DNA of 64,000 nucleotides, from NCBI GenBank assembly GCA_016841365.1, contig JAENZI010000015.1:1-64000 (forward strand). The letters are read 5' to 3'. A program made the position numbers and the translations under genes. The notes beneath the pieces were generated by a model that was not told where the DNA came from, searched no databases, and worked only from the letters and a program-made list of their open reading frames with translations. Of the stretch, positions 1 through 64,000 are shown one piece after another. Position 1 is the stretch's first letter. Every line of letters begins with the position of its first letter. This DNA comes from Anaerolineaceae bacterium (lineage in GTDB: Bacteria > Chloroflexota > Anaerolineae > Anaerolineales > Anaerolineaceae).

Positions 1-288
1 GGGAAGGTGGCACGCCATAGGCGTGACGAATGAGGGACAAACTACGCACTATTTCCCCTCATCAGTCAGCTAAAGCTGACAGCTTCTCCTGTAGCGCAGC
101 GGAACACCTCCAGGTGCTGGGAGAAGCCTTAATTTCTGCCTGCCCTGAGGAGAGGCTCGACGTGAGGGATGAAGGAAAATGGGAATACAAAACTGCCTTT
201 CATCAGTCTGATAAAGCTGACAGCTTCTCCTGGAGCACGGCGATACACTTTCTGTGCTGGGAGAAGCCAAAAGAAGAACATAACTAAT
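1..288. repeat. Composite intergenic repeat block, copy 1
   Basis: This stretch has no convincing gene; the short reading frames in it are repeat-derived. Positions 30-128 recur at 1241-1339 with a single mismatch (99 bp). Positions 1-28 recur at 1378-1405, and the module starting near 138 recurs near 1406. A degenerate second copy of the 62-128 module lies at about 200-268. Within a module, GTCAGCT and AGCTGAC form an inverted repeat, and CTTCTCC near the left pairs with GGGAGAAG at the right end, so the RNA or single strand would fold into a hairpin. Modules of this style are known from many anaerobic bacterial genomes; no transposase is present, so this is a non-autonomous or purely structural repeat. 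Confidence 0.8.
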
Positions 289-305
289 TAATTTGTACAA
301 TTTAA

Positions 306-998
306 TCAGATTTCTTTTCTTCGCCTAATAAGCACCATCGTGAACAATATTGCCATTGCAAGATAAAGCACATTCCATAGGGCATATGAAACCAAACCAG
401 CAGTGGATAAGACCCATTCCACATGAATCCCTGTATAAACCGCACCGATGACGCTCAAAATCCCATTGAGAATAAACAAACGCCGTGCCCAGAGTTCAAT
501 GCCATTCTCTGAAAAGAAATCCTTAGCAAAATACGTGCCCAACCCTAAAAACCCATATCCCCACATTTCAATTGACCAAAATATGGAAGATGGATTTGTA
601 ACTGAAAACAACTGAATGATAGGATCAAGCTCGGGTGAGTAGTTTCGCATCATGGCAGGGATAATAGTCGCCTCCGTAGAGTAATTCAAACCGATTATCG
701 CGCAGGAAATGGAGGTAAATACCAATGCCAATAACGACATGAGATCATCTTGTTTCGAATGGATATATCCAATCATCAACACACTTCCAATGATCAGGAG
801 AAAACCGAAATAGAAAGTTACGGATTGTATGGGATGATAATGCTCAACATAAACTTGCGAAGAAATCCAACCCGGCTGAGGTTTGATCAGCGACACCGCT
901 AAAAAAGTCAATGGCCCTGAAAACATGACCCCAATAATGATCATAATTCCAGTGGTGATTCCCAAACGATATTCTTTTTGAGATGTTAATTCGGTCAT
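306..998 (-). CDS. Hypothetical polytopic membrane protein
   Basis: This 230-residue protein has about six hydrophobic segments, beginning near residues 14-36, and a short positively charged C-terminus (RRRKEI). The length and even spacing of the helices suggest a small integral membrane protein with no large soluble domain. The start is supported by an AGGAGA ribosome binding site just upstream of the ATG on the minus strand. I do not recognise the family, and no catalytic or transport motif stands out. It stands alone between two copies of the composite repeat, so the context gives no functional hint. Confidence 0.7.
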   Translation of the reverse strand: MTELTSQKEYRLGITTGIMIIIGVMFSGPLTFLAVSLIKPQPGWISSQVYVEHYHPIQSVTFYFGFLLIIGSVLMIGYIHSKQDDLMSLLALVFTSISCAIIGLNYSTEATIIPAMMRNYSPELDPIIQLFSVTNPSSIFWSIEMWGYGFLGLGTYFAKDFFSENGIELWARRLFILNGILSVIGAVYTGIHVEWVLSTAGLVSYALWNVLYLAMAILFTMVLIRRRKEI

Positions 999-1206
999 TT
1001 CTCAGTCTCCTCTCATGAAATTTACCATCGAGAACCTAAACCCACCTGCGATTCTATTTTACATTAAGAATTTACACTGTTGCAATTTTGATGAGGGATT
1101 TAGCCATATTCTTTCCAGAGCACTCCTCAGTCCTACTTAATCTTCGATAAAAACAATTATCGGGTTAACAAATTTGTCAATTTCCCCAGAAAGATGTTGT
1201 ATTAAA

Positions 1207-1495
1207 AAAGCATATCCTGAGGAGAGACACGACGTAAGGGATGAGGGACAAACTACGCACTATTTCCCCTCATCAGTCAGCTAAAGCTGACAGCTTCTCC
1301 TGAAGCGCAGCGGAACACCTCCAGGTGCTGGGAGAAGCCGAAAAAAGAGCACCATACACGAAAAAGCCTTCCCTTGGGGGAAGGTGGCACGCCATAGGCG
1401 TGACGGCCTGCCCTGAGGAGAGGCACGACGTGAGGGATGAGGGAAAATGGAAAAACAAAAACTGCCCCTCATCATGGAGAAGCCTTAGACAAATT
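1207..1495. repeat. Composite intergenic repeat block, copy 2
   Basis: The interval between the membrane-protein gene and the sbcC-like gene is filled with the same modules as positions 1-288, but in a different order. The 99-bp module is at 1241-1339, the GGCACGCCATAGGCGTG module at about 1378-1405, and the GAGGAGAGGC-type module appears at both about 1217 and 1412. The last module runs almost to the 3' end of the sbcC-like gene. The region 999-1206 upstream of it shows no gene. Confidence 0.8.
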
Positions 1496-1499
1496 CCCC

Positions 1500-4076
1500 T
1501 CAAATCACCTGAATTTGCGAGCCTTCAAGCGTCTTCTCCACCTCGATCCGGTTCGGGAAGGCTTCTTTAAGCTCCTCCAGGTGCGTAATCACCAAGATCT
1601 TTTCAAAATCATCCCGCACCAAATTGATCGCTTCCACCAACCGCTGCCGCCCCTGTGCATCCTGGCTGCCAAAGCCTTCATCAATCACCAGCGTTTGCAG
1701 CCGTGCCCCAGCCCGACGCGCCAGCACTTGCGAAAGCGCCAGCCGGATGGAGAAATTGATCCGGAATGCCTCTCCACCTGAAAACATCTCATAATCCCGC
1801 TCGCCCACACTATCGCTGATGACCATATCCAGCGTTTCCTTCATATCATCCCGGCTGGCATCTTTATATTCCCGCTGGGTCATGAAGTGGAACGACATCC
1901 GGCCGTTTGTCAGACGATCGAGCAGGTCGTTGGTGGTCTCTTCGATCTCGGGCAGTGCCTGTTCGATCAGCAGGGCAGGGATACCGTCTTTGCCAAAAGC
2001 TCGCTCAAGCTGTTTAAGGTCTGCGATGAGGTGTGTCTTTTCCTCCCGCTCGGCTGTCAATGCTGTTTTGCGCGCTTCTTGTGTCGCCAGCACAGACACC
2101 TTCTGCTGCGCTCCGCCAACCTCTTTGCGCAACAGGTTTTCTTTTTCCTGGATATCATGCAAGGCGGATTCAACCTCACCCAGGTCTGGCAGATCAGCCT
2201 GCGCTGCAGCCAATTTAGCCGCTGAGTCATCATGCATACGCGTCAGCTCGTCAATTTTCTCTTGCTGTTCAACGGACTGCGTCTCTAATCCTTCAATTTC
2301 ACGTTTGATTGGTGCAAGGGCTGCCTGCGCCTTCTCCAGTTTCCGTAAGGCTTCTTCGGTCTCCCTGCCCGCCTGCTCTGCCTGGCGTAATTTTTGGTGT
2401 GCATCGGTGTCATATCCCAACACCTCAAGCTCAGCCTCGATTTCTTTTAAGCGGGTACGCGCATCGGGTGCAAAAGCACCTTCAGCAAGTGCATTTGTGA
2501 TTTCTACCAGACGCATCGCGCCTTGCTTCTGCCAGGTTTGATCCTGCGCTTCAAACGCCTTCATCTTATTCGTGATCTGATCGACAAGCCGGTTAGCGTC
2601 TCGTAATTGTGTTTCCGCATCCTTGAGGTCGGCAAAGGCTGCACCCAACTCTTTGAGGCGGTTTTGGAAATTATCAAGCAGGTCTTTGTTCGCGTAATAC
2701 TTGTCACGGCGTTCTTCGCCCTCTTGATAATATTTCTTGATGAGTTCACTCCGATGGTCTTCCGAAAGCGGCTGATGACAAACCGGACACTCCGGCTCCT
2801 TTGCGGCTTCAAGCTGGTCAAGCCGGTTGCGCAGATCTTCCATCTCTTCCTTCAAACGCGGATTTTCGGCTTTGGCTTCCGCATGTTGCACCTGCAACTG
2901 CCTGATCTCTTCATCCAGTTGCTTTCTACGGGCAATCTTTTCTTCTGCTTCCACGATCTCTTGCTGGGCTGCGGATAAATCCTTTTCAAGACGTTCAATC
3001 TCTGCCCGCGCCTTTTCCAATTCCGATTGCTGCGTTTCAAGTCCCTGCTTCTCTTGAAAGAGCCGGGCTTCCTCTGCATGGATCATTTGCAGGGGTTCCT
3101 GCCGCAGCGCTTCGTGTTTATGGAATTGATCGGCAATCTCTTCCATTGCCGCTAATTCCTGCCGCATTTCCTGCCAATGCTGATAGGCTATTTTAATTTC
3201 GTCTGAGCTGGCAAGAATCTGATCATAGCTTTCTTTCTCAGCCCGCCGTTCTTCCAGGGTTGCCGTAGTCCGCTCATACATCTTCTGAGTATCCTCAAGC
3301 TGTGAGCGTAATGTCGCCAGCATTTTTTGCTGCTCTTCAAATGAAGCATACCATCGCTGTGCATTCTCAAGTTCTTTGGCGCGTGCCTGACGTTGGGCTT
3401 CCAGTTCACTCAGCCTGGTTTCCAATTCTGCCAGCCGCGCTTTACGCTGCGGGGCTTCATCCAGCTCACTCTGGATCTCACTTAAACGACCATCCAGTTC
3501 CCTGACTTCCTTCTCCTGTTCACGCCTGCGGACGCCAGCAGCCTCCCGGTATGATTCCCAAACCTCCAAACCTAAAATATTGCTCAAAATCCGCTTACGT
3601 TCTGCCGGGCGAGCGGTAGCAAACTGGTCGGCTTTGCCCTGCAAGAAGAAGGAAGCATTGGTGAAAGTGTCAAAATCCAGCTTGAGAGTATCTTCAATTT
3701 TCTTTTCAGTTTCACGTAAGGTGCGTTCGGTTAATGGTTTCCAGCGGTCTTCCTGCCCGGGCACTTTAGAAAGCATAAAGAACTCCACTGAAGAGGTCTT
3801 GCCGCGGGCGTTGGCACGCTGCACGCGGTAGCGGTTATTTTCATAATCAAAGTCGAACGTCACTTCTGCAGCCTTGACTGAAGGGTGATTGTTGATGATC
3901 GATTCATCCCGCTTGCGCGCCCGCCCAAATAAAGCCCATGTGATCGCATCCAGCAGGGCGCTCTTTCCGGCACCATTCTGCCCTGAAATACAGGCTAAAT
4001 CAAACCCCGTGAAGTCAAGTTCGACGGGTTTACGATAAGATAGAAAGCCTTCAATTCTGAGTTTTACAGGGATCAT
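1500..4076 (-). CDS. SbcC/Rad50-like SMC-family ATPase with zinc hook
   Basis: This 858-residue protein is the ATPase part of a DNA-end processing machine. The N-terminus has a Walker A motif GQNGAGKS at residues 32-39. A long coiled coil follows, broken near residue 430 by CPVCHQP, the CxxC zinc hook that joins two coiled-coil arms in Rad50 and SbcC. The second coil leads to the ABC signature FSGGE near residue 763 and Walker B LVIDEGFG near 795. Such proteins normally work with an Mre11/SbcD nuclease, which is not encoded next to it. Its start codon lies one base after the stop of the herA-like gene, so the two are translationally linked in an operon with nurA. It could be called sbcC or rad50; the HerA/NurA neighbourhood resembles the archaeal rad50 operon. 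Confidence 0.93.
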   Translation of the reverse strand: MIPVKLRIEGFLSYRKPVELDFTGFDLACISGQNGAGKSALLDAITWALFGRARKRDESIINNHPSVKAAEVTFDFDYENNRYRVQRANARGKTSSVEFFMLSKVPGQEDRWKPLTERTLRETEKKIEDTLKLDFDTFTNASFFLQGKADQFATARPAERKRILSNILGLEVWESYREAAGVRRREQEKEVRELDGRLSEIQSELDEAPQRKARLAELETRLSELEAQRQARAKELENAQRWYASFEEQQKMLATLRSQLEDTQKMYERTTATLEERRAEKESYDQILASSDEIKIAYQHWQEMRQELAAMEEIADQFHKHEALRQEPLQMIHAEEARLFQEKQGLETQQSELEKARAEIERLEKDLSAAQQEIVEAEEKIARRKQLDEEIRQLQVQHAEAKAENPRLKEEMEDLRNRLDQLEAAKEPECPVCHQPLSEDHRSELIKKYYQEGEERRDKYYANKDLLDNFQNRLKELGAAFADLKDAETQLRDANRLVDQITNKMKAFEAQDQTWQKQGAMRLVEITNALAEGAFAPDARTRLKEIEAELEVLGYDTDAHQKLRQAEQAGRETEEALRKLEKAQAALAPIKREIEGLETQSVEQQEKIDELTRMHDDSAAKLAAAQADLPDLGEVESALHDIQEKENLLRKEVGGAQQKVSVLATQEARKTALTAEREEKTHLIADLKQLERAFGKDGIPALLIEQALPEIEETTNDLLDRLTNGRMSFHFMTQREYKDASRDDMKETLDMVISDSVGERDYEMFSGGEAFRINFSIRLALSQVLARRAGARLQTLVIDEGFGSQDAQGRQRLVEAINLVRDDFEKILVITHLEELKEAFPNRIEVEKTLEGSQIQVI

Positions 4077-4077
4077 A

Positions 4078-5805
4078 TCAATAACCTAAATCACTTAAAA
4101 TTTCTTTGTCGGTGCGCTTCGATTGTTTTTCAAGCAGCTCTTCCCAAAAGGCGTCATCATAGCGGCGAGACCGTACCAAAATCGGCATGGGCACACCCCA
4201 ACCCAGCATCAGCACCTCCTCCTTGGGCTGCAGCCGGGCAAGCATACCGCGCAGGGCATCGCGCCCCGCCAAACCGGTCAACACAGCCTGGATATCGTCG
4301 GCATCACCCAGCCATCCAGTGATGCGGGTGCCTAATTGTGACATCACCTCGTCATAGATCTGTGAAGGGCGCTGATCGATGATCAGCAGAGTCACATAGT
4401 ATTTCCGCATCTCGCGGGCGATGGTGCTGAAGGTGGTTTGAGATGCCATCTCCCGGTTGAGGAGCTTATGCGCCTCTTCCACCGCGATGACAAGCGGACG
4501 CGGCTCTGTTGCGCCTTGATGCCCGCTGCGGAAATCATTCGTGCGTGCTTCCCATCGGTCCCGAATGCGCCGCGTGAGCAGGTTGGAGACAAACAAATAA
4601 TCCAAATCGGTTTCATGCTTACCAAAGGAAAGCACCACATGCTGACCGTTATCCAGGTTGGCGATCATCATTTCAAGCGCATTGGCAGCGGGTTGCTCTA
4701 CAATGTAATTTGCATGGAATAACCGATTAAGGTTTCTGTGCAAGCCTTCAGCTGCTAAAGGATGAACCCCTGCCCCTTCCGCCCAGGCTGCCACGCTATC
4801 GGGCGCCGGCACACGTTTACCTGTCTCCTCATCCACCACATAAGCATTCACCCGCATATGCTTGAACTCGTGGAACCAACGCTCAAACCCAAAACTGACA
4901 CGCAGCGCCTCCAATGTGGTTGGTGTGGTTTCGCGCAGGTTCAACTCCTGCGCCAGCATCATCACATCTTCCGGGGTGATGTCAGATTCCGCAATCTCAA
5001 GCGTGTAATCGGAGTTATTCCCGCGGATGGTTGCCCCCCTGCCCAGCCCGACCATGCGGACTTTCGCGGGAAACTTGCCCTTCAAGCCCGGCACGCGCAT
5101 ACCGGTATCGGATGCCGTGTCATCGGGGCCGTATTCATTGTGCATGTCAAAGATCAGCACGGCGGTTTTGTCGCGCTTGATCAAACCTGCCAGGATGACC
5201 CTTGTCAGGAAGGATTTCCCTGTACCCGTCGCGCCAAAGATCCCTGCAGAACGCTGCACCAGTTTATCCAGGTTGACACACACCGGGTGAGCGCCTTCCT
5301 GGGTATCACCAATCCTGAAAAATGCGCCTTCACCTTCCTTACCAAAGATCTCAGCAATATCACCCGCCCGCGCCAGCCTCACCGGGGCGTGGTGCTGCGG
5401 CACCGTCTTAACCGGTTCAGGGCGGATTTGTTCATCCAGCACTTTTTGAAACCAGGCTTCATAACCCGGGTCATCCGGGTTTGGCCCCTGTTCCATCATC
5501 AAAGCGGTCATAATTTCAAGGTTGGTATAAAGCGTCTGCCCTTGCAGCAGGTTCGCAAGCTGCGGCGGGAATCTGTTTTCGGTATGTTCATCTGCAAAGC
5601 GCGGATCGGTAGACCCAAGCTGCATATCCGTGACCAGCCCATAGAACAGCATTTCACCGCTTTCGATGACCACAAATGCGCCTTCCTGCACCTGTTGTGC
5701 AGGGACGTTCAGCCGCGCCTGAAGGTTAGCCTTCAGCCCGCCGCCCACAATGTAGCCGATCGAGTCCGCCTGGTTTTCCGGGTTCTTCATGATCTCTTCG
5801 CTCAT
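4078..5805 (-). CDS. herA: HerA-like DNA translocase/helicase
   Basis: HerA is a hexameric FtsK/VirB4-superfamily ATPase that pumps DNA and works with the nuclease NurA in DNA end resection. The first 150 residues look like a HAS barrel (GYIVGGGL and FYGLVTDM strands). Walker A GATGTGKS is near residue 190 and Walker B LIFDMHNEYG near 215, where the DxHxEY pattern is typical of HerA. A further motif VIAVEEAHKLL lies in the second half, and arginine-rich segments near the C-terminus fit the arginine-finger region. The gene lies 39 bp after the HAS-barrel-like gene and 1 bp before the Rad50-like gene. The length of 575 residues is usual for the family. Confidence 0.92.
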   Translation of the reverse strand: MSEEIMKNPENQADSIGYIVGGGLKANLQARLNVPAQQVQEGAFVVIESGEMLFYGLVTDMQLGSTDPRFADEHTENRFPPQLANLLQGQTLYTNLEIMTALMMEQGPNPDDPGYEAWFQKVLDEQIRPEPVKTVPQHHAPVRLARAGDIAEIFGKEGEGAFFRIGDTQEGAHPVCVNLDKLVQRSAGIFGATGTGKSFLTRVILAGLIKRDKTAVLIFDMHNEYGPDDTASDTGMRVPGLKGKFPAKVRMVGLGRGATIRGNNSDYTLEIAESDITPEDVMMLAQELNLRETTPTTLEALRVSFGFERWFHEFKHMRVNAYVVDEETGKRVPAPDSVAAWAEGAGVHPLAAEGLHRNLNRLFHANYIVEQPAANALEMMIANLDNGQHVVLSFGKHETDLDYLFVSNLLTRRIRDRWEARTNDFRSGHQGATEPRPLVIAVEEAHKLLNREMASQTTFSTIAREMRKYYVTLLIIDQRPSQIYDEVMSQLGTRITGWLGDADDIQAVLTGLAGRDALRGMLARLQPKEEVLMLGWGVPMPILVRSRRYDDAFWEELLEKQSKRTDKEILSDLGY

Positions 5806-5844
5806 CTCTTTTACCCTGTCATTTCCGATATCGCATCATTCTAT

Positions 5845-6441
5845 TTAAATTTCACTGACAGCACTCAGCACACTGATCAAACGCTGATAGTCATCCCGCA
5901 TCAACCTGATCAGTTCTTGCAGCGCACCCTGATACCAACCCTGGTCCCCGGCAGCCTGGTGGGCAGCCCGTGCTGCCATCAGATGTGCGGCTAAAAGTTC
6001 CTCAACGGGCTTATCCTGATCACGCAAAATGTGCCTGAAATAGCCATAGCGCCCAGCGGATGTGAACCGTACCATCTCTGCATCCGAACACAAGTAAATA
6101 GCATCCAGGCTCAAAGGCGGCCGCGGCGGCAGGAGATGTGAAATCTGCCCGGCCTGCTCATACCCCAGCGCCATCACGCCGATTTCTACCGGCACATTGC
6201 GGTTCTCCCGGTTGTCACGCAAAACCTCATCCGGCACATCCTGGGCAGTGATCAATTGGCGCACCAGCCCATCGTCATCGATGTGGATGTCGTAGATCAG
6301 CCCATAAACCTGATAGCCCTCTTCCAGCGGTACCCGCACCAGGGCGCCAAAACTGGGCGCGCTGAGCTGGTTCACCCGGCAGCCAATCACAAAACCCGAT
6401 GTGCCCGATCGTAACAATCGTCCGATTTCAATCCCGCTCAT
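5845..6441 (-). CDS. Stand-alone HAS-barrel-like protein of the nurA-herA operon
   Basis: This 198-residue protein has no catalytic motif that I can name. Its first 60 residues (GFVIGCRVNQL, then VYGLIYDIHID) resemble the N-terminal strands of the neighbouring HerA protein, which suggests a separate HAS-barrel domain; this is an inference from pattern, not an alignment. The C-terminal part is helical and rich in alanine. The start codon overlaps the nurA stop as ATGA, so the two are translationally coupled, and the herA-like gene follows directly. A role as an adaptor or clamp subunit of the NurA-HerA machine is plausible but unproven. Confidence 0.75.
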   Translation of the reverse strand: MSGIEIGRLLRSGTSGFVIGCRVNQLSAPSFGALVRVPLEEGYQVYGLIYDIHIDDDGLVRQLITAQDVPDEVLRDNRENRNVPVEIGVMALGYEQAGQISHLLPPRPPLSLDAIYLCSDAEMVRFTSAGRYGYFRHILRDQDKPVEELLAAHLMAARAAHQAAGDQGWYQGALQELIRLMRDDYQRLISVLSAVSEI

Positions 6442-7625
6442 CCCTGATACCTCGTTTTTTCTGTTGATAAATCTTTGTGATATTGCTTATAGGATTTTTC
6501 ATCCAAAGGGATTCCCCGCCGCTCAAATTCCGCCACGATCATCTCTTCCACATGCTGGTGTTCTGGCAATGTCACCACAGCCACCTCATGGGCGCGATGG
6601 AGAACATAGGGGTATGGCCGGGTTCCCAAAATACCCGCCTGCTCCGTCAGGACAGCCTGGATCAGACCCACGGCATCGGGATCAGCGGCAACCCATCCGG
6701 GAACTTCCACCCGTGCCAGGTGGGGCTTACCCGAGATGCCAACATTCAAATAGAAGAAGTGCGGCAGCAGATCCCGCCCAAAGCGTAAAGCCGTTTGTGA
6801 ATAGATGGCAAACAATGCCGAGCGATCCCCCGGGTTTTTCAGCAGGTTCGCCACCAACTGGATATCGCTGACACCTGCAAACCGCCTGCGCCGTTGATGA
6901 TATGCGCCTAAATCCTCATCCGACATCTGCACCAGCTCAAGCATCCGCCCGATCAGGTCACTGCCCGGTTTATCCACATACCCCAGGGTCATCAAACCCC
7001 GGTTCTTTAACTGGGCTAACACTTCGAGATACCGGTCTAACGTTCGGGTGAATTCTGCGGTCTCTTGCGGCTCATGGTAAAGCTCAAGGGGGCCGTCTGT
7101 CATCGAAATTGCCGGAGGCTGAACTTCACCTGCCAGCTCTGCCAGGGCTTCGCGTTCGCGCAAATCACGCTTGAGCGCGACCATCCCCTCCGAGATCATC
7201 CCACCGCCGGGTAAAAACACCGCATCATAATCCAGCAACTGACTTTGGGTGCTGATTTCGGGCGCCAAGCCAGACCCGCGTACCATCTTTACCACGCCAA
7301 CATTGATCACGCAAAACTCAACTCTCGCATGCCGGCTGGGGTTGATCTGCGAACCGTCGGCGGCGATAATGGTGAATACTTCCGGCAAACTCGGTAAAGC
7401 AAAAGCCCGATCCAACGGCTCATCCACAGGAACAGCACAGCGCAAATTCGGCACAATCTCTGCCGCACGGTTCACCCGTGCCCGCAGTTCATCCAGGCGG
7501 TCGGCATAACCTTCAATCAAGTCCGTAATCTCTTGCTGCCGGCTGGCAATTTTTGCTTTCCGCGCCTGTGCCTGGGCACTGAAGTCGTTCAGTTTTCGCT
7601 GGATGTCAAGCAAGTTAACGGGCAT
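6438..7625 (-). CDS. nurA: NurA-domain 5'-3' nuclease
   Basis: NurA is a Mn-dependent exo/endonuclease that forms a complex with HerA to resect DNA ends. The N-terminal 80 residues form a charged helical arm. The core has IIAADGSQI near residue 88, with the conserved DGS metal-binding aspartate of NurA, and a second acidic motif SMTDGPLE near residue 173. The 395-residue length is normal. It is the first gene of the four-gene minus-strand operon, has a good promoter (7661-7689) and a GAGGG ribosome binding site before ATG, and overlaps the next gene by four bases. The adjacent herA and rad50-like genes strongly support the call. Confidence 0.9.
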   Translation of the reverse strand: MPVNLLDIQRKLNDFSAQAQARKAKIASRQQEITDLIEGYADRLDELRARVNRAAEIVPNLRCAVPVDEPLDRAFALPSLPEVFTIIAADGSQINPSRHARVEFCVINVGVVKMVRGSGLAPEISTQSQLLDYDAVFLPGGGMISEGMVALKRDLREREALAELAGEVQPPAISMTDGPLELYHEPQETAEFTRTLDRYLEVLAQLKNRGLMTLGYVDKPGSDLIGRMLELVQMSDEDLGAYHQRRRRFAGVSDIQLVANLLKNPGDRSALFAIYSQTALRFGRDLLPHFFYLNVGISGKPHLARVEVPGWVAADPDAVGLIQAVLTEQAGILGTRPYPYVLHRAHEVAVVTLPEHQHVEEMIVAEFERRGIPLDEKSYKQYHKDLSTEKTRYQG

Positions 7626-7660
7626 ATTTCCCTCAAGATGATTCGAACATTTGTTTGATT

Positions 7661-7689
7661 ATTGTACAGGTTCTCGTTCTCTCTGACAA
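7661..7689 (-). promoter_or_regulatory. Sigma70-type promoter of the nurA operon
   Basis: On the minus strand TTGTCA (7684-7689) and TACAAT (7661-7666) are separated by exactly 17 bp and sit 36 bp upstream of the nurA start. This is a match to the housekeeping consensus by eye only. Confidence 0.65.
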
Positions 7690-7753
7690 GTCACAGTCTA
7701 ATTATAACGAGAGTTCAATCATAAAACGCCCGATCTTCAAATTTGCGGGTAAA

Positions 7754-7781
7754 ATGAATTTCAATCTGATTGGAAATTCAT
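7754..7781. other. Perfect 9-bp inverted repeat between divergent promoters
   Basis: ATGAATTTC at 7754-7762 is exactly complementary to GAAATTCAT at 7773-7781, with a 10-base loop. It lies between the nurA and rplS promoters. It has no T tract, so it is not a classical terminator; it may be an operator or chance. Confidence 0.4.
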
Positions 7782-7803
7782 CCCCGAAAATCCCAGGATT
7801 GTC

Positions 7804-7832
7804 TTGCCCACTCCAATTGTGCATGGTATAAT
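7804..7832 (+). promoter_or_regulatory. Extended -10 promoter of rplS
   Basis: TTGCCC (7804-7809) and TATAAT (7827-7832) are separated by 17 bp, and TGG directly before TATAAT gives an extended -10 element. A strong promoter is expected for a ribosomal protein gene that stands alone. Confidence 0.7.
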
Positions 7833-7894
7833 CCTTTTTTGCGTCCAGTCCTGACCGGGCGCTGCAATTATTTCTGAAAGGTAAGGAAAGTAAG

Positions 7895-8245
7895 ATGAAC
7901 AAAGCTGAACTCTTAAAATCAGTTGAAGCACCTGTCAATGAGAACATCCCTCAGTTAACCCCCGGTGACGCGGTCAGCGTCCACCTCAAGATCAAAGAGG
8001 GCGATCGGGAACGTATCCAGGTTTTTAAAGGCACCCTGTTGTATGTGCGCGGCGGCGGAAATGACGCGTCATTTACCGTACGGCGCGTTGCCAGCAACGG
8101 CATTGGTGTAGAACGCACTTTCATGTTGCGCTCACCCCGCATTGAAAAAGTCGTTGTTGAACGACGCACCAAGACCCGCCGAGCCCGGTTATACTTCCTG
8201 CGCGAACGCACCGGCAAGAGCGCCCGGCTCAAACAGCGTTTCTAA
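7895..8245 (+). CDS. rplS: 50S ribosomal protein L19
   Basis: L19 sits at the interface of the 30S and 50S subunits. The 116-residue protein has the family pattern: [18 protein letters not shown] near residues 25-42, FKGTLL, the glycine-rich [17 protein letters not shown]-type segment, and a basic C-terminus ([19 protein letters not shown]). The ribosome binding site AAGGAAAG precedes the ATG. In many bacteria rplS follows trmD; here it has its own promoter and is followed by a long hairpin and an unrelated hydrolase gene. Confidence 0.97.
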
Positions 8246-8296
8246 ACATCATCTTCGATCTCTGACCCGGCTTGCGGCGTTACGCCCGTCGGTCTC

Positions 8297-8358
8297 ACAC
8301 CTCATCAGGGCTCAACAACGTGTTAGATCACGATACTTGTTGATTCTAGATGAGGTGT
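8297..8358 (+). other. Long three-segment imperfect hairpin after rplS
   Basis: ACACCTCATC (8297-8306) pairs with GATGAGGTGT (8349-8358), TCAACAA (8312-8318) with TTGTTGA (8337-8343), and CGTG (8319-8322) with CACG (8329-8332). The rod-like structure is followed by TGATTTT and then directly by the ribosome binding site AAGGAG of the next gene. It may be a weak terminator for rplS, an RNA processing site or a cis-regulator of the next gene. Confidence 0.55.
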
Positions 8359-8377
8359 TGATTTTAAGGAGTGATCC

Positions 8378-9100
8378 GTGTCATCATCTCAACCCCCTCT
8401 GATTGGAATCACCAGCGGCACCGGCCATAACGCCGCCGGAACGCTCCTGTCCCAGGTGGGACAGGCCTACATCACATCCGTCCGCAAGGCTGGTGGGCTG
8501 CCCATCGTCATCCCACTGGGTATTGGCCTGGATCAAGCAGCCTCTCTCGTCAGCCGGATTGACGGCTTGCTGTTAACCGGCGGCGGTGATATTGACCCGC
8601 AGCGCTTCAACGGGCAATCCCATCCAAAGGTCTACGGGGTCTCACCTGAACGAGATGCCCTTGAATTTGCCCTGTTTGAAGAGACCCTTGAGCGAGGCAA
8701 GCCCCTACTGGCGATCTGTCGGGGCATCCAGGTGTTAAATGTCGCTTTCGGCGGCGATTTACACACCCATATTCAGGACCAGCTTGAGAATGCCCTAAAG
8801 CATGATTGGTTCCCGGGCTACCCCAGGGATAAAATTGCCCACACCGCCAGCCTGACCTGCGGCAGCAAACTGCATGAGATTTTTGGCGGAGACGATATCC
8901 AGGTCAACAGTCTGCACCACCAGGGTATCAAAGGGGTCGGAAAAGGCTTGAAAGCCATCGCCTTTGCCCCGGATGGATTGGTGGAAGGGCTGGCGGTTGA
9001 AGATGCCGACTTTGCCCTCGGCGTGCAGTGGCATCCGGAATGTTTGCCGGATGATGCGGGAAACCAGGCGCTCTTTCGGGCTTTTATTGAAGCCTGTTAA
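8378..9100 (+). CDS. Gamma-glutamyl-gamma-aminobutyrate hydrolase-like class I amidotransferase (peptidase C26)
   Basis: The PuuD-like family hydrolyses gamma-glutamyl amides. The 240-residue protein has the glycine-rich oxyanion segment LLLTGGGDIDP near residues 66-76, the nucleophile elbow LAICRGIQ with catalytic cysteine near residue 112, and the C-terminal GVQWHPE motif with the catalytic histidine and glutamate. The GTG start is chosen because AAGGAG (8365-8370) sits 7 bases upstream. Substrate is not certain from sequence: polyamine catabolism is the classical role, but general glutamine-amide hydrolysis is possible. No puu genes are nearby. Confidence 0.88.
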   Translation: MSSSQPPLIGITSGTGHNAAGTLLSQVGQAYITSVRKAGGLPIVIPLGIGLDQAASLVSRIDGLLLTGGGDIDPQRFNGQSHPKVYGVSPERDALEFALFEETLERGKPLLAICRGIQVLNVAFGGDLHTHIQDQLENALKHDWFPGYPRDKIAHTASLTCGSKLHEIFGGDDIQVNSLHHQGIKGVGKGLKAIAFAPDGLVEGLAVEDADFALGVQWHPECLPDDAGNQALFRAFIEAC

Positions 9101-9181
9101 TCATTATTACAGAGCAAATTAAGTAACACAAACAACGGATTCTCATCGCTTACAAAAATCAGACAGCAAGAGCCGATTATT

Positions 9182-11008
9182 TTGGAAACCTCAAAACATC
9201 ACCTGCGCGATCTTTTTAAAACTTACCTGGGACCTCAAAAGGGGCGTGTTGCCCTGCTGGCGGTATTTATTTTCGCCAACCTCGGACTGCAGCTTGTCAT
9301 CCCTCAAATCATGCGAGACTTCATCGATTCGGTTGTCGGCGGCGCAGCACTATCTTCACTGGTTCGGCTGGGGGTTGCTTTTTTAATCGCCGCGCTGGGG
9401 CAGCAACTGATTGCCATCATCACTGCCTATTACACCCAAAATGTAGGCTGGACTGCAACCAACGCCCTGCGGGAAGACCTAACACGTCATACCCTTAATT
9501 TAGATATGAGCTTTCATAAAGCGCATCCACCCGGCGAGATGATCAGCCGGATCGACTCCGATGTCAACACGTTGAATGAGTTCTTTGCACAATTTTTACT
9601 CAAGTTAGTAGGAAATCTACTGCTTGTGGCAGCTATTCTAATTTTGCTCTTTCGTGAAGACTGGCGCATCGGGCTGGTGCTGACAGGTTTCAGCCTGGTT
9701 GCCTTGTTGGTGCTGACCCGTTTCCGCAACATCGCCGTTCCCCATTGGGAAGCAGAACGCCAGGCTGAATCGGATTTTTACAGCTTCCTTGAAGAACGCC
9801 TGGCTGGCACAGCAGATTTACGGGCGAACGGCGGGCGGGCTTACACCCTGCGGCAATTCTTTGCCCGTGTGCAGGAAATGTACAAACGCTCCATCAAAGC
9901 CGGCATGATGGTCAACATCATGCTGAACAGTATGTTCCTGATCTTCGCGATCGGTACGGCAGTTTCACTGGGGGTAAGCGGTTCATTGTATCTGCAGGGT
10001 GTCATCTCAATTGGTACGGTTTACATCGTTTATCAATACAACCGCATGCTCGAACGCCCGCTCGAAGATATCTCCCGGCAGCTTTCGAACATCCAGCGAT
10101 CCCTGGCCAGCATCCGCCGCATCACAGCGCTATTCAACATTCACAGCAAGATCTCTTCACCGATCAGCATTTCAGAAGGTGCCGCTGAATCAATAAGCGG
10201 TCCGCTTTCTGTCCAGTTTGACCATGTTTCTTTTGCATATAACGATGACGCTCCGGAACAAGACGAAACTGACGAGCATCAGCAGCAGATCGACGAATAT
10301 GTGCTGGATGATGTTCATTTTTCACTGGCAAAGGGTGAAGTGCTGGGGCTTTTAGGGCGCACCGGCAGCGGGAAAACAACCCTCACCCGCCTGCTGTTCC
10401 GCTTATACGACCCGCAATCCGGCTCAATCCGGCTGGGCAGCAATTACGGTTCATCCAACCTGCACGATATCCGTAATCTGCCCATTTCGAAATTGCGGGG
10501 GCAGATCGGCATGGTAACGCAATCCATTGAACTTTTCCATGCGTCTGTAAGGGATAACCTGACATTTTTTGACGCTGACATCCCGGATGACCACATCCTT
10601 TCGATCATCCACGATCTCGGTCTTTCGCGTTGGTATGCCAGCCTGGAGAATGGCCTGAATACGATCCTCGAATCCGGTGGCGGCGGCCTGAGTGCGGGCG
10701 AAGCCCAATTGCTGGCATTCACCCGCATCTTCCTCAAAGACCCATCTGTTGTGGTGCTGGATGAGGCCTCTTCCCGGCTTGATCCTGCAACCGAGCACCT
10801 GATCGAGAAAGCCGTGGAACGCTTGATCGTCAACCGTACTGCGTTGATCATTGCCCACCGGCTGAAAACCATCCAACGGGCAGATAAGATCATGATCCTG
10901 GAAAAGGGGCGCATTTTGGAATTTGGTGACCGGATGACCCTGGCGCAAAATCCCAATTCGCATTTCAGCCAGTTGCTTAAAACGGGCTTGGACGAGGTGC
11001 TCGTATGA
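9182..11008 (+). CDS. Heterodimeric ABC exporter subunit A (permease-ATPase fusion)
   Basis: This 608-residue protein is a type IV ABC half-transporter with six membrane helices in residues 20-310 and an ATPase domain after residue 340. Walker A GRTGSGKTTL is near 393, Walker B VVVLDEASSRLD near 523 with the catalytic glutamate intact, and the switch histidine is in IIAHRLKTI. The signature motif is LSAGE instead of LSGGQ, so the signature of this half is degenerate. The TTG start lacks a clear ribosome binding site and the true start may lie slightly upstream. The stop overlaps the next gene by ATGA, which indicates stoichiometric synthesis with the partner. Substrate unknown; lipids or drugs are usual. 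Confidence 0.9.
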   Translation: METSKHHLRDLFKTYLGPQKGRVALLAVFIFANLGLQLVIPQIMRDFIDSVVGGAALSSLVRLGVAFLIAALGQQLIAIITAYYTQNVGWTATNALREDLTRHTLNLDMSFHKAHPPGEMISRIDSDVNTLNEFFAQFLLKLVGNLLLVAAILILLFREDWRIGLVLTGFSLVALLVLTRFRNIAVPHWEAERQAESDFYSFLEERLAGTADLRANGGRAYTLRQFFARVQEMYKRSIKAGMMVNIMLNSMFLIFAIGTAVSLGVSGSLYLQGVISIGTVYIVYQYNRMLERPLEDISRQLSNIQRSLASIRRITALFNIHSKISSPISISEGAAESISGPLSVQFDHVSFAYNDDAPEQDETDEHQQQIDEYVLDDVHFSLAKGEVLGLLGRTGSGKTTLTRLLFRLYDPQSGSIRLGSNYGSSNLHDIRNLPISKLRGQIGMVTQSIELFHASVRDNLTFFDADIPDDHILSIIHDLGLSRWYASLENGLNTILESGGGGLSAGEAQLLAFTRIFLKDPSVVVLDEASSRLDPATEHLIEKAVERLIVNRTALIIAHRLKTIQRADKIMILEKGRILEFGDRMTLAQNPNSHFSQLLKTGLDEVLV

Positions 11009-12810
11009 AACCCGACATGCAAGAAAAGAACGCCCCACGCCCCAGCACCTGGTGGTATATCTGGCAGCTCACCAAGTATAAGCCCTGGGTATATGGCGCT
11101 TTTGGCTTGATGGAGATCCTAATCTTTGGCGTTTTCCCGCAGTTAAGCGGGTTTGTCATCCAGGCGATCTTCAACCAGCTCACTGGCGAAGCCCAAGCCG
11201 GTTTCACATTGTGGACCCTGGCGGCATTCCTGGTGGCGATTGCCATCGGCCGCGGCGCAGCATTCTTTACGGACGTCTTGCTGTATTTCACATTCCAATA
11301 CAATGTCACAGCGTTACTGCGCCGCAACATCTTCGATACCATCCTGCGCAGGCCGGGTGCACGCGCCGTGCCTGAATCACCTGGTGAAGCCGTCAGCCGT
11401 TTTCGCGATGACGCCCAGGAAGTCGCCTGGTTTATGTCTGAAATGCTGATCGTGTTCGGGTTTGGCTTCTTTGCTGTGGTTGCATTGATCGTCATGCTGC
11501 GCATCAATGTTCAAATCACCCTGGTTGTGTTTATCCCACTGGCGATAGTGATCTTCATCGCTAATTTTGCCAACAACAAAATCACCGAATTCAGACGTGC
11601 CAGTCGCAAAGCCACCGGCAAAGTGACCGACTTTGTCGGTGAGCTATTCGGTGCCGTTCAGGCTGTTAAGGTGGCTGGGGCAGAAGAACGCACGCTTTCC
11701 TATTTACGAGAAATCAACGAAGAACGGCGGAAAGCCTCCCTCAAAGATGTTTTATTCACACAGGTGCTTGATTCGGCCTTCCGCAACACAGCCAATCTGT
11801 TTACCGGTCTGATCCTGCTGACCTCTGGATCTGCCATGCAGGCCGGGAATTTTTCAGTGGGTGATCTGGCGCTGTTCGTCTACTACCTTTCGTGGGTGAC
11901 GGACTTTTCTGCCATCATCGGTGACAAGATCGCCTGGTTCAAGCGCCTGGGCGTTTCCATCGACCGGATGGTGCACCTGCTTCAGGGCACGCCAGCCGAA
12001 AAATTGGTGGCGTATGCCCCGGTTTACATCGGTAAGGATCTGCCGGAAGTGCCGCTGATCGAACGAACGCCCGAAGATGCTCTTCACTCGCTTGAAGTCC
12101 ACAATCTGACCTACCTTTACCCGGATACGGGCAGGGGAATTACGGACATTGACCTGCACCTGAACCAGGGCTCATTTACCGTGATCACCGGGCGGGTTGG
12201 CTCTGGGAAAAGCACCCTGCTGCAAGCCCTATTGGGGTTACTGCCGGCACAAACTGGCGAGATCTTCTGGAACGGCACTCGTGTCGACCATCCCGGAGAG
12301 TTCTTTGTACCGCCCCGCAGCGCCTATACCCCGCAGGTGCCGCTCCTGTTCAGCCAAAGCCTGCGCGAGAATATTCTGCTGGGCTACCCCGAAACCGAGG
12401 TTGACCTGCAAGGTGCGGTCGAAATGGCCGTATTGGAAAACGACCTGGCAGAAATCCCGGGCGGGCTGTCAGCACAGATCGGCGCAAAAGGCGTCAAGCT
12501 TTCGGGCGGCCAGCGTCAACGGACTGCGGCGGCACGCATGTTTGTGCGTCAGCCATCCCTGCTGGTATTCGATGATATCTCCAGCGCGCTGGATGTCGAA
12601 ACTGAAAACACCCTATGGGACCGCATTTTTGCGCACCAGAGCGGCACGACCTGCCTGGTCGTTAGCCACCGCCGGCCGGCACTGAAGCGTGCAGACCAAA
12701 TCATCGTGCTTAAAGAAGGGCAGATCGAGGCTGTTGGCAGGCTGGACGATCTACTACAATCCAGCAGCGAGATGCAGGCATTATGGCATGGCGAAATTGA
12801 AAGAAGCTGA
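11005..12810 (+). CDS. Heterodimeric ABC exporter subunit B with degenerate catalytic site
   Basis: The partner half-transporter (601 residues) has the same layout: six membrane helices, Walker A GRVGSGKSTLL near residue 396, canonical signature LSGGQRQR near 498, and Walker B LLVFDDISSALD near 518. The catalytic glutamate after Walker B is replaced by aspartate. Together with the altered signature of subunit A, both defects fall in the same composite ATP site, while the other site is fully canonical. This is the known pattern of asymmetric heterodimeric exporters such as TM287/288 and BmrCD. It is coupled to subunit A by a four-base overlap. Confidence 0.9.
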   Translation: MKPDMQEKNAPRPSTWWYIWQLTKYKPWVYGAFGLMEILIFGVFPQLSGFVIQAIFNQLTGEAQAGFTLWTLAAFLVAIAIGRGAAFFTDVLLYFTFQYNVTALLRRNIFDTILRRPGARAVPESPGEAVSRFRDDAQEVAWFMSEMLIVFGFGFFAVVALIVMLRINVQITLVVFIPLAIVIFIANFANNKITEFRRASRKATGKVTDFVGELFGAVQAVKVAGAEERTLSYLREINEERRKASLKDVLFTQVLDSAFRNTANLFTGLILLTSGSAMQAGNFSVGDLALFVYYLSWVTDFSAIIGDKIAWFKRLGVSIDRMVHLLQGTPAEKLVAYAPVYIGKDLPEVPLIERTPEDALHSLEVHNLTYLYPDTGRGITDIDLHLNQGSFTVITGRVGSGKSTLLQALLGLLPAQTGEIFWNGTRVDHPGEFFVPPRSAYTPQVPLLFSQSLRENILLGYPETEVDLQGAVEMAVLENDLAEIPGGLSAQIGAKGVKLSGGQRQRTAAARMFVRQPSLLVFDDISSALDVETENTLWDRIFAHQSGTTCLVVSHRRPALKRADQIIVLKEGQIEAVGRLDDLLQSSSEMQALWHGEIERS

Positions 12811-12880
12811 AATCACACATCTGCCTAATTGAACTGAACTGCGTCTTACCAAAAACTTTTGCAGCCACCTCCAAATTTCA

Positions 12881-12909
12881 TTGACAGGCATTCCCTGAAC
12901 GGATATACT
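12881..12909 (+). promoter_or_regulatory. Sigma70-type promoter of the riboflavin transporter operon
   Basis: TTGACA at 12881-12886 and TATACT at 12904-12909 are separated by 17 bp. The expected transcription start near 12916 is about 15 bases before the FMN riboswitch. Confidence 0.8.
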
Positions 12910-12930
12910 TTTATCAGATTCAATTCAATG

Positions 12931-13073
12931 ACCTTCGGGGCAGGGTGAGGGACTTCGTCCCAATTCCCGACCGGTGGTATTCCCCAGCCATGGGGCAGCC
13001 CACGAGCGCAAAATATTGCGCATGAAACGGTGAGATGCCGTTGCCGGCGGTTAAAGTCCGAATGAAAGAAGGT
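12931..13073 (+). promoter_or_regulatory. FMN riboswitch (RFN element)
   Basis: The conserved RFN blocks are all visible in order: CTTCGGGGCAGGGTGA, then AATTCCCGACCGG, CAGCCCACGAGCG, ACGGTGAGATGCCG and AAAGTCCGAATGAAAGAAGG. The closing helix P1 is ACCTTC (12931-12936) with GAAGGT (13068-13073). The RNA binds FMN and lowers expression of downstream genes. It is followed by a 6-bp hairpin (13077-13092), a terminator hairpin and the three-gene ABC importer, which points to riboflavin as the transported substrate. Confidence 0.95.
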
Positions 13074-13100
13074 GTTCGCATCATGCGATGCGTATTTCTG

Positions 13101-13126
13101 CCCCGAAATTTACCGGGGTATTTTTT
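13101..13126 (+). terminator. Intrinsic terminator of the FMN riboswitch expression platform
   Basis: CCCCG (13101-13105) pairs with CGGGG (13114-13118) and is followed by TATTTTTT (13119-13126). The T run ends exactly at the ATG of the permease gene. The position fits transcriptional attenuation by the riboswitch. Confidence 0.7.
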
Positions 13127-13933
13127 ATGTCCAAGGTACAACCCGCAGCAAACCAACAAAAAAAACAGCCGATCAAACGGTTGGGAACGCTTGCCCTATC
13201 TATGAGCCTGGGGCTCTTGGTATGGCATCTGGTGGCTAAATGGCTTGACCTGCCCGCGTTCATCCTCCCTGGGCCGGGGTTGGTTTGGCGGCGATTTCTA
13301 TTATCCATGTCTGATGGGCAGCTCCTGCGTCATGCGCTGGCAACCCTTTCTGAAGTATTAGCGGGGTTATTTTTCGGCGGTTTGGCGGGCACCATCCTCG
13401 GCTACCTGCTTGCAAAATCCCCTGCGCTGGAAAAGATCATCGGCCCCTACCTGGTTGCCAGCCAATCCATCCCAATCGTCGCCATCGCCCCCCTGCTGGT
13501 GATCTGGTTTGGCCCGGGCATCATATCCAAAGTTCTGATCTGCAGCCTGACGGTCTTCTTCCCTGTTCTGATCAACACCGTTGTGGGCATTCGAGAGGTG
13601 CCACAAGACCTGCGCGACCTGATGCATTCTTTGCGCGCCACGCCTGCCCAAACCTTCTGGAAGCTCGAAGTCCCTGCAGCGCTGCCCATCTTTTTAGGCG
13701 GTTTGCGGGTTGGGGCGACACTTTCAGTGATCGGTGCTGTCGTCGGCGAGCTGGTCGGCGCCGATCGGGGACTGGGATTCCTGATCAACGTCGGGCGCGG
13801 CCAGTATGACACTGCCCTGGTGTTTGTTGCTGTGATCACCCTGGCTGTGATTGCAATATCTTTATACAGCATTGTCTTATTGATTGAAACCCGCGTTTTA
13901 TCCTGGCAGTCATGGCGGCAAAAGGCTTTATGA
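13127..13933 (+). CDS. ribX: Riboflavin ABC importer permease (RibX-like)
   Basis: This protein belongs to the SsuC/TauC/ThiX-type permease family and has about six membrane helices. The EAA-type cytoplasmic loop that contacts the ATPase is around LEVPAALPIFLGGLRVGAT in the middle of the protein. The FMN riboswitch upstream and the binding protein and ATPase downstream make riboflavin the likely substrate, as proposed for RibXY of Chloroflexus. I chose ATG 13127 because the alternative in-frame ATG at 13088 would place the terminator hairpin inside the coding region and add a tail encoded by it. However, 13127 has no good ribosome binding site, whereas AAGGTG lies 13 bases before 13088, so the start is uncertain. 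Confidence 0.88.
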   Translation: MSKVQPAANQQKKQPIKRLGTLALSMSLGLLVWHLVAKWLDLPAFILPGPGLVWRRFLLSMSDGQLLRHALATLSEVLAGLFFGGLAGTILGYLLAKSPALEKIIGPYLVASQSIPIVAIAPLLVIWFGPGIISKVLICSLTVFFPVLINTVVGIREVPQDLRDLMHSLRATPAQTFWKLEVPAALPIFLGGLRVGATLSVIGAVVGELVGADRGLGFLINVGRGQYDTALVFVAVITLAVIAISLYSIVLLIETRVLSWQSWRQKAL

Positions 13934-13958
13934 GGTTTTATTTTAAGGAGAACTATTG

Positions 13959-14948
13959 ATGGCAGACAAACGATTCCTTCTATTGGTTTTTTTGATCCTC
14001 ACCTTGAGCATTGGCGTGAGTGGATGCAAGGAGACCAGTCAACCACGACCAACTGAACTGATCCCCACCCGTTTTACAATGGGTTACATTCCTAACATCC
14101 AATTCGCACCAGTTTATGTTGCCCTTGAAAAGGGCTATTTCAGAGAGGCTGGTTTCGATGTCAACCTTGAATATGGCGATGAAACTGACGCAGTGGCGCT
14201 GATTGGTGCCGGCGAGCAAACCTTCGCCATCGCCAGCGGCGAACAGGTCCTGTTAGCCCGAGGTCAGGGACTGCCAGTGGTCTATGTGGCAGCCTGGTAT
14301 GGGGACTACCCGGTGGGCGTGGTGTCGCTGGAAGAACACCGCATACAGGTGCCGGAAAATCTGGCAGGCAATTCGATTGGTATCCCGGGTCTTTATGGCG
14401 CCAGCTATATTGGCTTCATCGCCTTACTGAACGCAGGCGGATTATCTGAAGAGGATGTCGACCTGCTTTCGATTGGCTTCAACCAGGTTGAAGCCCTGGT
14501 GACGGAACAGGTGGATGCCGCAGTGATCTACCTCGCCAATGAACCCGTCGTGTTGCGCTCTCAGGGATATAAGGTCAATGTGGTCAGCGTGGCGGATTAT
14601 ATGGCGTTGGTCTCAAACGGGATTGTCACCAACGAGGAGACGATTGAAAATCACCCCGAGCGGGTGGAAGCATTTGTGGAAGCATTATTAAAAGGCCTCC
14701 AGGATGCCGTCAACGACCCCGATGAGGCTTATGAAATCAGCAAAAATTATATTGAAAATTTGGAAGATGCAGATATTGATCTGCAGCAGGAAATTTTGCG
14801 TGAATCCATCAAACTCTGGCAAACCGACCCCCTGGGATACAGCGAGCCTGCTGGATGGATCAATATGCAGCAGGTACTGCTCGATATGGGCTTAATAACA
14901 GAACCACTGGAATTGAACGAGGCATTTACCAATGAATTCCTCCCTTGA
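13959..14948 (+). CDS. ribY: Riboflavin-binding lipoprotein of ABC importer (RibY-like, NMT1/THI5 family)
   Basis: The 329-residue protein starts with a lipoprotein signal peptide whose lipobox ends at GVSGC near residue 25, so it is anchored to the outer face of the membrane. The mature part is an NMT1/THI5-like periplasmic-binding fold: FTMGYIPNIQFAPVYVALEKG and the ligand-site glycine segments after it. This family includes RibY, ThiY and SsuA. The riboswitch in front of the operon argues for riboflavin or a close precursor. ATG 13959 follows TAAGGAG by eight bases and is preferred over the TTG at 13956. The stop overlaps the ATPase start by 17 bp. Confidence 0.9.
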   Translation: MADKRFLLLVFLILTLSIGVSGCKETSQPRPTELIPTRFTMGYIPNIQFAPVYVALEKGYFREAGFDVNLEYGDETDAVALIGAGEQTFAIASGEQVLLARGQGLPVVYVAAWYGDYPVGVVSLEEHRIQVPENLAGNSIGIPGLYGASYIGFIALLNAGGLSEEDVDLLSIGFNQVEALVTEQVDAAVIYLANEPVVLRSQGYKVNVVSVADYMALVSNGIVTNEETIENHPERVEAFVEALLKGLQDAVNDPDEAYEISKNYIENLEDADIDLQQEILRESIKLWQTDPLGYSEPAGWINMQQVLLDMGLITEPLELNEAFTNEFLP

Positions 14949-15735
14949 TGCAGCCCTGAGGCTTCAAAACCTCGAAGTCATTTTTAGTGATGCCAGCGGG
15001 GTGGTGCATGCGCTTAACGACTTATCCTTTGAGCTTATGCCCAATGAATTCGTGTGCCTGATCGGGCCCTCAGGCAGCGGCAAGTCCACCATCCTGCGGG
15101 TGATAGCAGGGTTGGTCGAGCCTACCAGCGGCAAAGTGAAATTTAATGACCATCAATCCCACGTAGGGTTGGTCTTTCAGAAGGCAAACCTGATGCCCTG
15201 GCGGCGAGTGATCGAAAACGTCAAACTCCCCCTTGAATTGGAAGATCGGCCCGATGACATCATTCAAACCCGCGCCCAGGAGTTAATTGACCTGGTTGGC
15301 TTGAGCGGCTTTGAAAATGCCTATCCGCACGACCTTTCCGGCGGCATGGCACAGCGTGTGGCAATTGCCCGTTCCCTGATCCAGGACCCTGACCTGCTCT
15401 TACTCGATGAACCATTTGGCTCTCTGGATGCATTAACTCGGGAGCGCATGGGGGACGAACTGCTCCATATCTGGCAGGCGCGGCGAAAAACCGTGCTGAT
15501 GGTGACCCATTCGATCTCCGAAGCGATTTACCTTTCCGATCGGGTGCTGGTGCTCTCTTCCCGCCCGGGGCAGATCAAACAGGTGTTAAACGTAGGATTG
15601 CCCCGCCCGCGCACACCAGAAATGCGCTATCTGCCTGAATTCAGCACACTGGCACATCAACTGCGTGACTGCCTGAGCGAAGAACAAATTTGCCCGCCTA
15701 AAATGTCTTCTCCGTCAGATCGTTCATCATCCTGA
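14932..15735 (+). CDS. ATPase subunit of the riboflavin ABC importer
   Basis: This 267-residue SsuB/TauB-type ATPase has Walker A GPSGSGKS near residue 44, a Q-loop in LVFQKANLMPW, signature DLSGGMAQR near residue 140, Walker B LLLLDEPFGSLD and the switch histidine in MVTHSISEA. It is the last gene of the riboswitch operon and starts inside the binding-protein gene, so all three subunits are co-produced. Described Chloroflexi RibXY systems are named for permease and binding protein only; here the dedicated ATPase is in the same operon. Its last 38 bases overlap the 3' end of the convergent xylB gene. Confidence 0.9.
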   Translation: MNSSLDAALRLQNLEVIFSDASGVVHALNDLSFELMPNEFVCLIGPSGSGKSTILRVIAGLVEPTSGKVKFNDHQSHVGLVFQKANLMPWRRVIENVKLPLELEDRPDDIIQTRAQELIDLVGLSGFENAYPHDLSGGMAQRVAIARSLIQDPDLLLLDEPFGSLDALTRERMGDELLHIWQARRKTVLMVTHSISEAIYLSDRVLVLSSRPGQIKQVLNVGLPRPRTPEMRYLPEFSTLAHQLRDCLSEEQICPPKMSSPSDRSSS

Positions 15736-17206
15736 AACTTGGTCGTAAAGCCGGATATAAAGCCTTATATATTGGGTAGGCTTGCTGATAAATCTCGTGC
15801 TCCCGTTCATCCGGCACAGTCGTTCCTGTGATCTTTATCGCTGCCTGGCAGGCGGAGGGCACATCACCCCAATTCCCCGCACCCACACCAGCCAATATTG
15901 CCGCCCCAAATGCCGCTCCCTCGGTGGTGTTCACGGTGACCAGATCATTTCCGAGAACTGAGGAAAGCATCTGGCGCCAAAAGGCATTTTTCATCCCGCC
16001 GCCGGAGACTCTCACCTGGTGGATTTCCCGCAATCCCGACTCCTGGATCAACGAAAAGATATCACGGAACGCATAGGACACCCCCTCCAAGAGGGCGCGT
16101 GTCATGTGCGCCCGTCCATGCCGGGCAGCCAAACCAATCCATCCTGCCCTTGCCAGCGGATCTGGATAGGGCGTGCGTTCACCACTCAGGTAGGGCAAAA
16201 ACTGCAACCCCTCGGAACCAACCGGGGCGCTTTTGGCCTCTTCAAGTAAGGTATCAAAATCCATTTCATGCGCCAGTTTATCACGATACCACTGCAGGCT
16301 TCCCGCTGCTGAAAGCATCACGCCCATAAAGTGCCACACCCCGGGCACCACATGGCAAAAAGCATGCAGCCTGCCTTCAGGTTCGATCAACGCGGAAGAT
16401 GTCGGGGCAAACACTACGCCGCTGGTGCCAACTGTCAGACCAACAATCCCGGGCTCTACAGCGCCGACACCCACAGCCTGGGCTGCCTGGTCACCACCCC
16501 CGGCAACGATAGGTGTGCCTGGTTTCAATCCGGTTGCCCCTGCAGCCGAATCTGAGACCACGCCAGTGAATTTTGGTCCTTCAAAAGTGGACGGTAACCA
16601 GGCAAGATCAATTTGTAGATCTTCCAACAGTTCATTTGACCAATCGCGTGCTGCCAAGTCAAATAACACTGTGCCCGATCCCCCCGCCTTATCCATGGCG
16701 AAGCCGCCCGAAAGCCGATAGCGAATATAGTCCTTGGGAAGCAAAATGTGCTTCACGCGTTTGAAGACCTCGGGTTCGTGTTCTCTGACCCACAAGATCT
16801 TGGAGGCGGTGAAACCGGTCAGGCTCAGGTTGCCCGTGATCTGCAGAAAAGCCTGCTTGCCGATCTGTTGATGAATTTGATCGCACTGCGCTTGCGTGCG
16901 CTGGTCATTCCATAAAATCGCCGAGCGCAGAACCTCCCCCGCCTCATCCAGCAGAACCAGGCCGTGCATTTGCCCCGTCAGGCCGATGGCAGCAATCGAC
17001 GCACTATCCACATTGGTTTGTGCGATCACTTTTCGGATGCTGTCCGTAATCGCCTGCCACCATTCTTGCGGGTCTTGCTCTGACCATAATGGGTATGGCG
17101 ATTGGATCGTATGCGGCGTAGAAGCAACCCCCGTAATCTCACCCTGTCCGTCGATCAGCAGCGCTTTGCTGCTGGTTGTTGAAATATCTATGCCAAGGAA
17201 GTACAT
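15698..17206 (-). CDS. xylB: Xylulokinase
   Basis: Xylulokinase phosphorylates D-xylulose to xylulose 5-phosphate in the xylose isomerase pathway. The 502-residue FGGY-family kinase has the N-terminal phosphate-binding strand FLGIDISTTSSKALL, the sugar-site segment GLTGQMHGLVLLD near residue 80, ILWNDQRT, the central GGGDQAAQAVGVGAV motif, and the C-terminal RVSGGGMKNAFWRQ motif of the adenine site. ATG 17206 is preferred to the GTG two codons upstream because GAGGTGA then has proper spacing. It lies 26 bases after the GH3 gene and is the last gene of the xylose cluster. Confidence 0.94.
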   Translation of the reverse strand: MYFLGIDISTTSSKALLIDGQGEITGVASTPHTIQSPYPLWSEQDPQEWWQAITDSIRKVIAQTNVDSASIAAIGLTGQMHGLVLLDEAGEVLRSAILWNDQRTQAQCDQIHQQIGKQAFLQITGNLSLTGFTASKILWVREHEPEVFKRVKHILLPKDYIRYRLSGGFAMDKAGGSGTVLFDLAARDWSNELLEDLQIDLAWLPSTFEGPKFTGVVSDSAAGATGLKPGTPIVAGGGDQAAQAVGVGAVEPGIVGLTVGTSGVVFAPTSSALIEPEGRLHAFCHVVPGVWHFMGVMLSAAGSLQWYRDKLAHEMDFDTLLEEAKSAPVGSEGLQFLPYLSGERTPYPDPLARAGWIGLAARHGRAHMTRALLEGVSYAFRDIFSLIQESGLREIHQVRVSGGGMKNAFWRQMLSSVLGNDLVTVNTTEGAAFGAAILAGVGAGNWGDVPSACQAAIKITGTTVPDEREHEIYQQAYPIYKALYPALRPSFRMMNDLTEKTF

Positions 17207-17232
17207 GCTCACCTCTTTGCGTTATTTACGAA

Positions 17233-19554
17233 CTAATCCAATCGCACAGGGCAATGCAGCACCCGTTGATTGACCTTCACTTTTCGGTCGCCAGTGATTT
17301 CAAATTCACCGTTCAGGCGGATATCTTCCGATGAACTCCCTACCATCACCCGGATCGTGCCAGGTTCCAAAATCAGGTTTAGATCTCGGTCATAAAAGGC
17401 GCACTGGTTGACCTGCATCTGGAAAGTCATCTGGCGTTTTTCTCCGGGTTCCAAAGATAGACGCTGGTAACCGGCCAGTACTTTGACTGGACGCGGTGAA
17501 GACGCAAACACATCGCGGGTGTAAAGTTGAGCCACCTCTTCTCCACGCACATCACCTGTGTTTGTAATCTCACACGAGATTGATATCACTTCACCTGCAG
17601 CAGCGCTTTCAGGCGTAATACGCAGATTATCGTAAGCGAAAGACGTATAACTGAGTCCATGCCCGAAGGGGAACAAGGGTGATGGCTCCCCAGAGACATA
17701 ATCACCATACCAGTGGGATTTCTGGCCAGAAGGTTTTGCGCGATACACAAGCGGCAACTGCCCGACTGAACGCGGGAAGGTCACCGGCAATTTGCCACCC
17801 GGGTTAAATTCCCCGAAGATCACATCCGCCACGGCATGCCCGCCTTCTTCACCTGGCAGCCAGGCTTCCAATATGGCATCAACCTGTTCAGCCAGCTCGG
17901 GGATGGCATAAGGGCGGCCATTGACCAACACCAAGACCACGGGTTTGCCTGTGGCAAGGATTGCCTGTGCAAGCTGCTCCTGCACGCCCGGAAGCTTCAG
18001 GTCAGAGCTGTCTCGAGTTTCACCCGTGGTGCAGGCAGGCACCAGCCCCGAACAATCGCCCAGTGCCAGCATGATCACATCAGCCTGCTTTGCGACCTCA
18101 ACGGCCTGTGCAATCCCAGAGGTATCTGCCCCTTGATGGTCACAACCCCTGGCATACAGTACCCTGGCTTCTGTTGAGACAGCTTCACGTATGCCTTCCA
18201 AAATGGAGACAATGCGAATTTCATGCTGCGACATCTGCTCAAGTTCACCCGGGATAAAAGAATGGTTCGGAGGCGATTGAAACTTAACCAGCTCGCTCAT
18301 CGCCTGGTAAGAATAATCGCCCAGCAAGCCACGCTCACAATCTGCATTGGGGCCAATCACGGCAATCGTCCCACCACGCCTTTCGAGCGGCAAGACGCCG
18401 TTATTCTTCAGCAACACCATGCTCTTAGCAGCGATCTCCCGTGCCAACCGGCGCTGGTCGGCAGTCTCAAAAACCTCAATCACGCTTTCTTCATCTACAT
18501 AAGGGTTGTCAAATAACCCCAAATCAAATTTTGCCTGCAGGTGACGAGACACTGCACGGTCAATATCTTCAATATTGATTTTCCCTTGTTCCAAGGCCAT
18601 TTTAAGCGGGTCAGCATAACCTTCGCTGGTGGGGAGTTCTACATCAATCCCTGCCTGTAAAGCTTTCGCAGCGGCATCTGAATAATCCTCAGCAATAAAG
18701 TGGAAATTATTCAACATGATCACGGTTTCGTAATCTGAAGCCACAAGCCCTTCAAAACCAAGCTCTTGCCTCAACAATTCCGTCAGGATGCGTTTTGAGG
18801 CGCCAACCACCTCGCCATCTATCTCAGGGTAAGCATTCATCACTGAGGCTAAATTGGCATCACGGATAGCAGCCTGAAACGGCGCAAGTAAAATTTCATA
18901 GATCTCACGCATACCGATATGAACGGGTGCACAATTCATCCCACCCTGAGAAAGGCTATGGCCAACGAAGTGTTTACCAGTAGCAATGACGCCTTTTGCC
19001 AGGTTAGATGATTGCAAACCACGGATAAAGGCAGAACCAAAATGACTGACCAGCAGCGGGTCTTCACCAAAGGTTTCTTCTACTCTTCCCCAGCGGGGGT
19101 CTGCAGCAACATCCAAAACCGGCCCCAAGCCCTGCCGAGCACCAATGGCCATCAACTGACGCCTGATCTCATTTGCCATCTGTTCCGCCAGGTCGGGCTG
19201 AAAGGTGCTCGCCAAACCTAACATCTGCGGATACATCGTGCCGCCCAACACCATCGCACCCAAACAGCATTCCTCATGAAGTATGGCGGGGATGCCCAGG
19301 CGGGTTTGCTCGATCAAGAACCTCTGTAATTGATTGGCAGTTTTTGCTGCCCTGACGGGGTCCAGGGTTGAAGCACCGCCTACCCGGGTGACCTGGCCAA
19401 TCCCATGCCTGAGCCTGTGTTGCGCCTTTTCCCAATCCAATACACCATCCGATTGAATTTCATAAATCCAAAAAGAGCCAATCTGGGCGATTTTTTCGTC
19501 CAGAGTCATCTTGGCGGTTAGTGCTGCTGCACGTTTTTGGTTAGAGTCTGACAT
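17233..19554 (-). CDS. Glycoside hydrolase family 3 beta-xylosidase/beta-glucosidase
   Basis: The enzyme removes beta-linked sugars from the non-reducing ends of oligosaccharides. The 773 residues hold the GH3 N-terminal barrel with HEECCLGAM, GKHFVGH and the nucleophile aspartate in FEGLVASDYETV near residue 273. The C-terminal sandwich follows (VIGPNAD, ALGD), and a fibronectin-III-like domain closes the protein. No signal peptide is visible, so it probably acts in the cytoplasm on imported oligosaccharides. Neighbouring xylA and xylB favour xylo-oligosaccharides as substrate, but beta-glucosidase activity cannot be excluded from sequence. Confidence 0.92.
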   Translation of the reverse strand: MSDSNQKRAAALTAKMTLDEKIAQIGSFWIYEIQSDGVLDWEKAQHRLRHGIGQVTRVGGASTLDPVRAAKTANQLQRFLIEQTRLGIPAILHEECCLGAMVLGGTMYPQMLGLASTFQPDLAEQMANEIRRQLMAIGARQGLGPVLDVAADPRWGRVEETFGEDPLLVSHFGSAFIRGLQSSNLAKGVIATGKHFVGHSLSQGGMNCAPVHIGMREIYEILLAPFQAAIRDANLASVMNAYPEIDGEVVGASKRILTELLRQELGFEGLVASDYETVIMLNNFHFIAEDYSDAAAKALQAGIDVELPTSEGYADPLKMALEQGKINIEDIDRAVSRHLQAKFDLGLFDNPYVDEESVIEVFETADQRRLAREIAAKSMVLLKNNGVLPLERRGGTIAVIGPNADCERGLLGDYSYQAMSELVKFQSPPNHSFIPGELEQMSQHEIRIVSILEGIREAVSTEARVLYARGCDHQGADTSGIAQAVEVAKQADVIMLALGDCSGLVPACTTGETRDSSDLKLPGVQEQLAQAILATGKPVVLVLVNGRPYAIPELAEQVDAILEAWLPGEEGGHAVADVIFGEFNPGGKLPVTFPRSVGQLPLVYRAKPSGQKSHWYGDYVSGEPSPLFPFGHGLSYTSFAYDNLRITPESAAAGEVISISCEITNTGDVRGEEVAQLYTRDVFASSPRPVKVLAGYQRLSLEPGEKRQMTFQMQVNQCAFYDRDLNLILEPGTIRVMVGSSSEDIRLNGEFEITGDRKVKVNQRVLHCPVRLD

Positions 19555-19627
19555 GGTTTTCTCTCATCTCTTCAATAAAAGAGTACATTCCTAACTTCCT
19601 GGCTGGAAAATGATGCTGCAAAACAAG

Positions 19628-20794
19628 TTAGCCCAAACCCAGCAACAATTCAATCGTTAACTGGTCAAGCCGTTCATACGGGAGCCGGCGCTTGCCTAAC
19701 ACCACTCGATCAAATTCAGCATTTTTCAGAGATGCTGCTTTTTCAGCAGAATACTTCCCAAAATATTGATCCATCGATCCATCATCGGCATTAATTTCTT
19801 TAAGCAGTGCCTGAATCTCCGTATCCTGATTGAATTTTTCTGCCTTTTCTTTGAGGATCAGATAAGTGCGCATACAGCCAACCGCAAAATCCTTCACGCC
19901 GTCATAGTCTTCGGTGCGGTAAGCATGGGCATCATAATGGCGCATCCCCTGATAATTAACATCCTCTAAGAATTTCACCAGGTAGAAAGCAGCTTTAATA
20001 TCACGTGAACCAAAACGCAAATCCTGGTCATACCGTCCCGGGTATTGATCATTTAAATCGATATGGAACAACTTTCCTGCCTCCCATGCCTGAGCAACGC
20101 CGTGCATGAAGTTAATGCCTGCCATGTGCTCATGCGCGACCTCAGGGTTGACGCCCACCATCTCTGGATGATCGAGCGTTTCAATAAAGGCTAACATATG
20201 CCCTGTCGTGGGGTTATAAAGGTCGCCGCGGGGTTCGTTTGGCTTTGCTTCAAGGGCAAATTTCAGGTCGTAGCCCTGGTCAAGGGCATACTCACAGAAG
20301 AAGTTCATCGCCTCACGGTTGCGTTTGATGGCATCCACCGCACTCTTGCTGGAGTCTGTCTCAGTGCCCTCGCGCCCGCCCCAGAAGACATACACTTTTG
20401 CGCCAAATTCAACCCCTAAATCAATGGCTTTAAGTGTCTTCTGAATCGCGTAAGCGCGCACTTTTGGGTCGTTTGCGGTAAATGCGCCATCTTTAAAAGC
20501 TGGATCGTAAAACAAGTTGGTGGTCGCCATCGGCACCTTCAAGCCGGTATCTTCCAGCGCTTTTCTGAAGCTTTTCTTGATCGCGTCTGCCTCTGAAGGT
20601 GAAGCGTCGATCGGAATCAGGTCATTATCATGGAAATTGACACCGTAAGCGCCAGCATCTGCCAGCAGATAAACCAATTCGGCAGGTGTCTTTGCTTCTC
20701 TGACTGGTGCGCCAAACGGATCCCGGCCGGTGTTACCAACCGTCCACAAGCCGAATGTAAATTTGTGTTCAGGGCGAGGCGTATAGTTGTTCAT
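19628..20794 (-). CDS. xylA: Xylose isomerase
   Basis: Xylose isomerase converts D-xylose to D-xylulose. This 388-residue form is of the shorter actinobacterial type (class I). Metal and substrate residues are seen in [12 protein letters not shown], in [14 protein letters not shown] and in [17 protein letters not shown], and the N-terminal [10 protein letters not shown] and NFHDNDL segments carry the catalytic histidine/aspartate pair. ATG 20794 is preferred over an upstream TTG because AAAGGAAA is then correctly spaced. The gene sits between the permease genes and the GH3 gene in the LacI-controlled cluster. The 155-bp gap in front of it could hold a second promoter. Confidence 0.96.
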
Positions 20795-20868
20795 TAGCAG
20801 TTTCCTTTTCAATAGTTAATTGAGATGAATCTAATGTAATAAAACTATTCTATCATTTCGCGATTCTT

Positions 20869-20880
20869 GTAAAATTTTAC
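20869..20880. promoter_or_regulatory. 12-bp palindrome upstream of xylA, possible operator
   Basis: GTAAAATTTTAC is a perfect palindrome in the gap before xylA. It resembles the half-sites of the two LacI-type operators (TGTAA...TTACA) but lacks the central CG. On the minus strand TAAAAT inside it could serve as a -10 element with TTAGGT 17 bp upstream. Both readings are weak. Confidence 0.3.
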
Positions 20881-20949
20881 CCTTCAAAAATCACTAACCT
20901 AATCATTTAATCAGTAAAGACGACCTGTGAATTAAATAATAATCGCAGT

Positions 20950-21819
20950 CTATCCTTTGACCGAGCCTGCGGTTATACCAGAAACGATTTGCTTCTCTGC
21001 GAAGAAGTAGAATATGACCGTTGGGATTGCGGATAGAGTCACAAAGGCAGAGATCAATGCCAGATCCTGGCTCCATTGTCCCTGGAACTGCATCGTTCCC
21101 AAGGGAAGTGTCCAAAGTTCATTGGAATTCAGAACAATAAGCGGAACAAGCAGATCATTCCAGCTGGCAATGATAATCAGAGAAGCAACAGCAGCCAGAG
21201 CTGGCTTTACCAATGGGAGCATGATACGCCAAAAGAAATCAAAGTTCGAACAACCATCAATATAGGCGGAGTCTTGAATCTCGGTTGGCACGGACGTAAA
21301 AAAGCTGCTCAGGATCATGATATTTCCGGACAACTGGAAAGCAATCTGCACCATGATGACACCCGTCAGGCTGTCAACCAAGTTAAAACCCAATTTATCA
21401 AGTTGAATCAAAACAAGATACACCGGCAGGATGGCGACATTGATCGGGAACATCATCCCAATGGTGAACAGGTTGAACACAAAATTCTTCCCGCGAAACC
21501 GCAAACGGGCAAGGACAAAGGAGACCATGGCACTTATCATGACGGCACCCGTCGTGGTAATGATCGTTACAAAGATGCTGTTCTTCATCAGGTTCCAAAA
21601 CGTGGGAGAAGTGATAATGCTGATGATGTTATCCCAATGTGGGGGATTAGGAATGGTATAGGGCTCAGAGTACATTTGCCCGGTGGTTTTTAGGCTGCCA
21701 AAGAGAAGAATCACAATAGGCACGAAGATAAGTATCGTGGCAATAATCAACACGAGATACTGGAAAAACCTAATTAATGCTTTCCTGGTTGAGTAGGATG
21801 AAATGACGGTTCTTTTCAT
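20950..21819 (-). CDS. Sugar ABC transporter permease, MalG type
   Basis: This 289-residue inner-membrane permease of the CUT1 family has six predicted helices. The EAA loop that docks to the ATPase is seen as DSAYIDGCSNFDFFWRIMLP near residues 190-209. It pairs with the MalF-type permease 13 bp upstream. The cluster has no ATPase gene, so a shared MsmK/UgpC-like ATPase encoded elsewhere is expected. Location between the binding protein and xylA suggests xylose-containing oligosaccharides as substrate, which is an inference from context. Confidence 0.92.
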   Translation of the reverse strand: MKRTVISSYSTRKALIRFFQYLVLIIATILIFVPIVILLFGSLKTTGQMYSEPYTIPNPPHWDNIISIITSPTFWNLMKNSIFVTIITTTGAVMISAMVSFVLARLRFRGKNFVFNLFTIGMMFPINVAILPVYLVLIQLDKLGFNLVDSLTGVIMVQIAFQLSGNIMILSSFFTSVPTEIQDSAYIDGCSNFDFFWRIMLPLVKPALAAVASLIIIASWNDLLVPLIVLNSNELWTLPLGTMQFQGQWSQDLALISAFVTLSAIPTVIFYFFAEKQIVSGITAGSVKG

Positions 21820-21832
21820 ACCAATATCCTTT

Positions 21833-22777
21833 CTAAAGGCCCGTAAGATAATCTGGTTTACGGGTCAATCTCTGATATAGAAGCGAGAAAATCAGGCAGA
21901 AAAGGAACATAATAATGGCGACAGCAGACCCATAACCAAGTTGATGCCTGACAATACCGTATCGGTACATATAGGTCGCCATCGTTTCACTGGCGTTAAC
22001 AGGGCCACCACCCGTCATCACCCAGATAATGGTAAATTGCTGTATTGAACCCAGAACGGACATGTAGACTGACGTTCTGATGGTTCTGCTCAAGAGCGGC
22101 AGGATAATAAAGAAAAAATTCTGAAAACCATTTGCACCGTCAATCCGTGCAGCCTCTTCAAGTTCTAAGGGAATGTTTTGTATGCCGGTTAGGAATAATA
22201 GCATGTGAAATCCAAAATATTTCCATGTCAAGACAAAGAACACTGACATAAGGACTATTTTCGAGTCCGCCAACCAGCCGATCGGGTTAAAACCAAGCAG
22301 CACGATGACTGCATTGAGCAATCCCCGATCAGGATTGGCATTAAAAAGCAGCGTCCACATGATGGCTGTATTGACTTCAGAGATGACATAAGGCAAAAAG
22401 AACATCGTTCTAAACAGGTTGCGTCCAGGAAGGTCGCGGCCAACTAAAACGGACAAAATCAATGCGAGCGGCAGTTGCAAACCCAATGAAAGAATAATAA
22501 TTATGAAAACATTTAACATTGATTTCAGGAATACTTGATCTGTGAAGATCTTTTTATAATTTCCCAATCCGATATTGTTCGTGGCGGGACCCAAACCATT
22601 CCAATCAAAAGTGCTGAAAAAGATTGAACGGAAAATGGGATAAATCACAAAGAGTAAGAAGAGAACCAGAGCAGGTAAAAGAAAGAGGATAATAAACAGC
22701 GTTTCTTTTTTTCGAGGCCTCAGTGTTGGGGATTTATCTGATTGTAAATTCAATTTTGAGGCATTGAGATGTCTCAT
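21833..22777 (-). CDS. Sugar ABC transporter permease, MalF type
   Basis: The 314-residue permease has a charged N-terminal tail (RPRKKETLF) and six hydrophobic segments. The conserved EAA loop reads LEEAARIDGANGFQNFFFII near residue 215. It forms a heterodimer with the MalG-type permease encoded next. A gap of 163 bp separates it from the binding-protein gene and holds a strong stem-loop, a usual arrangement in which binding protein is made in excess over permeases. Confidence 0.92.
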   Translation of the reverse strand: MRHLNASKLNLQSDKSPTLRPRKKETLFIILFLLPALVLFLLFVIYPIFRSIFFSTFDWNGLGPATNNIGLGNYKKIFTDQVFLKSMLNVFIIIILSLGLQLPLALILSVLVGRDLPGRNLFRTMFFLPYVISEVNTAIMWTLLFNANPDRGLLNAVIVLLGFNPIGWLADSKIVLMSVFFVLTWKYFGFHMLLFLTGIQNIPLELEEAARIDGANGFQNFFFIILPLLSRTIRTSVYMSVLGSIQQFTIIWVMTGGGPVNASETMATYMYRYGIVRHQLGYGSAVAIIMFLFCLIFSLLYQRLTRKPDYLTGL

Positions 22778-22884
22778 TACGGTTTCTTTCTTGGCATCTA
22801 TGATTCAGGATCAACAATGAAAATCAATGAGTGTGTCCAGAATAAAGTGTACTATTAGTTTGAACCAATTCACTTAAGAAATGA

Positions 22885-22926
22885 GACAGGTGTGGGAGAG
22901 GTTAATAGACCCTCCTCACACCTGTC
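22885..22926 (-). other. Stem-loop between binding-protein and permease genes
   Basis: GACAGGTGTG (22885-22894) is exactly complementary to CACACCTGTC (22917-22926), with partial pairing further in. On the transcribed minus strand it follows the binding-protein stop by about 15 bases and is not followed by a good T run. It may protect the upstream mRNA from 3' decay or act as a partial terminator. Confidence 0.6.
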
Positions 22927-22940
22927 AAATTTAGAGATGT

Positions 22941-24257
22941 TTATTGTTCAGCAGCGACATTCGCGATTTCTTGAGCAACCTCTTCTGGCGTTGCAGTTTG
23001 TGCATAGAGCTTTGCTGTTGCATCATTTATAGTACCCGCTAAGACGGGAGGTAAAATCTGATCGTAATAGAGTTGGAAATACTCAGCGGCTGCGAACCCT
23101 TGCTGCACAAGCAGCATGTTGGGATCGGTCAAACCAGCCTCAGCGCCATTGACAACGGGGATACCGGTGCCAGATGCAGCAATAATAGTCTGATTTTCCA
23201 CGTTGGTTAGATATTTCACAAACTCAACAGCTTCAGGTTCAGCGTCTTTACCCACAGCAAATCCATTGCCGCCACCCATAGCATCCGTGACAACGCCAGC
23301 GCCACCCTCAACTGCCGGGAAGTTAAACATACCCAGGTTGGCGACGCCTACTCCATCAGCACTGTTTGCAGCTTGAACAGATGGGCTCCATTGTCCGCCA
23401 ATGAGAATAGCGGCTTCGCCATTACCGAAGGTTGCCTGCATTTCATCATGGGTCGCTCCTAAGAAGCCAGGTTGGAACGGTTCCATTTCAATGAGTCTCA
23501 TAAGTTCCTCACCGGCTTGAACAAAGGCTGGATCGGCAAAAGAGCCAGAACCATAAGCAGCAGCGTTAAATGCGGCTTCGCCGCCTATACGGGTTACCAA
23601 ATACGACCAAATGTGCATACCTGTCCAAGTATCTTTTTCGCCTAATGCAATTGGTGTGATTCCAGCATCTTTTAAGAGCTGCACATCGGTTAAGAATTCT
23701 TCCCAGGTTTCAGGTGGTGCATCAATGCCCGCTTGATCAAAAAGGTCCTTATTGTACCAGCAGCTTACCATACCCATATCCCAGGGAACACCATAGTTTT
23801 TGCCATCGACGCTGAAAACAGCCAGGGCACCAGGAGCGAAACTATTGCGCCATGCGCCACCATCTGCGTCCAAGTATTCTGAGATATCCAGCAAAAGGCC
23901 AGCTTCAGCCTGCTCTGCCAAACCAGAGCCACCCCAGCTTTGGAAGATGTCGGGCACTGAACCGGATTGTAGATCGGTATTGAGTTTGGTCTTAAAGGCT
24001 TCATTTTCAAGCACAGTGATATTGATGGTCACATTCTCGTGCATTGCCATGAAGTCATCAGCCATTTTTTGCCAATCTGACAGAGCGGGATCTTTAGTTG
24101 AGATATGCCACCATTCAATCACAACCTCCTCTTCCTCTGCTTCAACTTCCTCGCCAACAGGGGGTTCGGTCACCTCTTCAGCAGCGGGACCGCATGCTGT
24201 GAGAACAAACGTTGCGATCAACACAAGGCTGATCAGGGTAAAAATTTTTTTAAACAT
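22941..24257 (-). CDS. Sugar ABC transporter substrate-binding lipoprotein
   Basis: The 438-residue protein is a family 1 extracellular solute-binding protein. The signal peptide ends in the lipobox LTAC near residue 19, followed by an acidic linker rich in glutamate that holds the binding domain away from the membrane. The mature part begins with VVIEWWHISTKD and carries the WGGSGLAEQAEAG-type ligand-site region typical of CUT1 sugar binders. ATG 24257 follows AAGGAGAGA; the longer upstream frame has no such site. It is encoded directly after the LacI regulator and before the two permeases. Confidence 0.92.
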   Translation of the reverse strand: MFKKIFTLISLVLIATFVLTACGPAAEEVTEPPVGEEVEAEEEEVVIEWWHISTKDPALSDWQKMADDFMAMHENVTINITVLENEAFKTKLNTDLQSGSVPDIFQSWGGSGLAEQAEAGLLLDISEYLDADGGAWRNSFAPGALAVFSVDGKNYGVPWDMGMVSCWYNKDLFDQAGIDAPPETWEEFLTDVQLLKDAGITPIALGEKDTWTGMHIWSYLVTRIGGEAAFNAAAYGSGSFADPAFVQAGEELMRLIEMEPFQPGFLGATHDEMQATFGNGEAAILIGGQWSPSVQAANSADGVGVANLGMFNFPAVEGGAGVVTDAMGGGNGFAVGKDAEPEAVEFVKYLTNVENQTIIAASGTGIPVVNGAEAGLTDPNMLLVQQGFAAAEYFQLYYDQILPPVLAGTINDATAKLYAQTATPEEVAQEIANVAAEQ

Positions 24258-24380
24258 TTGGATCTCTCCTTCATAAGTTTGAATTTCATCGTCAGTCAAA
24301 CACAAGCCAATGTTCATGAGCCAATTATTTCTTCCCGATATCACCTCCTTTTTGACGGTTTCTGTTGAACTATCTTTGAT

Positions 24381-25403
24381 TTATTTAGGCTTTCCACATG
24401 AATCTCGAATGACCAGTTGTGTGGGCAATTCGATGCGAGTGGTCTCTTTTTCAGGATTCTCCAGCATACTGAGCAGCACCTGGGTGGCAACCCGCCCCAT
24501 CTTTTCAAGGGGCTGATTGATGGTGGTCAACGCTGGGCGCACCAGAGATGCCTGAGGAATATCATCAAAGCCAACCACTGAAATGTCTTCTGGAACACGC
24601 AGTCCACGATTACGCACAGCGTCCATCACGCCCATCGCCATCACATCATTAGAAGCGAAGATTGCTGTGGGTGGGTGCGTCAAATCTAATAATGCCGAAG
24701 CACCGACATAACCATCGGGCTGGTCAAAATTTCCCTCATAAATCAGTGCCTCATCTTCCAGGATGTGATTGGTCTTGAGCGCAGACCGGTACCCTGCCAG
24801 ACGGTCAACCGCACAGCCCAAATCCATCGATCCGGTGATAAACCCAATGCGCTTATGCCCGAGCGAGATCAGGTACTCTGTGGCGTTGTACCCGCCAGAC
24901 CAGTTCATCGCGCCCACGGCAGGGCAGTCCTGTCCGGTGCCCTGATGATCGATCAGCACAAACGGGAACCGGCGCTGCTGCATGGTCTTGACCAAGTCCT
25001 GCGGCTGGCGTGGCAGCACTAACAGCAACCCATCCACCATGCCGCTGGCCAAATTTGCCACATAATTGGCCTCTTTGGTCGGCGTACGGTGTGTGGTGTA
25101 TAAGATCAGGTCTAAATCTGCCAGGCTTAATTCCGCATCAATCCCGCGGATGATTTCACCAATGTAGCCGGTTCCCAGATCAGGCACCAGCACACCGATA
25201 CTGTTGGTTTTACCGCCAGCAAGGCTGCGCGCCTGCCGGTTGGCAACATAGTTAAGTTTCTCCACAACATCCAGCACCCGCTCCCGGGTTTCCTTCTTGA
25301 CATGCACATCGTTATTGATCACCCGGGAAACCGTCCCAAAAGAGACTCCTGCCTCAGCCGCCACATCATGGATCGTCACCTTAGACTTCATTTTTTTATT
25401 CAT
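24381..25403 (-). CDS. LacI-family transcriptional regulator of the xylose/xylan cluster
   Basis: The 340-residue repressor has the LacI helix-turn-helix and hinge at residues 9-60 ([20 protein letters not shown], then [15 protein letters not shown]), followed by a periplasmic-binding-like sugar sensor domain ([19 protein letters not shown] onward). It is the first gene of the minus-strand cluster, so it probably represses its own operon until a sugar binds. Two matching operators lie upstream, one of them only five bases before the start codon where a ribosome binding site would be expected; no good ribosome binding site is seen. Confidence 0.92.
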
Positions 25404-25408
25404 AATTA

Positions 25409-25422
25409 TGTAAGCGTTTACA
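25409..25422. promoter_or_regulatory. LacI-type operator O2 next to the regulator start codon
   Basis: TGTAAGCGTTTACA is a near-perfect palindrome with the central CG typical of LacI-family operators. The identical 14 bases occur at 25576-25589. Binding here would block the ribosome binding region or elongating polymerase. Confidence 0.8.
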
Positions 25423-25574
25423 AATCCTTTTAAAATTTTTTTAGATAACCCGGATTAGTCCCGGTTTTCCGCCAATAAATGATCGTATTCTTATTTTTTA
25501 TATTAATAATGAGTATTTATAGAAAGATTTTTCCCGCACCATTAAAATCACTGCAAAGCTAAGCCGCTTTAGCC

Positions 25575-25590
25575 TTGTAAGCGTTTACAA
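25575..25590. promoter_or_regulatory. LacI-type operator O1 at the promoter
   Basis: TTGTAAGCGTTTACAA lies directly downstream of the -10 element of the promoter at 25595-25623, so repressor binding would cover the transcription start. Centre-to-centre distance to the second operator is 167 bp, about 16 helical turns. Confidence 0.85.
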
Positions 25591-25594
25591 TCCC

Positions 25595-25623
25595 ATAGTA
25601 GCATAAATATTTTTCGGTGTCAA
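25595..25623 (-). promoter_or_regulatory. Sigma70-type promoter of the lacI-xylose cluster
   Basis: On the minus strand TTGACA (25618-25623) and TACTAT (25595-25600) are separated by 17 bp and followed immediately by operator O1. The predicted 5' untranslated region is about 185 bases. The interval 25424-25574 between the operators shows no gene. Confidence 0.85.
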
Positions 25624-25766
25624 GAATAATTTGGTGGAAATTCGAGATTCCGGCTCAGCCTAAATCATGATCCCCAGAGAAAAGACCCACTCACAGCGCC
25701 CAAGCCTGCCGTTAACCATTATAATTAGGCATATATGATTCACATTAATTAATTACCGGTATTAAT

Positions 25767-25796
25767 TTGACAATGACTCTGCCTTCAAATTTTAAT
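25767..25796 (+). promoter_or_regulatory. Putative promoter of the HNH nuclease gene
   Basis: TTGACA at 25767-25772 and TTTAAT at 25791-25796 are separated by 18 bp. AAGGAT (25802-25807) follows as ribosome binding site before ATG 25814. Confidence 0.5.
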
Positions 25797-25813
25797 GACT
25801 CAAGGATCACATT

Positions 25814-26521
25814 ATGAAAGCATGGCGCGATGCAGTCATCGATGGAATTAATCGGCTTACCAAACATAAAAATAGTTATTTCTTCTCAAGACAGGAAATT
25901 ATCTCTCAGGAATTAGATCTGATTGTTCGAGAAACAGAAAGCGAAGGAGAAACACCGTCTCAGACATTGAGCCGAATACTTCAAGAATTGAGAAACGATA
26001 ATCTCATTGACTTTATAGACAATCAAGGCAATTACATTTACTTAGGTAAGAAAGTAAATATTGAAGATGAAGAGTTTACAATTCCTGCTCTTGATGCTGC
26101 AATTTACGCAAGAAAGTTGTCCTTTCGAGACATTGAAACCAGCGAGACGATCGCGCTAAGACGTCAAAGAGTTGGCCAAAATCGTTTGAGGTACTGGACG
26201 CTCTTTAATTATCATCACCAATGTGCACTATGTGATGTTAAAGATAAGAATTTACTCGTTGCTGCCCATCTAGCCCGATGGGCAGACTACCATGAAGGAA
26301 GAGGGGATTTGCAAAATATAGTTTGTCTTTGCCGTTTACATGACCCGCTACTAGAATATGGCTACATATCCCTAACCGATGATTATAAAATTTTAAAGAA
26401 GCACACAAACAGCAAATTTATCAATTATGTTTTGGATAATACGAATCGTTATCGTGAACCGGAAAATATGCCATTAAACTCACAATACTTATCATTGCAT
26501 CGAAGAAGGTCAGGCTTCTAA
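25814..26521 (+). CDS. HNH endonuclease with N-terminal winged-helix-like domain
   Basis: The 235-residue protein has an N-terminal region with SQTLSRILQELRNDNLIDF near residues 56-74, which resembles the winged helix of DpnI- and Dam-replacing-type restriction enzymes. The C-terminal half is an HNH_2-like nuclease: CALC, then AAHLARWADYHEG with the first histidine, and QNIVCLCRLHDPLLEYG with the asparagine and second histidine. No methyltransferase gene is adjacent, so it may cut modified DNA or be an orphan. The gene is clearly more AT-rich than its neighbours, a sign of horizontal acquisition. Target and activity are unknown. Confidence 0.78.
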   Translation: MKAWRDAVIDGINRLTKHKNSYFFSRQEIISQELDLIVRETESEGETPSQTLSRILQELRNDNLIDFIDNQGNYIYLGKKVNIEDEEFTIPALDAAIYARKLSFRDIETSETIALRRQRVGQNRLRYWTLFNYHHQCALCDVKDKNLLVAAHLARWADYHEGRGDLQNIVCLCRLHDPLLEYGYISLTDDYKILKKHTNSKFINYVLDNTNRYREPENMPLNSQYLSLHRRRSGF

Positions 26522-26558
26522 TTAATTCCTTTATAACCTTTAATAAGGAGAGAAACCC

Positions 26559-27572
26559 ATGTCAAGACCACTGAAAATAGTCATCCCGATGGCCGGGTTT
26601 GGCTCCCGTTTGCGCCCGCTTACCTGGAGCAAACCCAAACCCCTGGTGTCTCTGGCGGGCAAGACCGTGCTCGACCACGTTCTAAACATGTTCCGCACCG
26701 TCCCCAACTTCGAGGCCGTTCAGTTCGTCTTCATCCTTGGACCGATGATGGGCGACCAGATCCAGGACTATATCGCCGAACACTACCCGGACTGGCATGT
26801 GGATTACGCCGTCCAGCCCGAGATGAAGGGCCAATCGGATGCCTTTTGGCAGGCGCGTGACCTGCTGCACGGCCCGATGCTGATGGCATTCTCAGACACG
26901 CTGATCGAAAATGATTTCTCCTTCCTGAAAAATGAAACCAAGGACGGGGTCGCATTCGTCAAACCCGTGCCCGACCCGCGCCGGTTTGGCGTGGCAAAAG
27001 TTGATGACACAGGCAAAGTCACCCAGCTCGTTGAAAAGCCACAGGATGTGAGCAATAACCTGGCTGTGGTTGGATGTTACTACTTCAAAGAGGCTGAGGA
27101 CCTGATCTCCGCCATTGACGAACAAATGAACCAGGATATCTCCCTGGGCGGTGAATACTACCTGGCGGATGCGATCAATATCCTGCTCAAGCGGGGCTAC
27201 GACATGCGCACCGAACAGGTTGAGGTCTGGTTGGACGCCGGCACGACCGACGCCCTGCTGGAGACCAATCAATACTTGCTTGAACACGGCCGAGACAACA
27301 GCGCTGACTTAACAGACTTCAAAGATACCGTGATCATCCCTCCGGTCAGCGTTCACCCCAGCGCCCAGGTCAGCCAGTCGATCATCGGCCCCAACCTCTC
27401 CATCGGTGAAGGCGCAGTTGTGACGGGCAGCATCCTTAAAGATTCTGTGATCGGACCCGAAACGCACATTACCGACTGCCATCTGGAAGGGTCGATTATT
27501 GGCCATCGTGTTACAATCACAGGGCAACGCGGGAAATTCTACCTGGGCGACGACTCACTGATCGAAAAATGA
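26559..27572 (+). CDS. Sugar-phosphate nucleotidyltransferase with left-handed beta-helix tail
   Basis: Enzymes of this family make NDP-sugars from NTP and sugar 1-phosphate. The 337-residue protein has the signature PMAGFGSRLRPLTWSKPKPL near residues 10-29, the metal-site region MAFSDTLI, the EKP motif in QLVEKPQD and VWLDAGTTDALLETNQYLL. The C-terminal 80 residues carry hexapeptide repeats (HPSAQVSQSIIGPNLSIGEG) that form a left-handed beta helix. It could be a glucose-1-phosphate thymidylyltransferase or a mannose-1-phosphate guanylyltransferase relative; the sequence alone does not decide. AAGGAGAG precedes the ATG. It overlaps the next small gene by ATGA. Confidence 0.88.
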   Translation: MSRPLKIVIPMAGFGSRLRPLTWSKPKPLVSLAGKTVLDHVLNMFRTVPNFEAVQFVFILGPMMGDQIQDYIAEHYPDWHVDYAVQPEMKGQSDAFWQARDLLHGPMLMAFSDTLIENDFSFLKNETKDGVAFVKPVPDPRRFGVAKVDDTGKVTQLVEKPQDVSNNLAVVGCYYFKEAEDLISAIDEQMNQDISLGGEYYLADAINILLKRGYDMRTEQVEVWLDAGTTDALLETNQYLLEHGRDNSADLTDFKDTVIIPPVSVHPSAQVSQSIIGPNLSIGEGAVVTGSILKDSVIGPETHITDCHLEGSIIGHRVTITGQRGKFYLGDDSLIEK

Positions 27573-27799
27573 ACGCCAGGGTTGAATCCTACGCCGGCAG
27601 CACAAATCCCGAGCATCCCCGTGCCATTGATTGGGAGGGAACCCATTACACCGTCATAGATATCCTCCACCGCAGGCGCGAACCCCACGGCATCGATTTT
27701 TTGGTGCGCTGTATGCCCGGGGATGTGATCTTTGACCTGTTTTATCTGTTTGAGGAAGAGCGCTGGCAGATCCTGCCGAAAGGGTCTGCACCGCAATAA
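27569..27799 (+). CDS. Small conserved-looking hypothetical protein
   Basis: This 76-residue soluble protein starts within the stop codon of the nucleotidyltransferase gene (ATGA overlap), which argues that it is translated. It contains IDWEGTHYTVIDILHRRREP and later FDLFYLFEEERWQILPKG, with several aromatic residues, and looks like a compact beta-rich domain. I do not recognise the family. The aminotransferase gene follows after 33 bases, so the three genes may be one operon. Confidence 0.65.
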   Translation: MNARVESYAGSTNPEHPRAIDWEGTHYTVIDILHRRREPHGIDFLVRCMPGDVIFDLFYLFEEERWQILPKGSAPQ

Positions 27800-27832
27800 G
27801 CGAGCCTAAAACCAAACTTAGAAGGAGACTGA

Positions 27833-28993
27833 ATGCAGAAAAACTATTTATCCAAAACCGTGACCGCGCTGAAACCTTCAGGGATCAGGAAATTCTTTGA
27901 TATTGCAGCGACCATGGAGGATGTGATTTCACTGGGAATCGGCGAGCCGGATTTCACCACCCCGCAGCCGATCATCGATGCCGGAATCCGCTCACTAGAG
28001 CATGGCGAGACCCATTACACCTCCAATCACGGTATCCTCGAGCTGCGCGAAGCCATCGCACAGAACCTGAATGACCTGTATCGTGTCCAATACAACCCTG
28101 CGAATGAGGTGGTCGTCACCGTGGGCGTCTCCGAAGCGCTCTACCTGACTTTCACGGCCATCCTCGACCCGGGGGATGAGGTCATCATTCCCACGCCATG
28201 CTTTGTCTCTTACCAGGCAGAGGTCAGCCTGGCAGGCGGTAAACCGGTGGAAGTTTACACCACCATGGAAGATGATTTTCAGCCAGACCCCGCCGTGCTC
28301 GAAAAGGCAATCACACCAAAAACCAAAGCCATCCTTTTAGGTTATCCAAACAACCCCACCGGCGCAGTCGTTTCACGTGAAAAATTGCAAGCCATTGCAG
28401 ACCTGGCTGAGAAGCACGACCTGATCATCGTATCGGATGAGATCTATGACCGGTTGGTGTATGACTTCGATCATGTCTGTTTTTCGGCTTTACCGGGCAT
28501 GAAGGACCGCACGATTCTATTAGGCGGTTTTTCAAAGAGCTATGCCATGACCGGTTGGCGTATCGGGTATGCCGCCGGTCCGGCAGACCTGATCAAAGGC
28601 CTGGTACGCATCCATCAATATTCGGTGATGTCCGCACCCACCATTTCGCAATATGCAGCGCTTGAAGCGCTGAGAGTGGGTGAACCCTACGTGCAGGAGA
28701 TGCTGGCGGCTTATAACCGCCGCCGGAAGCTGATCTATCAGGGATTGAATGAACTGGGTTTGGAAACCTTTGAGCCGCACGGTGCGTTTTATGTCTTCCC
28801 CAGCGTCCACAACACCGGCCTCAGTGATGAAGCCTTTGCCGAACGCCTCTTAGCTGAAGAACACGTGGCAGTCGTCCCGGGTTCCTCCTTTGGCGACGCG
28901 GGCGCGGGCTTTGTGCGCTGCTCTTACGCTACCAGCTACGCAAAGATCGAAAAAGCGCTGGAGAAAATCGGCAAGTTTGTGAACAGGCTGTAA
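27833..28993 (+). CDS. PLP-dependent aminotransferase, class I/II (aspartate aminotransferase-like)
   Basis: The 386-residue protein is a fold-type I aminotransferase. Visible motifs are SLGIGEPDF near the N-terminus, YPNNPTGAV with the asparagine that contacts the cofactor, VSDEIYDRLVY with the PLP-binding aspartate and tyrosine, and GGFSKSYAMTGWRIGY with the Schiff-base lysine near residue 235. The C-terminal arginine that binds the substrate carboxylate is in GFVRCSYA. AAGGAGACTGA precedes the ATG. Members act on aspartate, aromatic amino acids or alanine; specificity is open. A good terminator follows. Confidence 0.9.
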   Translation: MQKNYLSKTVTALKPSGIRKFFDIAATMEDVISLGIGEPDFTTPQPIIDAGIRSLEHGETHYTSNHGILELREAIAQNLNDLYRVQYNPANEVVVTVGVSEALYLTFTAILDPGDEVIIPTPCFVSYQAEVSLAGGKPVEVYTTMEDDFQPDPAVLEKAITPKTKAILLGYPNNPTGAVVSREKLQAIADLAEKHDLIIVSDEIYDRLVYDFDHVCFSALPGMKDRTILLGGFSKSYAMTGWRIGYAAGPADLIKGLVRIHQYSVMSAPTISQYAALEALRVGEPYVQEMLAAYNRRRKLIYQGLNELGLETFEPHGAFYVFPSVHNTGLSDEAFAERLLAEEHVAVVPGSSFGDAGAGFVRCSYATSYAKIEKALEKIGKFVNRL

Positions 28994-29052
28994 ACCGTCA
29001 AATCTGAATGATTTATTTAACAATCTTATAAATAAAGTCCATATGGACCATA

Positions 29053-29076
29053 CGGCGGCTTTTTGCCGCCGTTTTT
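29053..29076 (+). terminator. Intrinsic terminator after the aminotransferase gene
   Basis: CGGCGGC (29053-29059) pairs with GCCGCCG (29065-29071) and is followed by TTTTTATTATTT. Confidence 0.85.
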
Positions 29077-29122
29077 ATTATTTCTGTTGAAAAGATAAAT
29101 ATCCTAACTGCAGGGGAAAACC

Positions 29123-29758
29123 GAGATTGCCGCACCCTTTCACTGCGTTCAAGGCCCCGCAATGACAGAATGATGTCATTGCGACGAGCCGCACAGCGGG
29201 AGGAAGCAATCTCATGATTGCTTTTGGTATGACAATCTTCCTGACTGCACGGAAAAACGAGATCGCCACACCCTTTCACTGCGTTCATGGGCTCGCGATG
29301 ACAGAATATGGTCATTGCGACGAGCCGCGCAGCGGGAGGAAGCAATCTCATGATTGCTTTTGGTATGACAAACTTCCTGACTATACAGAAAAACGAGATC
29401 GCCACGCCACTTCGCTATGCTCAGGGGCTCGCGATGACAGAATGTTGTCATTGCGACGAGCCGCACAGCGGGAGGAAGCAATCTCATGATTGCTTTTGGT
29501 ATGACAATCTTCCTGACTGCACGGAAAAACGAGATCGCCACACCCTTTCACTGCGTTCATGGGCTCGCGATGACAGAATATGGTCATTGCGACGAGCCGC
29601 GCAGCGGGAGGAAGCAATCTCATGATTGCTTTTGAAGTGACAAATCTTATGACAGCACGAGAAAAGCAAGATTGCCACACCCCTTCGCTATGTTCAAGTG
29701 TTCGCAATGACAGAATGTTGTCATTGCGACGAGCCGCGCAGCGGGAGGAAGCAATCTC
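29123..29758. repeat. Tandem array of 136-bp units, each with a 91-bp palindromic element
   Basis: Five units begin at 29123, 29259, 29395, 29531 and 29668, giving a period of 136 (last step 137). Each holds a 91-bp element that begins GAGATTGC or GAGATCGC and ends GCAATCTC, with an inner inverted repeat (GCAATGACA at 29159-29167 against TGTCATTGC at 29174-29182 in unit 1). A conserved 45-bp spacer separates elements. No gene is credible here; reading frames in all directions are repeat-derived. Related copies are at 48964-49054 and 52427-52890. Together with 29770-29869, where I see nothing, this fills the gap 28994-29907. Confidence 0.92.
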
Positions 29759-29869
29759 ATTGAATACCATCTATTTCCCAGATCATTTTATGTACACAAT
29801 ACAATACCAAATAATCATCGGCTCCTAAAACAAGCAGGAACAAAAATCCATCACCCTTTGACAAGATGA

Positions 29870-29898
29870 TTGACCCTGACCACGATTCTGAATAAACT
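29870..29898 (+). promoter_or_regulatory. Putative promoter of the transglutaminase gene
   Basis: TTGACC (29870-29875) and TAAACT (29893-29898) are separated by 17 bp. The -10 element ends only nine bases before ATG 29908 and no ribosome binding site is seen, so the mRNA may be leaderless or start at the in-frame ATG 29914. Confidence 0.5.
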
Positions 29899-29907
29899 AA
29901 ACATACG

Positions 29908-32286
29908 ATGTTAATGCATAAGAATGCCCGACTTCACCGCTGGTGGGATAGCTGGCTGGCTGTACTTATTCTGGCAACTGTCAGCCTGGTCGGTGTGCGC
30001 CTGTGGGCAACAGACTGGACGGGCGATCTGTACCTCCTGGTCTACCTGGCTTTCATTGCTGGCGCGGCAGGGCTGATGGTGGGATTCAGCCGCTTTTCAG
30101 TATGGATTACCGGCTTATTCGCAGCCATTTTCGGCACATTCACCTTCGGATGGCTGTTTGGCACAACCCTCGACGGGGGTCTTAGCTGGCGAGTCCGCAT
30201 CCTCAACATCCTTGGGTGGCGTCTGCGCATTGCGATCGAGCAGGTCGCCGATGGCAATACGATAACCGACCCGATCCTCTTCCTGACGGTGATGGCTGCC
30301 ATGCTTTGGATTACGGGTTTTGTTGCAGCTTTCATTCTAATCCGAAAGGGTTCGGTTTGGCCTTCATTAATCCCGTTGGGGGTAAGCATGCTGGTCATCG
30401 GGCACTACGATCTCAACCCGGTGCGCAACACGCGCTATATCCTGATTTTTTTCCTGCTGGCACTGCTGATCCTCGGACGGTTGACGTATATGCGCTACCA
30501 GCAGAAATGGCAGCAAGAGGGCATTACCACCACCAGCGAGACCCGGGCTGACTTCAATAAAACCTTGCTGGTGATCACCCTGATCTTGATCGTGCTTGCC
30601 TGGGTTATCCCGGTCACCCCTGCACAGGCATCACGCTATTCCGATTTTTGGGAAACGCTGACCGAACCCTGGGACCAACTGACCGACGAACTCTCACGAA
30701 TTTTTGTTGTGGACCAGACCGACCCCACCTACTTCGGCTTCTTTGGCGATTCCTTGAACCTGGGCAGCGGCACCCCTGCCAGCGAAGAGGTCGTTTTCAC
30801 CGTTGAGGTCACACAACCGCCCCCACCTGGCTATCGAAACTACTGGCGGGCACGCACTTATGATACTTATCAGGGTGCTACCTGGTCCTCAAGCCCTGGG
30901 TTGGCTGAAACGATGCTTTTTCCGGAGGAATTTTTGATCCCGTACCCTGCCTGGGAAGGCGGAGAAACCGCTGCCTACACCATCACCACCTCCGCAGACC
31001 GCACCGCCAACTACCTCTCACCCGGGTTGCCGACCTGGTTAGATCGTCCAGCGCAGGCTATTCTACATCCCCTGGGCGAAAACGAGCAAGACCTGATTTC
31101 ACTGATTGCAGACCCGGCTTTGTTCAGCGGCGATGCCTACCAGGTTGAGACGCAAGTCCGCCTGCCCACAGAAGCCGAGCTGTTGGAAACAACCACGGAA
31201 TACCCCGGTTGGACCGAGCGTTACCTGCAATTACCGGATGATTTTTCGGAGCAAATCGCCGCATTAGCAGTAGAAATCACACAGGACGTGGAACATCCTT
31301 ACGAAAAAGCCAGCGCCATCACCCGCTACCTGCGCATCAATATCGAATACGCCCGCACCATCCCAGCACCGCCCACCGGGGCTGACCCAATCGAGTGGTT
31401 CTTGTTTGAGCAGCAAATGGGTTTCTGCAATTATTACGCTACGGCTGAAGTATTGATGCTGCGCACGCTGGGCATCCCAGCCCGGATGGCAGTGGGTTAT
31501 GCGCAGGGAGATCTGGACCCAGAAAGCGAGCAATACGCTGTGCGTAAACGGGATAGCCACGCCTGGGTTGAGGTTTACTTCAATGATTATGGCTGGGTGG
31601 TCTTTGAACCGACCGTCTCACAGCCTGCCTACATCCTGCCTGCAGGGTTCCGAGATGGTAATGAACAAGACTTTGCCCGTGGGGATGACGACATCCCGCA
31701 AATGAACGACCCGACCCCCCAGCCCGATATCCCTCTGATGGATGGTGACTCATCCAGCCTGGAAGATCAGGCGGAAAATCCGTTTATTCCCGTCATCACC
31801 AGCCGGATCATCTGGACGATCCTGGCGATCTTTGGGGCAGCCTTGCTGGCGCTGGTGTTCATCCTGCTGCGACCCATGGATTTTGATATCAAAATTGACC
31901 CACTGCCAGTGCTGGTTGAAAACTACCTGATTTCAAGGGCTAAACCGGTGCCGGGTTGGCTGCATCAGTGGAGTCTGAGAGCCCAAATGTCCGCACCTGA
32001 AAGAGCCTATCGGCGATTAAGCTGGTCAATAAAATTGATCGGTCTGCCTCTCAAAGCATCTGACACACCGATTGAGAGAGCGCAGGCCTTGATCCGCACC
32101 CTTCCAGATGCAGAGCAACCCGCTCTGGATATTGTTAACGAATATCAATTGGAACAGTACAGCAATCACATCATCAATGAAGAACGCGCAAAAGCCGCCG
32201 AGCGCCAGGTGCGCAAACTGGCCTTGCATGCCAGGCTGCGGCAGATATTTTCTTTTGGGAATAAACCTAAATCAATCAAGTACTAA
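29908..32286 (+). CDS. TgpA-like membrane-bound transglutaminase-domain protein
   Basis: The 792-residue protein has five to six N-terminal membrane helices (residues about 15-230), a large extracellular region with a transglutaminase/protease core, another membrane helix near residue 635 (IIWTILAIFGAALLALVFI) and a cytoplasmic C-terminal domain of the DUF4129-like position. The catalytic cysteine is in MGFCNYYATAEV near residue 505 and the histidine in DSHAWVEV near 551. The third catalytic position is glutamate (VVFEPT), as often seen in this family. Function in bacteria is poorly known; cell-envelope protein or peptide processing is usual speculation. Confidence 0.87.
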   Translation: MLMHKNARLHRWWDSWLAVLILATVSLVGVRLWATDWTGDLYLLVYLAFIAGAAGLMVGFSRFSVWITGLFAAIFGTFTFGWLFGTTLDGGLSWRVRILNILGWRLRIAIEQVADGNTITDPILFLTVMAAMLWITGFVAAFILIRKGSVWPSLIPLGVSMLVIGHYDLNPVRNTRYILIFFLLALLILGRLTYMRYQQKWQQEGITTTSETRADFNKTLLVITLILIVLAWVIPVTPAQASRYSDFWETLTEPWDQLTDELSRIFVVDQTDPTYFGFFGDSLNLGSGTPASEEVVFTVEVTQPPPPGYRNYWRARTYDTYQGATWSSSPGLAETMLFPEEFLIPYPAWEGGETAAYTITTSADRTANYLSPGLPTWLDRPAQAILHPLGENEQDLISLIADPALFSGDAYQVETQVRLPTEAELLETTTEYPGWTERYLQLPDDFSEQIAALAVEITQDVEHPYEKASAITRYLRINIEYARTIPAPPTGADPIEWFLFEQQMGFCNYYATAEVLMLRTLGIPARMAVGYAQGDLDPESEQYAVRKRDSHAWVEVYFNDYGWVVFEPTVSQPAYILPAGFRDGNEQDFARGDDDIPQMNDPTPQPDIPLMDGDSSSLEDQAENPFIPVITSRIIWTILAIFGAALLALVFILLRPMDFDIKIDPLPVLVENYLISRAKPVPGWLHQWSLRAQMSAPERAYRRLSWSIKLIGLPLKASDTPIERAQALIRTLPDAEQPALDIVNEYQLEQYSNHIINEERAKAAERQVRKLALHARLRQIFSFGNKPKSIKY

Positions 32287-32287
32287 A

Positions 32288-33307
32288 TCAAATTTCCCGC
32301 ACAAGCCCCCGCAAAACGTTCATCCGCCTTTCTTTTAGCTCGGGTAGGGCATCAAGGGCATAGAAGGGATTACTGCCCTCAAACACAAACGACGCGGTAA
32401 TGCTACCCTTGATGGCTGCCTCCAATGGGTCATAATTTTCACGATAGCCAGCTAAAAACCCGCCCGCAAAGGCATCATCCGCACCGGTGGGGTCAACCGC
32501 CCGGGATTGGTAACGCGGAATCTCCCAACGCCGATGGCTGACTCGGTCATACAAGTAATACCCCCAGGATGCTGTTCTGACCAAAACAAATTCCGGGCCA
32601 AAACCAGCCAGCGCCTCCGTCATTTGCCACACGTCCGTTTCGCGGCCGCGAAACAGCATCCGAATCTCCTGCTCGGTCGTGATAAAGGCGGTAATCCCTG
32701 AAATCAACGGTGGGATCTCCTCCCAGAATGCTGGCACCATATACCCCGGGTCGGAAGATAGTGTGATGGTCGTCGCCAGGCCTTGCCGGAAGACAGAGGG
32801 CAGGATGACATGTGAGACATAATCAATTGCACAGATGTGAACCCCGCTTGCCTCAAGATAATGCTCCGGAATGTCAGAAATTTGCAGCGAACAGGGCATC
32901 GGCTCTGTCCGACTGCTTTGCGCAATATTGGGGCGGTAACCCAGCAGCTCCGGGGGGAAGGGCAACCCGCGATCGGCAAAATACTGGACCGGGTTTTGTA
33001 AATAGGTGGTTGTAAGATCCGCATGCGCCATAAACCGGCGCATGTCGATTGGTTCGTTTACAACTTTGATCCCTGAGAGGTCAAAACCTAACGATTTGAA
33101 TCGGTCTACCCAGCCCAACGGGAACTCACCATCCACCCTGGCGGCTAATCCGGCCGCCTCTCCCCACAACCCAAGCCCAACAGCGGCATAAGTTAGATTG
33201 CCGCCCAATTGGTTGACCTTTGGCGGCCCTGAGATCGGTAAGACATAATCCCGGTTCAGGCGTCCGGCGACCACAAAACGCAAATAATCCCCCGAAGAGT
33301 CCCCCAT
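32288..33307 (-). CDS. PfkB-family sugar/nucleoside kinase
   Basis: The 339-residue ribokinase-like protein has the N-terminal substrate motif (VAGRLNRDYVLP, then QLGGNLTYAAVGLGLWG) and the C-terminal signature VDPTGADDAFAGGFLAGY near residue 272. The anion hole normally reads GAGD; here it is GADD, with the catalytic last aspartate retained. Substrate cannot be named; carbohydrate or nucleoside is usual. The start codon overlaps the stop of the polyphosphate kinase gene by one base (TAATG), so the two are translationally coupled. Confidence 0.82.
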   Translation of the reverse strand: MGDSSGDYLRFVVAGRLNRDYVLPISGPPKVNQLGGNLTYAAVGLGLWGEAAGLAARVDGEFPLGWVDRFKSLGFDLSGIKVVNEPIDMRRFMAHADLTTTYLQNPVQYFADRGLPFPPELLGYRPNIAQSSRTEPMPCSLQISDIPEHYLEASGVHICAIDYVSHVILPSVFRQGLATTITLSSDPGYMVPAFWEEIPPLISGITAFITTEQEIRMLFRGRETDVWQMTEALAGFGPEFVLVRTASWGYYLYDRVSHRRWEIPRYQSRAVDPTGADDAFAGGFLAGYRENYDPLEAAIKGSITASFVFEGSNPFYALDALPELKERRMNVLRGLVREI

Positions 33308-34134
33308 TATGCGTCCTTGTCGCCAATCATCTCAATCAATTTGTCACGGTAGGCGTCAATCCCATCTACTTCGGACGGGAACTGCATCCCAAGGTTTTTA
33401 ATCGTATCGACAATCACAGAAGCAACAGTCAGGTTACGATACCATTTACGGTCACTGGGGATCACATACCACGGCGCCCATGGCGTGCTGGTCTGGCTGA
33501 GCATATCCTCATATGCTGCAGTGTAAGCATCCCAATGTTTGCGCTCTTCAAGGTCATCTGGGTTAAACTTCCAGCGTTTATGTGGCCGGTCTAAACGCGC
33601 CAGAAAACGCTCCGCTTGCTCCTTCTTGCTGACATTCAAAAAGAATTTCAGAATGGTGGTACCCTCATCCGCCAGAAGACGTTCAAATTCGTTGATGTGG
33701 TGATAGCGCTTCTCCCAAACGGATTTCGGCACCAGGTCATGCACTCTGACCACCAGAACATCTTCATAGTGCGATCGATTGAAAATAACGATCTCGCCTT
33801 TGCCCGGTGTATGGGGATGCACCCGCCACAGGTAATCATGGTCAAGCTCGCGCTGCGTGGGCACCTTAAAATTCGCCACTTTCGTGCCCTGTGGATTCAC
33901 ATCGCCAAATACGTGGCGGATGGTGCTGTCTTTTCCAGCGGTATCAATCCCTTGCAGAACCACCAGCACCTTTTGTTTGTGTTCGGCAAACAGCAATTCC
34001 TGAAGGTCGCGCAAAGTCTTGCCAAGTTCCTTGAGTTGATCCTTGCCCTCCTTCTTCTCAATATCGCCGTCGTAATAGGTTTCATAATTACTCAATTCCA
34101 CATCTGTATTTGGGGGAACGCGGTATTGCTCCAT
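33307..34134 (-). CDS. Polyphosphate kinase 2 family protein (PPK2)
   Basis: PPK2 enzymes transfer phosphate between polyphosphate and nucleotides. The 275-residue protein is a single-domain form with Walker A GIDTAGKDSTI near residue 62, Walker B VIFNRSHYEDVLVVRVH near 116, and the lid region with RLDRPHKRWKFN. The length fits the class I to III one-domain enzymes that make ADP/ATP or GTP from polyphosphate. No standard ribosome binding site is obvious. Its coupling with a PfkB kinase gene may mean that polyphosphate-derived ATP feeds that kinase, but this is speculation. Confidence 0.92.
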   Translation of the reverse strand: MEQYRVPPNTDVELSNYETYYDGDIEKKEGKDQLKELGKTLRDLQELLFAEHKQKVLVVLQGIDTAGKDSTIRHVFGDVNPQGTKVANFKVPTQRELDHDYLWRVHPHTPGKGEIVIFNRSHYEDVLVVRVHDLVPKSVWEKRYHHINEFERLLADEGTTILKFFLNVSKKEQAERFLARLDRPHKRWKFNPDDLEERKHWDAYTAAYEDMLSQTSTPWAPWYVIPSDRKWYRNLTVASVIVDTIKNLGMQFPSEVDGIDAYRDKLIEMIGDKDA

Positions 34135-34231
34135 GATGACTGGGTCCTTTCTTAGAAGTGATTGGCTTTATTATAAATGAATCGTGAAAAATGGAAAATA
34201 ATCCCCCAGATATTTTGCTCTCCATCTCAAT

Positions 34232-34843
34232 TTATGAGATTTCAGGGAATGTCGATGTGTAATTAATCGGCCCGAAAGAAACCTGGCTCTGATGGATGCG
34301 CAAGACCGTTACAGATGCCGGGTCGATCTGCAGCGATTGGAACCTGTCCAGCGGCATTCCTAAGAAATGGGCAACTGCTAAGCGGATCAGGTCACAGTGG
34401 GAGACACACGCGATCAGATCTTTCTCGTCGTATTTTCCGCTCAGTGCAATTAAAGCCTGAGAGATGCGACTCTGCGCTTCAATAAAGCTCTCACCGCCAG
34501 GGAAGCGTACTTTGCTGGGTTGCTGTTGGACTTGCTGCCATAGCTTTTTCCGATTGAGCTGTTTGAAGGATTTTCCCTGCCATTCCCCGTAATCAATTTC
34601 CAGAAATTCAGGCATGACCCCTACTGGCAGATTGTGCAGGCTCGCTATTGGGGCTGCGGTTTCTTGCGCCCTCTCCAGGGGGCTCGAAATCACTGCCTTA
34701 ATCGGCAGGTGCTCCAACCTCGCCGCAAGCTGCTGTGCCTGATCAGTGCCGGTTTGGTTTAGATGAACGTCAGGCAACCGTCCTGCCAGCTTTTTACCGA
34801 CAAAGTTATTTTGGGCGTGCCTGATCAGCAGGAATATCGCCAT
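34232..34843 (-). CDS. Histidine phosphatase family protein (phosphoglycerate mutase-like)
   Basis: The 203-residue protein begins with FLLIRHAQN, where the catalytic histidine follows arginine; the usual RHG is RHA here. Further catalytic residues are the arginine in SSPLERAQETA, the glutamate in EIDYGEWQGK and the histidine in CVSHCDLIR. Members are phosphatases for small molecules such as alpha-ribazole phosphate or sugar phosphates; the substrate is unknown. I chose ATG 34843, one base after the rarA stop, because it gives the usual family N-terminus; in-frame starts at 34852 or 34858 are possible. Confidence 0.86.
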   Translation of the reverse strand: MAIFLLIRHAQNNFVGKKLAGRLPDVHLNQTGTDQAQQLAARLEHLPIKAVISSPLERAQETAAPIASLHNLPVGVMPEFLEIDYGEWQGKSFKQLNRKKLWQQVQQQPSKVRFPGGESFIEAQSRISQALIALSGKYDEKDLIACVSHCDLIRLAVAHFLGMPLDRFQSLQIDPASVTVLRIHQSQVSFGPINYTSTFPEIS

Positions 34844-34844
34844 C

Positions 34845-36206
34845 TCAGACATCCCCACTTTCAGTTTTTAGATCCGCCAGCGCTTTTGCCTGGGCTTCGC
34901 GCCATCGGCTGAGTCGGTCTGCGACTTCAGCTTCATATCCCTGATCAGAAGGCTGATAAAACGTGTGACCGACCATCTTTGTGGGCAGATATTGTTGCGG
35001 CGCCCAATGGCCGTCATGGTCATGCGGATAAACATATCCCTCCCCATGCCCCAGACCCTTTGCGTCGCGGCTGCTATCCATCAAGTGTACCGGCACCGGG
35101 CCAGTCCCATTTTCCTCGATCTCCCGCACGGCGGCATGATAGGCAAAGGCGGAATTCGATTTGGGTGCGGTCGCTAAATAGAGCGTTGCTTCTGTGATCG
35201 GGAAGATCCCCTCCGGCAAGCCGATATATTCGTAAGCCTGGGCTGCCGCATTAGCGACCACCAAGCCCATCGGGTCAGCCAAACCGATATCTTCCCCTGC
35301 CAGAATGATCAGGCGGCGCAGAATGAAGCGCGGATCCTCTCCCGCGTAGAGCATCTTCGCCAGCCAATAAAGCGCAGCGTCAGGGTCTGACCCGCGCACC
35401 GACTTAATGAAAGCCGAGATCGTATCGTAATGGGCATCATCATTCTTGTCGTAGAGCACGGCCCGTTTTTGGATAGACTCCTGCGCCACATCCAGGCTGA
35501 TGAAGACCTTTCCTGTTTCATCAGGTTGGGTCGTTTCCACCGCCAGTTCCAGGGCATTGAGCGCATTACGGGCATCGCCGCCAGCCATCCGGCTCAGGTG
35601 CGCCATGGCTTCGGGGGCAAGGATAACCTCCTGCTTGCCATAACCGTTTTCGGGGTCCGCCAGGGCGTTCTTCAAAATCTTCTGAATACCTTCTTCTGTC
35701 AGCGGTTTCAATTCAAAGATACGCGATCGGGAAACCAACGCTTTGATCACGTCAAAATAGGGGTTCTGGGTGGTGGCGCCGATCAGGGTCAACAAACCAG
35801 TTTCCACATGCGGCAACAACGCATCCTGCTGCGATTTATTCCAGCGATGTACCTCGTCAATGAACAGGATCGTGCGCCGTTGATATAGCCGGCGTCTCTC
35901 AGTGGCTTCTGCAATCACCTGGCGCAAATCCCCCACACCTGCCAGTACGGCAGATAAACTTTCGAAGTGGGCTTTGGTCAGGTTAGAGATGACCCTTGCC
36001 AGGGTCGTTTTGCCTGTGCCGGGCGGCCCATAGAGGATGATCGAGGAAAACAGACGATCTGCATGAATGGCGCGCCTTAATAACCGCCCCTCCCCAATGA
36101 TGTGATCTTGCCCTACGATCTCATCCAGGGTTTGGGGGCGCATCCGGTCAGCCAGGGGTGATTCGTGCTGCATCCGCTCTTGCATCGCGTGATCAAATAA
36201 ATCCAT
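34845..36206 (-). CDS. rarA: Replication-associated recombination protein A (RarA/MgsA)
   Basis: RarA is a clamp-loader-like AAA+ ATPase that acts at stalled replication forks. The 453-residue protein begins with LADRMRPQTLDEIVGQDHII, has Walker A GPPGTGKTTLARV near residue 59, Walker B ILFIDEVHRWNKSQQDALLP near residue 112 and the sensor GATTQNPYF. The C-terminal MgsA tetramerisation domain is complete: SDPDAALYWLAKML and later QQYLPTKMVGHTFYQP. The gene is followed immediately by the histidine phosphatase gene. Confidence 0.96.
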   Translation of the reverse strand: MDLFDHAMQERMQHESPLADRMRPQTLDEIVGQDHIIGEGRLLRRAIHADRLFSSIILYGPPGTGKTTLARVISNLTKAHFESLSAVLAGVGDLRQVIAEATERRRLYQRRTILFIDEVHRWNKSQQDALLPHVETGLLTLIGATTQNPYFDVIKALVSRSRIFELKPLTEEGIQKILKNALADPENGYGKQEVILAPEAMAHLSRMAGGDARNALNALELAVETTQPDETGKVFISLDVAQESIQKRAVLYDKNDDAHYDTISAFIKSVRGSDPDAALYWLAKMLYAGEDPRFILRRLIILAGEDIGLADPMGLVVANAAAQAYEYIGLPEGIFPITEATLYLATAPKSNSAFAYHAAVREIEENGTGPVPVHLMDSSRDAKGLGHGEGYVYPHDHDGHWAPQQYLPTKMVGHTFYQPSDQGYEAEVADRLSRWREAQAKALADLKTESGDV

Positions 36207-36316
36207 GTGCTGATTTTACCATGCTGTGCTTTAAATTGGAACATTTGTGCGAGACCACAATCCCGAACTTATACGGAAAAATTCATTTTACTGATTAACA
36301 AAGGGGACGGCATCGT

Positions 36317-37342
36317 TCAATAGCCGGAATCAAGATCGATGAGATTATACAGCGGAAGATCGGATAGGAACCGGTTCAGGTTCTCCTTGAAAAACGAGAG
36401 CAGATCCGCCTTGAGATGGCTGCCATAACCCGCGATATGCGGACTAATGATAACGTTTGGCATGTCCCACAACGGGCTTTCTGCAGGGAGAGGTTCTTCC
36501 TCAAAAACATCCGACACCGCACCGGCAATCTTCTTTGACGTGAGGGCATCCATCAGCGCTTCCTGGTCGATCAAACCGCCGCGGCCGACATTGATCACAT
36601 AGGCAGACGGTTTCATTATTTCAAAAGCTGTTTCATCCAAAATGTGGCGTGTAGCGTCTGTCAGCGGCAGGGCTAAAACAACAAAATCACACTCTTTGAG
36701 CATGGGTTTCAGGGCGGCGATTGGATATAGGCGGTCAAACATCTCGCCATGCGGGTCGCCCATCCCTTCACGGATATAACCTTGATCCTCAGGGTGCATG
36801 ACATCTTTTTTGGCAGCAAGGATTGTCGTCCCAAAGGGCTTGAGCAAGCGCGCCACCTGCCGTCCGATGCTGCCATAGCCCAAAATCCCTACAGTGCTGT
36901 GACGCAGTTCAATCGGCAGCAGACCTTGCCAAACTTCACCCCTCTCAGGCCATTGATGCCCACGTTGGTGTTGCATAATCTTCGGCAGCTTCTGCCCCAT
37001 CGCTAATATTGCCATCAAAACATATTCTGCGACCTGGCTGGCCATCACCCCGCTCATGGAAGTAAAGAGGACATCATTTTTGTCAAATATCGGATGCGTA
37101 AGCAATACATCCACCCCAGCACTATTCAATTGCACCCACTTGAGGTGGGGCACATCTTCCGGATCAGGCAGGACATCCTGGGTATACAACACATCCACTT
37201 TGTGCCAGCGTTCATCAGGGATTTCTTCGGGATCTTGGACAGGCAGAAAGTGCAGATGCACCTTATCCGAAACCGCGCGCAGCAGCGCCTTTTGTTCATC
37301 TGAAAAGTCTACAGTTACGATAACATTGAGGTCTTGTTTCAT
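36317..37342 (-). CDS. D-2-hydroxyacid dehydrogenase family protein
   Basis: This NAD-dependent oxidoreductase (341 residues) interconverts 2-keto acids and D-2-hydroxy acids. The cofactor motif is GILGYGSIGRQVARLLKPFG near residue 150. The catalytic arginine is in VINVGRGGLIDQ, the glutamate in DVFEEEPLP and the histidine in ISPHIAGYG. ATG 37342 gives the usual family N-terminus; a GTG four codons upstream is possible. It lies 39 bases after the CoA-transferase B gene, and the combination fits the hydroxyglutarate route of glutamate fermentation, in which 2-oxoglutarate is reduced and then activated with CoA. That role is inferred from context. Confidence 0.87.
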   Translation of the reverse strand: MKQDLNVIVTVDFSDEQKALLRAVSDKVHLHFLPVQDPEEIPDERWHKVDVLYTQDVLPDPEDVPHLKWVQLNSAGVDVLLTHPIFDKNDVLFTSMSGVMASQVAEYVLMAILAMGQKLPKIMQHQRGHQWPERGEVWQGLLPIELRHSTVGILGYGSIGRQVARLLKPFGTTILAAKKDVMHPEDQGYIREGMGDPHGEMFDRLYPIAALKPMLKECDFVVLALPLTDATRHILDETAFEIMKPSAYVINVGRGGLIDQEALMDALTSKKIAGAVSDVFEEEPLPAESPLWDMPNVIISPHIAGYGSHLKADLLSFFKENLNRFLSDLPLYNLIDLDSGY

Positions 37343-37381
37343 ACGACCATCCACATCATTTTGATCCCGTTTGCAGGGGAT

Positions 37382-38146
37382 TTAAATATAGATTCTTTGT
37401 GGGTCAAGTTCTTCACGTAAGATGCGCAGTTCCTCTGGGTTCGGGGGCGCTGTTGTTTCACAATTTGGCGCCTGCCGGATAGCCCAACCCGTATTCTCCT
37501 GAACCTGTTCAAATTGAATGCCAGGATGCAGCGCTGTCAACACCAGCTCACCTGTCTCATCGGGTTTCATCAGTCCCAAGTTTGTGACGATTGCTTCAGG
37601 TCCGCCCCCGCGCACACCGGTTTTGGCGCGGGCGTCCCCCCCAGTCAGAAAGCCAATTGACGTGCGAAAATCAACCCGGGCAGGAAAACGCCGTTTTTGA
37701 TGCGGCGTAATAATATAGCAGCGGTTTGCCCAGGCGGCAATCTCCATTGAACCGCCCGAACCCGGCAGGCGTACTTTGGGGTGCGCATAATCACCGATCA
37801 CCGTGGCGTTGATATTGCCAAACTGGTCAATCTGTGCACCGCCCAAAAAGCCCACATCCACATTGCCGCGCTGCAAATAGAGCGTAAAAATATCATACAT
37901 GCTGCACACCGAAAGCGCTCCGGTAACAAGCGACGGGTCACCAATGGATAGGGGTAAGCGTGCTGGTTGGGCGCCGATCACACCTGCCTCGTAGATCATC
38001 TGTAAATTTGGGGCGTGCGTCCGCATCGCCAGGTTGCAGGCCAGGTTTGGGATCCCGACACCCACAAAAACAACATCACCATCCCGCAAAAGCCGGGCAG
38101 CATTCACTACCATTAATTCTTGCGGGTTGTATTCGATTTCTTCCAT
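37382..38146 (-). CDS. CoA-transferase subunit B (glutaconate CoA-transferase-like)
   Basis: The 254-residue protein belongs to the family I CoA-transferase beta subunits. It has LLRDGDVVFVGVGIPNLACNL near the N-terminus and MIYEAGVIGAQP near residue 55, where the glutamate is at the position of the catalytic residue of glutaconate CoA-transferase. GGAQIDQFGNINATVIGDY is the typical later motif. ATG 38146 is chosen since AAGGATGAGG precedes it and the frame upstream overlaps subunit A. IpdAB-like hydrolases of steroid degradation are related, so the substrate needs support; amino acid fermentation is favoured by the neighbours. Confidence 0.86.
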   Translation of the reverse strand: MEEIEYNPQELMVVNAARLLRDGDVVFVGVGIPNLACNLAMRTHAPNLQMIYEAGVIGAQPARLPLSIGDPSLVTGALSVCSMYDIFTLYLQRGNVDVGFLGGAQIDQFGNINATVIGDYAHPKVRLPGSGGSMEIAAWANRCYIITPHQKRRFPARVDFRTSIGFLTGGDARAKTGVRGGGPEAIVTNLGLMKPDETGELVLTALHPGIQFEQVQENTGWAIRQAPNCETTAPPNPEELRILREELDPQRIYI

Positions 38147-38162
38147 GCTCAATGCCTCATCC

Positions 38163-39083
38163 TTAATATTCGCCATAGTTAACGGGTGCCGAAAGACGTT
38201 CACCTGCGTGGAGTCGCTGATGCACTTCTGGCCCCAGCTTTTCCCAATAGGCTTGGCGGTCTGGCAGATCATAGACCCATTCTTTGAGATACGCCTGGAT
38301 GCCCTCATCTGTTTTGCTGATTTCATCCCATGCCAGGTAAAAGTCATTGTCTCGGTCATGATATCCCTGGGTGTAGGAAGGATGCGCACAATAGGGCACA
38401 TGGCAGACTGCATCCACCACCAGTCCGGGGATTAAAGTCCGGTTTGGGTCAGAGCGTATGACAGCCTCATCCACAATTTCCTCAGCAGTCAGGATCACAT
38501 GCTGGGCTGCAAAAGCGGCTAAGCGCTGCTCGCCGAGAATGCCCCACACATGGGCATTGCCCTGGGCATCCGACCGCTGCACATGCACAATCGCCACATC
38601 AGGTTTGAGGGGCGGCACGACGATAACACATTCACCGGTATAAGGATCGGTCACCTGCTGATATTGGGGGTTATGCTTCATCAGGTCTGCTGCACCGGTT
38701 TGCTTCATGGGCATAAAGGGCAAACCGCTGGCACCCGCCTGAAGGCGGCTGATCATACTGAAGTGGGAGTATTCCTCCCACTCCAACTCGCCCTTCTCAA
38801 TACCTGCCCGCACCATTCGCAGCGAACCCACACCCGGGTTGCCGATATAGGAAAAAATCACCTTGCGGGCGCACCCGGCAGCCACCATCTGGTCATAGAT
38901 CAGGTCGGGCGTTGCCCGTGCCAGCACAAGGTCCTTAATCCCCTGGCGGATGATCTCATGCCCTGCTGCAAAGGGGATCAGGTGCGTAAAACCGCTGGCA
39001 TATAGCAGATCACCATCATGAACATATTTTTTAATTGCGTTGTGCAATGAAATCAATTTAGTTGTCATCGTCGTGTGTTCCAT
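38163..39083 (-). CDS. CoA-transferase subunit A (glutaconate CoA-transferase-like)
   Basis: The 306-residue alpha subunit has the typical start (KLISLHNAIKKYVHDGDLLYASGF), followed by LVLARATPDLIYDQMVAAG and VIFSYIGNPGVGSLRMVRAG, then PPLKPDVAIVHVQRSDAQGN. It pairs with the B subunit encoded 16 bases downstream. The ATG at 39083 has AGGA at good distance; a second ATG at 39068 is possible. The first bases overlap the end of the small membrane-protein gene by 19 bp, so both are likely to be on one transcript. Glutaconate or 2-hydroxyglutarate is a plausible acid substrate. Confidence 0.87.
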   Translation of the reverse strand: MEHTTMTTKLISLHNAIKKYVHDGDLLYASGFTHLIPFAAGHEIIRQGIKDLVLARATPDLIYDQMVAAGCARKVIFSYIGNPGVGSLRMVRAGIEKGELEWEEYSHFSMISRLQAGASGLPFMPMKQTGAADLMKHNPQYQQVTDPYTGECVIVVPPLKPDVAIVHVQRSDAQGNAHVWGILGEQRLAAFAAQHVILTAEEIVDEAVIRSDPNRTLIPGLVVDAVCHVPYCAHPSYTQGYHDRDNDFYLAWDEISKTDEGIQAYLKEWVYDLPDRQAYWEKLGPEVHQRLHAGERLSAPVNYGEY

Positions 39084-39337
39084 CCATCGTCCTGATCCTT
39101 TTGTTCATCGTCTTCCCCCGTGCTTCTTTTGCGGAAGAGAGAAAAGCGCGTGCTTTTCCGATTTCTTTCACGCAGTTTGTGCCACAAAAAATAGCCCAAG
39201 AGTACAAGCCCGGCGCCAAGCAGCAAATAGTCAAAGGCTGAATGCCCCGAGCGAAAGGCAGCAAACCCAACAATAAACAGGATGACCCCAACCAGGGACA
39301 TCAAACAGCCAATACGTGAAAGTAGATACCGGATCAT
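39065..39337 (-). CDS. Small two-helix membrane protein
   Basis: This 90-residue protein has two hydrophobic segments (residues about 8-27 and 36-52) followed by a strongly charged tail ending in EDDEQKDQDDGW. It overlaps the CoA-transferase A gene and is preceded by the aldehyde dehydrogenase gene, so it sits inside an operon. I do not recognise a family. The charged cytoplasmic tail could interact with proteins, but no function is suggested by motif. Confidence 0.6.
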   Translation of the reverse strand: MIRYLLSRIGCLMSLVGVILFIVGFAAFRSGHSAFDYLLLGAGLVLLGYFLWHKLRERNRKSTRFSLFRKRSTGEDDEQKDQDDGWNTRR

Positions 39338-39417
39338 AAAATTGGGATTTCCAACTGGATCGCAGTTGTTAGAACTGCCATCCAGTTGTTAAGTTCAAAG
39401 GTCGTCAAAGTCCAGTA

Positions 39418-41004
39418 TTAGGCTCGGCGGATGTGCGTCTGAATTTGCTCATGCATATAGAGCTGCACATAATAATGTCCACCAGCGTTCTTTCCGCTGC
39501 TGCCAGAACCTTTCCAGCCGCCAAAGGGTTGGAAGCCAGGCCAGGCACCTGTAGTTGCTCCCTGCGGACGGTTGGCATAGACCACGCCTGCTTTGATGTT
39601 ATCAAAGAACCATCCGACTTCTTCTTCGTTGCCATAGAATCCTGCCGTCAACCCATACAGGGTGCTGTTGGCAAGGTCCATGGCTTCTAGCAGAGATTTG
39701 ACAGGGTGGATCATGACGATGGGCAGGAACATCTCGCGCTTCCACAGGCGATGTTCAATCGGCACATCCACAGCCACTGTCGGCTGGCAGAAATACCCTT
39801 TGCCATAATCCCCATCGGTGATCACCTCACCGCCGGTGAGGATTTTGCCTGCCTGCTTTAATTCAGCAGTGAAATCCTGAAAGTCCTGATACGAACCTTT
39901 TTCAATCACAGGTCCCATATAGGTGTCGCGTTCGGAAGGATCGCCGATCTTGAGCTTTTCAGTCAACTCAACGACGCGCTTCACCAGGTTGTCATACATT
40001 TCTTCTTCAACGAACACTCGTGAGCAGGCTGAGCACTTCTGCCCTTGCAGCCCGAAAGCCGAGCGCACGATGCCGATCGCTGCATCTTCGAGATCTGCAT
40101 TCTTCGACACGATCGCGGGATTTTTGCCGCCCAACTCTAAAATTGTCGGCCTGACATAATCACCCTGCGCAAACTTGCGGAAGATGCCCATACCAACATC
40201 ATAAGAGCCGGTGAAGGTCAGACCATCTACATCCTCAGATTCGACCAGCACATTCCCGACCGCAGAACCCGGGCCAGAGACGAAATTGACCACGCCATCC
40301 GGGATGCCAGCCTGGCGCATACAATCCACAAGCAGGGCTGTTGTCCAGATGGTAACGGAAGCGGGTTTGACGACGAGCGTATTGCCAGCCACCAGGGCTG
40401 CGCCGGATGGGCCGCCCGTTAGCGCTGCAGGGAAGTTGAAGGGGCTGATCACGACCCAAACACCATAAGGTTTGAGCACAGATGTGTTGGTGGAATCAAA
40501 ACCAGGCAAGGGATCTTTGCCCATCGGCACACGAAAACCTTGATTGGCCTCCATCTGGTCGCAGGCATAGCGGATCAGTTCTGCCATCTCGGCGACATCC
40601 CCCAGGGATTCCATGCGGTTCTTGCCAACCTCCAATGTGACCACCGCGCCAATTTCAAACAGCCGTTGATCAATGATGTCCGCTGTTTTGCGCAAGAGAT
40701 AGACCCGTTCATCCCAGTTCATTCGCGACCATTTGGGAAAAGCCTCCCGGGCAGCAGCGATGGCATCTTCAGCATCCTTTGAAGTTCCTTTTTGGAAGGT
40801 TGCCAGGTGCATCTCGGTGTTAATGGGGGAGTATTCTTTGATCTTTTCCTCAGCATAGCGTTCTTCACCGCCGATGACCATGGGATATTCTTTACCCAGG
40901 TTGTCCTTTAACAGGTCCATCGCTTCTGCATAGTGAGTGTGCAGTTCTTCCGGCGGGTTGAACATGGTCGCATAAGTGAGCTTAAACGACGATTCATTTG
41001 CCAT
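39418..41004 (-). CDS. Aldehyde dehydrogenase, probable 1-pyrroline-5-carboxylate dehydrogenase
   Basis: The 528-residue NAD-dependent enzyme would oxidise glutamate gamma-semialdehyde to glutamate, the second step of proline breakdown. The catalytic cysteine is in GLQGQKCSACSRVFV near residue 303 and the general base in LELGGKNPAIV near 268. PFNFPAALTGGPSGAALVAG is the cofactor-site region. The C-terminal GWKGSGSSGKNAGGHYY is like that of RocA/PutA-type enzymes. TTAGGAGGAA precedes the ATG. It is the first gene of a minus-strand group with CoA-transferase and hydroxyacid dehydrogenase genes, which fits amino acid fermentation. Other long-chain aldehydes are possible substrates. Confidence 0.87.
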   Translation of the reverse strand: MANESSFKLTYATMFNPPEELHTHYAEAMDLLKDNLGKEYPMVIGGEERYAEEKIKEYSPINTEMHLATFQKGTSKDAEDAIAAAREAFPKWSRMNWDERVYLLRKTADIIDQRLFEIGAVVTLEVGKNRMESLGDVAEMAELIRYACDQMEANQGFRVPMGKDPLPGFDSTNTSVLKPYGVWVVISPFNFPAALTGGPSGAALVAGNTLVVKPASVTIWTTALLVDCMRQAGIPDGVVNFVSGPGSAVGNVLVESEDVDGLTFTGSYDVGMGIFRKFAQGDYVRPTILELGGKNPAIVSKNADLEDAAIGIVRSAFGLQGQKCSACSRVFVEEEMYDNLVKRVVELTEKLKIGDPSERDTYMGPVIEKGSYQDFQDFTAELKQAGKILTGGEVITDGDYGKGYFCQPTVAVDVPIEHRLWKREMFLPIVMIHPVKSLLEAMDLANSTLYGLTAGFYGNEEEVGWFFDNIKAGVVYANRPQGATTGAWPGFQPFGGWKGSGSSGKNAGGHYYVQLYMHEQIQTHIRRA

Positions 41005-41057
41005 AGAGATTCATTCCTCCTAAAACTATTGGGGCGAAAAAGTTTGTTTACGAGTAG

Positions 41058-41066
41058 ATTGTATCA
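41058..41066 (-). promoter_or_regulatory. Putative extended -10 of the aldehyde dehydrogenase operon
   Basis: TGATACAAT on the minus strand is an extended -10 element about 54 bases upstream of the gene. The -35 box is poor (TTTAAT at 18 bp). Confidence 0.4.
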
Positions 41067-41130
41067 CGATTCAGTTGGATGATTAAACATGACAAAAACA
41101 CCGCCACCACCCTTTGTAAAACCTTTAGGC

Positions 41131-41160
41131 TTGCCCTACACCTCATACAGAACCTATAAT
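41131..41160 (+). promoter_or_regulatory. Putative promoter of the hydrolase-selenoprotein gene group
   Basis: TTGCCC (41131-41136) and TATAAT (41155-41160) are separated by 18 bp and lie 30 bases before ATG 41191. Confidence 0.65.
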
Positions 41161-41190
41161 GAAACAAGATTAAAGAATTTAAGGATTTAA

Positions 41191-41937
41191 ATGAAAAAGT
41201 TTTGGCGATATTTGGCTTTGGGTGCGTTAGCTGTCCTCCTTCTTGGGATGGCTGGCTTTTTGCTATGGGCAAGCAATCCCCCAGCCCCAGAACCCCAGGC
41301 ACTGTCCAGCCTTAATTCAACTGAGACGGTGAAATTTGAAACTAATGGTCAATGGCTGATCTTTGCACCTGCAGTTAATTCCCCCACCACGGGGTTGATC
41401 CTTTATCCCGGCGGGCGGGTAGACGCCCGCGCCTATGCCCCACAGGCCAGGGAGATCGCTGAGCAGGGTTACCTGGTGGTGGTCGTGCCCATGCCGCTCA
41501 ACTTCGCCTTTTTAGGCATCAACCGGGCTGGTGAAGTGATCGATGCTTTCCCAGAGATCGAATACTGGGCGGTCGGCGGGCACTCCCTCGGGGGAGCGAT
41601 GGCCGCGGAATTTGCCATCAAGAACCCAACCCGCATTGCTGGGTTAGCCCTATGGGCTGCTTACCCTGCAGAGAGCACCGACCTATCAACATCAGGGCTA
41701 AATGTTATCTCCATCTATGGGGATAAAGACAACATCGCCTCGCTGGATGAGATTGCCGCTTCCCGATCCCGCCTGCCGGCAGACACAGCGTTTGTTGAAA
41801 TCACAGGTGGCAACCATGCGGGGTTTGGCTGGTATGGTGAGCAAAACGGTGACGGCCTGGCTGAGATCTCAAAATCTGCGCAACAGGCTCAAATCGTCGA
41901 AGCCATGGTTAAATTTCTGGCAGAACTAAGCCAATAA
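41191..41937 (+). CDS. Membrane-anchored alpha/beta hydrolase
   Basis: The 248-residue protein has an N-terminal membrane anchor (residues about 7-27) and an extracytoplasmic alpha/beta hydrolase domain. The nucleophile serine is in VGGHSLGGAMAAEFA near residue 132. Candidate aspartate and histidine of the triad are in ISIYGDKDNIAS and ITGGNHAGFGWYG. The substrate is unknown; esterase or carboxylesterase activity is likely. The next gene encodes a second anchored hydrolase 15 bases downstream, so they are cotranscribed. Confidence 0.85.
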   Translation: MKKFWRYLALGALAVLLLGMAGFLLWASNPPAPEPQALSSLNSTETVKFETNGQWLIFAPAVNSPTTGLILYPGGRVDARAYAPQAREIAEQGYLVVVVPMPLNFAFLGINRAGEVIDAFPEIEYWAVGGHSLGGAMAAEFAIKNPTRIAGLALWAAYPAESTDLSTSGLNVISIYGDKDNIASLDEIAASRSRLPADTAFVEITGGNHAGFGWYGEQNGDGLAEISKSAQQAQIVEAMVKFLAELSQ

Positions 41938-41952
41938 CCTATCAGGAGATCT

Positions 41953-42942
41953 ATGAAAAAAGGCTGGAAAATTACACTCATTGTTCTGGGAATACTCCTG
42001 TTTGTTATCCTGGTGGGCCCTTTTTTGATCCCTGTGCCGCTCCTGGAGAACACCCAGCCGGTCAAAGCATTGGCAGACCCCGATAGCCGATTTGTGACCA
42101 TCAACGGCATCGAAGTCCACTATAAACAAGCAGGTTCTGGTGAACCGGTGTTCATCCTCTTACATGGGTTTGGCGCAAGCACCTTTTCCTGGGAAAGAGT
42201 GATGACACCGCTTTCAGCCTACGGCACGGTGATCGCCTATGACCGGCCAGCATTCGGGTTGACCGAACGCCCGCTTGCATGGGAGGAAGAAAACCCCTAC
42301 ACACAGGAAAGCAACATCAAGATCCTTGCAGGCTTGCTGGATGCAAAGGGCGCTGAACAAGCGATTCTGATTGGCAATTCCGCTGGCGGCACCCTGGCGA
42401 CCGCTTTTACCCTGGCTTATCCTGAGCGCGTGGCAGCGCTGATTGAGGTTGACGCAGCCATCTATCAAACCATGCCCGACTCTGCCATTTTATCCTGGCT
42501 CTTACAGACCCCGCAGATGGATCACATCGGATCGTTGATTGCACGTCAATTAGGCAGCGGACGAGGTGACGAATTTTTGCGCAATGCTTACCACAATCCC
42601 GCACTGCTCGATGCCAACCCGGAAATCATCGAGGGTTACCGCAAGCCCTTAACGGCGGAAAATTGGGATCGCGCTCTGTGGGAATTTACCCGGGCGTCCC
42701 AACCCCCCGGGTTAGCCGACCGACTGGATGAGATTCGGGTGCCAACCCTGGTGATCACCGGGGATGATGACCGCATTGTGCCCACAGAATACAGCCTGAG
42801 GTTGGCAGAAGACATCCCCAACGCACAACTGGTGGTCATTGAGAACTGCGGTCACATGCCGCAGGAAGAATGCTCGATAGAATTTATGCAAGCCATAGAT
42901 GAGTTTTTAGACAATTTAATGGAGGTAAACAATGAGCAATAA
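41953..42942 (+). CDS. Membrane-anchored alpha/beta hydrolase
   Basis: The 329-residue protein starts with a membrane anchor (residues about 6-24) and carries an alpha/beta hydrolase fold. The oxyanion segment is LLHGFGAST, the nucleophile serine is in IGNSAGGTLATAF near residue 138, the aspartate in VITGDDDRIVP and the histidine in ENCGHMPQEE. It is of the epoxide hydrolase/haloperoxidase-like type; the substrate is unknown. A ribosome binding site AGGAG precedes the ATG. Its last 11 bases overlap the start of the UGA-containing peroxiredoxin gene. Confidence 0.87.
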   Translation: MKKGWKITLIVLGILLFVILVGPFLIPVPLLENTQPVKALADPDSRFVTINGIEVHYKQAGSGEPVFILLHGFGASTFSWERVMTPLSAYGTVIAYDRPAFGLTERPLAWEEENPYTQESNIKILAGLLDAKGAEQAILIGNSAGGTLATAFTLAYPERVAALIEVDAAIYQTMPDSAILSWLLQTPQMDHIGSLIARQLGSGRGDEFLRNAYHNPALLDANPEIIEGYRKPLTAENWDRALWEFTRASQPPGLADRLDEIRVPTLVITGDDDRIVPTEYSLRLAEDIPNAQLVVIENCGHMPQEECSIEFMQAIDEFLDNLMEVNNEQ

Positions 42943-43405
42943 CCGCATCAACCGGGGCGATGCCCCGCCTGATTTCACCCTTCAAGATACATCCGGCGAA
43001 GAGATCACCTTATCAAGTTTCAAAGGCGAAAAACTGGTTTATCTTGTCTTCAACCGCGGGTTTTCCTGACCATTCTGCCGCAGGCATATGGCGCAGTTGC
43101 GCCAGGACTTTGATAAATTTACTGCTCAGGACACCGCCGTGATCGCTGTCGGACCGGATAGCCAAAGTGCCTTTGAGGATTTCTGGCAGAAGGAAGAGAT
43201 ACCCTTCATTGGTTTGGCCGACCCGGATCATACTGTGGCAAAACAATACGATCAGGAAGTGAACTTATTAAAATTTGGCCGGATCCCAGCACAATTCATC
43301 ATCAACAAGCAGGGCATCGTGCAATATGCACATTATTCCTCCTCTATGTCGGATATTCCGGAAAACGAAGAAATCCTTGAGATCCTGAAAATGATGAACA
43401 CATAG
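42932..43405 (+). CDS. Peroxiredoxin-like selenoprotein with in-frame UGA (UxxC)
   Basis: One frame runs from ATG 42932 to the stop at 43405 except for TGA at 43067-43069 (codon 46). Before it the translation reads APPDFTLQDTSGEEITLSSF and LVYLVFNRGFS, after it PFCRRHMAQLRQDF, then GLADPDHTVAKQYDQEVNLL. This is a continuous AhpC/TSA-type peroxiredoxin-like protein of 157 residues, and the UGA sits exactly at the catalytic first cysteine of the CPFC motif. Reading UGA as selenocysteine gives UPFC. GGAGGT (42920-42925) supports the start. A SECIS-like hairpin follows at 43089-43104. UxxC peroxiredoxin-like selenoproteins are known in other bacteria. A nonsense mutation or base-call error at a TGC codon is the alternative; the intact downstream sequence argues against old decay. 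Confidence 0.85.
43089..43104 (+). promoter_or_regulatory. Bacterial SECIS-like stem-loop
   Basis: TGGCGC (43089-43094) pairs perfectly with GCGCCA (43099-43104) around the four-base loop AGTT. The loop starts 25 bases after the UGA and has a G among its first two bases, both properties described for bacterial SECIS elements recognised by SelB. Confidence 0.7.
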
Positions 43406-43449
43406 AATCAACCGCATTTTCAATTTTATTGGTATTTATTGGTGAAAAA

Positions 43450-44142
43450 ATGAATAATCACATTCTTATCGCAGGCGCTACCGGGCGTACTGGTCGAATA
43501 ATCGTCCAGAAATTACTTGCACAGGGCAAAAAACCGCACCTGCTGGTGCGTGACCTTTCTGAAGCGAAAGCTTTATTCGGTGATTCACCTATCTACTTCC
43601 AGAGTGATGTGCGCGAACCGAATACACTCTCCCCGGCTATGACCGAAGTGGATACCGTCATTTCTGCTATTGGTACACGCACCCCGGTCGGCAAGAACTG
43701 CCCCAAGCATGTCGATTATGAAGGCGTGGCGAACCTGGTGCACGTCGCAAAAGCGAACGGCATTCGGCGCTTTATCCTGATATCGTCCATCGCTGTCACC
43801 CGCCCAGACCACCCATTGAATTGTTTTGGCCGGATCCTTGACTGGAAGAAAAAGGGGGAAGAAGTATTAAGACAAAGCGGTTTGGATTATGCCATCATCC
43901 GGCCAGGCGGCTTACTCAACACACCTGGCGGTAACTGCACGCTGATCGTTGACCAGGGTGACCGGCTGTCTGGCACCATCAGCCGTGAAGATGTTGCTGA
44001 GATTTGCCTGATGGCTGCACACTACCCGCAACCACTCCAAGTGACCTTCGAGGTCATCCAATCTGAACATCCCAGCAAGAATGTCTGTATGCCCGCGCTT
44101 GAGACCCTCACCATGGATGCATCAGACTCGGGTTTCGCATAA
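43450..44142 (+). CDS. NAD(P)-binding protein, SDR/NmrA-like
   Basis: The 230-residue protein has the atypical SDR cofactor motif ILIAGATGRTGRIIVQKLL at the N-terminus, DTVISAIGTRTPVGKN near residue 68 and FILISSIAVTRP near residue 110. YAIIRPGGLLNTPGG is typical of the NAD(P)H-binding DUF2867/YwnB group. No Tyr-xxx-Lys catalytic pair is certain, so an oxidoreductase or redox-sensing role is open. ATG 43450 gives the normal family N-terminus; the frame extends a few codons upstream. It follows the peroxiredoxin-like gene in the same direction, which hints at a stress-related set. Confidence 0.85.
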   Translation: MNNHILIAGATGRTGRIIVQKLLAQGKKPHLLVRDLSEAKALFGDSPIYFQSDVREPNTLSPAMTEVDTVISAIGTRTPVGKNCPKHVDYEGVANLVHVAKANGIRRFILISSIAVTRPDHPLNCFGRILDWKKKGEEVLRQSGLDYAIIRPGGLLNTPGGNCTLIVDQGDRLSGTISREDVAEICLMAAHYPQPLQVTFEVIQSEHPSKNVCMPALETLTMDASDSGFA

Positions 44143-44193
44143 CCGCCTGTTATAGGATTCAAATTTATGGCGTCCGATTACCAGGGGGCACCC

Positions 44194-46368
44194 TTATTCT
44201 TTGAAACGCAGCGCCCGCATGCCGTTCAATGTCACGATCAGAGATACACCCATATCCGCTAAAACCGCCATCCACAACGGCGCATAACCTAAAAAGGCAA
44301 TTACAGCCACCAACAGCTTGCTGCCCAGGCTGAAGATGATATTCTGTCGAATCAGGCGGTTGGCAAAACGCGAAAGCTTGATGGCGAAGGGCAGTTTATC
44401 AAGGTTGGCTGCCATCAGCACCACATCGGCCGTAGCCATCGCCTGCGCGCGCCCGCTGCCGCCAACAGCAATCCCTAAATCTGCGGCTGCCAGGGCGGGT
44501 GTGTCATTGATCCCATCTCCAACCATAGCCACCGCGCCAAATTGATCACGCAAACTGATAACAGCATCCTGTTTATCGCCCGGCAGCAAATTCGCCCGGA
44601 CATTTTCCATCCCAACTGACTTTCCGATCGCCGCAGCAACGGCAGCATTATCGCCGGTCAGCATCACCGTGTGCTTGTGCATCTCATTGAGTGCTTCAAC
44701 CACGGCTTTTGAATCGTCCCGGGGCTGATCAGCCACTGCCATAAACCCCCGCACCCGTTGACCATCGCACACCAGCATGGCTGTTTTGCCCTCGGATTCC
44801 GCCTGGTCGACCCATTCATTCACTTCAGAGGGGATGTGATGTTCGGCCTCAAATAGTCTTCGGCTGCCGATGGTCATCTTCTCGCCATCAATGATGCCCT
44901 CCACCCCCAGTCCGCCCCGCGTGGTCAGATTTTGGGCGGGGGCATAGCGGTCTGTCACCCCGCGCCATTCTGCTTCTTCGATGATTGCTTGTGCCAATGG
45001 GTGGTTGCTGTGACGCTCCAGTGCATAAGCCAGCGCCACCATGTCATCGCAACTTTCGCAGGCCTCTTCTCCATGGCATTCCAAACTGCGGCAATCCACC
45101 ACTTTTGGTTCCCCTTTTGTCAGCGTGCCGGTTTTATCGAAGGCAAATGCCTTGATGCGGGAAAGCGCTTCGACAAAGATCCCGCCCTTGAATAAGACAC
45201 CCTCCCGAGCGGCTTTGGTCAGGCTGGCAACCATTGTGACCGGCGTTGAGATCACCAGGGCGCATGGGCAGCTGATCACCAACAGCACCAGGGCACGGTG
45301 CAGCCAACCGCGCGTCCCGTCTGCGGTGTTGAAGAACGGTTCGCCGAATAAAAGCGGTGGAACCGATGCCATCAGTACTGCAAAAATCACCATTGCAGGC
45401 GTGTAATATTTCGCAAATTTCTCAATAAATTTTTGACTGCGCGAGCGGCGGGACTGTGCTTCCGTCACCATTTCAATGATTCGGTGGAGGGTACTATCGA
45501 CCACCAGCCGGTTGACCTCTACAATTAACTGACCATTGCCGTTGATTGTGCCGCTGAAGACTTCATCGCCCTCGTCCTTCCACACGGGTAGGCTCTCACC
45601 CGTAATCGGTGCCTGGTTGATATCGCTCTGGCCTTCGAGAATGATGCCATCCAGCGGGATCCGGTCGCCTGGTCGGACCAGGATCCGATCACCAATATTG
45701 AGGTGCTCAACGGGCACCAGGGATTCATGTCCGTTTTCGAGCTTAACCGCTTTTGAAGACGCCAAAGCCGCCAACCCAGAAAGCGCTCCACGGGCACGAG
45801 CGTTGGTGAAACCCTCTAAGGCTTCAGCCAGGTCAAACAGCAAGATCAACGAGGCTGCCTCGGCATACTCACCGATCACCACCGCGCCAATCCCGGCAAT
45901 TGTCATCAAGAAGTTGATATTAAATGTGTGGTTGATCCACAGGGTCATCAACCCATTGCGGGCGATCGGCCAACCAGCCAGCACCAATGCGCCGATCTGC
46001 AAACTAACCACCGCCCAGTTTGGAACGCCAACCCAACCCAAAACCAGCGAAATCAGCACGATCCCGCCAGCGATCAGAGCCATTTGCGTTTCAACTTGCT
46101 GGATCAGGTAACGCCAGAAACCTACCAGTGCATTGGGTTCATTTTCAGGCGCTAACTTCGTTTGATCATGATCATCGACGCCATATCCCAGTGCGCTGAT
46201 CAGTTTTCGAACCTCACTCTCATCCACATCGCCGCGCACGGTCAGCATGCCATCAAAGAAGTTGAGCTTTGCATCATTAACATTTTTCATGGATGCGACA
46301 GAGGATTCCAATCCTTTTGCGCAATCCATACAATCCAAACCAGTAATTTTCAGTTGTTTTTCCATCAT
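44194..46368 (-). CDS. P1B-type heavy-metal exporting ATPase (Zn/Cd/Pb type)
   Basis: The 724-residue pump exports divalent soft metals. The N-terminal heavy-metal domain has GLDCMDCAKGLE with the CxxC metal site. Eight membrane helices include the CPC motif in VISCPCALVIS near residue 377. The phosphorylation site is FAFDKTGTLTKGEP near residue 415, TGES is present in the actuator domain, and GDGINDTPALAAADLG closes the P domain. A cysteine/histidine-rich insertion (CRSLECHGEEACESC) follows the phosphorylation site. The DMGVSL segment in the last helix is that of ZntA-like pumps. The ArsR-type repressor is encoded 15 bases upstream, which implies metal-induced expression. Confidence 0.94.
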   Translation of the reverse strand: MMEKQLKITGLDCMDCAKGLESSVASMKNVNDAKLNFFDGMLTVRGDVDESEVRKLISALGYGVDDHDQTKLAPENEPNALVGFWRYLIQQVETQMALIAGGIVLISLVLGWVGVPNWAVVSLQIGALVLAGWPIARNGLMTLWINHTFNINFLMTIAGIGAVVIGEYAEAASLILLFDLAEALEGFTNARARGALSGLAALASSKAVKLENGHESLVPVEHLNIGDRILVRPGDRIPLDGIILEGQSDINQAPITGESLPVWKDEGDEVFSGTINGNGQLIVEVNRLVVDSTLHRIIEMVTEAQSRRSRSQKFIEKFAKYYTPAMVIFAVLMASVPPLLFGEPFFNTADGTRGWLHRALVLLVISCPCALVISTPVTMVASLTKAAREGVLFKGGIFVEALSRIKAFAFDKTGTLTKGEPKVVDCRSLECHGEEACESCDDMVALAYALERHSNHPLAQAIIEEAEWRGVTDRYAPAQNLTTRGGLGVEGIIDGEKMTIGSRRLFEAEHHIPSEVNEWVDQAESEGKTAMLVCDGQRVRGFMAVADQPRDDSKAVVEALNEMHKHTVMLTGDNAAVAAAIGKSVGMENVRANLLPGDKQDAVISLRDQFGAVAMVGDGINDTPALAAADLGIAVGGSGRAQAMATADVVLMAANLDKLPFAIKLSRFANRLIRQNIIFSLGSKLLVAVIAFLGYAPLWMAVLADMGVSLIVTLNGMRALRFKE

Positions 46369-46383
46369 ACCAATAAAGAAACC

Positions 46384-46713
46384 TCAATCGTATAGGATAT
46401 GCTCAAATGTGCGGACAAGGATCTCGCGCACATGGTCGTCCGCCAGGGAGTAGAAAACCTCCCGGCCGTCTTTGTGATAGCGAACGATATCCATCGCCCG
46501 CAATATCCGCAGTTGATGCGATACGGCACTTTGGGAGACCGCTAAATGGTCTGCCAGGTCACCCACGCTGCGTTCACCATCAAACAACAAAGCCAGAATC
46601 CGCAAGCGGGTCGGGTCTGCCAGCGCTTTGTAAATCTCTGCCATGGCAGCCACCGTCTCTTCTGAAAGAAGATCGGGGTTTATATGTGTTAATGTGATCG
46701 TTTCGTGCATCAT
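46384..46713 (-). CDS. ArsR/SmtB-family metal-responsive repressor
   Basis: The 109-residue winged-helix repressor would release DNA when Zn, Cd or Pb binds. The recognition helix is around LADHLAVSQSAVSHQLRILR near residues 55-75. The C-terminal helix has DDHVREILVRTFEH, which matches the alpha-5 zinc site of SmtB (Asp, His two later and His eleven after that). There is no clear N-terminal cysteine site. AAGGAT serves as ribosome binding site. A 12-2-12 operator and promoter are directly upstream, and the pump gene follows, so it forms an autoregulated metal-resistance operon. Confidence 0.93.
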   Translation of the reverse strand: MMHETITLTHINPDLLSEETVAAMAEIYKALADPTRLRILALLFDGERSVGDLADHLAVSQSAVSHQLRILRAMDIVRYHKDGREVFYSLADDHVREILVRTFEHILYD

Positions 46714-46725
46714 CGCTTATCCTTG

Positions 46726-46751
46726 AATATATGAGCATTTGTTCATATATT
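46726..46751. promoter_or_regulatory. SmtB-type 12-2-12 operator
   Basis: AATATATGAGCA (46726-46737), two bases, then TGTTCATATATT (46740-46751) form the classic 12-2-12 imperfect palindrome of ArsR/SmtB regulators, with one mismatch between arms. Confidence 0.9.
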
Positions 46752-46752
46752 G

Positions 46753-46780
46753 ATTATACTGAGATTTCGCCAAGCGTCAA
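46753..46780 (-). promoter_or_regulatory. Promoter of the metal-resistance operon
   Basis: On the minus strand TTGACG (46775-46780) and TATAAT (46753-46758) are separated by 16 bp. The operator abuts the -10 element, so repressor covers the transcription start. Confidence 0.8.
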
Positions 46781-46794
46781 GAGCGAGAGCAGTT

Positions 46795-46826
46795 AAAAAA
46801 GCAGCATCCTTTTTTAAGAATGCTGC
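46795..46826 (-). terminator. Intrinsic terminator after mgtE
   Basis: GCAGCATCCTT (46801-46811) pairs with AAGAATGCTGC (46816-46826) with one mismatch and a four-base loop, and on the minus strand the hairpin is followed by six T (46795-46800). Confidence 0.85.
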
Positions 46827-46909
46827 CAATGTTTCTTCTGCCGAATTTCAATGGAAGAGGGTTGAATAAAACCCTCAAACAAACATCACGCTAACAACTT
46901 TGGAGGCAT

Positions 46910-48268
46910 TTAGACCAAACTGGCGATCAACAAAGTTGCCAGACCCAAATAAAACAAATATCCCAGGGTGTCTGTCGTGGTGGTCACCAGGATAGGTGAC
47001 GCGAGTGCCGGGTCAAAATTGAGTTTTTGCATCAGCATCGGGACAACCACACCTGCCAGACCAGCGCAGACCATATTTAGCAATGTTGCGGCGCCAACCA
47101 CCAAGCCCAGCAAGGGTGTCCCCTTCCAAACAAAGGCGATAAGGGCAACGATAATGCCGATGCTCACGCCATTCACCAATCCCAACAACAATTCCCGTCC
47201 CAGGGTCTTAAACCCCTCTTTTGGGGCAATATCGCCCAACGCCAGCCCTCGCACGGTGACCGTCAGCGCTTGCGTAGCGGCACTCCCGCTGACACCTGCC
47301 ACAATCGGGAAGAAAGCCGCCAAAACCGCGACCTGCGCAATCGTATCCTCAAATACGCTCAACACCGTAGCAGACAAAAGCGCTGTGACCAGGTTCAGGA
47401 TCAACCAGGGCAGACGAGTTTTAATTGCCGAGGAAAGCGCCACATCCGCTGGCTGTTCTTTGGGAACACCACCCAGGCGGTAGATATCTTCCGTTGCCTC
47501 TTCTTCCAGGACATCCAGCAAGTCATCATAGGTGATCATGCCGACAAGTTTTCTATTTGCATCCACAACCGGCAGCGCAAGCAGGTCATAACGGAACATC
47601 AACCTGGATGCTTCTTCCTGATCCGCACCCACCTGGATGTATATCGGGTCATCATCCATAATATCCCGGATGATCGTGCTCGGTTTGGCAACCACCAGAT
47701 CACGCAGCGAAACAACCCCGACCAGATGTCCGGCTTTATCTTCGACAAATAAATAATAGATCGTTTCCGAATCAGGTGAAAGACCGCGCAAATGCTGGAT
47801 GGTTTCATCCACGGTCATATCCGCCAGGATGTGCACGTCCATTGACGTCATCACACCGCCGGCTGTCTCATCGGGATGCTCCAGCAGGCTGCGAACTTCA
47901 TCTGATTCATCAATTCGCTGCAGAACCGCTTCAGCCTGCTCAGCGGGGATGTCGCCTAACAGGTCAGCCGCCTCATCGGGTTCCATCTCATCCACAATCT
48001 CAACCAGCCGATCAGTCTCCATCCGATTAGCGATCTCAAGAACCTCTTCATCCTCAAGTTCTTCTAAAATGTCGGCTGAATTGACAGGGTCCATTAAGGG
48101 CAGAATTTCCTGCTGCTGTTCAGGGGGTAGATCCGAAAAAACTTCAGCCTGGTCAGAACGTCTCAAGGTTTCGAGAAGCGAGGTCACCGCATCCCAATTC
48201 CCTGCGGAAAGTTCAAGCCTGATCTGCTCAAGCACTTCATCCATATTGATGATCTCTTTTAATGCCAT
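46910..48268 (-). CDS. mgtE: Magnesium transporter MgtE
   Basis: MgtE is a Mg2+ channel gated by its own cytosolic domain. The 452-residue protein has the N-domain of helical repeats with many acidic residues (LPPEQQQEILPLMDPVNSAD), a CBS domain pair (HLVGVVSLRDLVVAKPSTII and KLVGMITYDDLLDVLEEEA), the plug helix and five membrane helices. The pore segment is in PIVAGVSGSAATQALTVTVR near residue 320 and the Mg-selective aspartate lies in LVTTTTDTLGYLFYLGLA. ATG 48268 has AGGAGG upstream. A structured leader with a terminator precedes the gene, which points to Mg-dependent attenuation. Confidence 0.95.
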   Translation of the reverse strand: MALKEIINMDEVLEQIRLELSAGNWDAVTSLLETLRRSDQAEVFSDLPPEQQQEILPLMDPVNSADILEELEDEEVLEIANRMETDRLVEIVDEMEPDEAADLLGDIPAEQAEAVLQRIDESDEVRSLLEHPDETAGGVMTSMDVHILADMTVDETIQHLRGLSPDSETIYYLFVEDKAGHLVGVVSLRDLVVAKPSTIIRDIMDDDPIYIQVGADQEEASRLMFRYDLLALPVVDANRKLVGMITYDDLLDVLEEEATEDIYRLGGVPKEQPADVALSSAIKTRLPWLILNLVTALLSATVLSVFEDTIAQVAVLAAFFPIVAGVSGSAATQALTVTVRGLALGDIAPKEGFKTLGRELLLGLVNGVSIGIIVALIAFVWKGTPLLGLVVGAATLLNMVCAGLAGVVVPMLMQKLNFDPALASPILVTTTTDTLGYLFYLGLATLLIASLV

Positions 48269-48299
48269 ACCTGCCTCCTGACAATAAAACCAGAACAAG

Positions 48300-48339
48300 A
48301 AATAAAAAGACCTTCACGGTGAAGATATCGTGAAGGTCT
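48300..48339 (-). terminator. Terminator hairpin in the mgtE leader
   Basis: AGACCTTCACG (48308-48318) is complementary to CGTGAAGGTCT (48329-48339) over 11 bp, with a T-rich run after it on the minus strand. It lies about 30 bases upstream of the mgtE ribosome binding site, so it must be bypassed for mgtE expression and acts as an attenuator. Confidence 0.8.
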
Positions 48340-48356
48340 GGCTGCATCAGCAACAG

Positions 48357-48391
48357 AGGGCGCTACATCCTACAGGATCATCAGCAACCCT
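48357..48391 (-). promoter_or_regulatory. Structured mgtE leader RNA element
   Basis: On the minus strand AGGG, GCT and ATCC pair in order with GGAT, AGC and CCCT across a TGTA loop, giving a long stem with two internal loops. A smaller hairpin (ATGGC/GCCAT) precedes it, and GTTGCTGATG occurs twice, once in this stem and once just after it, so alternative pairings are possible. The conserved core of the M-box Mg riboswitch is not seen. Confidence 0.5.
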
Positions 48392-48456
48392 TTAAATGGC
48401 AAAACGCCATATTTACCTTGAAAATATCTATCACCTGCTAAATCATCATCATTCAT
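48370..48456 (-). CDS. Possible acidic leader peptide upstream of mgtE
   Basis: A 28-codon frame begins MNDDDLAGDRYFQGKYG and ends KGLLMIL, with its stop inside the structured leader stem. It has no ribosome binding site, but a TATACT box (48466-48471 on the minus strand) ends only nine bases upstream, so a leaderless transcript is possible. A run of aspartates after the start codon is the type of nascent sequence known to destabilise ribosomes at low Mg2+, as in E. coli/Salmonella MgtL. Whether it is translated is unknown. Confidence 0.35.
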   Translation of the reverse strand: MNDDDLAGDRYFQGKYGVLPFKGLLMIL

Positions 48457-48465
48457 AGCACACTA

Positions 48466-48505
48466 AGTATACACATAAATTCTAAAAATTCCTATATACT
48501 GGCAA
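48466..48505 (-). promoter_or_regulatory. Putative promoter region of mgtE
   Basis: On the minus strand TTGCCA (48500-48505) is 15 bp from TAGAAT (48479-48484). A second candidate -10 TATACT lies at 48466-48471 with a poor -35. Either would start a leader of about 190-205 bases. Confidence 0.4.
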
Positions 48506-48543
48506 AGGAAAATGCCGAAGAGTTCAACACCTAAACATGAACC

Positions 48544-48828
48544 TTACCTTCTGGGCAAATGCCATGATTCCAATGCATTAACACGTTCATTCAGGCGGTA
48601 CTCAAGCCACGCCAGGATGATTCCTAAGATAATCAGAGCGACAGGGATGGAGAAAAACCATAAACCAAACAGCGGAATGATCACCACCACAACAACTGCC
48701 ACAATCAGCAAGGCGATGCCCAGCAAGATCAGACCTCGAAATAAGATCCTCAATAGCCGAATCCACCCCTCAAGCTTTTTCTTTTCTTCTTTTACTAATG
48801 GATCGATCTCTTTGTTGTCTTCGACCAT
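48544..48828 (-). CDS. Small two-helix membrane protein
   Basis: The 94-residue protein has a charged N-terminus (KEEKKKLEGW) and two hydrophobic segments (residues about 28-52 and 56-74), the first of which is very rich in valine. The ribosome binding site AAAGGTGA supports the start. Family and function are unknown. It lies upstream of mgtE on the same strand, but the mgtE leader has its own promoter, so they may be independent. Confidence 0.65.
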   Translation of the reverse strand: MVEDNKEIDPLVKEEKKKLEGWIRLLRILFRGLILLGIALLIVAVVVVVIIPLFGLWFFSIPVALIILGIILAWLEYRLNERVNALESWHLPRR

Positions 48829-48963
48829 TTAATTCACCTTTTATCCCATGCTTTATCTCAAAGAAAGGATGCTTTAATTTACATTGCTATTATAGCCATT
48901 TCCGCCATCTAAATTCAAATGCACTTCTGATAGGGCGTTTGGGAGACAATGGACATCACTGTT

Positions 48964-49054
48964 GAGATTGCTTCCTCCCGCTGTGCGGTTCGTCGCAATG
49001 ACAACCCGATGTCATTGCAAACCCTTGAATGTTGTGAAAGGGTGCGGCAATCTC
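48964..49054. repeat. Solitary 91-bp palindromic element
   Basis: The element begins GAGATTGC (48964-48971) and ends GCAATCTC (49047-49054), exactly 91 bp like the units of the 136-bp arrays, and has the same inner inverted repeat around TGTCATTGC. It has no 45-bp spacer copy and ends 18 bases before the prolyl oligopeptidase stop codon, at the 3' end of a gene. Confidence 0.9.
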
Positions 49055-49072
49055 ATTCAGTCAACGCAATCT

Positions 49073-51115
49073 TTAGCCGATATTCGCCAGCGCGAAGGTC
49101 CACATGTCCGAAAATTCCTCGATCAACTTCGCCGTTGGCTTGCCAGCACCATGCCCGGCACGGGTCTCAATGCGGATCAATACAGGTGCATCCCCTGCCT
49201 GTGCCTTCTGCAGCTTTGCCGCAAACTTGAAGCTGTGGGCGGGGAAAACCCGGTCATCATGGTCACCCGTCAGCACCATGGTGGGCGGGTAAGCCACACC
49301 CTCTCGGATATTGTGATAGGGCGAATAGGCTTTGATCACATCAAAATCCTCGGGTTCATCCGGTGAGCCATAATCCGATACCCATGCCCAGCCGATCGTA
49401 AATTTATGAAAACGGAGCATATCCATCACGCCTACATTCGGCAGGCATACGCCAAATAGGTCGGGACGCTGTGTCATACAGGCGCCGATCAACAATCCGC
49501 CATTGCTTCGCCCGCCAATCACCAGCTTTTCAGTGCGGGTGTAATCCTCTCTTATCAGATATTCAGCAGCGGCAATAAAATCATCGAACACATTTTGCTT
49601 ATTGGCCTTCATGCCCGCTTCATGCCACTCCCGACCATACTCACCGCCCCCGCGCAGATGCGCCTGAGCATAAATCCCGCCCATCTCCATCCACACCAGG
49701 TTCGGCACGCTGAAGCTCACGGGCAGAGGGATATTAAAACCGCCGTAGCCATACAGGTAAGTCGGCACATCGCCGGCAATTTCGAGGTCTTTACGGTGAC
49801 TGATGAATAGCGGCACTTTGGTGCCGTCCTTGCTTTCATAAAAGACCTGACGCGTGACATAATCTTCGGGTTCAAAATCCAGGTCGGGCGCTCTAAAAAC
49901 ATCGCTGATCTTTGTTGCCACATCAAAGTGATAAACCGTCCCGGGTGTGCTGAAACTGGAAAATTTATAGAAGGTTTCAGGGTCATCCGGTTCTCCGCCA
50001 AAGCCGATCACCGTGCCCAAACCGGGCAAATTCAGGTCACCATCCGGCGTGCCGTCCATCATAAAGAAGCGCACCTGATAGGCGGCATGATGCAGATAGG
50101 TGCCCACAAAACGACCGCCGATAAAATCTACAAACTCCAGCTTATCTCGGTTTTCAGGCACGACCTCCGTCCAGTGCTCCCGGGCAGGTTGTTCAATATC
50201 GATGGCGATAATCCGGTGTTGAGGCGCATTTTGATCGGTTTTGAAGAAGAAGCGCGTCTCGTCGTTGGCGACCAACTGGTACTCCGCATCAAAATCAGGC
50301 AGCAGCTCAATAACCTCGGCATCCTGTTTCGTTAGATCAAGATAAAATACGGCATTTTCAGATGCAGTGCCGTGCCACACATTGATGATCAGATAACGCC
50401 CATCATGGGTAACCCTGCCGTCAAATCCCCATTCCTTTTGGTCCGGCCTTTCATATACCAGGCGATCCTGTGACTGATCTGTGCCAAGATGGTGATAATA
50501 TAGTTTATGAAAATAATTCGCCTGCTTGAGCGCCGCACCCTGCGGGGCGTCATAACGGCTGTAATAAAAACCGGCATTTTCTCCATCCCAGCTGGCACCT
50601 GAAAACTTGACCCATTCGATGGTGTCCGGCAGGTCTTCACCGTCATCCACCCGCCGCACATGCCAGGTCTGCCAATCGGAGCCGGCTTCAGAAAGCCCAT
50701 AAGCCAAATACTTCCCATCATGGCTGACGGCTCCGCCGCTCAACGCGACCGTTCCATCTTCTGACAAAGTATTGGGGTCAATCAAAACCTGCGGTTCTGC
50801 GTCCAGGTCCGCCATCCAATACAACACATCCTGGTTTTGTAAGCCGTCGTTGAATGCATAAAAATAGCGCCCGGCACGCTTATAAGGCGGTGAATATTTC
50901 TCATAATTCCACAATTCGGTCATCCGCTTTTGAATTTTCTTGCGGAGCGGTGAGCGGTTCAAAAAATCAAATGTCAGTTCGTTTTGCGCGCTGATCCAGT
51001 TCTGAACCTCGATGCTGTCAAGGTCTTCCATCCAGCGGTAGGGGTCGGCAACTTGCTGACCATGGAGCGTTTCAACCAGGTCATCCGCACGTGTTTTGGG
51101 ATATTTCCACGTCAT
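49073..51115 (-). CDS. Prolyl oligopeptidase family serine peptidase (S9A)
   Basis: The enzyme cleaves short peptides after proline. The 680-residue protein has the N-terminal YPKTRADDLVETLHGQQVADPYRWMED segment shortened here to its core DPYRWMED, a seven-bladed propeller region and the C-terminal hydrolase domain. The nucleophile serine is in GGRSNGGLLIGA near residue 533, the aspartate in TGDHDDRVFP and the histidine in AGHGAGKPT. No signal peptide is seen, so it acts in the cytoplasm. AGGAGAG precedes the ATG. The gene is followed by a 91-bp palindromic repeat. Confidence 0.95.
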   Translation of the reverse strand: MTWKYPKTRADDLVETLHGQQVADPYRWMEDLDSIEVQNWISAQNELTFDFLNRSPLRKKIQKRMTELWNYEKYSPPYKRAGRYFYAFNDGLQNQDVLYWMADLDAEPQVLIDPNTLSEDGTVALSGGAVSHDGKYLAYGLSEAGSDWQTWHVRRVDDGEDLPDTIEWVKFSGASWDGENAGFYYSRYDAPQGAALKQANYFHKLYYHHLGTDQSQDRLVYERPDQKEWGFDGRVTHDGRYLIINVWHGTASENAVFYLDLTKQDAEVIELLPDFDAEYQLVANDETRFFFKTDQNAPQHRIIAIDIEQPAREHWTEVVPENRDKLEFVDFIGGRFVGTYLHHAAYQVRFFMMDGTPDGDLNLPGLGTVIGFGGEPDDPETFYKFSSFSTPGTVYHFDVATKISDVFRAPDLDFEPEDYVTRQVFYESKDGTKVPLFISHRKDLEIAGDVPTYLYGYGGFNIPLPVSFSVPNLVWMEMGGIYAQAHLRGGGEYGREWHEAGMKANKQNVFDDFIAAAEYLIREDYTRTEKLVIGGRSNGGLLIGACMTQRPDLFGVCLPNVGVMDMLRFHKFTIGWAWVSDYGSPDEPEDFDVIKAYSPYHNIREGVAYPPTMVLTGDHDDRVFPAHSFKFAAKLQKAQAGDAPVLIRIETRAGHGAGKPTAKLIEEFSDMWTFALANIG

Positions 51116-51131
51116 TTTTCTCTCCTATTGA

Positions 51132-51707
51132 TTATGATTTATCGTAATCAGCGATGTATTTAAAAAGCGCAGCGGTCAGCAGGGCATCATCCACCGCTCG
51201 GTGCGAGTTGGGCAACGGGATGCCGCAGGCAGCTCCAGCCGCCTCCAGTTTATGCAAACGATAGCCCCGCCTGCGCGTGCTGACCTCGCCATAAAATGCG
51301 GCATACAGGTTCATCACACAAAAGAAGTATTGATCATCCAGCGGCCAATCCAACCAATAACGTTCATGGGTTTGTTTCATCAAACGCAGGTCGAATTCCG
51401 CGTTATACATCCCAATAAACCGCCCCTCAAGCACTTTGTGCAACTCCTCCCAGGTATCCTTCCAGCTGGGGGCATCCGCCACCATTTCCTCTGTGATCCC
51501 GTGCACCGCAATCGAATCCGGCGGGATCGTGATGGTGGGCTTGAAGAAGGACTTGAACAGCGTCTCGCCCGAAAGGCTGACCACGCCGATTTCAATCACC
51601 ACATCTTTCGGTGAAAAGCCGGTGGTTTCGGTATCAATGAAAATGGGGTCATAAGCCAATATTTTTCGGGCACTTTGAATAACTTTTGGATGTGCTGCAG
51701 GGAACAT
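51132..51707 (-). CDS. DEDDh 3'-5' exonuclease (DnaQ-like)
   Basis: The 191-residue protein has the Exo I motif FIDTETTGFSP near residue 20, Exo II in IGMYNAEFDLRLM near 100 and Exo III in SHRAVDDALLTAALF near 170 with histidine and aspartate, so all DEDDh residues are present. It has no polymerase or UvrC domain, so it is a stand-alone proofreading or DNA/RNA processing nuclease. GAGGTGA precedes the ATG. It sits 16 bases upstream of the prolyl oligopeptidase gene. Confidence 0.92.
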   Translation of the reverse strand: MFPAAHPKVIQSARKILAYDPIFIDTETTGFSPKDVVIEIGVVSLSGETLFKSFFKPTITIPPDSIAVHGITEEMVADAPSWKDTWEELHKVLEGRFIGMYNAEFDLRLMKQTHERYWLDWPLDDQYFFCVMNLYAAFYGEVSTRRRGYRLHKLEAAGAACGIPLPNSHRAVDDALLTAALFKYIADYDKS

Positions 51708-51771
51708 AGAATCACCTCGATCGTTAGTGCATTAACCTCACAAAGTTTACCATATTTGGATGTCTTACCGC

Positions 51772-52386
51772 TTACATGACATTGAAGCCTTGCAGTGCCT
51801 GGTAGAACGCAAAACCCGCCAAGACCACCGCCGACACCAGCAGCAGCGCTCGCTGAACCCTTTCCCCCATTGCCCGAGTGCTGGAGAACAATAAGATCAG
51901 GACAATATTGCTGAGGATGAAAACACCATAAAAACTGACCAGGTAAGCCGCACCCCACCAGGGCGAAACCGCCCAGGCTTCGATCAGATTGGGGCCGTTG
52001 ATCAGCGACCAGAATAGCCAGGGGCCTGGAGCAAACAGATTCATCGTGGTGGCTTTGAGCAGGGTCGTCCAGCCGCTCGATTCCTGCACCTCGGCAACGC
52101 CCTGATAGTGCCGAAAAGCCTGGTAGGATTCCCACGCCAGGAAAAGCAGCAGCCCCGCCCCGCCAATCTGCAAAAAGCGGATGAACACGGGCGGCAGGTT
52201 GTTTAACACCAGCATCACCAGCAGGATAACCGGCCCGTCACTGACCAGTGGAGCAAAGGCTGCCGGCAGGGTTTTCTTCCAGCCGTGCTTGATGGCGAAG
52301 GAGAGAAACACAGCCTGAAGCGGCCCGGGTGTGATGCCAGCCGAAAAGCCGATCGTTGCAGCCTGGAGGATGTAGGTGAGAAGCAT
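51772..52386 (-). CDS. LysE/RhtB-family amino acid exporter
   Basis: The 204-residue membrane protein has about six helices and the family motif GITPGPLQAVFLSFA near residue 16-30, with a charged loop after (KHGWKKTLPAAFAPLVSDG). A second conserved segment is NLFAPGPWLFWSLI. Members export amino acids such as lysine, threonine or homoserine; the substrate is unknown. No clear ribosome binding site is visible. The exonuclease gene follows 64 bases downstream in the same direction. The region upstream is filled with repeats. Confidence 0.85.
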   Translation of the reverse strand: MLLTYILQAATIGFSAGITPGPLQAVFLSFAIKHGWKKTLPAAFAPLVSDGPVILLVMLVLNNLPPVFIRFLQIGGAGLLLFLAWESYQAFRHYQGVAEVQESSGWTTLLKATTMNLFAPGPWLFWSLINGPNLIEAWAVSPWWGAAYLVSFYGVFILSNIVLILLFSSTRAMGERVQRALLLVSAVVLAGFAFYQALQGFNVM

Positions 52387-52426
52387 GGGGATTATTATAC
52401 GTCATCCCACGAAAGAATCCTGTCAT

Positions 52427-52890
52427 CGCGAGCCCCTGAGTATAGCGAATCTAAGCACATTTGTCATTGCGAACCCTTGAACGCAGTGAAAGGGTGTGGC
52501 AATCTCTCGTTTCCGCCAGTTATGTGATTTGTCATGCCAAAAGCCATCATGAGATTGCTTCCTCCCGCTGCGCGGCTCGTCGCAATGACACCATTCTGTC
52601 ATCGCGAGCCCCTGAACGTAGCGAAGGGGCGTGGCGATCTCGTTTTTCCGTTCAGCCATGTGATTTGTCATACCAAAAGACATTATGAGATTGCTTCCTC
52701 CTGCAGCGCAGCTCGTCGCAATGACACCATTCTGTCATCGCGAGCCCCTGAGCATAGCGAAGGGGCGTGGCGATCTCGTTTTTCCGTTCAGCCAGGAGGT
52801 TTGTTATGCCAAAAGCAATCATGAGATTGCTTCCTCCCGCTGCGCGACTCGTCGCAATGACAATATTCTGTCATCGCGAGCTTTAGAGCA
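52427..52890. repeat. Second array of 136-bp repeat units, inverse orientation
   Basis: Complete 91-bp elements are at 52551-52641 and 52687-52777, a truncated one starts at 52823, and a diverged one ends GCAATCTC at 52499-52506. Start-to-start distance is 136 bp. The 45-bp spacer (for example 52642-52686) is the reverse complement of that in the array at 29.1-29.8 kb apart from about ten central bases, so the two arrays are one family in opposite orientation. The frames through it, including an N-terminal extension of the next gene, are repeat-derived. Confidence 0.9.
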
Positions 52891-52945
52891 CAGTGAAAGA
52901 GTTATAATTCCCTCTACCCATACCACACAAACTTGCGGAGGAAAC

Positions 52946-53569
52946 ATGAACCAACCCGAATTAACCCAACAAGCGCTATCAATCTTGCGGACAGGCGAAA
53001 ACTTCAACTGGGTGGTGATCACATTGCTGGCACTGGTCATTTACGTTTACACCAATGAATACAGCAAAGGCAATTTCAAGGGCATCGCCGCTGGGCTGAG
53101 CCTCTACCTGGTGCACTGGTTTTTCGAAATCCTGAATGCGCTTATCCAGCACTTTAGCGGGCATGCCCTGTGGACAGTGCCTACCGGCACAAGTTTCCTG
53201 ATCCTGGTTGGGGTCGGCATTGAACTCAGTTTCATGTTTGCCATTGCCGGTTTGTTGCTAAGCAAACTCCTCCCTGAAGACCCAAAATTGAAAATACTGG
53301 GGATTAATAACCGGATTTTCATGGCAGTTGCCAACGCGGCACTGTTTTCAGTGATCGAGATCTTCCTCGCCAAAACACCCGCTTTCCATTGGATCTATCC
53401 CTGGTGGGGTTCCATCCCGGTGTTCATCACAGTCTATATCCCGTTTTTTGTTGTATCCTTCTTGTGCTACGATTGGAAGCCAAAAGTCCAGCGCCAGGTG
53501 ATTGGCGGCCTTCTTATTGTGGACGTTTTGATGATGATTATCTTCGCCGGGATTCTGGGTTGGATTTAG
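52946..53569 (+). CDS. Hypothetical polytopic membrane protein
   Basis: The 207-residue protein has six to seven hydrophobic segments beginning at about residue 19 (WVVITLLALVIYVYTNEY). GGAGGA just before ATG 52946 fixes the start; the frame continues upstream only through repeat DNA. I do not recognise the family. Tryptophan and aromatic residues at helix ends are typical of integral membrane proteins. It stands alone and is convergent with recJ. Confidence 0.72.
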   Translation: MNQPELTQQALSILRTGENFNWVVITLLALVIYVYTNEYSKGNFKGIAAGLSLYLVHWFFEILNALIQHFSGHALWTVPTGTSFLILVGVGIELSFMFAIAGLLLSKLLPEDPKLKILGINNRIFMAVANAALFSVIEIFLAKTPAFHWIYPWWGSIPVFITVYIPFFVVSFLCYDWKPKVQRQVIGGLLIVDVLMMIIFAGILGWI

Positions 53570-53588
53570 AACAGCTCAATCACATACA

Positions 53589-55313
53589 TCATTCTGCTGC
53601 TTTGATATCTTTCACGTTCAATTGCAAACTGCTGCGCCCGTTGAATATGTTGATTTCGAAGCGATAAGCCAGATCAATCCGTTCCGGCAGATCCGCCATC
53701 CAATACCCCTGCCTGAAGGCGATGGCATCATAGAAACGGCCGCCAGCTCGCAAATTCAGTTTCAAATGTGATCCTTCTTTGCCGACAGCTCTGGCATGCG
53801 CCACCTCAACATTGCGCGAGACAAATACTGGCTCCGGGTTGCCTCTTCCGGTTGGCTCAAGCTGGTGAATATCATCAAGGATTTCGGGGATATATCTGGG
53901 CGCCAGCTTTTCCAGTTTGATCTCACGATCAACCTTGAGCACAGGCAAAAGTTCCAATTCTCTCAATTGCTCTTCAGCGATCGCACGCATCCGCGTAACC
54001 AGAGCATCACGGTTCTCATTGCGCACAGTAAAACCCGCCGCCGCCGCATGCCCCCCGTGGCGCACCAGCAGATCTGCACATCGATCGAGCGCATCGGTGA
54101 TGTGAAACTCGGGTATGGACCGGCAGGATGCCACCGTTGTTTCTTCCCCCTGGTGAGCGATGATCGCTGGCCGATAATACAGTTCTGTCAACCTGGATGC
54201 CGCCAGACCCACCACACCCTCACTAAAGTCCGGATCGGCAGCAAAGAACAACACCGCATCAGGGTCCTCGCCCAAAACCTGCTCAGCCGCCTTCGTCCGG
54301 ATCGCGCTGGTCATGTCCTGGCGTTCCTGGTTGTAAGAATCCAACTGCTGGGCAAGCCGCCCTGCCTCAAACAGGTCTTGCGTGGTCAACAGCTCAAAAG
54401 CCGTGAGCGCGGACTCGAGCCGTCCAGCCGCATTCAAGCGGGGCCCTAAACCAAACCCGATGTTGCTGGCGTCGCACTTGGTCAGGTCAATCCCTGAAAC
54501 CTGTGCCAATGAGAAAATCCCCTGGCGGGGTGCGAGGCGCAACTTATCCAGCCCCAATTTCACCAGCATGCGGTTTTCTCCCCTGAGCGGGGCAAGGTCA
54601 GCCACTGTCCCGATGGCAACCAGGTCCAGCCAGCTGTCCGCATCCACCCCCTCCTGTGGATAGCGCGCCAAATATGCGCATGCCAATTTATACGCCAGCC
54701 CCACACCTGCCAGCATTTTCTCTGGATAGGGGTCACCCGGCTGTTTTGGGTCGATCACCGCCAGTGCTGGGGGCAAAACCTCTCCTGTGGTGTGATGATC
54801 AGTGACAATCACGCTCATCCCCAAGTGGTTGGCTAACGCCACTTCTTCTACAGAGCGCACGCCGCAGTCCACGGTGATGATCAGGTTAGCGCCTTCTTCA
54901 GCCAGTTGATGAATGGCTTCTTCGTTCAGTCCATAACCCTCATCGTAGCGGTTGGGAATATAAACCCTAGGGGTCACGCCAAGCGCATTGAAAAACTCCA
55001 CCATCAGTGCGGTGGATGTGACGCCATCGGCGTCGTAATCTCCGTAGACAACGATATTTTCAAGATTGACCACCGCCTGGTGGGTTCTTTCTACCGCGGC
55101 GTCCATCCCCATTAGCAAAAAAGGGTCTGTGGGGAAGCCGACCGTTCCATCAATGAAATGGCGAGCGGAGATGTCATCTACAATCCCGCGATTGTAGAGC
55201 AATTGCCGTAACAGCGGAGGAAAATCCCTTAAGTTCTTATCAACATCCTGCGTTATTTTATGATGCACATCCCAGCGTTTGGGCAGCGGTCGCAGATCGA
55301 TTTCAGTGGTCAT
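53589..55313 (-). CDS. recJ: Single-stranded-DNA-specific exonuclease RecJ
   Basis: RecJ degrades single-stranded DNA 5' to 3' in recombination and repair. The 574-residue protein has the DHH phosphoesterase motifs: NIVVYGDYDADGVTSTALM near residue 80, ITVDCGVRS near 145, IVTDHHTTGE near 165 and DPKQPGDPYP. The DHHA1 domain has VRHGGHAAAAGFTVR near residue 445, and a C-terminal OB fold closes the protein. ATG 55313 is chosen from family length; the frame extends 18 codons upstream. It is divergent from the CcrM-like methylase gene. Confidence 0.95.
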   Translation of the reverse strand: MTTEIDLRPLPKRWDVHHKITQDVDKNLRDFPPLLRQLLYNRGIVDDISARHFIDGTVGFPTDPFLLMGMDAAVERTHQAVVNLENIVVYGDYDADGVTSTALMVEFFNALGVTPRVYIPNRYDEGYGLNEEAIHQLAEEGANLIITVDCGVRSVEEVALANHLGMSVIVTDHHTTGEVLPPALAVIDPKQPGDPYPEKMLAGVGLAYKLACAYLARYPQEGVDADSWLDLVAIGTVADLAPLRGENRMLVKLGLDKLRLAPRQGIFSLAQVSGIDLTKCDASNIGFGLGPRLNAAGRLESALTAFELLTTQDLFEAGRLAQQLDSYNQERQDMTSAIRTKAAEQVLGEDPDAVLFFAADPDFSEGVVGLAASRLTELYYRPAIIAHQGEETTVASCRSIPEFHITDALDRCADLLVRHGGHAAAAGFTVRNENRDALVTRMRAIAEEQLRELELLPVLKVDREIKLEKLAPRYIPEILDDIHQLEPTGRGNPEPVFVSRNVEVAHARAVGKEGSHLKLNLRAGGRFYDAIAFRQGYWMADLPERIDLAYRFEINIFNGRSSLQLNVKDIKAAE

Positions 55314-55462
55314 AGGCTCATTTCTAATATGTAATAACCGGCAATAACTACAAGGATTATAACGCACGCGGCAACGCCTATTTCCCCTTGACCGGCGTTA
55401 CAAACCGGATTGGTGAAACTCAGCCCCCAAAGCGCATAAAAACCGTTAAAATAAGAACACCA

Positions 55463-56554
55463 ATGACCAAGCCGAACCCCGCACTCCCCCTCGATCAGGT
55501 GTTGATCGGTGACTGCCGCGAGATTTTAGCGGATTTACCCGAAAACGCCGTCGACCTGATCTTTGCCGACCCGCCTTATAACCTCCAGTTGGAGGGCGAG
55601 TTGTGGCGCCCCAACCTGACCCGGGTGGATGCGGTGGATGACGACTGGGACCAGTTCGACAGCTTTAGCCAGTATGACCAGTTCACCCGCGAGTGGCTGG
55701 AAGCCTGCAGAAGGGTGCTCAAACCGACGGGCACATTGTGGGTGATCGGCTCTTACCACAACATCTACCGTGTCGGGAAAATCTTACAGGATCTCAAGTT
55801 TTGGGTGTTGAATGATGTAGTGTGGGTCAAAGCCAATCCTATGCCGAATTTTAGAGGGGTGCGTTATACCAACGCGCATGAAACTCTGCTGTGGGTACAA
55901 AAAGAAAAAGGCGCCAGGTACACCTTCAACTACCATGCGATGAAAGGCCTAAACGACGACCTGCAGATGCGGTCCGACTGGTACCTGCCCCTCTGCACAG
56001 GCAAAGAGCGCCTTAAAGATGGCGATGGCGAAAAAGCCCACCCCACGCAAAAACCCGAAGCCCTGCTGTACCGCATCATCATGGCCAGTTCCAACCCGGG
56101 CGATGTGGTGCTGGACCCCTTCTTTGGCACAGGCACCACAGGTGCAGTCGCACGCAAACTCCACCGCCACTTCATTGGCGTGGAAATCGATAAAAAGTAC
56201 GCCGATTTGGCAATGGACAGGGTAAACGAAGTCGTTCAGTTAGAGTTTGATCCGCCCGTCTTTGTTTCTCCCAACCCGCGGCGTCTTAAACGCATCCCGT
56301 TTGGCAATCTGGTCGAAAGCGGCTTGCTTGAACCCGGCCAATTGCTGTATTTTGGCGCCGAAGGCGAACTGACCGCAAAAGTGCTGGCAGATGGTAAACT
56401 TTCTTTCAACGGCAAACGCGGTTCCATCCACCAAATCGCCAAGATGATCAAAGATGGACCCAGCAACGGCTGGAAGTTATGGTATTACGACGACCCAAAA
56501 ACCCACAGACGGGAGCAAATCGACCGCCTGAGAGAAATCATGCGTGAAGCATAA
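55463..56554 (+). CDS. CcrM-like DNA adenine methyltransferase with RAMA domain
   Basis: The 363-residue protein looks like a full-length CcrM/HinfI-type beta-class methylase. Motif IV is FADPPYNLQLEGELWRPN near residue 33, followed by VDAVDDDWDQFDSF and WVIGSYHNIYRVG, all very close to Caulobacter CcrM as I remember it. The AdoMet motif I is LDPFFGTGTTGAVA near residue 215. The C-terminal RAMA-like domain (VESGLLEPGQLLYFGAEG, then GSIHQIAKMI) is also that of CcrM. CcrM methylates adenine in GANTC; the same site is inferred here. No restriction enzyme gene is next to it, so it is an orphan methylase, probably regulatory. Confidence 0.92.
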   Translation: MTKPNPALPLDQVLIGDCREILADLPENAVDLIFADPPYNLQLEGELWRPNLTRVDAVDDDWDQFDSFSQYDQFTREWLEACRRVLKPTGTLWVIGSYHNIYRVGKILQDLKFWVLNDVVWVKANPMPNFRGVRYTNAHETLLWVQKEKGARYTFNYHAMKGLNDDLQMRSDWYLPLCTGKERLKDGDGEKAHPTQKPEALLYRIIMASSNPGDVVLDPFFGTGTTGAVARKLHRHFIGVEIDKKYADLAMDRVNEVVQLEFDPPVFVSPNPRRLKRIPFGNLVESGLLEPGQLLYFGAEGELTAKVLADGKLSFNGKRGSIHQIAKMIKDGPSNGWKLWYYDDPKTHRREQIDRLREIMREA

Positions 56555-56617
56555 TTTATCAAACCGGTGCATAGAGTCCAAAGCAAACACCGGAAAACAA
56601 TCAAAAGGAATAAACCA

Positions 56618-58393
56618 ATGGAAAATAAGAAAACCTATCAGCAAACAGCCTGGAGCCTCACCGATCTTTTTGAGAGCTTTGATGACCCCAAGTACCAGGC
56701 AGCCTACAAAGAAGTTGAGCAAGGGACCAAGAACTTCCAGGCATATCGCGACCAATTGACACCGGATATCAGCGAAGAGCTATTCCTCAAGATCATCACC
56801 ACCTATGAGCAGTTCTACCGCTTGATGAGCCGCCTGGATGGCTTTGCGCAGCTTGCCTTCGCCGCCGATACGCAAGACCAAAAAGCCCAATCGGAAGTCG
56901 CCCGCGTCAACCAGTTTGAGGCGGAAATGGGCAACCAGACCATCTTCTTCAGCCTGTGGTGGAAAGCTTTGGATGAAGAAAATGCCCAAAGGCTGCTGAA
57001 AGCCGCTGGCGATTATCACTACTGGCTGGAAGCCATGCGCAATTGGAAGGACTACACCCTCAGCGAGCCCGAAGAGAAGATCGTCAACATCAAAGACGTG
57101 ACCGGCGTAAACGCGCTGAACATGTTATACGATTCGATCACCAACCGCTACACCTTTAAAATCGAAGTCGCTGGCGAAGAAAAAGAAATGACACGCGGCG
57201 AATTAATGGCGCTGGTGCGCGAACCCGACCCCGATTTGCGCAAGCGAGCCTATCAAACCCTCTACCGGGTATATGAAGACGATGCCCCCATCCTGGGGCA
57301 GATCTATCAGTCCATCGTGCGCGATTGGCGCAATGAAAACGTCAACATCCGCGGGTTCAAAAAGCCCATCTCCGTCCGCAACCTGGTCAACGACATCCCC
57401 GATGAGGTTGTCGAGACTCTCCTGGATGTGACCCGCAAAAACACCAAGCACTTCCACCGCTTCTTCAATCTCAAGGCCAAGCGAATCGGGATGGATAAAC
57501 TTCGCCGGTATGACATTTATGCGCCGGTGGCAAAATCAGATAAGAAATACAACTTCAGCGATGCAGCCGACATCGTCCTGGAATCCTTTACCGAGTTTGA
57601 TCCCCGCTTTGCACAAATGGCACAGCAGATCTTCGATGCCAGCCATGTGGACAGCCAGGTGCGCAAGGGCAAGATGAGCGGTGCGTTCTGCGCCACCATC
57701 TCCCCGGACCTGACCCCCTGGGTGCTATTGAACTACCAGGGACGCCCAGATGATGTGGCAACCATGGCACATGAACTTGGTCACGGCATCCACTCCCTGA
57801 TGGCGCAGGAACACTCGGCTTTTACGCAGCACGCCTGTCTGCCCCTAGCTGAAACCGCCTCTACCTTTGGCGAAATGATGCTGGTCGACAAACTCCTCGC
57901 TGAGGAAACTAACGAAGCCGTCCGGCGCGACCTGCTCTTCCGCCAGATGGACGACTCCTTTGCCACCATCATCAGGCAGAATTATTTCTCCATGTTTGAG
58001 CAAACCGCTCACGATATGATCGCCGAGGGTGCACAGGTGAACGAGATCGCCGAAGCCTATCTTGAAAACCTCAAAACCGAATTCGGCGATGCAGTGGATA
58101 TCTCCGACGAGTTCCGCTGGGAATGGGTGATGATCCCGCATTTCTATGGCGTGCCGTTCTATGTCTACGCGTACGCCTTCGGTCAACTGCTGGTGCTGTC
58201 GCTCTACAAACAATTTAAAGAAGAAGGCAACGCCTTCAAACCCCGCTATATGCAGATCCTCTCCGCTGGCGGTTCAATCGCCCCGGTGAAATTGCTCAGC
58301 AACGCCGGCTTTGATGTGACCTCTGCCGAATTCTGGCAGGGCGGCTACGATGTAATTGATGAGATGGTAACCACGCTCGAAAATTTGGACTAA
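56618..58393 (+). CDS. pepF: Oligoendopeptidase F-type M3 metallopeptidase
   Basis: The 591-residue zinc peptidase degrades oligopeptides in the cytoplasm. The zinc site is MAHELGHGIHSLM near residue 386, with the third ligand glutamate in ETASTFGEMML about 25 residues later. The N-terminal half is helical (TAWSLTDLFESFDDPKYQ at the start, as in PepF), and the C-terminal HFYGVPFYVYAYAFGQLL segment carries the substrate tyrosines of M3 peptidases. AAAGGAAT supports ATG 56618. A strong bidirectional terminator follows. It may supply amino acids from peptides, in line with the fermentation genes. Confidence 0.94.
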   Translation: MENKKTYQQTAWSLTDLFESFDDPKYQAAYKEVEQGTKNFQAYRDQLTPDISEELFLKIITTYEQFYRLMSRLDGFAQLAFAADTQDQKAQSEVARVNQFEAEMGNQTIFFSLWWKALDEENAQRLLKAAGDYHYWLEAMRNWKDYTLSEPEEKIVNIKDVTGVNALNMLYDSITNRYTFKIEVAGEEKEMTRGELMALVREPDPDLRKRAYQTLYRVYEDDAPILGQIYQSIVRDWRNENVNIRGFKKPISVRNLVNDIPDEVVETLLDVTRKNTKHFHRFFNLKAKRIGMDKLRRYDIYAPVAKSDKKYNFSDAADIVLESFTEFDPRFAQMAQQIFDASHVDSQVRKGKMSGAFCATISPDLTPWVLLNYQGRPDDVATMAHELGHGIHSLMAQEHSAFTQHACLPLAETASTFGEMMLVDKLLAEETNEAVRRDLLFRQMDDSFATIIRQNYFSMFEQTAHDMIAEGAQVNEIAEAYLENLKTEFGDAVDISDEFRWEWVMIPHFYGVPFYVYAYAFGQLLVLSLYKQFKEEGNAFKPRYMQILSAGGSIAPVKLLSNAGFDVTSAEFWQGGYDVIDEMVTTLENLD

Positions 58394-58415
58394 GTAGAAG
58401 AAAACACATAAGTAA

Positions 58416-58450
58416 AATCCCGGTCACTGATTTGATTGGTGACCGGGATT
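58416..58450. terminator. Bidirectional intrinsic terminator between pepF and MFS gene
   Basis: AATCCCGGTCAC (58416-58427) is perfectly complementary to GTGACCGGGATT (58439-58450), a 12-bp stem with 11-base loop. ATTTTG follows on the plus side and TTTTACTTATG on the minus side, so it can serve both convergent genes. Confidence 0.88.
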
Positions 58451-58457
58451 ATTTTGT

Positions 58458-59627
58458 CTATTGGGCAGGGATTCCCTCTGCAGATCTCTCCGCATTGTCC
58501 ATGCGGCGGAAGACCAGCAGGAACAACCCCAAAGCGATCAAACTCATCACCAAACTCAAAACCCAAACGGAACGCACGCCATAAGCCCCCATCAAGTTAC
58601 CGCCAAAATATACCCCCAGGCCAGATCCAATCCCAAAAATTGCCGTGGAATACAATCCCTGCCCCGTCGCCCGCCACTTGGGGTGCACCAACTGATCCAC
58701 CAGGGCAATTGCGATCACAAGGAAACTCACTGTAGAGATCCCATTAAATATCTGTGTGGGGAGCACCCAAACGGGGTCCTTGACAAAGATATAAATCAGC
58801 CAGCGGAAGGGCAAAACAATTGCCCCCAGGATAATCAGCCCGCGTTTCGAATAACGTCGCAGCAGATAGGGCACTGCCAGCATCATCGGGATTTCGATCA
58901 ATGCTTGCAATGATATGATCACGCCAATCAACCAATCCGAGGCATCTAAGAACTGCAGATGGATTGTCTGGTAGTTGAGGCAGATGCCAAGCGTGGCGCC
59001 AAAAAACACACTGCCTAACAAAAATATAGCAAAGTCCTTGTTTTTTGTGATCACTTCCCAACCCTTAACGCCCACATAGGAATAAGCTTTGCCGCTTTCA
59101 GGCAGGAGTAGGCTTAACAACCCCAAAACAACAAAGATGCCGACCAAAAACCAGGCAAAATAGGTCAGGATCTGGTTGAGGAACAAGCCTGCCATCAGGA
59201 TGCTGGATATACCAAACCCCAGCGACCCCCATAAGCGGACCAGGCTGAATTCATCGGGCTTTCCAACAGATTCAAGATAGTCAATCAAAATCGCATTGCT
59301 GATCGGGCCGATGGGGGCGATCATCACCGAAAATAAGAAGGAACACATAAACCCAAAGATGAACGTCTCAGCAAAGGTGAAACCAAAACAAGCCAGCGCT
59401 ACACCCATCGATCCAATCAATAATAAGATCCGCCGCTGGTTGAATACATCACTCAGATAACTCCATAGGGGTTGAAACACCAGTGAAACAATCGGCATCA
59501 AGCCAATCATCAAACCAATTTGTGCGCCGGTGTACCCTTTTTGTGACAGAAACACTGCGAAAAAAGGCCCAAAAACACCATTTGAAAAAAATTGAAAGAA
59601 AAAGAACAACTTGAATCGTAATTTCAT
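58458..59627 (-). CDS. Major facilitator superfamily transporter
   Basis: The 389-residue protein has twelve predicted helices in two bundles with a central loop near residue 190. The MFS motif A appears as PLWSYLSDVFNQRRILLLIG near residue 55. The N-terminus (FKLFFFFQFFSNGVFGPFFAVFLSQKGYTG) resembles the MFS_1/LacY-like nucleoside or sugar symporter branch. The substrate is unknown. AAGGAGA precedes the ATG. It stands alone. Confidence 0.88.
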   Translation of the reverse strand: MKLRFKLFFFFQFFSNGVFGPFFAVFLSQKGYTGAQIGLMIGLMPIVSLVFQPLWSYLSDVFNQRRILLLIGSMGVALACFGFTFAETFIFGFMCSFLFSVMIAPIGPISNAILIDYLESVGKPDEFSLVRLWGSLGFGISSILMAGLFLNQILTYFAWFLVGIFVVLGLLSLLLPESGKAYSYVGVKGWEVITKNKDFAIFLLGSVFFGATLGICLNYQTIHLQFLDASDWLIGVIISLQALIEIPMMLAVPYLLRRYSKRGLIILGAIVLPFRWLIYIFVKDPVWVLPTQIFNGISTVSFLVIAIALVDQLVHPKWRATGQGLYSTAIFGIGSGLGVYFGGNLMGAYGVRSVWVLSLVMSLIALGLFLLVFRRMDNAERSAEGIPAQ

Positions 59628-59722
59628 ACAATCTCCTTAAACCTTACTAAGTATAATGCCTAAAACAAGCAATTTATCTATTACAATTTGGTAAGTTCCC
59701 AACAACACAGAGAGGTGCAAGG

Positions 59723-61048
59723 ATGGACAAGGAAATTATTCGCCAAATTGACGAGCATTTGATCCTGCGGCGGTCGACACAAGCAGATGCGCAGGAAGTG
59801 GCGCGATTCAACAAGGAAATCCATGGTGAAGGCAAATGGGATGAGATCGGACTGGTGGATTGGACGCTGGACTTGCTCAGCGGTGAGGGGCCAACATTTA
59901 CACCTGATGATTTCACCCTCGTAGAAGACACCAGCAGCGGCAAGATTGTGTCAGCCTGCTGTCTGATATCGCAAACCTGGGCTTATGAAGGCATCCCCTT
60001 CAAGGTTGGCCGCCCCGAGCTGGTCGGCACCCACAAGGATTACCGCCGCAAAGGTTTGATCCGCCAGCAGTTCGACGTACTGCACGAGTGGAGCAAACAA
60101 CGCGGCGAATTGGTGCAGGTGATCACCGGCATCCCCTATTACTACCGCCAGTTCGGATATGAGATGACCCTCAACCTGGGCGGCGGCAGGGCGGGTTACG
60201 AAGCGCATGTCCCCGAACTAAAAGAAGATGAGACCGAACCTTACACCTTTCGGCTTGCCGAAGAAGGTGATATCCCCTTCTTGATGGAAACCTACCAGCG
60301 CGGATCTTCACGCAATATGGTCAATGCCGTGTGGGATGAAGCGCAATGGCGCTATGAACTTTTCGGGAAGCGGAAATACAACATCAACCGGCGCATGATC
60401 TACATCATCGAAGATCAATCGGGCAAGCCGGCAGGTTTCATCGGCATCCCGCCTCATAAATGGGGGAAAAGCATGATGCTGACCCTGTATGAAATTGCCG
60501 AAGGATTCGCCTGGACGGATATTACACCCAGCGTGATTCGCTTCCTCTGGCAAACCGGCGTGCGCCTGGGGGAGGAACAGGACCAGCCGCAGCAGATATT
60601 CGGGTTCTGGCTGGGTGAGCAGCACCCCGCCTACGATGTGATCGACACATTGCTCCCCCGTAAACGCCAACCCTATACCTATTATGTGCGCGTACCTGAC
60701 CTGCCCGCCTTCCTCAACCTGGTCAAGCCGGTATTGGAAGCACGCCTGGCTGAAAGTTCATTTGTCAATTACACGGGAGAATTAAAGATCAGCTTCTATC
60801 GGGATGGTATCCGTCTGAAGTTCAATCAAGGCCGTCTTGAAACCATTGACCCTTTGCGGTTCGATGAAATTGAGGGGTGCGCTGCTAATTTCCCCCCGTT
60901 CACCTTCTTCCACCTTGTTTTTAGTCATCGCAACATGGCAGAGATCAAACAAGCCTACACGGACTGCACCACGGATAAGGATGAGACCATGCATCTCTTG
61001 GACGCACTATTTCCCAAAAAGCCATCATCCATTTGGGATATTGCCTGA
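59723..61048 (+). CDS. GNAT-family N-acetyltransferase
   Basis: The 441-residue protein begins with an acetyltransferase domain (LILRRSTQADAQEVARFNKE) with the acetyl-CoA pocket in GTHKDYRRKGLIRQQFDVLHEW near residue 110, of which the diagnostic part is RRKGLIRQ. YYYRQFGYEM near residue 145 is also typical. The remaining 260 residues hold a second degenerate acetyltransferase-like domain and a C-terminal part of the Eis/Acetyltransf_9 type. Substrate unknown; Eis-like enzymes acetylate amines. AGGTG and AAGG lie before the ATG. Confidence 0.83.
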   Translation: MDKEIIRQIDEHLILRRSTQADAQEVARFNKEIHGEGKWDEIGLVDWTLDLLSGEGPTFTPDDFTLVEDTSSGKIVSACCLISQTWAYEGIPFKVGRPELVGTHKDYRRKGLIRQQFDVLHEWSKQRGELVQVITGIPYYYRQFGYEMTLNLGGGRAGYEAHVPELKEDETEPYTFRLAEEGDIPFLMETYQRGSSRNMVNAVWDEAQWRYELFGKRKYNINRRMIYIIEDQSGKPAGFIGIPPHKWGKSMMLTLYEIAEGFAWTDITPSVIRFLWQTGVRLGEEQDQPQQIFGFWLGEQHPAYDVIDTLLPRKRQPYTYYVRVPDLPAFLNLVKPVLEARLAESSFVNYTGELKISFYRDGIRLKFNQGRLETIDPLRFDEIEGCAANFPPFTFFHLVFSHRNMAEIKQAYTDCTTDKDETMHLLDALFPKKPSSIWDIA

Positions 61049-61072
61049 CCGTTTATTTCAGCAATCAGAAGA

Positions 61073-62035
61073 TTAATCTTCGTCTTGTTGATTATCCGTC
61101 TGGTCCAGCGGCTTAAGCCAGGGCCAGCGTTCTTCCGGCGGGATCTGCTCTTTGGGTTCAGATTCGGTTAGTCGAATCGTAACCACTGATGGCGGCTGAG
61201 ATGCGTTAGCAGTATCCATTGATTGTCCCAGGTTAGCGTTGACGCCCTTTTGCAGGTTCTGGTATTCCTGTGTGGCGGCATATTGACGCAATTGATTGAT
61301 TCGGCGGATGAGCATCGGGTGGCTCTGGAAAACCTCTGCCAGGCGATTGCTGACATCATCATCTTCTCTATCGATAGCAGCCATAGCCTGATCAAAATCG
61401 CGCTGACTGCGCACCTCCGGCGCGACAAGTTTGACCAGGGCGGACACCGCCAGGTTCAAATTCCCACAAGCCAACAACCCCGCCCGGTCAGCCGAAAATT
61501 CACACATCCGGCTCCACCAGCGGAAAGCAGCATACAGGATCACCGATGCGCCAAACGGGGCTGGAATACCCGCCATGCCGCCAATGATGGTGTTCAACCA
61601 GGTGTGCCCCAATGCCACATGCCCCATTTCGTGCCCAATGATAAATTTCAGCTCGCCCGGCGACATCACCTTCAGCAGCGGTGAATACAACACCAACACC
61701 TTTGGGGTTTCAATGCCAAAAGTGTAAGCGTTCATCTGGTTCTTTTCCACAAGGTAAACATCCACAGGTCCGGGTTGAAGCTTCAACTGACATTCATCCA
61801 CCACTTCGTCAAGCGCGGGGGTTTGCAGTTCATTCACCAAAACCGCCTGCCGCATCAGTCCTTTATGATGCGAACGGATCATCACTGCGCTGAGCACAAA
61901 CATACCAATGATAAAAATGCCGCTCACACAGAAGGTGAAGGTGGATGTCAGGACAATCACTGCCCCCACGAGCAGAACGGTGATGGCAAGCACCACCCCT
62001 TCATTATCATAACGGTAACGGCGCGATCGGAACAT
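61073..62035 (-). CDS. M48-family membrane metallopeptidase
   Basis: The 320-residue protein has two N-terminal membrane helices (residues about 13-50), a zinc site FIIGHEMGHVALGHT near residue 135 and a third ligand in the CEFSADRAGLLA segment near residue 195. A third hydrophobic segment lies between (IIGGMAGIPAPFGASVILYA). The C-terminal 60 residues are polar and look disordered. Family members such as HtpX degrade damaged membrane proteins. It starts two bases after the pyrF-pyrE stop, which suggests cotranscription with pyrimidine genes. Confidence 0.87.
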   Translation of the reverse strand: MFRSRRYRYDNEGVVLAITVLLVGAVIVLTSTFTFCVSGIFIIGMFVLSAVMIRSHHKGLMRQAVLVNELQTPALDEVVDECQLKLQPGPVDVYLVEKNQMNAYTFGIETPKVLVLYSPLLKVMSPGELKFIIGHEMGHVALGHTWLNTIIGGMAGIPAPFGASVILYAAFRWWSRMCEFSADRAGLLACGNLNLAVSALVKLVAPEVRSQRDFDQAMAAIDREDDDVSNRLAEVFQSHPMLIRRINQLRQYAATQEYQNLQKGVNANLGQSMDTANASQPPSVVTIRLTESEPKEQIPPEERWPWLKPLDQTDNQQDED

Positions 62036-62037
62036 TT

Positions 62038-63480
62038 CTAAGCCTGGCTTTCTCCAGTCGTTGTTAGAAATTCTCTGACGCGCATAATTTGCTCACCGGG
62101 AAGGCGATTTGTCTCCTCCCAATAATCCAACAACTGCGTCAGCGTAAACAACGAGTGCATCCGGATGCCGCGCTGCGCCAAAGCTTGTTTAGCGCCAGAT
62201 TCGCGGTCGATCAACACCACCACATCGCGCACGACCAGCCCGACTGCATTCAGTTTATCGATCGCCTCAAATTTACTGCCGCCTGTCGTAGCCAGGTCAT
62301 CGATCAAAACAATGCTTTCGCCTGCCTCAAACACACCTTCAATATCAGCCGAAGTGCCGTAGGATTTGGCAGTCTTGCGCGGGTAGATCATCGGGTAATT
62401 CCCCTGCAGGCTGACGGCTGTGGCTATCGGCAGCCCAGCATAGGGCAGCCCGGCAATCCGGTCAAACTTCAATGTCTTCAAAAGGCGGACATAAGCGGCC
62501 GCCACCTGGCTCATCCATCCCGGAAAAGCCACCAGCCGGCGCAGATCGATATAAATCGGGGAAACGATCCCCGACTTGAGTGTGAACTCGCCAAAGCGGA
62601 CACAGCCCATTGAAAGCAACCCCTCAACCAGCGGGGTCTCAAAATGGCCTTCTCGCGTTTTGCGGCGTTTGGCATGCGGGATGGTTGCTTCCTGCGCTTC
62701 TCTGAAGCGTAAGGTCAGGTCACGGGCGGCTTTTGATGGATCCTCCGCGCGGGAAATCCCGCGGCTGACATTAATCAACAGCCCCAACCGATCCTCCCGC
62801 AAACCGGCTTGCATGGCTGTGTTCAAATCTGCGCCCTGCGCACCAAGCCCCGGGGCAAGCAGCCATTGATCCGGTGCCATCTCACGCACCCGACGCAGCG
62901 CATCCGGGAAGGTCGCCCCCACCACCAGGCCGATATTATTCCCTGTACCCCACTCCGCTGCCAGACCGGCAACCTTCTCATACACCATCATCAACCGGTA
63001 GTGTCCTCCAAGAGGCAGGTCCTGCAAATCCACTGAACCGGGATTGCTGGTCTTACATAATAAGAACACGCCCTTTTCAGGGTCCTCCAGAAAAGGGGAT
63101 AGCGAATCGTAACCTAAATAAGGGCTGAGGGTGATCGCATCTGCACCTAAGACATTGAAAGCAGCGTGGGCATAAGCCTGCGCTGTTGAGGCGATATCGC
63201 CGCGTTTCGCATCCAGGATGACCGGGATGTCATCAGGCACTGCCTGGATCACACTGTGCAGTACCTCCCAACCTTCAACGCCCAGGGCTTCGAAAAATGC
63301 CGAGTTAGGTTTAAAAGCCAGGGCATAAGTGTGGGTGGACTCTATCAAGCGCAAGCAAAAATCCCTGGCCGCAGCACCCGTCTGTTCGGGCAGGTCCTCG
63401 AGATGCGGGTCCAAACCCACACATAGCAATGAATTAATTGATTTTGCACGCTGATCGAGTTTTTCAAAAAATGAAAGCAT
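62038..63480 (-). CDS. pyrFE: Bifunctional orotidine-5'-phosphate decarboxylase / orotate phosphoribosyltransferase
   Basis: This 480-residue fusion carries out the last two steps of UMP synthesis in reverse domain order. Residues 1-275 are a type 2 OMP decarboxylase: LCVGLDPHLEDLP, AFKPNSAFFEALG and the catalytic VILDAKRGDIASTAQAYA near residue 90. Residues from about 290 form orotate phosphoribosyltransferase with FGEFTLKSGIVSPIYIDLR, the PRPP motif IVLIDDLATTGGSKFEAI near residue 385 and ERG-type loops. The decarboxylase comes first, opposite to the eukaryotic UMP synthase. GAGGTGA precedes the ATG. The pyrB gene lies upstream. Confidence 0.93.
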   Translation of the reverse strand: MLSFFEKLDQRAKSINSLLCVGLDPHLEDLPEQTGAAARDFCLRLIESTHTYALAFKPNSAFFEALGVEGWEVLHSVIQAVPDDIPVILDAKRGDIASTAQAYAHAAFNVLGADAITLSPYLGYDSLSPFLEDPEKGVFLLCKTSNPGSVDLQDLPLGGHYRLMMVYEKVAGLAAEWGTGNNIGLVVGATFPDALRRVREMAPDQWLLAPGLGAQGADLNTAMQAGLREDRLGLLINVSRGISRAEDPSKAARDLTLRFREAQEATIPHAKRRKTREGHFETPLVEGLLSMGCVRFGEFTLKSGIVSPIYIDLRRLVAFPGWMSQVAAAYVRLLKTLKFDRIAGLPYAGLPIATAVSLQGNYPMIYPRKTAKSYGTSADIEGVFEAGESIVLIDDLATTGGSKFEAIDKLNAVGLVVRDVVVLIDRESGAKQALAQRGIRMHSLFTLTQLLDYWEETNRLPGEQIMRVREFLTTTGESQA

Positions 63481-63562
63481 GATTCACCTCACGACCTAAC
63501 CAGGATGGCATTAATTGTAATGCCAATTTCACCACGAAATAGTTCATCCTAAGCCACAGCAA

Positions 63563-64000
63563 TCAGGCTTTGCCCAGTACCATCGCCAACAATGCCATAC
63601 GGATATACAGCCCATATTCCATCTGCCTGAAGTAAGCCGCCCGGGGATCATCATCCACAGCCATTTCAATCTCCCACACGCGGGGCAGCGGGTGCATCAC
63701 GATCATTTTGTCCTTTGCGCGCAACAATGTTTCGGTTGTGACGCCATAAGCACCTTTCAGGGATTCATGTATATTGGGGTCCTCAAGGCGCTCTTTTTGA
63801 ACCCGGGTGACATACAACACATCCGTCTCTGCCAGCACTGGTTCCAGACTGGTGAACGATGCTTGCGGTATTCCGGATTCCTCAATTTCTGTCATGATCT
63901 CACGCGGCATGGCGAGCACATCAGGTGAAACATAATTCAATCTAACATCATATAAAGTCAGCAGCCTGGCGAGTGAGTGCACCGTGCGCCCATATCTCAA
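63563..64000 (-). CDS. pyrB: Aspartate carbamoyltransferase catalytic chain, C-terminal part
   Basis: The gene runs off the right edge; 145 C-terminal residues are visible. The enzyme makes carbamoyl-aspartate in the pyrimidine pathway. RYGRTVHSLARLLTLYDV is the aspartate-domain start, VLYVTRVQKERLED is the RxQxER loop, and MHPLPRVWEIEMAVDDDPRA is the active-site loop, followed by YFRQMEYGLYIRMALLAMVL. In most members the loop reads HPLPRVDEI; here the aspartate is tryptophan. It lies 82 bases upstream of pyrF-pyrE on the same strand. Confidence 0.92.
   Translation of the reverse strand: MRYGRTVHSLARLLTLYDVRLNYVSPDVLAMPREIMTEIEESGIPQASFTSLEPVLAETDVLYVTRVQKERLEDPNIHESLKGAYGVTTETLLRAKDKMIVMHPLPRVWEIEMAVDDDPRAAYFRQMEYGLYIRMALLAMVLGKA

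Follow-up and report, generated by a model that had tools for sequence, protein, structure and literature searches.

Does an in-frame TGA within an otherwise intact bacterial gene mark a broken reading frame, or does it specify selenocysteine (Sec)? The question is raised by a gene of an Anaerolineaceae bacterium lying in a window of 64,000 nucleotides, the whole stretch of DNA that was analysed. The letters, read directly, give a single frame from ATG 42932-42934 to TAG 43403-43405 whose sole interruption is a TGA at 43067-43069 (codon 46), just as the initial annotation had described it, and read-through yields a product of 157 residues with this one internal TGA. That annotation had interpreted the gene as a peroxiredoxin-like selenoprotein with UGA at the catalytic cysteine. 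In this study, the interpretation as a selenoprotein gains support from the Sec machinery of the genome, from alignment and from the fit of a selenocysteine insertion (SECIS) hairpin. The features concerned, and others in the window, are collected in Table 1.

Table 1. Features of the locus and its surroundings, in window coordinates
Feature	Position	Strand	Remarks
FMN riboswitch	12927-13077	+	83.3 bits; sole Rfam match at gathering thresholds
Alpha/beta hydrolase gene	41953-42942	+	end overlaps the start of the selenoprotein gene by 11 bases
Shine-Dalgarno sequence GGAGG	42921-42925	+	six bases 5' of the ATG; direct reading
Probable Prx-fold UxxC selenoprotein gene	42932-43405	+	157 residues including Sec46; stop TAG
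Predicted UGA selenocysteine codon 46	43067-43069	+	conserved TGA and Sec machinery
TGC codon of Cys49	43076-43078	+	partner of Sec46 in UPFC
Predicted bacterial SECIS hairpin	43089-43104	+	6-bp stem; loop AGTT at 43095-43098
NAD(P)H-binding (NmrA-like) gene	43429-44142	+	downstream; start more likely ATG 43450
Heavy-metal P-type ATPase gene	44194-46368	-	adjoins the ArsR-family gene
ArsR-family regulator gene	46384-46713	-	adjoins the ATPase gene

The good ribosome binding site noted earlier is indeed present ahead of the first ATG, and the coding sequence is continuous on both sides of the TGA: the Pfam AhpC-TSA domain (PF00578) matches the read-through protein over residues 9-132 at 2.9e-28, with a score of 98.8 bits that passes the gathering cut-off of 26. 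Residues 46-49 form the motif UPFC, in which U46 and C49 are the only Cys/Sec residues of the protein and C49 its only cysteine. The internal ATG at 43088, which the initial annotation expected a standard caller to choose, does open an ORF of 105 amino acids. That translation starts there, and that the product is a 105-residue protein lacking the active site, is scarcely credible even though the standard ORF opens at this ATG, since the upstream part and a UPFC-type motif are conserved in frame among relatives, 42 of 123 of which have TTG, CTG, CTC or TTA in place of the ATG. Ordinary ORF calling thus drops the active site of the selenoprotein gene.

Relatives were sought in 396 genomes of the class Anaerolineae at a match threshold of E<=1e-20. 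Matches occurred in 126 genomes, about a third of the sample; of the 134 matches listed, 130 were read at codon 46, the remaining four lying wholly downstream of it. The codon is TGA in 128 of these 130 loci, including two at contig edges (L149 and L150), and by hand count 122 of the 126 matching genomes contributed a locus with TGA to this reading. One of the two exceptions (L148, genome G060) is an unrelated peroxiredoxin. The other, L140 of genome G280, which belongs to the order of the source genome, has TGC at this codon, giving CPFC, and is the sole full-length non-TGA relative among those read; Cys forms are therefore rare among close class relatives (1 TGC against 128 TGA in 130 loci). 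When the protein is aligned with a Cys form, Sec46 falls on the first Cys of CPFC, as the initial annotation had anticipated. Across 126 TGA loci the motif is UPFC in 66, UPYC in 40, UPHC in 14 and UGVC in 2, with UMYC, URHC, UPFA and UVFR found at one locus each. In the UPFA and UVFR members (L145 and L152), both TGA-bearing, the second Cys is gone or the gene is decaying; L145 keeps Sec without the second Cys. A second, divergent TGA-bearing copy (L144, UPHC, 39% identity) is present on contig C5 of a same-genus genome, G243.

Conservation extends to the phylum outside the class, where TGA occupies codon 46 in 17 of 17 loci, these having been chosen because a TGA was already flagged, with weaker unflagged matches left out. 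A weak relative at positions 81451-81900 of contig C7 in genome G576 carries two in-frame TGA codons and is possibly a UxxU form.

Errors in draft assemblies can create a lone in-frame stop, and the TGA might accordingly have arisen through faulty sequencing or through a nonsense mutation as a peroxiredoxin-like gene decays. Breaks elsewhere in the gene, against which the initial annotation had cautioned, are rare among relatives: a second internal stop occurs in 2 of the 134 listed matches, those of G097 and G153, and these two speak for the idea. Set against it are the recurrence of TGA at this position in 128 of 130 class loci, its presence in all 17 phylum loci picked for a flagged TGA, and the pattern of substitution. 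Measured against L025, dN and dS are 0.41 and 2.8 before the TGA and 0.23 and 4.3 after it, and of 12 comparisons dS is saturated in 8; in the 4 that allow dS to be estimated, dN is the lower of the two. Error or decay is left with a negligible probability.

The initial annotation had made its reading depend on the presence of Sec machinery, and the source genome (19 contigs, 98% complete) contains selA, selB, selC and selD. ARAGORN places tRNA-Sec, with anticodon tca, on contig C14; selA (531 bits, C19), selB (372 bits, C11) and two selD genes (402 and 327 bits) all score above cut-off. One selD has an in-frame TGA within a CAGU motif, and the other is part of a 740-residue fusion protein that joins a class-V aminotransferase resembling cysteine desulfurases to a SelD of the Cys form. 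The fusion lies at L022:304-2526 on C14, separate from the Sec-form SelD (CxxU, L023), which is encoded at another place in the genome. In Geobacter sp. FRC-32, a fusion of NifS with SelD is reported (PMC2398784). A tRNA-Sec family search returned six weaker matches besides the C14 gene, one of them above cut-off (C4:20740). At the locus of this match ARAGORN reads two tRNA-Ser genes; four of the weaker matches lie elsewhere. In the window itself, ARAGORN found no tRNA.

Among the 396 class genomes, 315 have a selA above cut-off; of the 126 with a match, 115 do (counted by eye). G280, the genome of the TGC locus, has a best selA match of 5.1e-68, among the 24 below cut-off (also counted by eye), which fits its Cys form. 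Nine TGA-form genomes likewise have no selA above cut-off (G108, G128, G180, G184, G225, G302, G330, G335 and G353); their assemblies run to between 200 and 1110 contigs, and loss of selA is therefore not established in them.

It could also be supposed that the UGA is translated through general suppression or reassignment, as Trp or another residue, rather than as Sec. Nothing found in the analysis supports this. Within the window, 12 of 35 long open stretches end in TGA, which is thus not generally reassigned; it also ends 47 of 130 related open frames. The Sec system is complete, and the only full-length non-TGA relative among those read has Cys at this codon. We regard this explanation as very improbable, if marginally less so than error or decay.

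A further sign of Sec insertion is carried by the RNA downstream of the TGA. The published bSECIS model, as set out in the legend to Fig. 2 of PMC13188914, comprises a stem of 4-16 bp, a loop of 3-9 nt with G among its first two nucleotides, a distance of 16-37 nt from the UGA and an MFE <= -7.5. The hairpin at 43089-43104 fits this model, with 6 bp, loop AGTT, a distance of 25 nt and -10.0 kcal/mol. The stem (TGGCGC/GCGCCA) and loop are as first reported; the distance of 25 bases after the TGA, originally assigned to the hairpin, is that of the apical loop, and the stem starts 19 bases after. A conforming hairpin occurs in 102 of 126 relatives, compared with 9.4% of within-gene synonymous shuffles, and is found nowhere in the remaining 24. 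At the position of the hairpin itself, 83 of the 126 agree with the model, 26 have a weaker stem (at least 4 bp) and 17 have none. Outside the class, 16 of the 17 flagged phylum loci satisfy the model.

Further comparison with the shuffles (n=123) showed that relatives retain 5.60 of the 6 stem pairs against 4.45, and that the 48 bases following the TGA fold with an MFE of -14.9, compared with -11.7. Wobble bases in the stem are held as well, Ala being encoded by GCG in 116 of 123 sequences against 30% elsewhere in the same genes, and Leu by TTG in 107 of 123 against 19%; the protein does not need these bases. AGTT is the loop sequence of 102 of 123, and of 79 of the 95 sequences left once the set was thinned at 75% identity. 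Compensatory changes on both sides affect 5 of the 6 pairs (22 cells, 143 sequences). When covariation was compared with 500 shuffles, none reached the observed value for two pairs, and 1, 1 and 11 did so for the other three, figures that are not strict probabilities because the sequences are related. A chance origin of the pattern is excluded, given TGA in 128 of 130 loci and a hairpin beyond that of synonymous shuffles. The conserved, covarying hairpin provides a well-defined Chloroflexota SECIS for annotation.

Cys forms were the subject of a separate contig scan that used one pattern requiring Cys and was by design blind to Sec forms. It gave 8 relatives, of which L154, L155 and L156 are close, and all three of these fail the bSECIS model. 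L155, from a Bacillota MAG (2809-3909), has two AhpC-TSA stretches in one protein, where a CPYC domain precedes one of Prx type, a layout which suggests that the CxxC domain may serve a peroxiredoxin. The conserved UGA, the Sec machinery and a covarying SECIS that is absent from the three close Cys forms together identify the gene as that of a selenoprotein. We conclude with high confidence that it encodes a Sec-containing thiol oxidoreductase of peroxiredoxin (Prx) fold, Sec presumably being inserted at the UGA.

What role Sec46 plays is a separate matter. AlphaFold models residues 8-157 with confidence (pLDDT 94.6), and the best Foldseek matches of the model are Bcp/AhpE peroxiredoxins and ResA. 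In sequence alignment to ResA 3c71, U46 and C49 fall on the CxxC motif, with U46 at the first Cys. In alignment to peroxiredoxin 2ywn, C49 falls instead on the Cys of TxxC, which we take to be the peroxidatic Cys of that protein. The classical peroxiredoxin motif is PxxxTxxC. Neither this nor its Sec counterpart is present in the protein (a TxxU form appears in a portion of PMC13188914), its sequence RGFSUPFC being RxxxUxxC. The replacement of PxxxTxxC by RxxxUxxC makes a UxxC selenol/thiol oxidoreductase the best reading. Lacking PxxxTxxC, the protein is not a classical peroxiredoxin, and by alignment with ResA it places Sec at the first Cys position of the thioredoxin type. The "catalytic cysteine" of the initial annotation is thus retained in the thioredoxin/ResA sense, U46 lying on the first Cys of ResA, and not in the peroxiredoxin sense, as it is C49 that aligns with the TxxC Cys of 2ywn.

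The alignment of Cys49 with that Cys, and the presence of Bcp and AhpE among the best fold matches, allow a different division of labor in a true selenoprotein: Cys49 would be peroxidatic, as in classical peroxiredoxins, and Sec46 a resolving partner or a neighbor that tunes its pKa. This runs counter to RxxxUxxC standing in place of PxxxTxxC, to L145, which lacks Cys49 and yet retains Sec, and to the near-universal Sec at position 46, a pattern that points to the selenol as the group making the attack. We consider it unlikely, though far less remote than any explanation that denies Sec insertion.

For the preferred reading, a UxxC oxidoreductase with an attacking selenol, the following mechanism is proposed. 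SelB with Sec-tRNA(Sec) would bind the hairpin, Sec would be inserted at the UGA, and translation would proceed to the TAG ending at 43405. Sec46 and Cys49 would form the redox pair of UPFC, probably cycling through an intramolecular selenenylsulfide. Sec46 would probably attack a peroxide, a disulfide or another oxidised substrate, and a thioredoxin-like donor would then restore it.

The gene neighborhood offers a hint as to function. Of 29 loci examined in relatives, 8 have a homologue of the overlapping alpha/beta hydrolase immediately upstream and a ninth (L042) has one no more than 1.5 kb away, some loci being cut by contig ends. Cys forms L154 and L155 are also downstream of alpha/beta hydrolase genes, of other subfamilies. 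This recurrence in gene order may hint at a functional link with the selenoprotein. A viral scan made with the neighboring hydrolase found no relative. The NmrA-like gene stands beside that of the selenoprotein at 2 of the 32 loci searched for it, and these two come from the same genus. Speculatively, these proteins may constitute a distinct, nearly all-Sec clade of Prx-fold UxxC proteins across Chloroflexota, in which selenium is near-indispensable and Cys forms are possibly reversions that have shed the SECIS; the partner would be the alpha/beta hydrolase of the gene pair, and the substrate possibly an ester- or acyl-linked oxidised metabolite rather than a generic peroxide. We hold this composite picture to be possible but on balance doubtful. 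A clade so persistent in Sec is a good test of the benefit of selenium over sulfur.

Comparison with known systems places the protein among several related families. Searched alone, the query reached no NCBIfam model above its cut-off; the other 22 aligned members were assessed by E-value. SelL proteins carry a UxxU motif. The best NCBIfam match of the query, and a match of 23 of 23 aligned members at E<=1e-6, is the model of SelL-related redox proteins (NF040769); it differs in that the query has UxxC and, at 79.5-79.8 bits over positions 4-98 of 173, misses the cut-off of 120. ResA/TlpA thiol-disulfide oxidoreductases share the CxxC position of U46 and Cys49 and the fold, with a TM score (query) of about 0.75-0.81 for ResA, but the ResA cut-off is missed (50.8 against 170 bits). 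Bcp/PrxQ and AhpE peroxiredoxins are the best fold matches and belong to the same Pfam family, but the query lacks their PxxxTxxC, and its 57.1 bits fall short of the 140 required by the thiol-peroxidase model.

A literature search for UPFC with selenocysteine found nothing, and the abstract openings of the listed papers on selenoproteins of Chloroflexi, Chloroflexota or Anaerolineae contain no mention of this family. The closest known relatives are the Prx-like UxxC/UxxU selenoproteins ("Prx-like 1"), which have the same Pfam domain, the UxxC motif and the same expected redox role, as described in PMC13188914, PMC9312934, PMC2398784, PMC1088965 and PMC1794560. Prx-like UxxC selenoproteins were listed already in 2005 (in part of PMC1088965), and Prx-like thiol:disulfide oxidoreductases with PF00578 and UxxC/UxxU stand in current tables (excerpts of PMC13188914 and PMC9312934). 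The GOS study, in the portion of PMC2398784 concerned, counts 2,740 Cys homologues and 225 Sec forms of Prx-like 1; this mostly Cys family contrasts with the 128 of 130 class loci that are TGA here, the two counts using different thresholds. On domain and motif, we assign the protein to this known Prx-like UxxC kind, whose published representative is WP_010940744.1.
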